Below, piece after piece: positions 1 through 41,276 of a stretch of 41,276 bases of DNA (its first letter is position 1; each line of letters opens with the position of its first letter). The DNA lies in assembly GCA_001767525.1 (NCBI GenBank), contig MELF01000045.1:1-41276 (forward strand). The letters run 5' to 3'. The position numbers and the translations under genes are program-made. The notes beneath the pieces were generated by a model. It made no database searches and was not told the origin of the DNA. It saw nothing but the letters and a program-made list of their open reading frames with translations. The DNA comes from Acidobacteria bacterium RIFCSPLOWO2_12_FULL_68_19. GTDB taxonomy: Bacteria; Acidobacteriota; Vicinamibacteria; Vicinamibacterales; UBA2999.

Positions 1-78
1 CCACAGCCCGTCTCTTTTTCCTTCAGAAGAGAAGAACGAAGAACACCTACGACGACAACCGTCGAGATTTACGCGTTT

Positions 79-968
79 TCAGGTGAGCGCTGACACGTAG
101 AGCTCATGGTGGGCGACCTCGAGCGGCGCCGCGAGCGCCGTGAGCACCTTGTGCGCGCTGGCGGCCGCATCGTCCGCGTGCGCGATTTCGGAGAGCAGCA
201 GCACGAATTCATCCCCGCCCTGGCGGCTGACGGTGTCCGATCTGCGCACGCACGACACCAGACGGCTCGCCATCGACTGCTGCAGTGTGTCGCCAGTCAC
301 GTGTCCCAGGGAATCGTTGACGTGTGTGAACCGATCGAGATCCAGGAACAGCACGGCGAGCTGGGTGCCGTGACGACGGGCCAAGCCAATCGCCTGGGTG
401 AGCCGGTCGTTCAGCAGCACGCGGTTCGGCAGGTCGGTCAGGAAGTCGTGCTGCGCCAGGTGGGACACCTGGAGCGACAGCGCCCGCGCCACGCTCACGT
501 CGTGGAACACCATCACGGCGCCGGTGACGTGCCCGTGCCGATTGTGGATGGGGGCGGCGGAGTCTTCGATGGCCGACTCGAGCCCGTCGCGCCGGATGAG
601 GACGCAGTTGGAGGTCAGGCCGACGGTTGTGTTCAGTTGCACCGGCTGCTCCATCGGGTGTCGCGCGGTCTCGCGTGTGGCGCCATCGACGATGCGGAAC
701 ACGTGATCGAGCGGCCGGCCGAGCGCCTCGTCCCGACCCGGCCAGTCATGCGCTCCGCGACGGCGTTGAGATACGTCACGTTGCCCGAGATGTCGGTGCT
801 GATGACCGCGTCGCCGATGGAATTGAGCGTGACCTCGACGCGTTGCTTGTCTTCGAAGAGCGTTTCATCCGCCGTCGTCCCCTCGATGGTGTTCCGGAGC
901 ACGCGCGGCAGCAGGTGACTGTCGAGGTGGCCCTTCAGGAGATAGTCGCGCGCAGGGAGATCTTCCGC
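79..968 (-). pseudogene. Broken REC-PAS-GGDEF signalling protein
   Basis: Remnant of a c-di-GMP signalling protein. Reading down from about 968, one frame gives the tail of a response-regulator receiver domain (ARDYLLKGHLDSHLLPR), then a PAS domain start (VTLNSIGDAVISTD, VTYLNAVAERMTG). Near 735-750 the frame shifts and the PAS domain continues in the frame that opens at 702 (DEALGRPLDHVFRIVDG), followed by a GGDEF domain with an intact RQGGDEF signature. The GGDEF domain ends abruptly at a stop at 79, where such domains normally continue for several dozen residues. There is no upstream receiver half and no EAL domain. The gene is frameshifted and cut at both ends, so it should not make an active diguanylate cyclase. 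Family assignment is confident from the motifs; the frameshift could in principle be a sequencing error, but the two truncations could not. Confidence 0.75.
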
Positions 969-1172
969 AGGATGGACGAGTTCAGAGCGGCAGGCGTGCA
1001 GGGCATGGTCTGGCGCATGCTGTCAGACGATCCCGCGTTCGATACGGCCAACTACCATGGGCCGGCCGAGCGCCACTGGGGGCTCTTGCGGGCTGACGGC
1101 AGCCCCACGCGTGCGTTCACGCCGTTCCTCAATGGACTGTTGAAGGAGGCGGACGCCCTGGCACGGCGCTGA
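946..1172 (+). pseudogene. C-terminal fragment of a glycosidase-like protein
   Basis: An open frame ending at 1172 carries what looks like the C-terminal end of a TIM-barrel glycoside hydrolase (FRAAGVQGMVWRM, then AERHWGLLRADGSPTRAF). The rest of the catalytic domain is absent, and upstream of about 946 the same strand is only the antisense of the broken GGDEF gene. The two remnants therefore meet head to head at about 945-970. The family name is a resemblance recalled from hydrolase C-termini, not a proven match. No start codon or ribosome-binding site can be assigned. Confidence 0.45.
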
Positions 1173-1177
1173 CCCGA

Positions 1178-1786
1178 TCACGGAGTGAGCGCCGCCGGGG
1201 AAGCCACGATCGCTGCCGGTGACTCAGGGGAGGGTGACCGGCGGTAGGCGTACACGAAGCGTTTGAACTCCGGATGCAGGAAGCTTGCGCCGAATTTGTA
1301 CCGCTTCATCTCCTTGAACGCCTGTTCCGCGCTCCACCGCTGGTCGGCCATCCGGTGGATAGCGGTCATGATGCCCGTCCGGTGGCGCCCGCCGGCGCAG
1401 TGCACGTAGACCGGCTGGTTCGCCGGATCGTTGACGAGCGCGAGAAACAGCGCGAGCTGCACGGGCGTCGGCGGCACATGCGTCGTCATCGGGATCCGAT
1501 GGAACTTCATCCCCGCGGCTTCGACGCGCGCCGGTTCGCTGGCGGAGCCGTCCGCCTGAAGATCGATGACGGTTCTGATGCCGAAGGCCGCCAGGGCGGC
1601 GTAGTCGCGGTCTGACGGCTGCGAGCCGCGATAGTACAGGTCGGTCACGCGTCCGAAGTTGTCGATCCCGAGCGCAGGCGCGCCACCACTGGTCGCCTCC
1701 CGGGTTTGAGCCGATGGGGCTCCCCACAGGAAGACGCTGAGTCCAGCAGCCGCGACGCTGCGCGCACGTGTCCTCTTGCAGCCCAT
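1178..1786 (-). CDS. Exported tyrosine/dual-specificity phosphatase family protein
   Basis: 202-residue protein of the cysteine-dependent phosphatase superfamily. The P-loop HCAGGRHRTG (Cys130, Arg136; CX5R) is intact and preceded by the usual NQPVYV strand. An N-terminal Lys/Arg stretch and a hydrophobic run ending around GAPSAQ look like a signal peptide, so the enzyme probably acts in the periplasm. The ATG at 1786 was chosen over an in-frame start 75 nt upstream because it directly precedes the signal peptide and follows an A/G-rich GAAAGGGG. It lies downstream of and on the same strand as the TMPK-like operon (142-nt gap), so co-transcription is possible. Substrate unknown; proteins of this type act on phosphotyrosine, inositol phosphates or other phosphoesters. 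Family call secure, role unknown. Confidence 0.82.
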   Translation of the reverse strand: MGCKRTRARSVAAAGLSVFLWGAPSAQTREATSGGAPALGIDNFGRVTDLYYRGSQPSDRDYAALAAFGIRTVIDLQADGSASEPARVEAAGMKFHRIPMTTHVPPTPVQLALFLALVNDPANQPVYVHCAGGRHRTGIMTAIHRMADQRWSAEQAFKEMKRYKFGASFLHPEFKRFVYAYRRSPSPESPAAIVASPAALTP

Positions 1787-1927
1787 GGCGCGCCCCTTTC
1801 TGAAGCGGGCCTGTGCACTGCAAGTCCGACGCCAGAGCGAGGGGGGGACAAAGCCGCCCATTCGAGGCGTGCGCGGACGCTCAGGCCGACTGCAGACCTC
1901 CGGAGAGGACAGTCTGCGAGTCCGCGC

Positions 1928-2575
1928 TCATCCGCGCACATCGGAGCGGAACAGCGGCTGGAGGCGGTTCTTGATGTCGTCACAGACATCCTCGATCTGC
2001 GCGGCGGTCTCGATGACCTGAAACCCGTTCTCGCGCGACATGGTCTCGAAGACACTCAGCAGGCGGCGTTGATACTCGACAAAGCTGTCGTACATATCGT
2101 CGCCGAGGACCAGATCCATCCCGGATTCCCAGTAGGTGAACCCGGTGGTCTGTACCACGCGCCGGACGAGCTGCTCGACGTCGGCCCGGAGGTAGATGAC
2201 GATGTCCGGCTTCAGCGCGAAGTCGTAGACGCCCTCGATCCACCGAGGTTCGGCGCCGCGGACGATCGCGCGTGCCATGAGGGAGTAAATGTAGCGATCC
2301 GTCAGGACCACGAATCCGGCACGCAAGGCCGGCATGATCTCCTTCTCGAGCCGGTCCGCGAAATCCGTGGCGTAGAACAGGCTCATCGTGATGCGGCCCA
2401 GCGTGTTCCCCTCGGTGGCCGCCTCGAGGCCCTTGCCGGCCAGGGCGGAACGCGTTATCCCGGTGTCGAGCACCGCATGGCCGGTGTTCTCGAACCACTG
2501 CTTGAGCAGCCGGATGTGCGTGGAGCGCCCGACGCCGTCGGCGCCCTCCACGACGATCAGCGTGCCCCGGCTCAC
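1928..2575 (-). CDS. Thymidylate kinase-like protein with altered Walker A
   Basis: 215-residue P-loop kinase of the thymidylate kinase family. It keeps the family layout: P-loop at residues 10-19, the TDFADRLEKEI helix (about 70-80), and DRYIYS (D93-R94-Y95). The P-loop reads EGADGVGRST, so the Walker A lysine is replaced by Arg17, a change expected to impair phosphoryl transfer. The AYQ signature that follows DRY in true dTMP kinases reads ARA. The GTG start at 2575 overlaps the stop of the upstream paralogue (GTGA), indicating translational coupling. It could be a regulatory or heterodimeric partner of the paralogue, or a kinase for another nucleotide-like substrate. Membership of the family is clear; dTMP as substrate is not supported. 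Confidence 0.8.
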   Translation of the reverse strand: MSRGTLIVVEGADGVGRSTHIRLLKQWFENTGHAVLDTGITRSALAGKGLEAATEGNTLGRITMSLFYATDFADRLEKEIMPALRAGFVVLTDRYIYSLMARAIVRGAEPRWIEGVYDFALKPDIVIYLRADVEQLVRRVVQTTGFTYWESGMDLVLGDDMYDSFVEYQRRLLSVFETMSRENGFQVIETAAQIEDVCDDIKNRLQPLFRSDVRG

Positions 2576-3252
2576 GCCCGTGCCTCCATCGTCCGGGCGC
2601 CGGTCAACCTCCGTGTGACGACGGCGCGCACCTGCGCCTGCTGGTCTTCGATCGACTGAGTGGCGTCGATGACGACGAGTCCGAATTCGTCGACCATCTG
2701 CTCGTACTCGCTGATGACCGAGCGCTGAAACACGCGGAAGCTCTCCTCGGCATCGCCGAGGTGCGTCCGGTCCATGCCCGCTTCGTAGTAGCTGATGGCA
2801 TGGCGCCCGTCGACGAGGCGCTTCACCGCCTCGTCGACGGAGATGCGGAAGTAGAAGCCGATGGTCGGTGTCACCGCAAACCGGTACAGGTTGCGCACCC
2901 AGCGGGCGTCCACCCCTCGGGCGACGTCGCGCGCGAAGGCGGTATAGGCGTACCGGTCGGCGAGCACGATCGCCCCGGCCTTGAGCGGCGGGACGATGTG
3001 GCGCTCGCTGCGCTCGGCGAAATCCGTCGCGTGGATCAGGCTGAACGTCGTCGGGGTGAGCAGGCGCTTCTTCTTGCCCCGGCGGGTGACATTGCGCACG
3101 AGCGGCGACGAGTTCCACTCGCTGAAGTAGGTGCCGTATCCCTCCCACTCGAGCCACTTCTGCAGGAGCGACAACTGCGTGCTCTTGCCGGCGCCGTCGA
3201 TCCCTTCGGCGACGAACAGACGTCCGGGAAAGTCCTGCGCGTCGCTCCTCAT
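2572..3252 (-). CDS. Thymidylate kinase-like protein (first of tandem pair)
   Basis: 226-residue P-loop kinase. Walker A is canonical (EGIDGAGKST, Lys23) and the DRYAYT motif (D99-R100-Y101) is present. As in its downstream paralogue, the segment after DRY reads ARDVARG rather than the AYQG of housekeeping dTMP kinases, so the nucleoside pocket probably differs. Shared blocks such as TDFAER...EIxPxL show that the two genes arose by duplication. The ATG at 3252 overlaps the stop of the kinase-like lipoprotein gene (ATGA), and its own stop overlaps the next start (GTGA). The three genes therefore form a tightly coupled operon. A housekeeping tmk presumably lies elsewhere (inference). Confidence 0.82.
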   Translation of the reverse strand: MRSDAQDFPGRLFVAEGIDGAGKSTQLSLLQKWLEWEGYGTYFSEWNSSPLVRNVTRRGKKKRLLTPTTFSLIHATDFAERSERHIVPPLKAGAIVLADRYAYTAFARDVARGVDARWVRNLYRFAVTPTIGFYFRISVDEAVKRLVDGRHAISYYEAGMDRTHLGDAEESFRVFQRSVISEYEQMVDEFGLVVIDATQSIEDQQAQVRAVVTRRLTGARTMEARA

Positions 3253-4202
3253 GAGCCGCCGGCGACCTCGAGACCCTCATCGACCTTCTGCCGCAGCCGG
3301 ACCACGTACCGCCGCGCCTCCGCATCGCTGTACCCGGCGGCCCGGAAGGCGTCGCTCCATTGAGCGGCGCTCAGGCGCGCGAGGCGCTCTGAAATCCAGC
3401 GCACGTCGGCAGGGGTCACCCCGCGCGTGAGGTGCGGCTTGCGCCACCCACCGCGGTAGTGAAACCGGACGTGGTCATGGCGCACCGAGTGGATGAAGTC
3501 TTCACGCTCGAAGTCGTCGAGGTTGTCTTTCGAGCCGGCGAAGAGCCAGCGGGTGCCGCCGAGCGAGGCGCCGAGGTCGCGCACCACATAGCGGCGCACG
3601 GGCGCGGCCCGTCCATCCGTCAGCTCATAACGAACGTTCTGCTGCGTCTTCAGATCCCAGTTGTTCACGATGACCATCAGCACGAAGAGTCCGCGCAGCG
3701 GCGCGGTGCCGACGAACGGATTGGCGCTCCAGGACCAGCGCTCGATTCGCTTCTCGCCGTCGGCATCGAGCCGGAACCGGCCCGGGGGCTGCGGATTCGG
3801 GTCGGACGTGCCGGTGAGCGTCCACCTTGGAAGATAGTAGGTGGCCGGCTGGAAGTACCCCGCCGCCCACAGGAGGCGGGATACCACGACTTCGGGCCGC
3901 GCCTCCGGGCCGATCTTGACGCTCCACAGCCGGCCCTGCCCATCGCGCACGTCGTACCCGCGGCTGTTGCCGGTGACGTCGCGCGCCACGAACTGGTATG
4001 CCTCGAGAGGGTCCGGGGCGGCGTCGCGCCCACCGGGGCCCCAGAACAGGTCGCGCCCGGCGTCGGGCTCGCCCCACAACTCGGACATCGGCGGGGCGGG
4101 CGCCCCGTCGGCCACCGTCGACCGCTCCCTGAGCGCACACGCCGGCACCGCGCACAGCAGCACTGCCACGCTGATCACGCTGGTCACGCGGAGCCACGTC
4201 AT
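3249..4202 (-). CDS. Predicted lipoprotein with kinase-like fold motifs
   Basis: 317 residues. The N-terminus is a signal peptide ending in a lipobox-like AVPAC (Cys22), so the product is probably a lipid-anchored periplasmic protein. The remainder has motifs in the order expected for a protein/PI3-kinase-like fold: a lysine in SVKIG (Lys96), a following glutamate (Glu104), a catalytic-loop-like NNWDLKTQQN (Asp183, Asn189), and RDLGASLG (Asp209) as the metal-binding DxG equivalent. I did not recognise a named family; HipA-like, CotH-like or Fam20-like kinases are alternatives. It is the first gene of the operon with the two TMPK-like genes (ATGA overlap) and starts 20 nt below the -10 of a palindrome-associated promoter. 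The ATG at 4202 was chosen because it directly precedes the signal peptide; sequence upstream of it is promoter DNA. Confidence 0.55.
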   Translation of the reverse strand: MTWLRVTSVISVAVLLCAVPACALRERSTVADGAPAPPMSELWGEPDAGRDLFWGPGGRDAAPDPLEAYQFVARDVTGNSRGYDVRDGQGRLWSVKIGPEARPEVVVSRLLWAAGYFQPATYYLPRWTLTGTSDPNPQPPGRFRLDADGEKRIERWSWSANPFVGTAPLRGLFVLMVIVNNWDLKTQQNVRYELTDGRAAPVRRYVVRDLGASLGGTRWLFAGSKDNLDDFEREDFIHSVRHDHVRFHYRGGWRKPHLTRGVTPADVRWISERLARLSAAQWSDAFRAAGYSDAEARRYVVRLRQKVDEGLEVAGGS

Positions 4203-4221
4203 CGCGTAGGACTCATGGCCT

Positions 4222-4264
4222 ACTCTAGCGGGAGCAGCGCACCGCCGCTGTCCCAAACGGCACA
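4222..4264 (-). promoter_or_regulatory. CRP-like palindrome plus -10, toward the lipoprotein/TMPK operon
   Basis: On the minus strand, TGTGCCGTTTGGGACA (4264-4249) is followed after exactly 21 nt by TAGAGT (4227-4222). The spacing puts the palindrome centre at about -41.5 from a start near 4215, leaving a leader of about 12 nt before the ATG at 4202. A second palindrome 45 bp away (4294-4309) faces the other way. Confidence 0.55.
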
Positions 4265-4293
4265 GCCGCGGCGACCGATTCCCGCAGGTGGGC

Positions 4294-4336
4294 TGTCCAA
4301 TCGGGCACAGCCCACAGAAGACGCCAGGCGTACAGT
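4294..4336 (+). promoter_or_regulatory. CRP-like palindrome plus -10, toward the DUF4956 operon
   Basis: TGTCCAATCGGGCACA (4294-4309) is followed after 21 nt by TACAGT (4331-4336). The flanks extend the symmetry to perfect 9-bp arms (GTGGGCTGT at 4288-4296, ACAGCCCAC at 4307-4315). The next plus-strand gene starts at 4590, leaving a leader of about 245 nt. Within 4337-4589 I see no gene or structure I can name. Confidence 0.5.
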
Positions 4337-4589
4337 GGAAGGACAGTGTACCCACACGAGGTCGAGCCGGTCGTTCGTCGAGGAGGGATGGGGCGTCCCG
4401 CCATGGAGGACGCCCGCCACCTGCGGTGGGGCCTGTCGGCGCGGCTGCCACGGTGGTGGCGCGCGTTCGACGGCCGGCGCTCGCTGGTGACCGTCAACGA
4501 CGGGTCACCAGCGGTCATGGCCACTGTCGCGCGCCGCGCGAGGGACAAGAGAACGTGATGCGGCCGCCGCTCGTCACAGGCGGGGCGTG

Positions 4590-5240
4590 ATGCCGGATGG
4601 TGCCGGCCTGCTGGCGGATCTGCCCTCGCTGCTGCAGGCGCTGATCGCGTTGCCGCTTGCAGCGCTGTGCGGCACCGTACTCGCGTTCCGGCCCAGGCGC
4701 CGCGGGACGCCGCCGCGCGACACCGCGGTCATTCAAACCCAGATTCTGCTCGCCGTCGTGGGCGCCGTCATCATGCTCGTCGTCGGCGCCAGCCTGGCGC
4801 GGGCGTTCGGCATCGTCGGCGCCGCCAGTCTCATTCGCTACCGGTCGAAGATCGACGACCCGAAGGACGCGGTGGTGATGCTGTCGACCCTGACGGTCGG
4901 GCTCGCGGCGGGCGTCGGACTGAATCTTCTGGCGCTGTTCGCCACGGCGTTCCTCCTGCTCGTCCTCTGGTGGACAGAATCCCTCGAGGCCGACCCGTTC
5001 AACGTGTTCATGCTGACGATCCAGACGAAGGTATCCGAGACGCTCCGCCCGAAGATCGAGCGGCTGCTCAGCGCGAATCACGCGATCTTCGAGCTGCGCG
5101 GCTCGAGCGAGGAGGCGCTGACCTACGAGGTCCAGCTCCCGCTGGGCAAACACCTTGGCCGCCTGTCGACGGCCATCCTGGCGGTGGATACGACCGACAA
5201 CACCGCCGTGGAATGGGCCGACAAGAAGGGCAGGAAATAG
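4590..5240 (+). CDS. DUF4956 family membrane protein
   Basis: 216-residue membrane protein. Two or three N-terminal hydrophobic helices surround the family signature ARAFGIVGAASLIRYRSKID, followed by KDAVVMLSTLTVGLAAGVGL, which is diagnostic for DUF4956/MgtC-like proteins. A soluble C-terminal domain of about 75 residues follows. DUF4956 proteins are commonly found beside VTC-type polyphosphate polymerase domains and CotH-like kinases, but no VTC domain is present here. The ATG at 4590 lies 5-8 nt after a GGCGGGG Shine-Dalgarno-like run; a GTG at 4587 is an alternative. It is the first gene of an operon, with the PLD gene starting 7 nt after its stop. The transporter-like fold suggests ion or polyanion handling, but the function is unproven. 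Confidence 0.8.
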   Translation: MPDGAGLLADLPSLLQALIALPLAALCGTVLAFRPRRRGTPPRDTAVIQTQILLAVVGAVIMLVVGASLARAFGIVGAASLIRYRSKIDDPKDAVVMLSTLTVGLAAGVGLNLLALFATAFLLLVLWWTESLEADPFNVFMLTIQTKVSETLRPKIERLLSANHAIFELRGSSEEALTYEVQLPLGKHLGRLSTAILAVDTTDNTAVEWADKKGRK

Positions 5241-5246
5241 GACCCG

Positions 5247-6149
5247 GTGAAGCTGCTGGTTCAGCCCGACAGCGGTGTTGCGCCTCTCCTGGCCGCGATC
5301 AAGCGCGCGAAGAAATCGGTCGAGATCGCCATCTTCCGATTCGACATCCGGGAGCTGGAGAAGGCCCTCGAGGCGGCGGTCGCCCGCGGCGTGGTCGTCC
5401 ATGCGCTCATCGCGCAGACCAACCAGGGAGGCGCGAAGCTCCTGCGGCAGCTCGAGATGCGGCTCCTCGAGGCCGGCGTCACCGTGTCGCGCACAGCCGA
5501 CGACCTCGTCCGCTATCACGGCAAGTACCTCATCGTCGATCGGGCGTTGCTGTGCGTGCTGGGGTTCAACTCCACGCACCTCGACATGTTCAAGAGCCGG
5601 AGTTTCGGCCTCGTCACCACCCGTCGCGCGCTGGTGCACGAAGCAGCGAAGGTCTTCGAGGCGGACTCGACCCGCCAGCCGTATGCGTCGGTCTCGAAGG
5701 AACTGGTCGTCAGCCCTGTGAATGCGCGCGCCCGCCTGGGTGCGCTGATCGCGGCGGCGCGCACACAGTTGCTCATCTACGACCCTCGCATCAGCGACGC
5801 ACCCATGCTGCGCCTCTGTCAGGAGCGGGCGAAAGCAGGAGTCGACGTCCGGATTCTGGGCGCCGTCAGCGGCCGCGGCGCGGGCCTCCGGGTGGAGAAG
5901 CTGCAGGACCTGCGGCTGCACGTGCGCGCAATCGTGCGCGACGGGATCGAGACGTTCATCGGCAGCCAGAGCCTGCGCGGCGCCGAACTCGATCGGCGGC
6001 GGGAAGTCGGGATCGTCGTGCGCAATCGCCGGATCGCGACGCAGGTGCAGGCGGTGTTCGAGGCGGACTGGGCCCGTCGTCTTGAAATGTCCGCGAAGGA
6101 TGCGCGGCTCTCGCGCGACGAGGCGGCCGACCAGCCGTCACCGGCATGA
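5247..6149 (+). CDS. Phospholipase D-like protein with altered second HKD motif
   Basis: 300-residue PLD-superfamily protein with no signal peptide, so probably cytoplasmic or membrane-peripheral. The first HKD motif is intact (YHGKYLIVD: His91, Lys93, Asp98). The second reads LHVRAIVRD (His225, Arg227, Asp232), with the lysine replaced by arginine, followed by the usual FIGSQSL segment. Such single-HKD architecture occurs in PLD proteins that dimerise or that bind rather than cleave. The start is GTG at 5247, seven nt after the DUF4956 stop, and its stop overlaps the PBP1A start (ATGA). Possible substrates are phospholipids or nucleic acid; the location between two membrane genes favours an envelope role (inference). 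Confidence 0.8.
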   Translation: MKLLVQPDSGVAPLLAAIKRAKKSVEIAIFRFDIRELEKALEAAVARGVVVHALIAQTNQGGAKLLRQLEMRLLEAGVTVSRTADDLVRYHGKYLIVDRALLCVLGFNSTHLDMFKSRSFGLVTTRRALVHEAAKVFEADSTRQPYASVSKELVVSPVNARARLGALIAAARTQLLIYDPRISDAPMLRLCQERAKAGVDVRILGAVSGRGAGLRVEKLQDLRLHVRAIVRDGIETFIGSQSLRGAELDRRREVGIVVRNRRIATQVQAVFEADWARRLEMSAKDARLSRDEAADQPSPA

Positions 6150-8392
6150 CGAAAGCCTGCGGGCGCCTCGGAATCGCCCTGGCGTGCGCCGTCCTCGTGA
6201 CGCTCGCGCCGCTGGGCCTGATCGTCGCGCACGTGTATCACGACCGGGCACGCCTGCCGGATCCCGAGCCGTTCGTGCGCTTCGAGGTCCCGGCGATTGG
6301 CCACGTCTACGACGCCCACGGCCGCCCGCTCATCGCGCTCGCGCGCGAGTACAGGTTGATCTCCACATACGAGGATATCCCCCCAATCGTTCGCCACGCG
6401 ATTCTGGCCGCGGAGGACAAGCGCTTCTTCAGCCACAACGGCGTCGACTATGGCAGCGTGCCGCGGGTGGTGAGCCGTATCAGGATGGGGACGCTGCTGG
6501 CGCGCCTCGTCCGCACGCCCGTCGATGAAGCGGACTCGCCCGCGATCTTTCCGCAGGGCGGCTCCACCATTACCCAGCAGCTCGTGCGCGGTCATTTCCT
6601 CAAGGCGCTGACCGCCGGCGAGAACAGTCGGGCCCTTCGCGGAACCGGGCAGCTCACGCGGTCGGTGTCGTACGTGCTGGGCGCGCGCAACGCCAACATG
6701 CTGGCGCGGAAGGTCGAGGAGATGCGGCTCTCGATCTGGATCGAGCAGGACATGACGCGCCGGTTCGGATCGAAGCGCCGCGCCAAGGAGGAGATCCTCG
6801 CCCGCTACGCCAGCTATGTGTACATGGGGAACGGGCAGTACGGATTTGCCACCGCCGCGCAGTACTACTTTGGCCGACCGCTGGCCACGTTCACGGCCGC
6901 CGACGCCGACAAGGCCGCGCTGCTCGCCGGGATTCCCAAGTCGCCCCGTGACTATGCACCATCGGCGGCGGATCGCGCGACCGTACTGCGGCGCAGGAAC
7001 CAGACCCTGACATTGATGGCGCGCAACGGCTTCCTGACCGCCGACGCGCTGGCGGCCGCCGTGGGGCGCCCGATTCAGGTCGCGGCCCGACGGCGAGGGC
7101 GCATCGCCACGGAGGCGCCGGCCGTCGTGGCCCACGTCCTCGAAGAGCTCGCCGTCGGCGGTGTCGCACGCGGCCTCGAAGACCTGCTGCAGGGCCGAAT
7201 CCAGGTGTACTCGACCGTGGACGCCCGGGTGCAGCAGGTCGCGAACGAAGCGCTCGAGCACGGTCTGCTCGCCTACGAGGCGCGGCACCCGATCGCCCGG
7301 GAACTGGTGCAGGGCTCGGTCGTCGTGCTGGCCAACGGCGATGCGCGGATCCTCGCCGAGGCCGGCGGGCGGCGATCGTACAGAGGCCGCCCCGCGGGGT
7401 ACAGCGACTTCAACCGTGTCACCGGGTCCTTCCGGCAGCCGGGGTCGGCGATCAAGCCGATCGTCTACCTGGCCGCGTTTCGCCACGGAGATTTCGATCT
7501 CGAGACGCTGGTGCCCGACGAGCCGATCGAAGTGCCGGACGGGGAGGGCACGAAGTGGATCGCCAATTATGACGGGCGGTTCAAGGGGATGATCCCGGTC
7601 CGGCAGGCGCTCGCCGAGTCGAGGAACGCGGCCGCCGTCTGGATCACGAGGCGGATCGGCATCGACAGCGTCCTGCGCGCCTCCGAGCGCCTCGGGGTAC
7701 GGACGCCGCTCCACGGCTACGTCGCCACGGCCCTGGGCGCCTCCGAAATGAGCCTGCTGGAGCTCGCCAACGCCTACCGGACGATCGCCTCCGGCGTGCT
7801 CGCCCAGCCGTATGTCATTCGGCGCGTGGTCCACGCGTCCGCCGGCGCGGCTGCCGATCCCGACGCGGATCGGCCTCGGCCGGTGGCCGTTGGCGACGAG
7901 GCGCTGCTCCTCATTCAGGAAGGGCTGCGGAGCGTCGTGCGCCTCCCCGGGGGAACCGCGCACGCTCTCGATTCGGGGCGCTTTCCAATCGCGGTCATGG
8001 GCAAGACCGGCACGACGAACGAGTTTCGCGACGCGCTCTTCGTCGGCTCGACGTACGGCTCCGGAGGCATTACCGTGGCCGTTCGCATCGGCTTCGACGA
8101 CAACCGCTCTCTCGGCGCGAGGGAAACCGGCGCCAGAGTGGCCCTTCCGATTTTCCGGGAGGTGATGCTCCGCGTCTACCAAGATGGGCTGGCCGGTCCC
8201 GCACCAGGTTTTCCGCCGGCGCTCGAAGCGCGCATCACGGTCTACCTGCAGGGCCCGCCGGACGTGGCTCCCGCGGTCGTGCCAGCCCTCGAACCTGTCG
8301 CTCCGTTGAGCGGAGTCGCCCTGACGAGGATTTCGGATGAGAGTCCGGACGGAGCGGGGCTTCGGCCGATCATCCCGAGGAACTCGAGGTGA
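6146..8392 (+). CDS. Class A penicillin-binding protein (PBP1A-type)
   Basis: 748-residue bifunctional peptidoglycan synthase: glycosyltransferase GT51 then transpeptidase. There is one N-terminal membrane anchor (residues about 8-30). The GT51 motifs are AAEDKRFFSHNG (catalytic Glu90) and GGSTITQQLVR. The transpeptidase shows the SxxK tetrad in RQPGSAIKP (about residue 434), an SRN triad (about 491) and GKTGTTNEF (about 617). All catalytic residues are present and the length is normal. Its ATG overlaps the PLD stop. An insertion of about 40 residues lies just before GGSTITQQ compared with E. coli-type enzymes. The last dozen residues are antisense to the truncated regulator remnant. The role in septal or lateral wall synthesis cannot be told from sequence. 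Confidence 0.93.
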   Translation: MTKACGRLGIALACAVLVTLAPLGLIVAHVYHDRARLPDPEPFVRFEVPAIGHVYDAHGRPLIALAREYRLISTYEDIPPIVRHAILAAEDKRFFSHNGVDYGSVPRVVSRIRMGTLLARLVRTPVDEADSPAIFPQGGSTITQQLVRGHFLKALTAGENSRALRGTGQLTRSVSYVLGARNANMLARKVEEMRLSIWIEQDMTRRFGSKRRAKEEILARYASYVYMGNGQYGFATAAQYYFGRPLATFTAADADKAALLAGIPKSPRDYAPSAADRATVLRRRNQTLTLMARNGFLTADALAAAVGRPIQVAARRRGRIATEAPAVVAHVLEELAVGGVARGLEDLLQGRIQVYSTVDARVQQVANEALEHGLLAYEARHPIARELVQGSVVVLANGDARILAEAGGRRSYRGRPAGYSDFNRVTGSFRQPGSAIKPIVYLAAFRHGDFDLETLVPDEPIEVPDGEGTKWIANYDGRFKGMIPVRQALAESRNAAAVWITRRIGIDSVLRASERLGVRTPLHGYVATALGASEMSLLELANAYRTIASGVLAQPYVIRRVVHASAGAAADPDADRPRPVAVGDEALLLIQEGLRSVVRLPGGTAHALDSGRFPIAVMGKTGTTNEFRDALFVGSTYGSGGITVAVRIGFDDNRSLGARETGARVALPIFREVMLRVYQDGLAGPAPGFPPALEARITVYLQGPPDVAPAVVPALEPVAPLSGVALTRISDESPDGAGLRPIIPRNSR

Positions 8393-8849
8393 GTCGCCAG
8401 CTCGCTTTCCGCGGCCAGGAGCCGCCGCCGCAGTTCGATGTCATGCCGAACGGTGTGCAGCAGCTTGCTGAGGCGATGGAGGTCGAGCGGTTTGGACAGA
8501 TAGTCGAGCGCGCCCAGCTTCACGGCCTCGATGGCCGAATCGACCTTGGGTCTGCGGTCATCAGAATCACGTGGCACGTCGGATCGGCGTCGCGAATCGC
8601 GCGCAGTATATCGAGCCCTCCCACCTCGGGCAGGTCTCGATCGAGGAGGACGACGTCGGGCTTGAGCGCCCGCAACGCTGTCAGCAGCTTGTACCCGCCA
8701 GCGTGAGCGATCACGTCGAACCCTTCACCCTGTGCGAAGCATTCGACGAACGCCGGTATGCCGGGCCCGTCGTCGACGACCACGAGAAGCGGACGCCTGC
8801 CAGGCACGCTCGCTAATTGCATCCGCCCTGGTTTGTCGTCGGACTCCAT
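8356..8849 (-). pseudogene. Frameshifted, truncated NtrC-type response regulator
   Basis: Receiver domain starting MESDDKPGRMQ at 8849, with the acidic pair VVVDD and the phosphoacceptor loop LLDRDLPEVGG. After CHVILMTAD, at about 8555-8570, the frame shifts; the other frame continues perfectly with VDSAIEAVKLGALDYLSKPLD. It then runs through the linker helix to LEFLGMIGRSP, the opening of the sigma-54 AAA+ domain, and stops there. Everything after that is replaced by the 3' end of the penicillin-binding protein gene. The result is a regulator lacking its ATPase and DNA-binding domains, broken by one indel, so almost certainly nonfunctional. It may once have been an enhancer-binding activator. 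Confidence 0.8.
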
Positions 8850-9173
8850 CGTGTCTGGTGTCGACGTTTCTGAATACGCTTTGAGAGTACAACAGCCGCG
8901 GCGCGCCGCGGCATCGCGATCGGCTTTCCATCCGTGTGCGCGAGGTCGAATCTGTCGCCACTGTCGCGTCAACTTCACTTCGCATTGCCCTGGAGCAGAC
9001 CTACGCTGACAACGTGCGACTCTCTGACATATCCATGAAGATCGCCACCTGCCTTCTCCGCACGGTTCTGTGTCCATTCCGCACGCACAGCGGCACGCGC
9101 GTCGATGTCCCGCAGGGAGGGCGCGCGGCCGGCCTGTTCGTGGATGATAGGAGAGACCTCTGAGAGGCGTTTA
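8850..9173. other. Intergenic stretch without recognisable gene
   Basis: About 320 bp between the broken regulator and the cardiolipin synthase gene. Open frames here lack similarity to anything I know and have no good start signals. A sequence resembling half of the CRP-like palindrome occurs near 9070 but does not have the right spacing. Confidence 0.5.
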
Positions 9174-10679
9174 TCACCGGTCGCGAGGGTCGGTTGGCTC
9201 GGGTGCGCCGTCGCGGCGCCGCGGCCATCGCAGGCCCTTCCCCTGAAGGCGCAGTGTGGCGGCTCTGAAAAACAGTGAGAGCGCCACCCAGCCGAGCATC
9301 ACGGACACAGGGACCGCCAGCACCCTGGGCCACGTCATGGCCACGCCACTCACAGCCAGCAGAAGCAGTCCCGCGCTCACCATGGCCCTGGCCTCGGCCG
9401 GCCCGAGGACGCGGCGGTTCGTGATCGCCGCGCCCACCGCGCTGCCGATCCCGAGCGCCCCTGCCGCGGCTCGTCCCCCGCTTCCTTTCGCGAGAGCCAG
9501 AGGGCGCCGGCGCCGCCGTTCTGGTTGCGCGCGCAAATGCAATCGCCGCCGGGCGGTGAGCACGACCTCCGTGGCGTGCGACAGGTCGTCGAGGTACATT
9601 GCTTCCATCGCGCGCGCAAACGGCTCGTCCTCGACCGCGACGTCCAGCTCCCAGTTGCCGAGCCAGCCGGTGAGATTGAGGTTCGTCGAGCCCACCCTCG
9701 CCCAGCGAGCGTCGGCAACGGCCGTTTTCGCGTGCAGCATGGATCCGTTCCATTCGAAGACCCGGACCCCGGCCTCCAACAGGGGCCGATACCCGGCGCG
9801 TGAGAGTGATCCGATGAACGGCACGTCACTGGATCCCGGGACCAGGAGCCGCACATCGACCCCGTCCATCGCGGCCGATTTCAAGGCCTGGACGTAGAGC
9901 GTGGTCCCGACGAAATACGCATCGGTCAGCCAGAGCGAGCGGCGCGCGCCCGCAGCGATGAGTTGGTCCAATCGATAGAGCTGGGCGGTGGTCGGCGTGC
10001 TCGCAACCACGCGCGCCATGACCGTCCCCCGCGCGGGGATGGAGGCCTGAGTCGGCACGTCGGTGGCCGGAAGGGGTGCTCCCGCGATCGCCCACGTTTC
10101 GGCAAACGCCAGTTCGAGATCCGCGACCGCCGGGCCTTCGATCGCGACTCCCGTGTCACGCCACGGGTCGACGTGACGTCCCGGATCTCCCACCCAGTGG
10201 CGACCGACGCACAGCCCTGACACGAATCCCAGCCGCCCGTCGATGGTAATGACCTTGCGATGGTCTCGACTGATCCACCCGAAGGGTCTGTCGATGCGCG
10301 GAGGATTGAAGGATCTGATTTCGACACCGGCGCGACTCAACATCGGCCAGCGCCGGCTCAGACTGACGCTGAACGAGCCCAGCCAATCGTAGAGCAGCCG
10401 GACCCGGACGCCGTGGCGAGCCCGCTCTGCGAGCGCGTCCGCAAATTGCAGCCCGATATCGTCCCTGTGGATGAAGTAGGTTTCGAAATGGATTGTGCTC
10501 CTGGCCGAGGCGATGGCCTCGAGCCACGCGGGATAGTTCTCCTTCGCGTCCCTGAGGATTCGCACCGCGTTCCCGGGAATCAGTGGTGCGCCTGCGGCTC
10601 GCGCAAACGTTTGATCGGCGAGAGCGCGCGCGGCGGCGAGCGCCGCGTCGGGGAGTGGGCCGGGGTTCTTTCCTGTCAT
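9174..10679 (-). CDS. Cardiolipin synthase-type PLD phosphotransferase
   Basis: 501-residue PLD-superfamily enzyme with two complete HKD motifs: [11 protein letters not shown] (His140, Lys142, Asp147) and [10 protein letters not shown] (His316, Lys318, Asp323). The motif spacing and the [12 protein letters not shown] segment fit bacterial cardiolipin synthases, which join two phosphatidylglycerols. Unusually, the membrane segments lie at the C-terminus (two hydrophobic stretches in the last 80 residues) instead of the N-terminus. The ATG at 10679 is preferred because homology begins soon after it and a promoter-like palindrome sits 24 nt or more upstream. It is divergent from the papain-like gene, and the two share a single palindrome. 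Substrate assignment is by family; a related phospholipid headgroup exchange is possible. Confidence 0.85.
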
Positions 10680-10702
10680 GGCGCCGTCTGTGGCTCCCGG
10701 GC

Positions 10703-10744
10703 ATGATACCGGCGGCCACAAGGGGCGGTGTGCCCTAAGGGACA
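10703..10744 (-). promoter_or_regulatory. CRP-like palindrome plus -10, toward cardiolipin synthase
   Basis: The palindrome at 10729-10744, read on the minus strand, is followed after 20 nt by TATCAT (10708-10703). A start near 10696 would give a leader of about 17 nt before the ATG at 10679. The same palindrome also has a -10-like hexamer on the plus side. Confidence 0.45.
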
Positions 10745-10772
10745 TCCTGACCGCAGGCGTCTCCAGTACGCT
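10729..10772 (+). promoter_or_regulatory. CRP-like palindrome plus -10, toward the papain-fold-like gene
   Basis: TGTGCCCTAAGGGACA (10729-10744) is followed after 22 nt by TACGCT (10767-10772). The predicted transcript start, 7 nt after the hexamer, coincides with the GTG at 10779, suggesting leaderless translation. Confidence 0.5.
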
Positions 10773-10778
10773 CAATCC

Positions 10779-12317
10779 GTGCGCACCAGATTTCGACGCG
10801 CGATGCTGACGCTGGCGGTCCTGCTGGCGCCGGCGTACGAGAGCGCCGCGGACATTGGCGTCGTCATCCTCGAACCGATCAACGCGCTCGGGTTCTTCAC
10901 GCGTGTCGGGCACGCCGGCACGTATCTCTCCAATATCTGTCCCGACGGAAGCCCCATCCGCATGCGGCTGTGCCGGCCGGAGGAACGGGGAGGGGTCGTC
11001 AGCAAGTTCTCGGCGATCAGCGAGGAGGACGACTACGACTGGGCGATCGTGTCGCTCGAGCAGTTCCTCCACGGCGTCGATTCCCCCGATCTGGCGCCGC
11101 TGATTGCCACGCCGGGGCTGCACACGGCGATGCAGGCGTCGAGTTTCGAGGCGGCCTTTTCGGCGGCGCTGAGCCGGACCGACGACGGGCGCCTGCCGGT
11201 TGGGCAGTGGAGGACCGGGCTGGCGAACCGCTTCACCAGGAGCATCTACATCCTCTCGATCGCGACGACGGCCGCTGACGATCGGGCGATCGTCGACGCC
11301 TTCCACGCCGCGCCGAACAAATCGCGGTTCAATTTCTTCTACGACAACTGCTCGAACCAGACGAAGGCGGTGTTCGACCTGATCATGGACAGCACCGAGG
11401 CCATCGGGGACCGGGCAAGCGGCCTGACCATGCAGACGCCCAAGGGACTGGCCAAGACGCTGGTCGACCGCGCCCGAGCGCGCCCGAGCCTCCATCTCCG
11501 CGTCGAACGGTACCCGCAGGTGCCCGGAACCATCGACCGGAGCACCGAAGTGCTGTTTCCGATGGAGAACACATACCGGAACGTCAGCTTCGCCCCGTAC
11601 TGGTATTTTGGCGGCTTCCGGGAAGTGGCGCTCGGCGCGATGTTCTACCACGGGGTGCTCGCGCCGTTTCGCCTCGCCGGCGCGTTCGCGGATTTCCTGT
11701 CGGCGCGGGCCGGCCGGCTCACGGCGGAGCAGATCCGGCTCAGGAGTCTGCAGGATGAGGTCAGGCAGGCCCTCCAGTCAGCCGCCGGGAGCGGCGACCG
11801 GCGCAGGCTCGAGCTGGAACAATTGAACGGGGCGGTGGTTCGCGGGCTGCGGGCCGTCAAGGCCGACAAGCAGGCTGAAGTGGATCGCGTCCTCGGGTCC
11901 GACGCGCAGTGGCAGGCGTTCGATCGCGAGTTTCAGCTCGCGGTGGGTCTCGTGGATCGCGCCGGGCTGTCCGCCGAGCTGCACGGCTATTTCGCCGCTT
12001 TCGTCCCCACCGGGCATCTGTCGGAGCAGCTCCTCGCGTATTTCGCCGCGCACGGCCGGTTCTACGTCGACGAGGACCGGCGAGGCCCTTGGATCAGGCT
12101 CCCGCTGCCGGAGGTCCGGGCGGAGGCGACCGGGTTGTCCGAATCACACGTTCTGGCGGGCAGCCATCGCCTGGCGTTTCTGGTCCTCGCGGCCGTGATC
12201 GATCACAACCTGTACGAGACCGGCGACCGCCGCGAGGATCTCGAATACATGGAGCGCATCTTCACGCTGTTCCGGCAGGCGCGGCGATCGCTCGCCGCAC
12301 CCGCGGTCACGCACTGA
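10779..12317 (+). CDS. Exported papain-fold-like protein (DUF4105/Lnb-like)
   Basis: 512 residues from the GTG at 10779, or 504 from the ATG at 10803. Both starts give a signal peptide ending near ESAAD, so the mature protein is periplasmic. Residues 27-60 contain GHAGTYLSN (His45) and about residue 190 has [11 protein letters not shown]. This is the His...Asn-Cys arrangement of permuted papain-fold domains such as DUF4105/Lnb, which are amide hydrolases or acyltransferases. The C-terminal half is helix-rich with a charged coiled-coil-like stretch (about 320-385) and no recognised domain. The GTG start is preferred because it lies where the predicted promoter would begin the transcript; no Shine-Dalgarno is visible for either start. 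Possible roles include peptidoglycan or lipoprotein modification; the family call is moderate. Confidence 0.6.
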
Positions 12318-12375
12318 TTCTGGTCGACCATTTCATGAGGTTCGCCTCGTCACCGAAGCTGCCAGGTCACGGCTC

Positions 12376-12419
12376 CGTATCGTTTTGAACAGCCCGCCGC
12401 CCCACGCAGACATCACAAT
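12376..12419 (+). promoter_or_regulatory. Weak copy of the palindrome plus -10
   Basis: CGTATCGTTTTGAACA (12376-12391) resembles the copies at 15949 and 18763 (shared GTTTTG core) but has poor outer symmetry. It is followed after 22 nt by CACAAT (12414-12419), and the GTG at 12426 lies exactly 7 nt further on. This is the weakest of the eight sites. Confidence 0.3.
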
Positions 12420-12425
12420 GGATCG

Positions 12426-12590
12426 GTGAGCGGATCGAACGTCACAGGGGAACGGCGGCTGGTCGCGGCTGCGAAGGACGCGGCCTGGCTCGTACTCCTC
12501 GTCCTCATGGTCCCGCTCGCGATCCTGGTCGTCGGCACGCCGGTGGTGCTGTTCGTGCGGCTGCTGATAGAGATCGCCGCGCGCTTGTGA
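12426..12590 (+). CDS. Small single-pass membrane protein
   Basis: 54-residue protein: a charged N-terminal helix (GERRLVAAAKDAAW), then a hydrophobic segment of about 30 residues (LVLLVLMVPLAILVV onward) ending in IEIAARL. The GTG start sits where a transcript from the upstream hexamer would begin, so it may be leaderless. It is followed by two more tiny genes on the same strand (31 nt, then an overlap). No named family recognised. Real-gene status rests on the clean membrane helix and arrangement. Confidence 0.5.
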   Translation: MSGSNVTGERRLVAAAKDAAWLVLLVLMVPLAILVVGTPVVLFVRLLIEIAARL

Positions 12591-12621
12591 AGGAAGGTCC
12601 GGAGGGGAATCGAGGGAACCC

Positions 12622-12801
12622 ATGAGCATGACGATAACCACCCTGTCCGGCGGCGATACGTCTGACGAACGGTGGCGCCAATGGCCGCTCGGCTACGCGA
12701 CGAGCAGCCGCAGGACGGCGGCCCAGGCGCGCATCGTGTTCGCCGTCGTCCTCACGACGACGATCGCCTGGCTCGCGGTTCCGCGCCTGTCCGCTCGATG
12801 A
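12622..12801 (+). CDS. Small protein with C-terminal hydrophobic helix
   Basis: 59-residue protein. The ATG at 12622 follows a good AGGGAA Shine-Dalgarno. The N-terminus is polar (SGGDTSDERWRQWPLGY) and the C-terminus has a hydrophobic helix (IVFAVVLTTTIAWLAV), so it may be a tail-anchored or membrane-associated peptide. Its stop overlaps the start of the next small gene (ATGA), which supports both as translated. Function unknown. Confidence 0.5.
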   Translation: MSMTITTLSGGDTSDERWRQWPLGYATSSRRTAAQARIVFAVVLTTTIAWLAVPRLSAR

Positions 12802-12989
12802 GCGAACGATTGGACCTGCGCGCACGGCTCCTGGAAGTCATCGCCGCGCTGGACCGGCGTGTGCGACACCCGGGCCGCCACACCGAGGCGGCCATCGCGG
12901 CTGACGCCGCTGCCCTGAAGCGCGAGGGCGAAGCCCGTATGGCCGTCCTCGACGACGATGGCGCGCCGGTGGGCGGAGAAGCCTCGTAA
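12798..12989 (+). CDS. Small charged hypothetical protein
   Basis: 63-residue soluble protein rich in Arg, Ala and Glu (MSERLDLRARLLEVIAALDRR at the start), predicted to be largely helical. It starts inside the stop codon of the preceding small gene (ATGA overlap), a typical translational coupling. No family recognised. With the two preceding genes it forms a mini-operon of tiny proteins between the papain-like gene and the AbiEii pair. Confidence 0.45.
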   Translation: MSERLDLRARLLEVIAALDRRVRHPGRHTEAAIAADAAALKREGEARMAVLDDDGAPVGGEAS

Positions 12990-13026
12990 GCGGCTGATAT
13001 ATTGAGTCTTTTATCATAAGCTGGTA

Positions 13027-13302
13027 ATGTTGGGTATGGACCGCACGGTGCGAGCCTACCTGGCAGAGATTGGGCGGAGAGGGGGCCGGAAGAGCCGGCG
13101 CCGGCTGGATCCGGACGCGGCCCGCCAGATGGTGCGGCTCCGCGAGGCGCGGCGTGCGTTTCGGCGCTTCCACGCGCAGTGCTTCTGGTCCTGCGATCCG
13201 GAGTATGCCGTCACGGCGCGTGACGTGCCCTGGGTGGCGGAGCAGTTGATGAAGTTCGGCGGGCTGCGCGGCTGGGAGCTTGGCGCACGACTATGCCGCT
13301 GA
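13027..13302 (+). CDS. Small basic protein paired with AbiEii-type toxin, probable antitoxin
   Basis: 91 residues (88 if the ATG at 13036 is used). The N-terminus carries a Gly/Arg/Lys-rich segment (EIGRRGGRKSRRRLDP), plausibly DNA- or RNA-binding, followed by a helical domain with CFWSCDPEY. It precedes the nucleotidyltransferase gene and overlaps it by 10 nt, the classic antitoxin-toxin arrangement. Its sequence is not the standard AbiEi winged helix; I recall similar small proteins next to AbiEii-like genes, but without a family name. The upstream DNA (13000-13026) is unusually AT-rich for the region and includes TATCAT, a plausible -10. Antitoxin role is inferred from position. Confidence 0.6.
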   Translation: MLGMDRTVRAYLAEIGRRGGRKSRRRLDPDAARQMVRLREARRAFRRFHAQCFWSCDPEYAVTARDVPWVAEQLMKFGGLRGWELGARLCR

Positions 13303-14114
13303 CCCCCTATCAGGAAGAGGTCGCTCGGCTGCTGTCGGCGAACCGGAGCTTCGACAACTACCTCGCCGGCGGCGCCGCGATCCACCTGGAGCCGAACACC
13401 CGGCGCTACAGCAACGATCTCGATTACTTTCAGGACTCGGTCGAGCGCGTCGCCAGCGCGTTCACCGACGACGTGCGGCAGCTGCGCGCCGCCGGTCACG
13501 ACGCGGCCGCCGAGATACAGCTGCCGGGGTACATTCGCGCCACCGTCTCGCGAGGCGGCGCGCACACCAAAGTGGAATGGGCGCACGACTCGGCGTGGCG
13601 CTTCATGCCAACGATCCGCAGCGACGTCGTCGGCTACATGCTGCACCCGATCGATCTGGCCATCAACAAGCTGCTGGCGCTGGCCGGACGCGACGAGCCG
13701 CGCGACTTCCTCGACATCCTCGACCTGCACGCCCGGACGCTGCAGCTGGGCGCGCTCTGCTGGGCGGCGGCGGGGAAGGATCCGGGCTTCACGCCGTTCG
13801 CGCTGCTGGAGATGCTGCGGCGCAGAGGGAAGTATTACGCGGAGGATTTCGAGCGCCTCAACCTGGTGGAGCCGGTCGACCTGCCCGCCCTGAAGAACCA
13901 ATGGTTGGCCGCTCTCGCCGGTGCGGACGCCTTCGTGCGCCGCCGCCCGCCAGACGAAGTCGGGTGCCTGTATTACTCGCCCGGTCTCGCGCGGTTTGTG
14001 GCACCGGGACCGGACGGGCCGGCGGACGTCGTTCCGCATTACGGCCGTCCGGGTGGGGTGCTTCCGCGGGTTCTCGACGGCGATGGTGCGTCGGAGGCCG
14101 GAGAAACCCCGTAA
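13293..14114 (+). CDS. AbiEii/AbiGii-type nucleotidyltransferase, probable toxin
   Basis: 273-residue minimal nucleotidyltransferase. The signature is near the N-terminus: YLAGGAAIHLE (Gly26-Gly27) followed by SNDLDYF (Asp42, Asp44), the metal-binding pair of the fold. HPIDLAINKLLALAGRDEPRDFLDI is the conserved helix-rich second motif. AbiEii toxins transfer nucleotides to tRNA or other targets and cause growth arrest or abortive infection. It overlaps the upstream small gene by 10 nt. Length is within the usual range. An alternative is a non-toxic nucleotidyltransferase of the same fold, but the paired small gene favours a toxin-antitoxin module. Confidence 0.75.
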   Translation: MPLTPYQEEVARLLSANRSFDNYLAGGAAIHLEPNTRRYSNDLDYFQDSVERVASAFTDDVRQLRAAGHDAAAEIQLPGYIRATVSRGGAHTKVEWAHDSAWRFMPTIRSDVVGYMLHPIDLAINKLLALAGRDEPRDFLDILDLHARTLQLGALCWAAAGKDPGFTPFALLEMLRRRGKYYAEDFERLNLVEPVDLPALKNQWLAALAGADAFVRRRPPDEVGCLYYSPGLARFVAPGPDGPADVVPHYGRPGGVLPRVLDGDGASEAGETP

Positions 14115-14133
14115 ACCGACGCACGGATGATGG

Positions 14134-15159
14134 TCAGTTGCGCCCCGATGTCGGCACCCCACCCCCGTTGAATTCGCGCCGGGTGAGCACCCCGTCCCGA
14201 TTCACATCCTGGTCGTCGAAGCTCCGCCGCGATCGGTGCCATTCGTCGCGCGAGATCGTGCTGTTGCGGTTGACGTCAAGGCTCGCAAACGAGTCCCGCC
14301 GGCGGCCCGCGTTGCCGCCGAGCTCCTCGCGGCTGAGCACGGTGTCGTCGTTGCGGTCGACTCGGCGGAAGGTCTCGAGATCGCCGTGCCACTCGGTCGA
14401 CGCGATGCGCCCGTCGCGATTGTGGTCGAGGCTCGCGAAGCCGGCGTCGGACCAGGCGGGAAACCGGTCGTCAGCACTCGGATCGAAGTCGCGGTCTTCG
14501 AGGCTGCTGTCCCTTCGTCCACCAGGGCGGACCTCCTCTCCTGAGAGGACTCCGTCGCGGTTCCAGTCATGCGTCCGGAACGACTCGGAGCTGCCCCGCC
14601 ACTCGCTCCAGGTAATCATGCCGTCGTTGTTGCGGTCCATGCCGCGGAACCGCATTTCGCCGCCCCTGCGGCCGGCCGGCGGTCCCTGCGCGCGCCCCGA
14701 CGCACAGTAGCGCAGCCCGCCCGACCCGGGGACGCCGGCATCACCAAACGCGTCCCGGTACTCGGGCGACGCCAGGATCTCGTCGATCACCGCGTCCACT
14801 CCTCGGGTCACCGCCACCTGCGCAAACGCTCTCGCGCCTGCGGGATCGGGCTGCCGGCCGAGCAGGTGCCGGTACAAGGTCCCCACGGCCTGTTCGCGCT
14901 CATCCCTCGCCTGGCCCGGCGGGAAGAACCGCTGCAGATGCTCTGGCGATTTCGCGACGAGGCGGACTAGATCGCGGACGCTCGTGCCCCCGGCGGCCAG
15001 CCGTTCGACGTGGGTGGCGCTGTCGGGGTCGGGCGCACGTTCGAGCATGTGCCGGTAGATCTCGTCGACCACCCGGCGCGCGTCGGGCGTGCACGGCGCC
15101 TGGGCCGCCGCGACGCCAGGGAAGACGAGGAGTACGATGAAGAGACTCGCATGCAACAT
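14134..15159 (-). CDS. Exported EF-hand protein with DUF4214-like repeats
   Basis: 341 residues with a signal peptide (cleavage near GVAAAQA). Residues about 22-140 contain two DUF4214-like repeats (VVDEIYRHMLERAPDPDS and LYRHLLGRQPDPAGAR). Then come six EF-hand loops: DRNNDGMITWSE, DWNRDGVLSGEE, DHNRDGRIASTE, DRNDDTVLSREE, DVNRNSTISRDE and DVNRDGVLTRRE. The fourth and fifth lack the central glycine and may bind calcium weakly. The protein is a likely extracytoplasmic calcium binder. The ATG at 15159 is backed by a strong GGAGG 6-10 nt upstream. It starts 37 nt after the SYLF gene on the same strand, so the two form an operon behind the palindrome at 15949. Confidence 0.85.
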   Translation of the reverse strand: MLHASLFIVLLVFPGVAAAQAPCTPDARRVVDEIYRHMLERAPDPDSATHVERLAAGGTSVRDLVRLVAKSPEHLQRFFPPGQARDEREQAVGTLYRHLLGRQPDPAGARAFAQVAVTRGVDAVIDEILASPEYRDAFGDAGVPGSGGLRYCASGRAQGPPAGRRGGEMRFRGMDRNNDGMITWSEWRGSSESFRTHDWNRDGVLSGEEVRPGGRRDSSLEDRDFDPSADDRFPAWSDAGFASLDHNRDGRIASTEWHGDLETFRRVDRNDDTVLSREELGGNAGRRRDSFASLDVNRNSTISRDEWHRSRRSFDDQDVNRDGVLTRREFNGGGVPTSGRN

Positions 15160-15196
15160 GATTCACACCTCCTCTGCGGGATGGCGGTTGCGATCG

Positions 15197-15898
15197 CTAG
15201 CGGGCCGCCGTGCGATTGAGCGCCGCCTTCAGCCCGGTCACGCTCGCAGGCGCGTGGCCGGCGCGATCGAAGACGATGTCCTCGGATGAGAGGGGACGCC
15301 CGTAGAAGCGCCTGTTCGCGTCCAGGTCTTCCTTGATGGCCGACCCATTGACCGTGGCGCCCGCGAAGAGGCCGCGGCTTCGCGAGTAGCTGAGAATCTC
15401 GGCCCGGAGCTGCAGATCCGTGGACGCCTCGGCGGCGCGGCCCACCGGTCCGGCAGCCGCCGACACTTCTGCGCCGAGCTTGACCTCATTGGCGAGGAGC
15501 CGCTCGACGCCGCGCCGGTTCATGATCACGAGGATGAGGTCGATCTCGGTGCCGCCGATCTGCGCGCCCACGCTGCCGCCGGTGAGCGTCAGGAAGGCGG
15601 GCGACGACCACGCGCGCGTCTGCGCCTCGCGGACGCTGATGACGCCGCGTCCCCACTGGCCGCCGACGATGAAGCCGGCCTTCTTGACGGACGGGAAGAT
15701 CGCGATCGCTTCCGCGTTGTCGTAGATGCTCTGCGGGATCGCCTTGTCCGGCGCCTCCCGCATCTCGTTCAGGACGACGGTGGCGGCGGCCACGCGCCGC
15801 GTGTCATCGTCGTTCTGCGCGGCGCCGCTCCCGGTGCCGGCTGCGACGAGTGCCGCCGCACAAACCGCCACGCCCGATGTCGCTGTCCTCCATGTCAT
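15197..15898 (-). CDS. Exported SYLF-domain (Ysc84-type) lipid-binding protein
   Basis: 233 residues with an N-terminal signal peptide (through GTGSGAAQ). The rest is a SYLF domain: IFPSVKKAGFIVGGQWGRG, VGAQIGGTEIDLILVIMN, and the C-terminal SYSRSRGLFAGATVNGS and NRRFYG blocks. SYLF domains bind phosphoinositides in eukaryotes; bacterial homologues are periplasmic or outer-membrane-associated and of uncertain role. The ATG at 15898 has GAGGGAG upstream. It is the first gene of an operon with the EF-hand gene, driven by the palindrome promoter that shares 40 of 54 bases with the one at 18.7 kb. Confidence 0.9.
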   Translation of the reverse strand: MTWRTATSGVAVCAAALVAAGTGSGAAQNDDDTRRVAAATVVLNEMREAPDKAIPQSIYDNAEAIAIFPSVKKAGFIVGGQWGRGVISVREAQTRAWSSPAFLTLTGGSVGAQIGGTEIDLILVIMNRRGVERLLANEVKLGAEVSAAAGPVGRAAEASTDLQLRAEILSYSRSRGLFAGATVNGSAIKEDLDANRRFYGRPLSSEDIVFDRAGHAPASVTGLKAALNRTAAR

Positions 15899-15921
15899 GT
15901 GTATCGACTCCCTCGACAGCG

Positions 15922-15964
15922 ATCGTGGCAGGGTGCTGCGGAGGGATCTGTCATGTTTTGCACT
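15922..15964 (-). promoter_or_regulatory. CRP-like palindrome plus -10, toward the SYLF operon
   Basis: Minus strand AGTGCAAAACATGACA (15964-15949), then 21 nt, then CACGAT (15927-15922). The 54 bp from 15964 to 15911 match the module at 18778-18725 at 40 positions without gaps. The ATG is at 15898, preceded by GAGGGAG. Confidence 0.5.
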
Positions 15965-16024
15965 CAGCGCAGATGACAAGGCCTGCGGTCGTGCTGGCAC
16001 TCTTCGTGCTCCTCGGCGGACCAT

Positions 16025-17911
16025 ATGCGAAGAACACTCGCAATCCTGGTCCCATGCGTGGTCGTCTTGTGCCACAACCTGGCACCGAATGCGGAAGAGA
16101 TGGGCGTCACCTGGGTGAACGTCATGAACGCCACGGTCGTGGGAGCGGTTCTGGAGAAGACGAGCGGATGGGATCGCTTTGACGATGCCGGTGCGACATC
16201 GCAGCAGGAACTGAGCGCCGGCGATGGCTTCGTCGAGTTCACCGTCGGCGAGGCCGACACGTTCTGGGTTGGCGGACTCAGCCATGGCAACCAGGACACC
16301 AGCTATGGCGACGTCGATTTCGCGTTCCGTTTCAACGGCGATGGGTGGGCGGACGTTCTCGAGAACGGCGAGTACCGGTCGGGCGGCGACACGCCGTACG
16401 CGGCCGGCGACGTCTTCCGCGTCGCAGTGGTCGGGGGCCGCGTCCAGTACTTCCGGAACGGACGCTTTCTCGTCGAGAGCGCCGGAAGTCCTTCATATCC
16501 GCTGATCCTCGACGTGGCCCTCGGCACCCTCGGCGCGACGGTCCACGACGCCCGTCTCGGGATCAGTCCGCCACCCCCGCTCGGCGGCGGCTTTATCGAA
16601 ACCGCCGGCTCACCGGCGCTGCGGCCACGCCTCACACGAGCGCAGATCGAGGCGTTCCTGCCGGCGGGCGGCGGCACAGGCCCGTTCGTGTTTCCCGCGC
16701 CCTATCAGACCGGCGGAGTTCGTCTCACCAGCGCGTCCGACTGCGCGGAGGGACAGGATTGCCTCTGGTACGCGGGCTACTCCTACTGGCGCAACATCAA
16801 CAACCATGTCGGCAGCGCCCACATGTACATCTTTCTGGGAACCGCGCGAGAGCACGGCGGTGTCGGTCCCCTCCTGGTCCGGTACAACAAACTGACCGAC
16901 GCGGTCGAACCGCTTGGACCGCTCTTCGACGCCGTGGATCCCCACAGCTTCAGTACGGGAGAAGGGTGGTACTTCAGCGCCACGCGGCCGACTCGGCTCT
17001 ACACCTTCGTCGTGGGGTCGACCGAGCTGCGCCGGTACGACATCCTCCTCCGGCAGTTCGAGGCGATGGCCGCCATGGACCTCACGGAGTGCCCGCGGCC
17101 GAATATCTGCCCCAAGGGCGCTGCGTTCATCACGCAGCCGCATTCGAGCGACGACGATCGGGTGCACTCGGCGACCGTCCAGGACGGCGACTGGCAGCGA
17201 ATCGGGTGCGTCGTCTACGACAGCGAGGTTCGGCGGTTCAGGTACTTCGGCGCGCCGAAGGGCTACAGCCTGGACGAGTGCCACGTGGACAAATCGGGAC
17301 GGTGGCTGATCCTGCTCGAAACGCGGGCGGACGGCTCGCGTCGAAACCGCGTGGTCAACCTGCTGCATCGGGGCCGCGTTGCGACCATCGAGGACGTCGA
17401 CGGCGCGCTGGGGCATCTCGATATGGGATTCGGATACGCGGTGGGCGCCGACACGTTCAATCCCCTCCCGAACGCGACGATCCTGCTGACGTTCCCTCTC
17501 ACCACGACCGCCCGACCGATCGGCCCCGTCGTCCATTTCAACAAGCGCTGGGACGTGGCGGCGGCGAATCATGTCGCGCACGGGAACGCGCAGCCTGGAA
17601 TCGCGCCGGAATCTCAGTATGCGTGCGGCAGCAACGCGAGCCGCGTGCCCGACATGGCCGACGAAATCGTCTGTGTCCCTCTGGACTTCGCGCACAACGC
17701 GAACGGCTCGCTCGATGTGCTCGTGGTCGCGCCCGTGATGACCGATCTCGACGCAGCCGGCGGGCGCGACGTCGATGGCGACGACTACGAGCAGGTCCCG
17801 AAGGGGAACCTCGACGTGACCGGCAGATACTTCTTCTGGACCACGAATCTCGGCGGCGACCGCCTCGACGCGTTCCTTGTGAAGATTCCAGCGGGTCGGT
17901 TCGGCCCGTAG
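16025..17911 (+). CDS. Secreted lectin-like plus beta-propeller-like protein
   Basis: 628 residues. The N-terminus looks like a signal peptide (RRTLAILVPCVVVLC). Residues about 28-180 form a concanavalin-like/SPRY-type domain seen in many secreted bacterial proteins (VTWVNVMNATVVG, SGDGFVEFTVGEADT-type strands, DTSYGDVDFAFRF, GDVFRVAVVGGRVQYFRNG). Residues about 200-625 have repeated beta-strand segments with Trp and Asp-His pairs and several cysteines (CAEGQDC, CPRPNICPKG), suggesting a propeller; no catalytic site was recognised. The start at 16025 follows a GGCGGA. The palindrome at 15949 lies upstream but has no convincing -10 in this direction. Likely role: binding of sugars or surface polymers (inference). 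Confidence 0.6.
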   Translation: MRRTLAILVPCVVVLCHNLAPNAEEMGVTWVNVMNATVVGAVLEKTSGWDRFDDAGATSQQELSAGDGFVEFTVGEADTFWVGGLSHGNQDTSYGDVDFAFRFNGDGWADVLENGEYRSGGDTPYAAGDVFRVAVVGGRVQYFRNGRFLVESAGSPSYPLILDVALGTLGATVHDARLGISPPPPLGGGFIETAGSPALRPRLTRAQIEAFLPAGGGTGPFVFPAPYQTGGVRLTSASDCAEGQDCLWYAGYSYWRNINNHVGSAHMYIFLGTAREHGGVGPLLVRYNKLTDAVEPLGPLFDAVDPHSFSTGEGWYFSATRPTRLYTFVVGSTELRRYDILLRQFEAMAAMDLTECPRPNICPKGAAFITQPHSSDDDRVHSATVQDGDWQRIGCVVYDSEVRRFRYFGAPKGYSLDECHVDKSGRWLILLETRADGSRRNRVVNLLHRGRVATIEDVDGALGHLDMGFGYAVGADTFNPLPNATILLTFPLTTTARPIGPVVHFNKRWDVAAANHVAHGNAQPGIAPESQYACGSNASRVPDMADEIVCVPLDFAHNANGSLDVLVVAPVMTDLDAAGGRDVDGDDYEQVPKGNLDVTGRYFFWTTNLGGDRLDAFLVKIPAGRFGP

Positions 17912-17983
17912 CGGCAGCTGTTCCCCATCAGTGCTCACCGAAGCCGCTCGAAAGGCGAATCCGGTCCCGCAGCGACGTTGTCG

Positions 17984-18142
17984 CTATACAGCTATACGCG
18001 TCCGGCGGCCGCCCACCAGCCCCACGAGAAACAGTACGACGGCGATGACCAGCAGCGCGTGAATGAACGCGCCGACGGTGTAGATTCCGACGATGCCGAG
18101 GAACCACGCGATCAACAGCAGAACGGCAATGGTGTACAACAC
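17984..18142 (-). CDS. lmo0937-type small membrane protein
   Basis: 52-residue, almost entirely hydrophobic protein (LYTIAVLLLIAWFLGIVG, then LLVIAVVLFLVGLVGGRR), matching the lmo0937 family of two-helix stress-associated membrane proteins. The GTG at 18142 has a strong GGGGAGGA about 7 nt upstream; TTG at 18139 is an alternative. It starts 14 nt after the YtxH-like gene. A perfect 6-bp hairpin (AGCGAC-GTT-GTCGCT, 17971-17985) overlaps the stop codon but lacks a T run, so it is only a weak terminator candidate. Confidence 0.8.
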   Translation of the reverse strand: MLYTIAVLLLIAWFLGIVGIYTVGAFIHALLVIAVVLFLVGLVGGRRTRIAV

Positions 18143-18156
18143 AGCTATTCCTCCCC

Positions 18157-18507
18157 TTACGAGCCCGTGTGTGTGCGCGCGGCGCGCTGCGCCAGTTCGG
18201 CCTGCGCTTCTGTGGCGCGCTCCTTGACGTCCTCCGCGCCGCGGATGACCATGCTCAGCGCCTTCCCGTAGACGCCCCGGCCCGTCTGTCGGAGATCGTC
18301 GCCCACCGCGTTGCCGGCGCCCACGGCGGCCTCCGTCACCTGGCGTCGAACGGCCCGCAGCGCCGCATAGATCCGCGGCGCAAAGAGCACGCCTGCGGCC
18401 GTGCCGATCAGGGCGCCACCCATGAGACCCTTCACAAGGCCCCCTCGATGGCCGTTGGCGGTCTCGGGTGGTAGCGCGGTCATGTGTTCGTGTCGTGTGT
18501 CAGTCAT
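18157..18507 (-). CDS. YtxH-domain protein
   Basis: 116 residues. After a polar N-terminus comes the YtxH signature: a glycine-rich hydrophobic segment (GLVKGLMGGALIGTAAGVLFAPR) followed by amphipathic helices with repeated Ala/Glu/Arg (AEDVKERATEAQAELAQRAA). YtxH proteins are general-stress, membrane-tethered proteins. The ATG at 18507 follows a GGAG. It is the middle gene of a three-gene operon between a small membrane protein gene (46-nt gap) and the lmo0937-type gene (14-nt gap). Confidence 0.85.
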   Translation of the reverse strand: MTDTRHEHMTALPPETANGHRGGLVKGLMGGALIGTAAGVLFAPRIYAALRAVRRQVTEAAVGAGNAVGDDLRQTGRGVYGKALSMVIRGAEDVKERATEAQAELAQRAARTHTGS

Positions 18508-18553
18508 CTGATCTCCGGTGTCTTCTGTGCGAATCTCGAATCATCGATGGGTG

Positions 18554-18724
18554 TCAGACTGCTGAGTGTGTTCGATGCCGCGATTCGTCCGCGCGCTGTT
18601 CCGAGATCCACTGGTGGCTCATCAGGGCGAAGCTCGGTTCCTCTCTATGCCGCCACGGCTTCAACACGAACACCGCCCACACGGTGAGACTCAGCACGAT
18701 CGGCATCACGAGCCCAGTGGTCAT
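18554..18724 (-). CDS. Small single-pass membrane protein, head of the YtxH operon
   Basis: 56-residue protein: one N-terminal hydrophobic helix (MTTGLVMPIVLSLTVWAVFVL), then KPWRHREEPSF and a polar tail with HQWISEQRADESRHR. No named family recognised. GAGG directly abuts the ATG at 18724, and the palindrome promoter at 18736-18778 ends 12 nt before it, so translation is probably nearly leaderless. The promoter arrangement and the two stress-type genes downstream support it being a real gene. Confidence 0.5.
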   Translation of the reverse strand: MTTGLVMPIVLSLTVWAVFVLKPWRHREEPSFALMSHQWISEQRADESRHRTHSAV

Positions 18725-18735
18725 CCTCGATGTCG

Positions 18736-18778
18736 ATCCTGGCAGGGTCTTCGGGACGCGTCTGTCCCGTTTTGCACG
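18736..18778 (-). promoter_or_regulatory. CRP-like palindrome plus -10, toward the YtxH operon
   Basis: Minus strand CGTGCAAAACGGGACA (18778-18763), then 21 nt, then CAGGAT (18741-18736). It is divergent from the palindrome at 18828-18843, the centres being 65 bp apart. Confidence 0.5.
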
Positions 18779-18827
18779 CGTGCACCACCGAAGCTCGGCC
18801 GCAGCAGTGCGCGCGGCGCGGCGGCCG

Positions 18828-18870
18828 TGTGCAATGGGGCACAGACGCCAGACACGCCACCTTCTACGAT
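18828..18870 (+). promoter_or_regulatory. CRP-like palindrome plus -10, toward the sortase operon
   Basis: TGTGCAATGGGGCACA (18828-18843) is the most symmetric copy (perfect TGTGC/GCACA arms). TACGAT follows after 21 nt (18865-18870), predicting a start near 18877 and a leader of about 50 nt to the ATG at 18927. Confidence 0.6.
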
Positions 18871-18926
18871 GAGTGACGTATCGACAGTCCTCGAGTCGAG
18901 GGCGGATACGAGAAAGAGGTGGATAC

Positions 18927-19670
18927 ATGACGATTCGGAAAGTCGTTCTCGTCGGACTTGCGCTCGTGCTGCTGGGCGCAGCGTCTCCCGCTCGTGGTGA
19001 CGACTACAACCAGAAGACGATTCTCACCTTCAGTCAGCCGTTCGAGATCGGGAAATACCTCCTTCCCGCGGGGATCTACACGTTCCAGCTCGTCGATTCA
19101 ATGACGGACCGTCACATCGTGCAGATCTCCAATCACGACGGCACGCGACACATCGGCCTCGTGATGGCCATCCCGAACTATCGGCTCGAGCCGACGGAGA
19201 AGACCGTCATTACGTTTGGCGAGGTGCCGGTCGGTTCCCCGGAAGCGATCCGCGCATGGTTCTACCCAGGGCGCAGCGCCGGCCACGAGTTCGTGTATCC
19301 GAAGCACCGGGCCGTCGAACTGGCCGTGGCGTCAAAGGTAGTCGTCCCTGCGATAGCTGTTGAACTGCCGGATCCCGACCTCAAGACCGTGCCGATCGTG
19401 GCGGTGACCCCGGATCGGACGGAAGTGCCCGTCGCGGCAGCCATTCAGACCACGCCGCTGCCGGGACAGACGCCGCTGCCGGGACAGACGCCGCTGCCAG
19501 AGCGGACGGTGGCGTCGGCTTCGCCGCAGAGGGGAGCGTTGCCGCAGACGGCGAGCCCGTTGTTCCTCGTGGCGGCACTCGGCGTCGCCTCCTGTGGCGT
19601 CGCGGGTGCGCTGCTGCTCGTCGGTCGTGTGCGCGGGCGCCGGCGGACCGTGTTCGAGTCTCTGCCATAA
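18927..19670 (+). CDS. Exported protein with LPQTA cell-wall-type sorting signal
   Basis: 247 residues. A signal peptide (ends near ASPARGDD) is followed by a compact beta-rich domain (about 27-135: KTILTFSQPFEIGKYLLPAG, VQISNHDGTRHIG) of a type I recall from acidobacteria without a family name. Next comes a Pro/Thr linker with three PLPxxT repeats (about 177-194). The C-terminus is a sorting signal: LPQTA at 205-209, a hydrophobic helix (211-233) and RGRRR. This is the tripartite architecture of sortase substrates, and a class D-like sortase lies two genes downstream. The ATG has AGAGGTGG upstream. The sortase probably cleaves between Thr208 and Ala209; the acceptor in this cell type is unknown. 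Confidence 0.8.
   Translation: MTIRKVVLVGLALVLLGAASPARGDDYNQKTILTFSQPFEIGKYLLPAGIYTFQLVDSMTDRHIVQISNHDGTRHIGLVMAIPNYRLEPTEKTVITFGEVPVGSPEAIRAWFYPGRSAGHEFVYPKHRAVELAVASKVVVPAIAVELPDPDLKTVPIVAVTPDRTEVPVAAAIQTTPLPGQTPLPGQTPLPERTVASASPQRGALPQTASPLFLVAALGVASCGVAGALLLVGRVRGRRRTVFESLP
19455..19508 (+). repeat. Three 18-bp tandem units in the linker of the LPQTA protein
   Basis: Two identical copies of CCGCTGCCGGGACAGACG (19455-19472, 19473-19490) and a diverged third (19491-19508). They encode PLPGQT, PLPGQT, PLPERT. In-frame, so copy-number change would alter linker length without breaking the gene. Confidence 0.85.
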
Positions 19671-19684
19671 CGGCCACGCGTCTT

Positions 19685-20605
19685 GTGCGCCGCGGGACGT
19701 ACGGTTCCGCGGCGCGGCGAGGTCATGTCGTGCTATCCCTCTTCGCGCTCGTTGCCGTGCTCCAGGCCACGCTGTCCGTCCGGACCGTCCTGGTGGCCGT
19801 GCCGGTCACCGTGACGGACGCCCGCGGCCAGCGCGTGATCGGGCTCGCCCAGGACAGCTTTCGCGTCTTGGAGGACGGTCGGCCGCGGCCAGTGACGCTC
19901 TTCCACCACGGCGACGGCCCCATCACGCTCGGCCTGGTGATCGATCACAGCCAGAGCATGCGCGGCCACCTGCCCGGCGTGACGGCAGCGGTGAGGGCGT
20001 TTTCGAGCGCGACGTATCCAGGGGATGAGCTCTTCGTGGTCGGGTTCAACGAGCATGTGTCGCGACCCCTCGGCGCGGACGGCCAGCCGTTCACGCACGA
20101 CGCCCGGGTGCTGGCCGCTGCGGTCGGCGCGATTCCCGCGCGGGGGCGCACGGCACTCTACGACGCCGTCATCGCAGGTCTCGAGCAGCTGGCGCAGGGC
20201 CGCTGGGACACACGCACGCTGATCGTCGTCAGCGACGGGGGGGACAACGCCAGCGTGCACGGGTACGCGGACCTGCGGGCGATGGCCTGGCAGTCCCAGG
20301 CCGTGATCTACACGATCGGATTGCGGGGGGCGTCAGCCGAGCAGGCGCCGCGGGTGCTGCGGCGGTTGGCCACAGACACGGGCGGTGTGGCGTACTTTCC
20401 AAGCTCGACCGACGAGGTGGCGGAGGTGTTGACACAGATCGTTCGCGAGCTGCGTGAGCAGTACACGCTCGGCTTTGCTCCGGAACCGCAGTCACCCCCG
20501 GGCGCCTTCCGCACGATTGCGGTGACGGCGTCGGCCCCGGGTGGCGGGCCGTTGCGCGTGCGTGCGCGCGCGGGCTACGTCGTGCCGCTCGAGGACCAGC
20601 GATGA
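19685..20605 (+). CDS. VWFA-related (VWA domain) exported protein
   Basis: 306 residues, with an N-terminal signal/anchor segment (VVLSLFALVAVLQATLS). Residues about 36-75 are the VPVTVTDARGQRVIGLAQDSFRVLEDG motif region typical of the acidobacterial VWFA-related family. The VWA domain follows with a complete MIDAS DHSQSM (Asp87, Ser89, Ser91) and VVSDGGDN. VWA domains mediate metal-dependent protein binding; in sortase loci of Gram-positives they are often adhesins. The GTG at 19685 lies 14 nt after the LPQTA gene and its stop overlaps the sortase start (ATGA), so all are one operon. It has no sorting signal of its own. Confidence 0.88.
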   Translation: MRRGTYGSAARRGHVVLSLFALVAVLQATLSVRTVLVAVPVTVTDARGQRVIGLAQDSFRVLEDGRPRPVTLFHHGDGPITLGLVIDHSQSMRGHLPGVTAAVRAFSSATYPGDELFVVGFNEHVSRPLGADGQPFTHDARVLAAAVGAIPARGRTALYDAVIAGLEQLAQGRWDTRTLIVVSDGGDNASVHGYADLRAMAWQSQAVIYTIGLRGASAEQAPRVLRRLATDTGGVAYFPSSTDEVAEVLTQIVRELREQYTLGFAPEPQSPPGAFRTIAVTASAPGGGPLRVRARAGYVVPLEDQR

Positions 20606-21201
20606 CGATGACCCGCCGCGGTGTCGCGCAGGGTGTGGCCGCCATGTTCGTCGTGGTGGGGGTCTGCTCGCTCGCGTACGTCGCCTGGGTCGTCGCCGAC
20701 GCCCGGGCCTACCAGGCGCAGGCGTACGCACGCCTCGCGGCGGCCTCCGGTCTGCCGGGGCCGGCGCCGCGCGCGCGGCGCGAGGGCGATCTGCTCGGCC
20801 AGATCCACAGCGCGCGAATCGGCCTCCGTGCGGTCATCGTCGAGGGCGACTCGTCCGCCGTCCTGCGACGCGCCGTCGGGCACGTGGCGGACACCCCGGC
20901 GCCCGGCGAATCCGGCAATATCGCGCTGGCGGCGCACCGCGACACGCTCTTCAGGCCGCTGCGCCAGATTCGCGCGGGTGACGTCATCACGGTGACGGCC
21001 GGCGGGCGGGAGGTCCACTACGAGGTGGAATGGACGGCGGTCGTGGCGCCGGACGCGCTCGAGGTGCTCGAGCCCACCGAGGGCCGTACGCTGACGCTGA
21101 TCACGTGTCATCCGTTTTCGTTCGTGGGCGCCGCGCCCAATCGCTTCGTTGTTCGCGCGCGCGCCGTCTCGGCGGGCGTCCGCGTCGTGCCTGACGAGTG
21201 A
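20602..21201 (+). CDS. Class D-like sortase
   Basis: 199 residues. One N-terminal membrane helix (about 11-32), then a sortase beta-barrel: GQIHSARIGLRAVIVEG, GNIALAAHRDTLFRPL (catalytic His112), TLITCHPFSFVGAAPNRFVVRA (catalytic Cys169, Arg181). All three catalytic residues are present. The TLxTC and HRDTxFRPL signatures fit class D sortases, including those found in Gram-negative lineages. It is translationally coupled to the VWA gene, and the likely substrate, ending LPQTA, is encoded two genes upstream in the same operon. Transpeptidation to a cell-wall or other amine acceptor is expected; the acceptor is not evident. Confidence 0.92.
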   Translation: MTMTRRGVAQGVAAMFVVVGVCSLAYVAWVVADARAYQAQAYARLAAASGLPGPAPRARREGDLLGQIHSARIGLRAVIVEGDSSAVLRRAVGHVADTPAPGESGNIALAAHRDTLFRPLRQIRAGDVITVTAGGREVHYEVEWTAVVAPDALEVLEPTEGRTLTLITCHPFSFVGAAPNRFVVRARAVSAGVRVVPDE

Positions 21202-21210
21202 GGAGTGGTG

Positions 21211-21435
21211 ATGAAACCGATGGCAGTCGTTGGTGTGGTGTTGATCGTGCTCGGCCTGGCGGCGCTCGCGTATGGAGGGATCACCTACACGAGTCGCGAG
21301 ACGGTGATCGACGTCGGTCCGCTGCACGCCACGGCGGATCGAGAGAAGACGCTGCCGGTGCCGCCGGTACTGGGGATCGCGGCGGTGGCCGGCGGCGTGG
21401 TGCTGCTCGTCGCCGGCGTGCGCCGGCACACGTAG
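21211..21435 (+). CDS. Small two-helix membrane protein (DUF3185-like)
   Basis: 74 residues: two transmembrane helices (MAVVGVVLIVLGLAALAYG and VLGIAAVAGGVVLLVAGV) joined by a short polar loop with VIDVGPLHATADREKTLP. The layout resembles the DUF3185 family of small membrane proteins. The ATG at 21211 is chosen because AGGAG lies 5 nt upstream, inside and just after the sortase stop. Last gene of the sortase operon. Function unknown; an accessory or stress role is conceivable. Confidence 0.75.
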   Translation: MKPMAVVGVVLIVLGLAALAYGGITYTSRETVIDVGPLHATADREKTLPVPPVLGIAAVAGGVVLLVAGVRRHT

Positions 21436-21568
21436 CGTCGCCCTCGGGAACCTGATTCGGGTTCGTTGCCTCGCAGGGGGTGCCTGACAGCTGCGATCGC
21501 AGCGCAGTCAAGACACAGGCGAGCCGTGCGGAGTTGCACGCAGTCAGTCCCTCGGTCGCCGTCCTAAT

Positions 21569-21769
21569 TCAGGCTGTCCACACCGCGAAGGATCGCCTGG
21601 CGCGATTGCTCGCCATGGGGCCCTCCAGTCGCCGGAACGCCGCGCGCAACTCGCCGGCTTGCGCTTGAAGCTGCCCCATACGCTTCATCTGCACGGCAAG
21701 GTCGCGGTACATCTCCTCGAGTTGGCCCTCGACGTCGCCACGCAATTCGGTTCGGGCGGATCGGCTCAT
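21569..21769 (-). CDS. Possible small coiled-coil protein
   Basis: 66 residues, strongly helical and heptad-like (LRGDVEGQLEEMYRDLAVQMKR, LQAQAGELRAAFRRLEG). GAGG abuts the ATG at 21769 and is too close for a normal Shine-Dalgarno. No family recognised. Inclusion rests on the composition, which is unlike a random frame; its neighbours are the sortase operon and the disrupted sensor gene. Confidence 0.35.
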   Translation of the reverse strand: MSRSARTELRGDVEGQLEEMYRDLAVQMKRMGQLQAQAGELRAAFRRLEGPMASNRARRSFAVWTA

Positions 21770-21946
21770 CCTCGGCCCTGTAGTCCATGCACTGCGGGCA
21801 GGACTGTGGAGGACCTGAATACGTCGCAACCTGCGCGAGCTTCCGGCTTTGGACATCAGTTCCCTTTCAGCTGATGAGAGAACGCGGGAGATCCGACGGA
21901 TGTGCTGACAGCATCATGCCACGACGAGCTTCCGAGGTCGTCTCGC

Positions 21947-22522
21947 TCAGTGGCCATATCCCATCGTAGGAGATGCGCTCCACATTCGCTGTCCCGAACT
22001 GCACAGCGGACGATGCACTCCTGCACGGCAGCCGCGAACCGGGATGTACACCTCCCACGGTGCGGTCGCAACCTGTTCCCAGTAGGTGACAGCGTCCTTG
22101 TGCCAACGGATGAATCGCCGGCCACCGTCCTGTGACACCACGACCGCCGGGGCGTCGCGCAGGATATGACACAGTCGATATGCGGAGCGATGGCGTGTGC
22201 CGACGCGGTCGGTTCGCACCCATTCGCGCTCCACTCCCTCGAGATCGCGCGCCCGCATCACGCGCGGGACCTCCGGCACATCTCCGGCGATTTCTTCCCC
22301 GAATCCAAGCAGATCGAGTCCCGTGGTCATGACGACCGCGCCATCCACGTGAGTGAGGTCCGCGACAAGGTGTGCGGCTTCGAACACGGCGGCTGGCGCC
22401 AGTCGTCGCAGCTCGTGCTGATCCAATGGTCGCGAATCACCAAACACGAGACGATGCAACCCGGCCGGTGGCCCCTCCGCCGGCGGAAAGGCCTCCGGGC
22501 CGGCCAAGGCCACTCGAAAGGT
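21947..22522 (-). pseudogene. 3' part of a disrupted diadenylate-cyclase-fold sensor gene
   Basis: C-terminal part of a protein related to probable sensor domains of the DisA/DAC nucleotidyltransferase fold (DACNV-like). It shows HELRRLAPAAVFEAAHLVADL, VDGAVVMTTGLDLLGFGEEI (the DGA motif), and VGTRHRSAYRLCHILRDAPAVVVSQDGG (the RHR motif). The fragment begins at the left target-site copy of the mobile element; joined across the element it reads on from the 5' fragment at 25276-25534 (ASLLREEGRPVTFRVALAG). These proteins are thought to be ligand sensors rather than c-di-AMP synthases. Family call from motifs; exact subfamily is my recollection. Confidence 0.7.
22515..22522. repeat. Target-site duplication, left copy
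   Basis: CGAAAGGT, directly repeated at 25276-25283 on the other side of the element. Confidence 0.85.
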
Positions 22523-22540
22523 GGTAGTGGGTCAGTTTGA
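22523..22540 (+). repeat. Terminal inverted repeat, left
   Basis: GGTAGTGGGTCAGTTTGA, the exact reverse complement of 25258-25275. The sequence ATCGCTG continues the similarity inward with a 2-nt offset. Confidence 0.92.
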
Positions 22541-22562
22541 CTGGATCGCTGCGATTCATTGG

Positions 22563-22841
22563 TCAACGATCCAACACGCTCGGTTCGTAAACCCAGTGCC
22601 CGCACTTGGGACACTCCCATTCCCAACGATGGTAATGCGGCCTCGGCAATCGACCCATCGATCCGCCTCCAGAACTATCGAACGGGCAACCGCCATAGCA
22701 AGGAGGACCGGCAGGGCGTGTCTGAACGCGAGCGAACCCCTTGCGGTATCCACAGTTCGTGCAGCGGTGGCCGAACCAGGATGGACAAAACACCATCCAA
22801 ACCAGCCACGCGAAAAGCATCAGCGACAGGACTTGGAACAC
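22563..22841 (-). CDS. Small zinc-ribbon membrane protein, passenger of the element
   Basis: 92 residues from a GTG overlapping the transposase stop (TAGTG), or 85 from the ATG at 22820. A hydrophobic N-terminal helix (VLSLMLFAWLVWMVF) is followed by CTNC (about residue 27) and, near the end, ECPKCGHWVYE, giving a four-cysteine zinc ribbon. A single-helix anchor with a zinc ribbon is common in poorly characterised bacterial proteins. The one-base overlap implies coupling to transposase translation, and the gene ends 23 nt from the left inverted repeat. Function unknown. Confidence 0.6.
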   Translation of the reverse strand: MFQVLSLMLFAWLVWMVFCPSWFGHRCTNCGYRKGFARVQTRPAGPPCYGGCPFDSSGGGSMGRLPRPHYHRWEWECPKCGHWVYEPSVLDR

Positions 22842-23671
22842 TAGGTCAGCAGCCCCACGATTTCTTCGATGGACCAGACGTGCTGCGCTACGCCGGCCTC
22901 CATCGCTGGCGTCACGCGCAGCGTCTGATGAATGCGGGCAAAGTTGTAATACATAAAGTAGAGCGCCACGGCTGCCGCGTGATTTTCGACTTTTTTTGAG
23001 AAGGCATTCGTCAGGCGGGTGAAGCGCCGCATCGACATCCGCATTGTGAGGTTCTGGCGCTCGACGTAGCTGGTCGAGATGTGCTTCGCGTCCGGGTCGC
23101 CAGTGACGATCTTCGTGTCGCAGCCCAGGCACTTCGCAGGACTATACCGCTTCTCGCCTTCCGGGTCGTTCCCGTAAATCTTCGTCAGTGTCGCGTAGTC
23201 GATGTCCGCGCCGAAGGCATCCTCGACGGCGGCCAGATACACCGTGAGGCCGTCCGTGGTGAGCTGCACGCGGCCACGCATCCGGCCGGCCACGTCCATC
23301 ATGAACTCGTAGGCCGTTCCACCGTCGCGCGTTCCCACAAGCCACGACGGGATCAGCTTCGTGTCCGCATCGATGCAGGTCCACGTCCAAACGGAGCCGA
23401 GACCGGCTTCCCGCTTCTCGTCTGACAAGTTCTTGTCCTTGCCGCCGACAAACGCCCAGATTTCATCGCACTGGAGCCGCTTGCAGGGCAGGTTGCGGAG
23501 CGTCGCGTCCTGGTAGCGCGTGCAGGCTGCGCCCAACGCCACGAGCAGCTTGACGATGGTATTCTTCGCCACCCCCGTCATGCGGACTGTCGCTCGGATA
23601 CTGTTACCCTCACACAGGGCTGCCACAACCGCAGTCCTCTTGGCCATGTTCAACCGGTTCATAGTGACCAT
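22841..23671 (-). CDS. IS1-family-like DDE transposase
   Basis: 276 residues. The N-terminal helix-turn-helix reads AKRTAVVAALCEGNSIRATVRMTG. The catalytic domain has CDEIWAFVGGKDKN (first Asp), QLTTDGLTVYL (second Asp) and TSYVERQNLTMRMSMRRFTR (Glu), all intact. The order and spacing match the ISMhu11-like branch of the IS1 family as I remember it, and the 8-bp target duplication is compatible. The frame is uninterrupted, so the element may be active. The ATG at 23671 is used; an ATG nine nt downstream (23662) is equally possible. It is divergent from the passenger toxin-antitoxin pair. Confidence 0.9.
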   Translation of the reverse strand: MVTMNRLNMAKRTAVVAALCEGNSIRATVRMTGVAKNTIVKLLVALGAACTRYQDATLRNLPCKRLQCDEIWAFVGGKDKNLSDEKREAGLGSVWTWTCIDADTKLIPSWLVGTRDGGTAYEFMMDVAGRMRGRVQLTTDGLTVYLAAVEDAFGADIDYATLTKIYGNDPEGEKRYSPAKCLGCDTKIVTGDPDAKHISTSYVERQNLTMRMSMRRFTRLTNAFSKKVENHAAAVALYFMYYNFARIHQTLRVTPAMEAGVAQHVWSIEEIVGLLT

Positions 23672-23713
23672 TATGCATGACCGCTCATGCTATGTCAACC
23701 GCAACCTGTGGTG

Positions 23714-23771
23714 TTATCACGATCCTGTGATACTCTATCTCCACCGCTTCAATAACACAACATTGTGATAC
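23714..23771 (+). promoter_or_regulatory. Probable toxin-antitoxin operator/promoter
   Basis: Contains inverted repeat TATCAC-N7-GTGATA (23714-23732), a repeated TGTGATAC (23726-23733 and 23764-23771), and palindrome CACAA-CA-TTGTG (23756-23767) ending just before the toxin ATG. TG-T-GATACT at 23726-23734 resembles an extended -10. Autoregulation by the XRE antitoxin is the usual pattern; here it is inferred. Confidence 0.45.
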
Positions 23772-23772
23772 G

Positions 23773-24153
23773 ATGCCTCTATGGGACGCCCGCCAATATG
23801 GGAACGTTGTAGGGCAATTCCGGCAGTGGGCGGGGACGGACCTATGGGACGAAATGCTCATCTCGTTCACGATGCTCTTGGAGCGTGGAAACCTCTGTGG
23901 GCGACCCGTTACTGCCCCGCTCGGTGACGGCATCTTTGAACTGCGGGCAAACCACGACAACAGGCATGGGCGATTACTCTTCTACTTCTCGCCAAGCGAG
24001 AGACGCTTGATCGTGGTTGTTCATGGACTTGTGAAGAAGACGAAGCGCGTTCCACAGGCTGACATCGATCTTGCTAAGAGGAGACGCGCAGAGATCGAAA
24101 GAGGGGCACCGATACATGTCATCTCAAGTCTTGGATCGCACCGCACCCATTGA
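23773..24153 (+). CDS. HigB/RelE-superfamily toxin (Gp49-like)
   Basis: 126 residues. The central part matches the phage-derived Gp49-like/HigB family: APLGDGIFELRANHDNRHGRLLFYFSP, then LIVVVHGLVKKTKRVPQADIDLAKRRR. Members are ribosome-dependent mRNA interferases. The toxin gene comes first and the antitoxin second, the HigBA order, with a 38-nt overlap. The ATG at 23773 lies right after a palindromic operator-like sequence. The N-terminal 25 residues are less conserved. Codon use is more AT-rich than the surrounding chromosome. Confidence 0.82.
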   Translation: MPLWDARQYGNVVGQFRQWAGTDLWDEMLISFTMLLERGNLCGRPVTAPLGDGIFELRANHDNRHGRLLFYFSPSERRLIVVVHGLVKKTKRVPQADIDLAKRRRAEIERGAPIHVISSLGSHRTH

Positions 24154-24622
24154 CCTAGGTCTGGCTGAACGTCTCAGAACCGATCCAGGCTTTCGTAGGC
24201 GGTTTGTCAGGCGATGGGCTCAGTCCGAGGTCGCAATGCAACTGCGTTCAATGCGGCAGCGGAGGAAATTGAACCAGAAGCAATTAGCGGAGAGGTCGGG
24301 AACTGGACAATCGGCGATCTCGCGAGCGGAGCAAGCTGAATACGACGGATGGACGTTTAAGACGCTGGTGACGCTTGCTGAGGCGCTTGATGCACGCCTG
24401 CGTATCACATTTGAGCCCATTGAAGACGTGATCGCGATGCATTCCTCAAGCGGTCAGTTCGAACAGATCCTCTCGAACACTGGTTCTGTGGCAGGAGTAG
24501 CGCCGTTCGTGGACGCAGTGAGCATGGAAGACATACACCGCGAAGAGGTGCCTCATTCGCTGTTGGTGTTTAACTACACATCGCCGACAGCGGTCAGCTA
24601 CATTGCTGCGACCGGAGGCTAA
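24116..24622 (+). CDS. XRE-family antitoxin (HigA-like)
   Basis: 168 residues. A helix-turn-helix of the XRE type lies at about 45-95 (LRSMRQRRKLNQKQLAERSGTGQSAISRAEQ), followed by TFKTLVTLAEALDARLRITFEP, the usual end of HigA-type antitoxins. An additional C-terminal stretch of about 60 residues has no recognised domain. The ATG at 24116 has AGAGGGG upstream and lies inside the toxin gene. It probably binds the operator-like repeats at 23714-23771. Confidence 0.82.
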   Translation: MSSQVLDRTAPIDLGLAERLRTDPGFRRRFVRRWAQSEVAMQLRSMRQRRKLNQKQLAERSGTGQSAISRAEQAEYDGWTFKTLVTLAEALDARLRITFEPIEDVIAMHSSSGQFEQILSNTGSVAGVAPFVDAVSMEDIHREEVPHSLLVFNYTSPTAVSYIAATGG

Positions 24623-24629
24623 CAGCACA

Positions 24630-24950
24630 ATGACCAAGAAGAAGACCGTAGCCGAAAAGGTAAAGGTTGAGAAGAAAGTAGTCAGGAAGTCAGAATCGTT
24701 TGCGTCGTACTACACAAACGACACACAGATTCAGACAGGCCCCTGGGACGTGCGTTTGATATTTGCTCGAATCGAAGAGGTAAACAAAGACACCGGAATT
24801 ATTGAAAGTGTTCGTGAAGCTGAAGTGCATATGTCCCCACAGCACGCGCTACGCGTTCACACCCTCTTGGGACAACAGCTTACTAAGTACGGCGCCACTT
24901 TTGGTCCAATCCCGCAGCCCAAGGCATCAGATTTTGATGGTGGTGACTAG
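24630..24950 (+). CDS. DUF3467-like protein
   Basis: 106 residues. Lys-rich N-terminus (MTKKKTVAEKVKVEKKVVRK), then FASYYTNDTQIQTGPWDVRLIFARIEE and MSPQHALRVHTLLGQQL. The YYTNDTQI...WDVRLxF pattern and the final helix fit DUF3467, a small family of unknown function often found beside mobile genes. GGAGG lies about 10 nt before the ATG. It follows the antitoxin by 7 nt, so it is probably co-transcribed with it. Confidence 0.65.
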   Translation: MTKKKTVAEKVKVEKKVVRKSESFASYYTNDTQIQTGPWDVRLIFARIEEVNKDTGIIESVREAEVHMSPQHALRVHTLLGQQLTKYGATFGPIPQPKASDFDGGD

Positions 24951-25210
24951 CGTGCCCACCTGGATTGAGCGGCTTTCCTAGCGATGGCTTTTCGCTTGGC
25001 GGGGCTAAGGGATTCAGCCCTTGCCCTGCCACCCTTTGAGCCTCCAAGCCTTCCGAGTGCCACGGCCGCAGGATTTTTGCCCCCCTGCGGATCGTCCAAC
25101 GGCGAGCCGTCCAGCCTTTCCCCGATGGCCTGTTCGACCACACGGCGAGCCGTGACGGTGAAATCGTGGGCTGTTCCCGCGCGCTTGGGCTTGCTTGAGC
25201 GTTTAGGCAT
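24947..25210 (-). CDS. Small Lys/Gly-rich passenger protein
   Basis: 87 residues, basic. The C-terminus has ALGRLGGSKGGRARAESLSPAKRKAIARKAAQSRW, a repeat-like motif found in many small plasmid- or phage-associated proteins of unknown function, possibly nucleic-acid binding. It is convergent with the DUF3467 gene; their stop codons overlap. The ATG at 25210 is preferred over an upstream start because the conserved KRSSKPKRAGTAHDF block begins there. It lies next to the right inverted repeat. Confidence 0.6.
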   Translation of the reverse strand: MPKRSSKPKRAGTAHDFTVTARRVVEQAIGERLDGSPLDDPQGGKNPAAVALGRLGGSKGGRARAESLSPAKRKAIARKAAQSRWAR

Positions 25211-25257
25211 GGCCCCATCATCGCACGAACGGAACGCCGCGCAAGGGTCAGCGATTC

Positions 25258-25275
25258 TCAAACTGACCCACTACC
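25258..25275 (-). repeat. Terminal inverted repeat, right
   Basis: TCAAACTGACCCACTACC, exact reverse complement of 22523-22540. Confidence 0.92.
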
Positions 25276-25283
25276 CGAAAGGT
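25276..25283. repeat. Target-site duplication, right copy
   Basis: CGAAAGGT, identical to 22515-22522. Confidence 0.85.
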
Positions 25284-25534
25284 CACTGGACGCCCCTCTT
25301 CGCGCAACAGACTCGCCTGATAGCACACGGAGAGGGCCTCTTCGAGCTGGGCCGGGTCAGGAAGGGTCAGGCGCGAATGCCTGTACCGATCAGTACTTCC
25401 TGGCAGCGGCCGTGCAGCGCCTGGGCCAGGTCGCGCGGATAGGCGTGAAAGCCGTGTTCCGAGAATCCTTCGTCCTGAGCGGTGGGGTTCCGAGCAGTCG
25501 GGCGAACGGGCGACTGAGCGTCAGGCATGGCCAT
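25276..25534 (-). pseudogene. 5' part of the disrupted DAC-fold sensor gene
   Basis: Reading down from the ATG at 25534 (or 25528), the N-terminus is MPDAQSPVRPTARN...GFHAYPRDLAQALHGRCQEVL. A frameshift then lies at about 25400-25440, after which the other frame gives LTLPDPAQLEEALSVCYQASL, LREEGRPVTF and runs to the target-site copy at 25276-25283. It continues across the element into the fragment ending at 22522. The gene therefore carries both an insertion and an independent frameshift. The element's target duplication (CGAAAGGT) falls in the codons for TFR. Confidence 0.7.
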
Positions 25535-25634
25535 CACACGGGGACAGGCGTAGTTCCTTCACGGGGTGTGCCAGCACTCAGCGCGTCCGGTCACCATCGA
25601 TGATCGCGAGCACTCGGCTGGAGGACTCCCGCGC

Positions 25635-27143
25635 CTAGAGCGCTGGCACCTGCAGGTCAGGCATCGGCCGTCCCGCAAACAACCGGCGGCACGGGATCGC
25701 CATGAGCCGTGCCCACTGCGCGGATCGATTGACCCGCGCACTGTCGGTCGCAATCCCGGTGTTCGCGTACATCTGACGGTAGATTTTCGAGATGAGCAGA
25801 AAGGCCAGCCGCGCTCTGAGCGACTGCACGGCGCGCGACCGGTGCCAGATGCTGCGAAGCGAATAGAAGCGATCCCACACGAGCTGCGTGCGCCGGCGAA
25901 TCTCCTCGGCGCTCATGACTGGATGCTCGACGTAGACCTTCGGTCGGATGGCTTGTGGAATCAGCCAGTGCCGCGTCACCGGAACGCCGCCGATCCGCGG
26001 GGGATCGGACCCCATCGACTTCTCCCACGCGGTGAAGTCGAGCGTGCCCGGAAACGGCGTCAGCATCACGAACTGCGCGAACGTAAGATCCGATCGTTCG
26101 GCAACCGACAGGCAGGCGTCGAAGGTCGCGGGACGATCGCTGGGGAGACCGAAGATGAACGAGCCGAGGACGTGCACGCCGTGTTCGCGGAACGTCCGGA
26201 GCCGCTCGACGAGCGCTTCTCCGTTCGCGTTGAAGTCCTTGTAGACGTCTTTCAGCCCCTCGGGCGTCACCGACTCGACTCCCACGAGGGCACCCTTGAT
26301 GTTGGCGCGACGCATCGCGTCGAGAAACGCGGGGTCTTCGGCGGCCTCCATGGTGATCTGGGTGAAAAAGACGGTGTCGGCGGGAAGACCCGCCAGGCCC
26401 GCCATCAGCTCGAACCGTTCCGCGCGTGTGGCCTTCAACTGCTCCAGATGGCTCGGATTCTCGCGGCGCGACGCCATGCGGATGTCATTCAGCGTCACCG
26501 GGTAAAAGTTGTCGTCAGCGAGGGCGATAAACCGGAAGCCACGGCGGCGCAGTTCCACAATTTCGTCAAGCACACGATCCACGTGCCGCTGCCGCGGGCG
26601 TTGGCCGTCGGTACGCCAGACGGAACAGAAGGAACAGTGCTTTGGACATCCGCGCACCGTTTGCACCGACGCCCACATGTAACGCCCCTCGGGCAGCAGC
26701 TCCCACCGGCCCGGCATGCACTCGTCGGCCTCGATACGGCCGCCGTCGTAGATGGCCCTCGGCGTTCCGGCCGCGCAGTCGCGGAGCACCAGCGGAAAGA
26801 CCCGCTCGCCGTCGCCGGTGACCACTGCATGGGCACCGCCGACCGCTCGAGCCTCGTCGGGATACAGTGTCGCGTGAATGCCGCCAAAGACCACGTACGC
26901 ACCTCGGGCCCGCGCCGTTGTCCCGATTTCGTACCCGCGCAGCGCATTGCCGGTGTGGATGCCGATGCCGACGACATCACCTGCGTTGATGGCTGTGGTG
27001 TCGAACGGCTCGAGCGTTTCATCGACGAGCCGCGGGTCGCCATACTCCGTTGGAGTCGCGGACGCGAGCACGTAGAGCCACCGAGGCGTAATGACGCCGA
27101 TACCGAATGAGACGTGGCTAGGATTGATGAGATAGACGGTCAT
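25635..27143 (-). CDS. B12-binding-type radical SAM protein
   Basis: 502 residues. The N-terminal Rossmann-like domain (about 1-120: GDVVGIGIHTGNALRGYEIG, YVVFGGIHATLYPDEA) resembles cobalamin-binding domains but lacks the DxHxxG base-off motif. A radical SAM core follows, with the cluster motif RGCPKHCSFCSVWRT (CxxxCxxC) intact. Then come the HVDRVLDEIVELRRRGFRFIALADDNF and GALVGVESVTPEGL blocks typical of the Elp3/MiaB-like barrel. The C-terminal 100 residues are helical. Such proteins methylate or rearrange hopanoids, lipids, antibiotics or cofactors; no pathway partner is adjacent. Two starts (27149 GTG, 27143 ATG) are possible; ATG was chosen. Confidence 0.88.
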   Translation of the reverse strand: MTVYLINPSHVSFGIGVITPRWLYVLASATPTEYGDPRLVDETLEPFDTTAINAGDVVGIGIHTGNALRGYEIGTTARARGAYVVFGGIHATLYPDEARAVGGAHAVVTGDGERVFPLVLRDCAAGTPRAIYDGGRIEADECMPGRWELLPEGRYMWASVQTVRGCPKHCSFCSVWRTDGQRPRQRHVDRVLDEIVELRRRGFRFIALADDNFYPVTLNDIRMASRRENPSHLEQLKATRAERFELMAGLAGLPADTVFFTQITMEAAEDPAFLDAMRRANIKGALVGVESVTPEGLKDVYKDFNANGEALVERLRTFREHGVHVLGSFIFGLPSDRPATFDACLSVAERSDLTFAQFVMLTPFPGTLDFTAWEKSMGSDPPRIGGVPVTRHWLIPQAIRPKVYVEHPVMSAEEIRRRTQLVWDRFYSLRSIWHRSRAVQSLRARLAFLLISKIYRQMYANTGIATDSARVNRSAQWARLMAIPCRRLFAGRPMPDLQVPAL

Positions 27144-27516
27144 CGCCACATGGCGCCGGCAACCGCAGTGTCAGCGTCGCCGCGAGCATGGTAACACCGA
27201 AAACGCGAGGGATCGCATCACTCGATCTGCCTTGTCCGGCTTCGTCCTCCACGACCGAACCTGCCGTCGGATCAGCGAAGCACGTCCTGGATGGCTGGTT
27301 CACGTGCGGGCACACGCATTTCGCGCCCATTCGCGCGGCGACTGAGTGCCCAAAGCCCGGGCACACCGCCTCGGCGAGATCCCGCAGCGGCACGCTGAAC
27401 GGTACGTGTTCCAGCTGTCGGGTCGCCACTCAGCCGAGCCGAACGCGGGGCCGCCCATCGCGCCAGACTGACGGTGCGTCAAGGCGTTCCTGTTCACCGG
27501 CGGCGATCACGACCGT
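27144..27516. other. Region without an assignable gene
   Basis: About 370 bp between the radical SAM and site-2 protease genes. A minus-strand frame (27118-27429) includes CPGFGHSVAARMGAKCVCPH and could be a small Cys-containing protein, but it overlaps the radical SAM start and has no ribosome-binding site. No confident feature. Confidence 0.4.
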
Positions 27517-28653
27517 TCAAGGGCTGGTCAAGCCGATTCGCGGCGGGGCCTGACGCGCCGCCGGCCGGCCCACGTGTCGGCCTCCGATCGCCGTCTGGAC
27601 CCCCAGGAACTCGCCCACGTTGTCCATCGTGAGCAACCCGATGAGATGGCCCCGTCGGATGACCGGGATGGTACGGCACTCATGCCCCTGCAGGCGTTGG
27701 AACGCGACGTCGATCATGTCTGACGCGTCGGCCACCAGGAAATCACGCCGCATGACGTCGGCCACGGGAGACTGTTGTTCATGACGTGCGAGCGCAGTGA
27801 GAAGGTCGGCGCGCGTGAGAACGCCGACGACGGCACCATTTTCCACGACCGGGAAGTCCTGTTGGGCGCCGGACAGCAGCAGCTCGACGGCGCGCGCAAG
27901 GGAGTCGTTCGGAGAGAGCGTCCGGAAGTCCGTGATCATGGCCCGCTCCAGGGGGATGCCGCCGAGCGCCGCCTTCATCTGGGTCATCGTGGCCTCCTGT
28001 CCCGCGCCGATCCAGACGAACAACGCGATGAATACCAGGAACGGATTGAAGAACAGCCCGAGCAGGCCGAACAGGAACGCCATCCCCTGGCCGATATTGG
28101 CGGCGAGCTGCGTCGCGCGCGTGTAGTCCATGCGGATCGCCAGGATCGCCCGCAGCGCTCGTCCGCCGTCCATCGGGAAGGCCGGGAGCAGGTTGAAGCC
28201 CACCAGGAAGAGGTTCACGATCATCAGACGCTCGAGGAACGACCCGCTGGTCACACTGAGCGCGCCGAGGGGCGTCAATGCGCCGGTGGCCCGCAAGAGA
28301 ACGAACAGCGCCGCCGCGATCACGACGTTCACGGCGGGTCCCGCGAGCGCCACCCACAACTCCTGCCTGGGGTCATCAGGCATCCGCTCGAGCCGGGCGA
28401 GCCCTCCGATCGGCAAGAGGGTGATGTCGCGTGTCTTGATGCCGAATCGTCGTGCCGTGAGGGCATGCCCGAACTCGTGCAGCACCACGCAGCCAAACAA
28501 CGCCAGGATGAACGCGACACCCTCCATCGCCGCGGCGGCACTGTGCCCCGTTTGCCAATGCGCAAAGGCGACCCACGCGATCAGGATGAGGAACGTCGTG
28601 TGGACGTAGACGTCAATCCCGGCGAACGTGCCGATTCTCGTCGACCATTTCAT
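27517..28653 (-). CDS. Site-2-protease-family metalloprotease with CBS domains
   Basis: 378-residue membrane protein of the M50B family. Zinc ligands lie in VVLHEFGHALTARRFG (His59, Glu60, His63) and in NLLPAFPMDGGRAL (Asp162). There are about six transmembrane helices in residues 15-230, and two CBS domains at about 240-355 (ITDFRTLSPNDSLARAVELL, TIPVIRRGHLIGLLTMDNVG). This architecture is that of the Mycobacterium Rip3 / Methanocaldococcus-type S2P, which cleaves membrane-embedded anti-sigma factors or regulators; the CBS pair may sense nucleotides. The ATG at 28653 has CAGGAG upstream. No palindrome of the shared type lies upstream. Confidence 0.92.
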   Translation of the reverse strand: MKWSTRIGTFAGIDVYVHTTFLILIAWVAFAHWQTGHSAAAAMEGVAFILALFGCVVLHEFGHALTARRFGIKTRDITLLPIGGLARLERMPDDPRQELWVALAGPAVNVVIAAALFVLLRATGALTPLGALSVTSGSFLERLMIVNLFLVGFNLLPAFPMDGGRALRAILAIRMDYTRATQLAANIGQGMAFLFGLLGLFFNPFLVFIALFVWIGAGQEATMTQMKAALGGIPLERAMITDFRTLSPNDSLARAVELLLSGAQQDFPVVENGAVVGVLTRADLLTALARHEQQSPVADVMRRDFLVADASDMIDVAFQRLQGHECRTIPVIRRGHLIGLLTMDNVGEFLGVQTAIGGRHVGRPAARQAPPRIGLTSP

Positions 28654-28793
28654 CGAGCGCTCCTGTGTGAGGATGGCATACCGTCACAACCCGATACACC
28701 ACCTCGTGTGAACTCCACTGGTTGGTCTAGGATCCCCCCCGAAGGCGTTGAACCCCATGCGCAGCATGGTACTTGCGCCGGGCGGAGGGGAAC

Positions 28794-29199
28794 ATGTCCG
28801 CAGAGTTGGATCGTGAGAAGGCACGGCGCGACGACGCAGCCGGGAAATCGGGGCGAAGGCTCGCAACGCTGATCGGTCGCGGCGTCCATATCAACAGCCT
28901 TGCCGTGAACGACCATAACCTCTTGGAGTTCGGCGACCGCGTCGTGGTCGGCGGCGGTGTGCATCTGTCGGGACACACGGTGGAAGACGGCGGCCGTCCG
29001 GCTCGGCGACCACGTCACAATCGGGCTCGGCACCATCGTCGGCATCGGCGTGGAGGCAGGCCCCCGTTGCCAGGTCGGGGCGCTCAGCTGTGTCCCGAAG
29101 TGCTCGCGGCTGAAGGGCGGCGCCACGTACGTCGGCACGCCGGTACGAGAGCTGCGGCCGCATGAGGAGCGTTCACTCGACTCGCCTCCCTTACCCTGA
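28794..29199 (+). pseudogene. Frameshifted hexapeptide-repeat acyltransferase-like gene
   Basis: Starts at the ATG at 28794 after a good GAGGGGA. The first part reads LATLIGRGVHINSLAVNDHNLLEFGDRVVVGGGVHLSGHTVEDG; at about 28985 the frame changes and continues as AVRLGDHVTIGLGTIVGIG, VEAGPRCQVGALSCVPKCS and GATYVGTPVREL. Together these give a left-handed beta-helix (hexapeptide repeat) typical of bacterial acyltransferases. The N-terminal catalytic portion of larger homologues is missing. One indel breaks the gene, so it is probably inactive, unless the shift is a sequencing error. Confidence 0.7.
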
Positions 29200-29250
29200 C
29201 GTCAGTCTCATCATCGAAGAGTCGCGTCGCGACGCATCCTGAGCGAACAC

Positions 29251-29457
29251 CTACTTCGCATCTCGCCGTGCCTGCCGGCGTCGTCCGACTGACGAGGTGT
29301 GCGCCCGCGAACGGTGAAGGTGTGCACTGCGCAGGATTTCGGTCTTGCGCAGCTCCTTCTCGACTGTATCCTGAGCTGCGCTACGGCTCTTCGCGACTCG
29401 CGTGGGAGTGCGCGTCCGTTTTGTCTGGTCTTTCACGGGACTCACGACGTCCTCCAT
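29251..29457 (-). CDS. Possible small basic protein
   Basis: 68 residues, very rich in Arg, Lys and Ser/Thr (MEDVVSPVKDQTKRTRTPTR...). No family recognised and no ribosome-binding site. It lies between the broken acyltransferase and the FloA operon on the same strand as the latter. May be a spurious frame. Confidence 0.25.
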   Translation of the reverse strand: MEDVVSPVKDQTKRTRTPTRVAKSRSAAQDTVEKELRKTEILRSAHLHRSRAHTSSVGRRRQARRDAK

Positions 29458-29554
29458 TGCTGTGGGCTCATCCAGTCGAAGCGTCCTCGTCCCATGGTAC
29501 GCCAGCGCATATCCGTCGAGACCTTCGACAACATCGGCGTGATCTCGAGCGGCG

Positions 29555-29977
29555 TCAGCCTCGCCCGGTCGATCGGGGCACGGGAAGGCCTTCCGCCCCG
29601 TCGTGCGGAGCAACGGCCGGGCACGGCGCGAGGATGGTCATCAGTACGACCGCACCGCGCAGGGTGGGCAGACTCTGGAGAGTGTCAACCGCGACGGCTC
29701 GGCGCGCGCCGTGGCGCGAACCTGGCGCAGGGGGCTGGAGGCGCGTCAACGATCGTACCGGAAGACTGGCCGCCACTGGTGACACGTCCACGGTGCGCCG
29801 GACCCGCGCGTCCACGAGCGGTCGAGGCTGAGGGGTCCCTGGAGATATCGAGGGCTGGGACGCAGGCCGCGGCATCTCCGCCGCCCCTCCATTCCGTTGG
29901 CGCGTCGATCGCAGCGCGCGCTCGACGAGCGGCAACAGGAGGAACAGCGCCCCGAGAACGAGGACTTCGACTGACAT
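29555..29977 (-). CDS. Membrane-anchored hypothetical protein downstream of floA
   Basis: 140 residues. One N-terminal hydrophobic helix (MSVEVLVLGALFLLLPLVE) is followed by a low-complexity Pro/Arg-rich region (about 25-110) and a second hydrophobic patch (GAVVLMTILAPCPA). It starts 20 nt after the floA stop on the same strand, so it is probably the last gene of the NfeD-FloA operon. No family recognised; a role in membrane microdomains is suggested only by position. Confidence 0.5.
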   Translation of the reverse strand: MSVEVLVLGALFLLLPLVERALRSTRQRNGGAAEMPRPASQPSISPGTPQPRPLVDARVRRTVDVSPVAASLPVRSLTRLQPPAPGSRHGARRAVAVDTLQSLPTLRGAVVLMTILAPCPAVAPHDGAEGLPVPRSTGRG

Positions 29978-29997
29978 CGGTCAGTGCTCCATGCCTG

Positions 29998-30990
29998 TCA
30001 TCGCGCCTCCCGGCCCCGGTGTCCGGGCTCCGCGCCGTCACCGTCGGCGATCGACTCCCGCATCGACGAGTCGGCTTGGATGTTCTTCATGCGGTAGTAA
30101 TCCATGATCCCGAGATTGCCCTGCCGGAACGCCTCGGCCATCGCCCGAGGGACTTCCGCCTCCGCCTCGACGACACGGGCGCGCATCTCCTGCTCGAGGG
30201 CAACGGCCATCGCCCGGCGCTCCTCGGCTTTCGCCTGTGCGATCTGCTTGTCTGCGTTCGCCTGATCGATCTGCAGCTTCGCCCCGATGTTTTCACCAAC
30301 ATCCACATCGGCGATGTCGATCGACAGGATCTCGTAGGCGGTGCCGGCGTCCAGGCCGCGACTCAGGATGTTCTTTGAAATGTGGTCCGGGTTCTCGAGC
30401 ACGTCCTTGTGCGTCGCGGCGGACCCGATCGTGCTCACCATGCCTTCGCCGACGCGCGCGATGATCGTCTCCTCGCCGGCGCCGCCCACCAGGCGATCGA
30501 TATTCGTCCGAACCGTCACGCGCGAGACGGCAATCAACTGGATCCCGTCCTTCGCCACGGCCGCGATCCGCGCCGTCTCGATGACTTTCGGGATCACCGA
30601 CATCTTGACGGCTTCGAGGACGTCGCGTCCCGCCAGGTCGATGGCCGCGGCGCGCTTGAAGGGCATCTCGATGTTGGCCTTGTCGGCGGAGATCAGCGCG
30701 TTGACGACGCGCACGACGTTGCCCCCGGCCAGATAATGCGCTTCGAGGTCGTCAATGGAAATCTGGAGGCCCGCCTTGACCGCGCTGATCCGGGCGTTGA
30801 CGATCGTCGCCGGAGGCACGCGCCGGAGCCGCATGCCCACCAGGGTCATCAGCCCCACGTAGGCGCCCGACGACCAGGCCGCGATCCAGAGCGGGACGGG
30901 GACCAGATAGAGGACGACCAGCAGCAGGACAACGGCTGGAATGAGCAGACCGATGGCGCCGATCGCCGTGGGGTCGAGGAGTTCAGTCAT
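29998..30990 (-). CDS. floA: Flotillin-like protein FloA
   Basis: 330 residues matching the FloA (YqfA) family: an N-terminal membrane hairpin (about 12-55), then the SPFH-like domain with [47 protein letters not shown] and [20 protein letters not shown]. The family's Ala/Glu-rich coiled coil follows ([32 protein letters not shown]), then [20 protein letters not shown]. Length is normal. FloA organises membrane microdomains and affects wall synthesis and membrane-protein assembly. The gene overlaps the NfeD gene by 8 nt, the usual nfeD-floA pairing. Confidence 0.95.
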
Positions 30991-32374
30991 GTATAGGCTC
31001 CTGGTGCGGCGCCGACGGCCGGATCACGATCCGGTTGCCGTCCACGCGCGTCACGAGAATGGGGGTCCCGGCCTCGATGAAGCCGCCGTCCGAAACGACA
31101 TCGACACGAGCGGCGTCGATCTCCGCAATACCGGCCGGCCGCAGCGGCGAGAGGGCCGTGCCTGTTCGTCCCAGCCACTGGCGGTCGCGCGCCGGCGCCG
31201 AGACGTAGCCGAGGTCGGCCTGCATCCCGGTCTCGAGCACGAGGCGCCGGCCGAACGGCAGCCGCGGCAGCATTCGAACCAATGCGAGGGCGCCAGCCAA
31301 CGCCAGCAGGATCGAGAAGGCGACGCGCCCGAGCGCGCCCATGATCGCGTTCATGGTGGCGCCGGCGCCGACGAGGGTCATCCCGAGTCCGGCCACGAGT
31401 ACGACAATCCCGCTCACGCCTGCCACCGTGAAGCCCGGAATCACGAACACCTCGACTGCGAGCAGAATCATGCCGAGCGACACGAGCAGCAATTCCTCCC
31501 AGCCCGCCAGCTGAACGATCCAGTGGCCCCAGAAGAAAAGCCCGAGCGAGAGGAGACCCACCGTCCCCGGTAGGGCGAAGCCGGGCGTCCGGATCTCCAC
31601 GAGCAGCCCCAGCAGCCCCACCGTCATCAGCAGGGAGCTCACGACCGGGTTGGTGAGGAAACGTACGAGCGTTTCGGCCCAGGTCTGCGAGGCGATCCGC
31701 ACCTCCGCGTCTAACACCCCAGCGGCTGCGAGCGCGGCCTCCAGCGTGTCCGCGCTGAAATCGGCCACCTTGAGCTCGAGCGCCTGAGACGTCGTGAGCG
31801 TGAGCAATTTGCCTTTCTCAATCACGCCCGCGATCTCCACGTCGGCGTCGACCATCGCCTCGGCAATGGCGGGCGGCCGATTCCGTGTCTCGGCTGTCGC
31901 CCGGAACTCCGAGCGCACGTAGGAGACCGACTTCTCGTCGGCCGGCTGCGCCTGGCCGCTCCCCCCGCCCACGACCGGCGCGGCCGCGCCGATCGTGCCG
32001 CCGGTCGTCATGATCAGCGTGTCGCAGGCAAGCGCGATGAGCGCGCCGGCGGAAATCGCGCGCTGGTTGACGAAGGCGATCGTCTTGACCGGCGAGGTCA
32101 GCAGCGCGTCGCGCATCGCCACGGCGGCATCGACCCGGCCGCCGAACGTGTTGATGTCGAGCAGCACCGCCGCGGCGCCCGCTTCCTGCGCCTCGCGGAT
32201 CGTGCGCGACAGGAAGGGCGCGAGGCCGAGGTCAATCATCCCCTCGATGGGGATGGCATAGACGACCGGCGCGGACGATTGACCGCGGACGTGGCGTACA
32301 CCCGTGAGGCCGGACCCGACGAGCAGGGCTGTTGCCGCAAGGGCCAGAATCGCGCCTCGATGCCTGGTGCGCAC
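30983..32374 (-). CDS. NfeD-family membrane serine protease (ClpP-class)
   Basis: 463 residues. A signal peptide is followed by a periplasmic ClpP/Clp-like serine protease domain (about 36-235). The nucleophile is Ser108 in [18 protein letters not shown], and a lysine in PADEKSVSY (about Lys147) is the general base; [13 protein letters not shown] is the oxyanion loop. Four to five transmembrane helices (about 250-380) and a C-terminal OB-fold NfeD domain complete the long NfeD1b-type architecture that pairs with flotillins. The start is GTG at 32374, exactly where a transcript from the upstream -10 would begin, so it is probably leaderless. It overlaps floA by 8 nt. Confidence 0.92.
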
Positions 32375-32381
32375 ATGTCAC

Positions 32382-32425
32382 AGCATACGGGCGATGGCGG
32401 CAACCGTGATGTTCCAAACCGCACA
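32382..32425 (-). promoter_or_regulatory. CRP-like palindrome plus -10, toward NfeD-FloA
   Basis: Minus strand TGTGCGGTTTGGAACA (32425-32410), then 22 nt, then TATGCT (32387-32382). The GTG of the NfeD gene is at 32374, about 7 nt past the hexamer. Confidence 0.5.
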
Positions 32426-32789
32426 CCGCGTGCGGCCGGGCCCCTTAGTATGGCGCGAGCTATCGGCGTGCGCTCCTCTGCGTTGCCCGCGCGCGCCCAC
32501 CGCGCGAGACGGAAGTTCGTCTGGCGCTTTACCACAGCCAAGGCGCGGCGGACCTTTCGTTGTAGTCGGGGAGAAGCGCTATCCCTCCTTACCAGAGTGA
32601 TACCTCCACTGTGATTCTGTCCAGTTCGTGGGTCACTCGATGCTTCGAGCTGCGGCGTTAATCTTGAGGGAGCGGTCCGCGAGGAAATGACGGCCAGCCC
32701 AGGTTACATAGAATCAACGACTTACCGTGTGGAAGTTCGATAGCGCGAATTGGCCGTTCTGTACGCCGTTGCAGATCAGTGCGGAATTC
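32426..32789. other. Intergenic region, no assignable gene
   Basis: About 360 bp between the NfeD promoter and the tRNA. Slightly lower GC than the surroundings. No frame with a convincing start or family. Confidence 0.5.
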
Positions 32790-32865
32790 TGGAGCCGGCG
32801 GTCGGACTTGAACCGACGACCTGTCGATTACGAATCGACTGCTCTACCAACTGAGCTACGCCGGC
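32790..32865 (-). tRNA. tRNA-Thr (anticodon CGT)
   Basis: Full cloverleaf, 76 nt including encoded CCA. The acceptor stem GCCGGCG pairs with CGCCGGC. The D arm is GCTC-AGTTGGTA-GAGC, the anticodon arm GTCGA-TTCGTAA-TCGAC with CGT at positions 34-36, the variable loop AGGTC, and the T arm GTCGG-TTCGAGT-CCGAC. The discriminator is T, followed by CCA. Confidence 0.96.
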
Positions 32866-32957
32866 AAGGCGTGAATGCTCATCGTAGCAGATCCGGGATC
32901 GGGAACCCGGACGACGGACCTCGCACCTGCCGATCCCCGGGTCCTCGCCCCGCGGCG

Positions 32958-33182
32958 TCAGTGTCCGTCGTGCAGGTTGCGCACGTAGTGCGACCGCGAC
33001 TCGATCTCGGTGAGCTTGGTCGCGGCGTACACCGACGCCTCCGCCAGCAGCTTCCGCGCGGCGTCGTCGTGCCGCGCGCGCAGCGCGTCGGGGTCGTGCC
33101 CCTGCCTGCGCAGGTACTCGTCGATCAGCCGTCGTTCGAGCTCGGCGAGCGGTTCTTCCAGGGGCGGCACATCTGGATCCAT
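32958..33182 (-). CDS. Small helical hypothetical protein
   Basis: 74 residues, charged and predicted helical (EEPLAELERRLIDEYLRRQGHDPDALRARHDDAARKLLAEASVYA...). The ATG at 33182 begins the conserved-looking part; a longer frame upstream is unlikely. I recall similar short proteins in acidobacterial genomes but no function or name. It lies between the tRNA and the peroxiredoxin gene, same strand as both. Confidence 0.55.
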   Translation of the reverse strand: MDPDVPPLEEPLAELERRLIDEYLRRQGHDPDALRARHDDAARKLLAEASVYAATKLTEIESRSHYVRNLHDGH

Positions 33183-33293
33183 GCCCCGGATCGTATCGCA
33201 AATGGGGAAGGCGCCGGAGAGCACTGTGCGGGTCGTCCGGGTCGGTCGGTGCGTTCTGCGTGAACGACCGAGCGACCCGAACGTCCGGCCGAC

Positions 33294-33857
33294 CTATCGC
33301 GTCGCGACTTTGAGCTCGCCGAGTCTGGCCACCATGTCCTCGGCGGAGGTTTCCGGCCGTACCATCTTGTCGACGGCGGCGATACGCCCGCTCCGGTCGA
33401 TGTAGAACGTCCAGCGATTGGCCATGCCGCGCTCGTTCAGCACGCCGTACGCCTTCGCGACGGTCTTGTCGGGGTCGCTGAGCATCGGGAAGTCCGCCTC
33501 CTTCTTCTCGACGACGCGCTCGCCGAGGGTGACGGAGGTCGCCTTCGCGAACTTCAGGTTCTGCTCCAGCGGATCGACGCTTGCCATGAAGTAGGTGACG
33601 TTGTAGCGGCGGATCCGCTCGCCGTTTTCCGCCAGCGACTTGCACTCGATGGTGCACCCCTGGGTGAACGCCCTCGGGAACCAGGCCACCACTACGGCCT
33701 GCTTGCCGCGGTAGTCCGACAGCGTGTGCGTCTTGCCGTCGGTGCCCTGCAGCGTGAAGTCCGGGGCCGTGTCGCCGACCTTCAGCTCGGCCGTCCCCTG
33801 GGCCGCCACGCCCGACACCAGTATTGCGACGAGGCTCAACGTGAACAGTACGCGCAT
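33294..33857 (-). CDS. Exported peroxiredoxin (AhpC/TSA-BCP type)
   Basis: 187 residues with a signal peptide (ends at VSGVAAQG). The thioredoxin fold shows APDFTLQGTDGKTHTLSDYRGK, and the peroxidatic cysteine is in AWFPRAFTQGCTIECKSL, the Bcp/PrxQ-like GCT motif, with a second cysteine four residues on (GCTIEC). The later FYIDRSGRIAAVDKMV strand is also typical. It would detoxify peroxides in the periplasm. The ATG at 33857 follows AGGAGG. Length is normal for a secreted Prx. The reducing partner is not evident. Confidence 0.9.
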   Translation of the reverse strand: MRVLFTLSLVAILVSGVAAQGTAELKVGDTAPDFTLQGTDGKTHTLSDYRGKQAVVVAWFPRAFTQGCTIECKSLAENGERIRRYNVTYFMASVDPLEQNLKFAKATSVTLGERVVEKKEADFPMLSDPDKTVAKAYGVLNERGMANRWTFYIDRSGRIAAVDKMVRPETSAEDMVARLGELKVATR

Positions 33858-34006
33858 CAACGAACCTCCTGCCCACCCGGAGCGAAATCGAGGGCGCGCT
33901 CGCGGGTTACCGGGCCTGTAGAGGCTCGAGTATAGCGCCAGGCGGGTCCGTGCGCGAATTTTTCCCCATCCACCCAAGCCACCGAGCTACCGAGCCGCCC
34001 AGCGCC

Positions 34007-35725
34007 CTACCGGGGCCGCGGTCCGAACAGCTCGCCGTGGAGCCGCGCCCGCTCGCGGTCGATCTGCTCGGGTGTGGCGCCGAGCCGCCGCAGCACCGCC
34101 TCGGTCATCGCCAGCGCCACCTCGCCTTCGCCCGAGAACACGTGCTCGGCGCCGGCGCCGCGCAGCGTCGGCACGTCGCGCAGGTTCGCCCCGCGCGCGA
34201 AGACGTGCACCGAGGGACTCAGCTCGCGGGCGGCGCGAATCGCGTCGGAGGCGCCGCCGTCGGCGACGCTCACAATCAGCGTCGCCGCGTGCCGGATCCC
34301 GGCCATCACCAGCGTCTCCGGATCGCGAGCGTCGCCGTAGATAGCGGACCACCCCTCCTGCCGCAGCGTCCGCACCGTCTCGATGTTCAGCTCGACGATC
34401 GTCGGCTCGATGCCGTTCTCGCGGAGCAGGCGCGCCACGGTGCGCCCGGTGGGACCGTAGCCGACGACCACGGCGCGATCCTCCGGTCCGATGGACGAGG
34501 AGGCGCCGCGCTCGTCGAGCCGCGGCTCGCCCCGCGCGCGGAAGATGCGCCGGCGCGAGAGCCACCGCTCGGCAGGGCGGACGGCGCGCGCGGCCATCGG
34601 GTTGATCGCAATCGAGGCGATCGACACGGCGACGACGATGTTGGTGGCCATCTCCGGGAGCACGCGCAAGTCGCGGGCCAGCCCCGCCAGGATGAAGGAG
34701 AACTCGCCAATCTGCGCCAGCGCCGACGGCACCGTCACCACGGTATGGAGTGGGTACCGCATGAGTCCCAGGATTGCGGCCGCGACGAGCGGTTTGGCGA
34801 CCACGACGACCGCAAGTGCGGCCAGCGCCAGCCAGGGCGCCGCCAGCAGCTCCGCGGGATCGAGCAGCATGCCGATCGACACGAAGAACACGACGGCGAA
34901 CGCCTCGCGCATCGGCAGCGCCTCGGTGGCGGCGCGCAGGCTGTAGTCCGAGCGCCCCACGGTCAGGCCGGCGATGAACGCGCCCAGCGCTATCGACACG
35001 CCGAACAGCGTCGTCGAGACGACCGCAATGCCGAGCGCCAGCGTGAGCACGGTCAGCGTGAAGAGCTCGCGCGATCGGGTCACCGCCACCAGGTCGAGGA
35101 GCCGCGGGATCGCGCGCGTGCCAAGGGTCACGGCGAGCGCAATGAGGCCGCCGACCTTCAGGATCGTGAGCGCCAGGATTCCGGCGACGCCGCCGAGGGT
35201 CGCCCTGGCGCCGACGAGCGCCGGCAGCAGCACCAGCATCACGACCGTGATGACGTCTTCGACGACGAGCCAGCCGACGGCGATATGCCCGGCGGAGGTG
35301 TGGAGCTGCCGCGTGTCGGACAGGACGCGGACGAGCACGACGGTGCTCGCCACCGACAGCGTGAGGCCGAAGACGAGCGCCGAGGTCCAGCCCCACCCGT
35401 ATGCCCGGGCCGCCGCCGCGCCGAGCAGCGTGGCCGCGCCGATGCCGCCGATCGCGCCCGGCGCGGCCACGCGCCGTACGGCGAGCAGCTCGTCGACGTG
35501 CAGCTGCAGGCCGACACCGAACATCAGGAGAATCACGCCGATCTCGGCGAGCTGCTCGGCCAGCTCGGGATTGGCGATGAAGCCGGGCGTGTTCGGACCT
35601 ACGACAACGCCCGCGATGAGGTAGCCAACGAGCGGCGACAACCCGAGCCGATGCGTGAGGTACCCGAACACCAGCGCCGAGGCGAGCCCCCCGGCCAGTG
35701 TCAGGATCAGGCTGAGGTCCTGCAT
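34007..35725 (-). CDS. KefB/YbaL-type cation-proton antiporter with RCK domain
   Basis: 572-residue monovalent cation:proton antiporter-2 (CPA2) family protein. Twelve or so transmembrane helices fill residues 1-400 (RLGLSPLVGYLIAGVVVGPNTPG, GLTLSVASTVVLVRVLSD, VGWLVVEDVITVVMLVLLPAL). A TrkA-N/RCK domain follows (about 415-560: RAVVVGYGPTGRTVARLLRENG, IYGDARDPETLVMAGI, ARGANLRDV) that binds NAD(H) or similar ligands. It probably exports K+ or another cation under stress. The ATG at 35725 is the first Met of the first helix; divergent from uvrA across about 130 bp. Confidence 0.92.
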   Translation of the reverse strand: MQDLSLILTLAGGLASALVFGYLTHRLGLSPLVGYLIAGVVVGPNTPGFIANPELAEQLAEIGVILLMFGVGLQLHVDELLAVRRVAAPGAIGGIGAATLLGAAAARAYGWGWTSALVFGLTLSVASTVVLVRVLSDTRQLHTSAGHIAVGWLVVEDVITVVMLVLLPALVGARATLGGVAGILALTILKVGGLIALAVTLGTRAIPRLLDLVAVTRSRELFTLTVLTLALGIAVVSTTLFGVSIALGAFIAGLTVGRSDYSLRAATEALPMREAFAVVFFVSIGMLLDPAELLAAPWLALAALAVVVVAKPLVAAAILGLMRYPLHTVVTVPSALAQIGEFSFILAGLARDLRVLPEMATNIVVAVSIASIAINPMAARAVRPAERWLSRRRIFRARGEPRLDERGASSSIGPEDRAVVVGYGPTGRTVARLLRENGIEPTIVELNIETVRTLRQEGWSAIYGDARDPETLVMAGIRHAATLIVSVADGGASDAIRAARELSPSVHVFARGANLRDVPTLRGAGAEHVFSGEGEVALAMTEAVLRRLGATPEQIDRERARLHGELFGPRPR

Positions 35726-35857
35726 CCTCGCGCATCGTACTTGCACCTGCCCTGGTGCGGCGAAGAAAGCTGAGGCGTCGGCCGCGTCGTTGGTGCCGCC
35801 GCCCGCTGATTTCCTGTAACATGAGTTCCTTACGGCGACGACGACACAGGCAGCAGT

Positions 35858-38825
<2,968 letters not shown>

Positions 38826-38845
<20 letters not shown>

Positions 38846-39479
38846 GGACGTTCGGAATGTTCGGATCGTCGAGACGGGTCACGTGCTCCCGCGAGCCTTC
38901 TACGAACGTCCCACGCTCGCGGTCGTCGAGGATCTGCTCGGCAAGGTTCTCGTGCACCGGGCGCCGGCTGGAACGGCGGCCGGCATGATCGTCGAGGCCG
39001 AGGCGTACATCGGCGAGAGCGACCCTGCCTGCCATGCGGCGCCGGGGCCGACCCGGCGCAACGCGCCGCTCTACGGCCCGCCGGGCGTCGCGTACGTGTA
39101 CCTCAACTACGGCATTCACTACCTGGTGAACGCGGTGACCGAAGCGGAAGGCCGGCCGGCGGCGGTGCTCATTCGCGCGCTCGAGCCGGTGGACGGGGTG
39201 GCGCTGATGCGGAGGCGCCGCGCCCCGGGCGGTGGGCGCATCGGCGAGGCCGATTTGTGCCGCGGTCCCGGAAATCTGACGCGGGCGCTCGGCATCACGC
39301 TGGCGGACAACCAGCTCGACCTGGTGTCGAGCCGGCTGGTGATCGAGGACCGCGGGCACGCCGTGGGCCCCCTCGCGTGGGGACCGCGCATCGGCATCCG
39401 CGCCGGCGCCGACCGGCCGTGGCGCTGCTGGATCGCGGGCCACCTGGCCGTATCGGGTCCGCGGCGCGTGGTACGATAG
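38826..39479 (+). CDS. 3-methyladenine DNA glycosylase (Mpg/AAG type)
   Basis: 217 residues from the ATG at 38826 (215 from the ATG at 38832). The AAG fold is clear: [31 protein letters not shown] (catalytic glutamate in the ETEAY-like motif), [39 protein letters not shown] and PRIGI. It excises alkylated purines for base excision repair. The gene begins inside the uvrA reading frame and overlaps its stop by about 20 nt, so the two are likely co-expressed. The 11-nt gap to leuC suggests read-through. Confidence 0.9.
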
Positions 39480-39489
39480 AACGATTCGG

Positions 39490-40890
39490 ATGGGACACAC
39501 GCTCCTGCAGAAGGTGTGGGACCGCCACACCGTGCGTACGCTGCCGTCGGGTCAGACCCAGATCTTCATCGGCCTGCACCTGGTCCACGAAGTGACCTCG
39601 CCGCAGGCGTTCGACGCCCTGCGGGCGCGCGGATGGACGGTGGCGCGCCTCGATCGCACGTTCGCGACCGTCGATCACATCATCCCGACGCGCGAGCGAA
39701 CGCGGCCGTTCCTCGACCTGATGGCCGAGGAGATGATCGCCGCGCTCGAGCGGAACTGCCGCGACTTCGGCGTCCGCCTCGCCGGTCTCGACGACGACCG
39801 GCAGGGGATCGTGCATGTGATCGGCGCCGAGCTCGGCCTCACGCAGCCGGCGATGACGATTGCGTGCGGCGACAGCCACACGTCGACGCACGGCGCCTTC
39901 GGCGCCATCGCCTTCGGCGTCGGGACCTCCCAGGTGCGCGACGTGCTCGCCTCGCAGTGTCTGGCGCTCGAGCCGATGAAGGTGCGGCGGATCCGAGTCA
40001 CCGGAACGCTGCCGCCCGGCGTCTATGCCAAGGACGTGATCCTCACCATCATCCACCGTCTGGGCGTGGGCGGCGGCGTCGGCTACGCGTACGAGTACGC
40101 CGGCGACGCCGTCGCGCGCATGTCGATGGACGAGCGGATGACGGTCTGCAATATGTCGATCGAGGGCGGCGCGCGTGTTGGCTACGTCAACCCCGACGAG
40201 ACGACGTTCAAGTACCTCGAGGGGCGGCCGTTCGCGCCCTCCGGCCAGGCGTTCGCCCGCGCCGTGGCGTGGTGGCGATCGATGGCCTCCGATCCCGACG
40301 CGCGGTACGACGACGACGTGGAGGTCCGGGCGGCGGAGTTGACGCCGGTGGTCACCTGGGGCGTCAATCCGGGGCAGTCGGTGCCGGTGACCGGACGCGT
40401 GCCAGGGCCGAACGGAGCGGGCGGCGACGGCCGGGCGATTGCCGACGCGCTCGGCTACATGGGGCTGCGCGGCGGGGAGCCGATTGCGGGGACGAAGGTC
40501 GATGTGGCGTTCATCGGCTCGTGCACCAACTCGCGCCTGTCGGACCTGCGCGAGGCGGCGCGGATCGTCCGGGGCCGCCGCGTGGCGCCGCACGTGACGG
40601 CGCTCGTCGTGCCAGGCTCGGCGTCGGTCAAGCGCGCGGCGGAGCGCGAGGGGCTCGACGAGGTCTTCCGCGCCGCCGGCTTCGAGTGGCGATCGGCGGG
40701 CTGCTCGATGTGCCTCGGCATGAACCCCGACAAGCTGCAGGGGAGCCAGGTGTGCGCCTCCTCGTCGAACCGCAACTTCAAGGGGCGGCAGGGGAGCCCG
40801 ACCGGCCGGACGCTGCTCATGAGCCCCGCGATGGTCGCCGCGGCGGCCGTTGCCGGCGAAGTCACCGACGTGCGGTCGATGCTCGCCTGA
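39490..40890 (+). CDS. leuC: 3-isopropylmalate dehydratase large subunit
   Basis: 466 residues, normal length. It contains the aconitase-family Fe-S cysteines in [12 protein letters not shown] (about residue 345) and [12 protein letters not shown] (about 405 and 408). Substrate-site blocks include [51 protein letters not shown] and [11 protein letters not shown]. It forms a heterodimer with LeuD and isomerises 2- to 3-isopropylmalate in leucine biosynthesis. The start ATG at 39490 gives the canonical [14 protein letters not shown]-terminus. The spacer to leuD contains heptamer repeats. Confidence 0.97.
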
Positions 40891-40892
40891 AG

Positions 40893-40948
40893 TTCAACAT
40901 CCAACATTCAACGCCCAATATCCAACGCCCAACACCCAACACCCAACG
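40893..40948 (+). repeat. Eight tandem heptamers between leuC and leuD
   Basis: Degenerate 7-bp repeat YYCAAYR: TTCAACA, TCCAACA, TTCAACG, CCCAATA, TCCAACG, CCCAACA, CCCAACA, CCCAACG. It fills almost the whole 61-bp spacer and leaves no normal Shine-Dalgarno before the leuD ATG. Confidence 0.9.
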
Positions 40949-40951
40949 CCT

Positions 40952-41276
40952 ATGAAGATCACACGCATCGAGGGAACGGCGCTGCCGATGCGCGGCGACG
41001 ACATCGACACCGATCGCATCATGCCCGCCCGCTACCTGCGCGCGGTGACCTTCGAGGGGCTCGAGCGGTATCTGTTCGAGGACGAGCGCGCCGGATCGGC
41101 CGCGGGCGACCGGGCCGGCGCCGTGCACCCGTTCGACAACCCGGCCTACCGGGGCGCCTCGATTCTGCTCGTCAACCGCAATTTCGGCTGCGGCTCCTCG
41201 CGCGAGCACGCCCCCCAGGCGCTCCAGCGCGGGGGCATCCGGGCCATCGTCGGCGAATCGTTCTCGGAGATCTTCT
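40952..41276 (+). CDS. leuD: 3-isopropylmalate dehydratase small subunit (cut by window end)
   Basis: First 108 residues of LeuD. The ATG at 40952 is followed by [26 protein letters not shown] (the conserved DDIDTDxIxPxR motif), [28 protein letters not shown] (the GCGSSREHA signature) and [12 protein letters not shown]. The rest lies beyond 41276. Partner of LeuC just upstream. Translation initiation must work through the heptamer-repeat spacer, perhaps by coupling to leuC. Confidence 0.95.

Follow-up and report, generated by a model that had tools for sequence, protein, structure and literature searches.

A conserved bacterial pair of thymidylate-kinase-fold proteins, one with arginine in place of the Walker A lysine, as a candidate polyphosphate enzyme

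In biomining Sulfolobales, passages of one paper describe a gene cluster comprising SixA, PPX, a 'dTMP kinase' and CHAD, and refer to the crenarchaeal polyphosphate-synthesising enzyme as not yet identified (PMC10892726). Elsewhere in print that enzyme is called 'recently characterized', and a distinct family of crenarchaeal polyphosphate kinases, 'family 3', is reported (Hofmann et al. 2024 preprint; Hofmann, Kogay, Schmerling et al. 2026 J Biol Chem 302:111283). PPK2 is characterised as thymidylate-kinase-like in a passage of PMC3163519, and the structure 2plr is a probable thymidylate kinase from Sulfolobus tokodaii, its paper being titled as one on an archaeal thymidylate kinase. The first-pass annotation of the present locus knew of no described system with its composition, a statement that is too strong in view of the Sulfolobales cluster and the crenarchaeal family, as far as the cited passages describe them. 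Our literature search, with most subscription papers and preprints beyond its coverage, found no paper on the bacterial pair described here. The family 3 enzyme is presumably the TMPK-like protein annotated as 'dTMP kinase' in the PPX/CHAD cluster, in the lineage of 2plr.

The locus lies in a stretch of 41,276 nucleotides from Acidobacteria bacterium RIFCSPLOWO2_12_FULL_68_19, referred to as the window. Reading of the open reading frames bears out three overlapping minus-strand genes, LIPK, T1 and T2, joined by ATGA and GTGA stop-start overlaps, with the P-loops GAGKST in T1 and GVGRST in T2 as first annotated. The features are as follows.

1178..1861, minus strand: PTP, phosphatase of the dual-specificity type whose N-terminus looks signal-like by eye; it follows T2 after a gap of 66 bases, and its true start may be internal
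1928..2575, minus strand: T2, paralogue of TMPK fold in which GVGRST has arginine for the Walker lysine; partner subunit in the proposed enzyme (ORF, Pfam)
2572..3252, minus strand: T1, kinase of TMPK fold whose Walker A motif (GAGKST) is intact; catalytic subunit in the proposed enzyme (ORF, Pfam)
3249..4202, minus strand: LIPK, protein carrying kinase-like motifs, probably exported and lipid-anchored, overlapping the T1 start via ATGA
4590..5240, plus strand: MgtC/DUF4956 membrane protein, divergent from LIPK (Pfam MgtC E 4.6e-9, DUF4956 E 7.4e-9)
5247..6149, plus strand: PLD-like protein (Pfam PLDc_2 E 2.5e-24)

Family membership and conservation of the pair

Both proteins match Pfam Thymidylate_kin (PF02223), with E-values of 1.5e-22 for T1 and 9.3e-21 for T2, and neither matches PPK2 (PF03976) in the Pfam search. 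Against the dTMP_kinase equivalog TIGR00041 they score 81.6 and 75.7 bits, respectively, both just below the cut-off of 83.25. The best PDB match for each is 2plr (E 1.4e-55 for T1, 1.1e-33 for T2). The AYQ motif is absent from T1 and T2, as the first-pass annotation had noted, its tyrosine being arginine in 30/30 T1 and 29/29 T2 and also in 2plr. The thymidine-pocket (ADR) arginine is likewise replaced, by phenylalanine or leucine, in all 30 T1, all 29 T2 and 2plr, whereas ordinary tmks retain both the pocket arginine and the AYQ tyrosine (15/15). The AYQ glutamine column is uninformative, being gapped in 4 tmk rows as well as in T1/T2, and the stacking position, histidine in T1 and 2plr and tyrosine in T2, is variable among tmks as well. 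The DRY motif is retained in the T1/T2 alignment. The roles of the pocket arginine, the AYQ tyrosine and the stacking position are those we take from TMPK structures.

Canonical dTMP kinases (TIGR00041, PF02223) share the fold with both proteins and the P-loop with T1 only, and differ from them in the equivalog score, the two pocket residues and the clade to which they belong. PPK2 resembles the pair in its thymidylate-kinase-like fold, as a passage of PMC3163519 characterises it, and in polyphosphate, the substrate that we infer for T1/T2; it differs in Pfam family. The window's genome carries a separate ordinary tmk, and, given this gene and the altered pocket, a plain duplicate tmk was set aside as an identity for T1/T2. 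The earlier suggestion of a substrate other than dTMP is supported by signs from sequence, namely the replaced pocket residues, the separate tmk and the polyphosphate context described below.

In a tree of 84 proteins, drawn at midpoint, the T2 clade has a support of 100/100 and the T1 clade 96/87. T1, T2 and 2plr together form a clade (96/86), separate from 15 ordinary same-phylum tmks, among them that of the window's genome. Within it 2plr branches outside T1+T2, suggesting that the archaeal enzyme may be without an arginine partner; it has the same two pocket residues replaced as T1 and T2, but, unlike T2, keeps the Walker lysine, and it was published as a thymidylate kinase. The T1 and T2 clades each include Acidobacteria (the window's phylum), Omnitrophota, Nitrospirota, Armatimonadota, Planctomycetota, Chloroflexota, Vulcanimicrobiota, Ignavibacteriota, Poribacteria and Myxococcota. 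With each protein forming a single clade across these ten phyla, the lysine-to-arginine change most simply had one origin and was then retained.

Conservation of the pair was followed in two scans. Among 297 same-phylum genomes, 37 carry the T1/T2 tandem pair. Named genomes were scanned with an alignment of T1, and the best 80 of 532 relatives were covered; every one of them is bacterial, they are the closest relatives and not an even sample, and 3 of these loci duplicate phylum loci. The T1 Walker lysine is present in 80/80 of the best 80 of 532 named relatives, and T2 was found in 79 of them with arginine in 79/79 (74 scored by script, 5 by eye), the exception (L116) being a 5-kb contig. In the same-phylum loci, lysine in T1 and arginine in T2 were each scored in 37/37. 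One locus (L091), whose T1 is missing at a contig end, enters the T1 tally through its T2. None of the sampled T2 (79 named, 37 phylum) has lysine in its P-loop. The two genes are co-stranded in 115/115 two-gene loci (36 phylum and 79 named, with 3 repeats). The pairing first annotated, of a TMPK with a normal P-loop and a lysine-to-arginine paralogue, is fixed throughout the loci sampled from ten phyla, always on one strand, and the check proposed at that stage, whether the substitution is fixed in the second paralogue, has a positive answer. A chance change in T2 was set aside on account of this fixation. The pair is an old, conserved unit; it is bacterial, unlike the crenarchaeal family 3 enzyme, and spans ten phyla as a K/R two-gene unit. 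A divergent cousin also exists, with a T1-like gene in nine loci (L100-L108) and a neighbouring paralogue without a P-loop in six of them.

Polyphosphate genes around the pair and in its genomes

Neighbour families were obtained by clustering across 47 phylum loci, with a Pfam check of one representative each. The neighbours so identified include Ppx-GppA, CHAD, metallophosphoesterases, an ABC ATPase and a histidine phosphatase labelled here as SixA-type; in the CHAD protein, the 'CYTH' match is weak and below cut-off. At least one of Ppx, CHAD and SixA-type is encoded no more than 5 kb from T1 in 50/80 named loci (best 80 of 532) and in 28/38 same-phylum loci. This ppx/CHAD linkage is like that of the Sulfolobales 'dTMP kinase' cluster, presumably the family 3 locus, and is absent in the window, where none of the three gene types was found close to the pair. 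As a control, the same queries match 0/53 LIPK-centred phylum loci of comparable length (median 14.0 kb vs 13.7 kb). These 53 loci (L191-L243) are selected LIPK matches, with the window locus and L074 (G091:C51) outside; L074 is a pair locus with both LIPK and a SixA-type gene, and adding these two loci brings the control to 1/55. Counts for PstB were discarded because the query also matches MsbA-like exporters. A full Ppx is present in 6/9 pair genomes searched and was not found in the other three, namely the window's genome (a partial match that falls below cut-off, E 1.4e-4) and, with no match at all, G074 and G229.

PPK1, present in 167/297 same-phylum genomes, is anticorrelated with the pair, occurring in 5/37 tandem-pair genomes versus 155/252 genomes without any pair (Fisher p 2.6e-8, kinship uncorrected). 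Genomes with the divergent pair, which lie outside this 37-versus-252 test, have PPK1 in 7/8. Restricted to the 16 families with at least one pair genome, the comparison is 5/37 versus 21/38 (p 2e-4) with 6 divergent-pair genomes included, and 5/37 versus 15/32 (p 0.003, kinship uncorrected) when they are removed, a modest within-family deficit; family membership here was typed from tables omitting 13 or more genomes. In several pair-bearing families PPK1 occurs in none of the listed members. A genome of the same genus as the window's (G297) carries PPK1 without the pair; in G302 a tandem pair occurs without PPK1. G303, the nearest relative found (T1 83% identical), has both pair and PPK1, contrary to a strict swap, and so has G304, whose coordinates are identical to those of G191, already among the five PPK1-positive pair genomes. 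Overall, the pair tends to replace PPK1.

PPK2 displays no such deficit, being present in 30/37 pair, 21/35 non-pair and 4/8 divergent-pair genomes; the 35 non-pair genomes used for PPK2 and VTC were hand-chosen, whereas the PPK1 count spans all 297. VTC-domain proteins occur in 4/37 pair genomes, the window's among them with one match, versus 4/35 others, so that another polyphosphate route is possible there. PPK1 and PPK2 were both searched for and not found in the window's genome, leaving T1/T2 as the only polyphosphate-kinase candidate found in it besides the one VTC-domain protein. In the S. acidocaldarius control, Ppx was matched, and PPK1, PPK2 and VTC were unmatched.

LIPK and its neighbours

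LIPK had been described as a lipoprotein with kinase-fold motifs, with an exported phosphatase encoded nearby. The label 'lipoprotein' reflects an N-terminal hydrophobic stretch ending in VPAC, recognised by eye. In an alignment of 34 LIPK homologues, from which L219 was excluded for an internal stop, K96, E100, D183 and D209-x-G211 are invariant and N188 is conserved in at least 90%, a set of residues that reads as a kinase-like signature. The motifs are thus kept, but no match to a kinase family or structure is convincing. Pfam and NCBIfam contain no family that matches LIPK, the three PDB chains matched by its sequence are no better than chance (best E 0.11), and the family profile has no PDB match. 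HipA and CotH identities were set aside at hhalign probabilities of 0.4% and 0.6%, respectively, with few sequences in the alignments used (8 and 5); HipA_C matches 1/34 family members (E 0.033). The single-sequence AlphaFold2 model has a pLDDT of 38 and is unusable. PTP matches Pfam PTP-NADK (E 3e-19) and Y_phosphatase2, which places it in a dual-specificity phosphatase family that recurs in this setting; its export is read from the N-terminus by eye.

LIPK matches occur in 42/297 same-phylum genomes, some as weak fragments, and a plasmid search gave no match. The listed neighbours in 53 LIPK loci, taken from a non-overlapping listing, include PLD in 14, DUF4956 or STAS-DUF4956 in 8 and PTP-type phosphatases in 8. 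PPK1 adjoins LIPK in four of the 53 (L202, L208, L209 and L220); an alternative PPK1 count of 8 is probably inflated by PLD cross-matches. Most of these loci are without the T1/T2 pair. That members of the LIPK family adjoin PPK1 in certain genomes and T1/T2 in others lends independent, if thin, support to a polyphosphate role for T1/T2.

Explanations for the pair

On balance, T1 and T2 would seem to form a two-subunit TMPK-fold polyphosphate enzyme, a bacterial branch of a group that includes the 'dTMP kinase' of the Sulfolobales PPX/CHAD/SixA cluster, a reading drawn from sequence that we regard as reasonably probable. The group containing T1/T2 probably corresponds to the recently named family 3 polyphosphate kinases. 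T1, with its working P-loop, would transfer phosphate between nucleotides and polyphosphate. T2 keeps the fold and the DRY arginine and would complete, hold or regulate the complex, the arginine in place of its Walker lysine suggesting a non-catalytic or weakly catalytic role. In the window, the pair sits in a module of LIPK, DUF4956, PLD and phosphatase whose lipoprotein adjoins PPK1 in some relatives. Counted against polyphosphate are the five of 37 pair genomes and G303 with PPK1, the modest within-family signal, the three of nine pair genomes without full Ppx, the lack of Ppx, CHAD and SixA-type genes near the window's pair, the VTC proteins in 4/37 and the S. tokodaii relative published as a thymidylate kinase. 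The weaker within-family PPK1 signal and the three genomes without full Ppx lowered our confidence slightly.

The pair could instead be a second nucleotide-kinase pair, acting on dTMP or another NMP and merely travelling with phosphate genes, as the Thymidylate_kin match, the near-cut-off dTMP_kinase scores and the retained DRY would allow, together with 2plr, named a probable thymidylate kinase and so titled in its paper. With a separate tmk in the genome, two pocket residues replaced in all sampled T1 and T2, and neighbours and PPK1 anticorrelation favouring polyphosphate, we consider this distinctly unlikely. A sub-case of the polyphosphate reading differs in direction, the pair consuming polyphosphate in a PPK2-like phosphorylation of nucleotides and not making it. 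PPK2 is itself thymidylate-kinase-like, according to a passage of PMC3163519, and Ppx neighbours are compatible with either direction; PPK2, the usual consumer, is nevertheless present in 30/37 pair genomes and PPK1, the usual maker, in 5/37, so the pair seems to occupy the maker's place and consumption appears somewhat improbable.

The first-pass annotation had also joined all three genes into one system, a periplasmic kinase-like lipoprotein with a catalytic and regulatory kinase pair, and proposed conservation of the trio as a check. The two stop-start overlaps in the window fit such a system, as does LIPK lying less than 5 kb from the pair in L064 and L074. Across pair loci the trio is not conserved, an outcome that the annotation itself had named as refuting, with LIPK within 5 kb of T1 in only 3/38 same-phylum loci (the window, L064 and L074) and near T1 in 1/80 named loci (best 80 of 532), itself a repeat of L064. 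In the closest relative, G303, LIPK lies on a different contig from the pair; the pair locus there (L111) gave no LIPK match, and T1/T2 are preceded by a PTP relative (62% identical, two genes upstream of T1) and a CRP-like regulator. As most of the LIPK loci covered also lack the pair, a single system of three is very unlikely. The three genes of the window are grouped only locally, and LIPK is only an occasional partner of the pair.

If T1/T2 are a polyphosphate enzyme, a wider proposal can be made, which we hold tentatively and rate as doubtful in its entirety. Bacteria of at least ten phyla would make polyphosphate, the cellular reserve of phosphate, via an obligate TMPK-fold heteromer, composed of a catalytic subunit and one in which arginine has permanently taken the place of the Walker A lysine, often displacing PPK1, with a side branch whose partner has lost the P-loop entirely; in the window's lineage, this enzyme would be coupled to a surface module of kinase-like lipoprotein, DUF4956, PLD and phosphatase serving either it or PPK1. 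In some bacteria PPK2, Ppx or CHAD genes occur without PPK1, leaving no obvious polyphosphate synthase, a gap that the T1/T2 unit could fill, potentially extending the archaeal enzyme family into many bacterial phyla. T2 could be a clean natural case of a partner with a Walker A lysine-to-arginine change retained very long. Caution is warranted against annotating T1/T2 genes as tmk, despite their thymidylate-kinase scores.

Several of the nine loci of the divergent cousin have STAS-DUF4956, porin O/P, PLD and CotH genes, and one locus (L176) carries the K/R pair and a set of this STAS-DUF4956/porin O/P/PLD/CotH type together.

Candidate polyphosphate-related genes

Besides T1 and T2, the tandem TMPK-fold paralogues with a Walker A lysine and arginine, respectively (K/R pair), the sole further polyphosphate-polymerase candidate found in the window's genome is a single-copy VTC-domain protein.

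G000:C38:70938-71534 (locus L244), VTC-domain protein

At loci L202, L208, L209, and L220, the polyphosphate kinase gene PPK1 immediately adjoins that of the putative kinase-like lipoprotein LIPK, with a dual-specificity-type phosphatase, and sometimes DUF4956, sharing the locus.

Divergent T1-like loci

L100-L108 (e.g. L100, L102, L105, and L107) each carry a divergent T1-like gene, which at six of the nine loci adjoins a paralogue that has lost its P-loop. Several also contain STAS-DUF4956, porin O/P, PLD, and CotH kinase genes. PPK1 occurs in 7/8 genomes with such loci, a count excluding genome G107, which carries the K/R pair as well.

Neighboring genes

Immediately 3' of T2 in L082, L083, and L084 lies a small Lys/Ala/Pro-rich protein, reminiscent of histone-like granule proteins; the L084 copy gave no Pfam match.

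6612-7112 of L082, small Lys/Ala/Pro-rich protein

The window also encodes:

6146-8392, +, bifunctional transglycosylase/transpeptidase of the penicillin-binding protein type
13293-14114, +, AbiEii-type nucleotidyltransferase-like protein (likeness judged by eye)

The PLD gene end overlaps the start of the downstream penicillin-binding protein gene by 4 bases.
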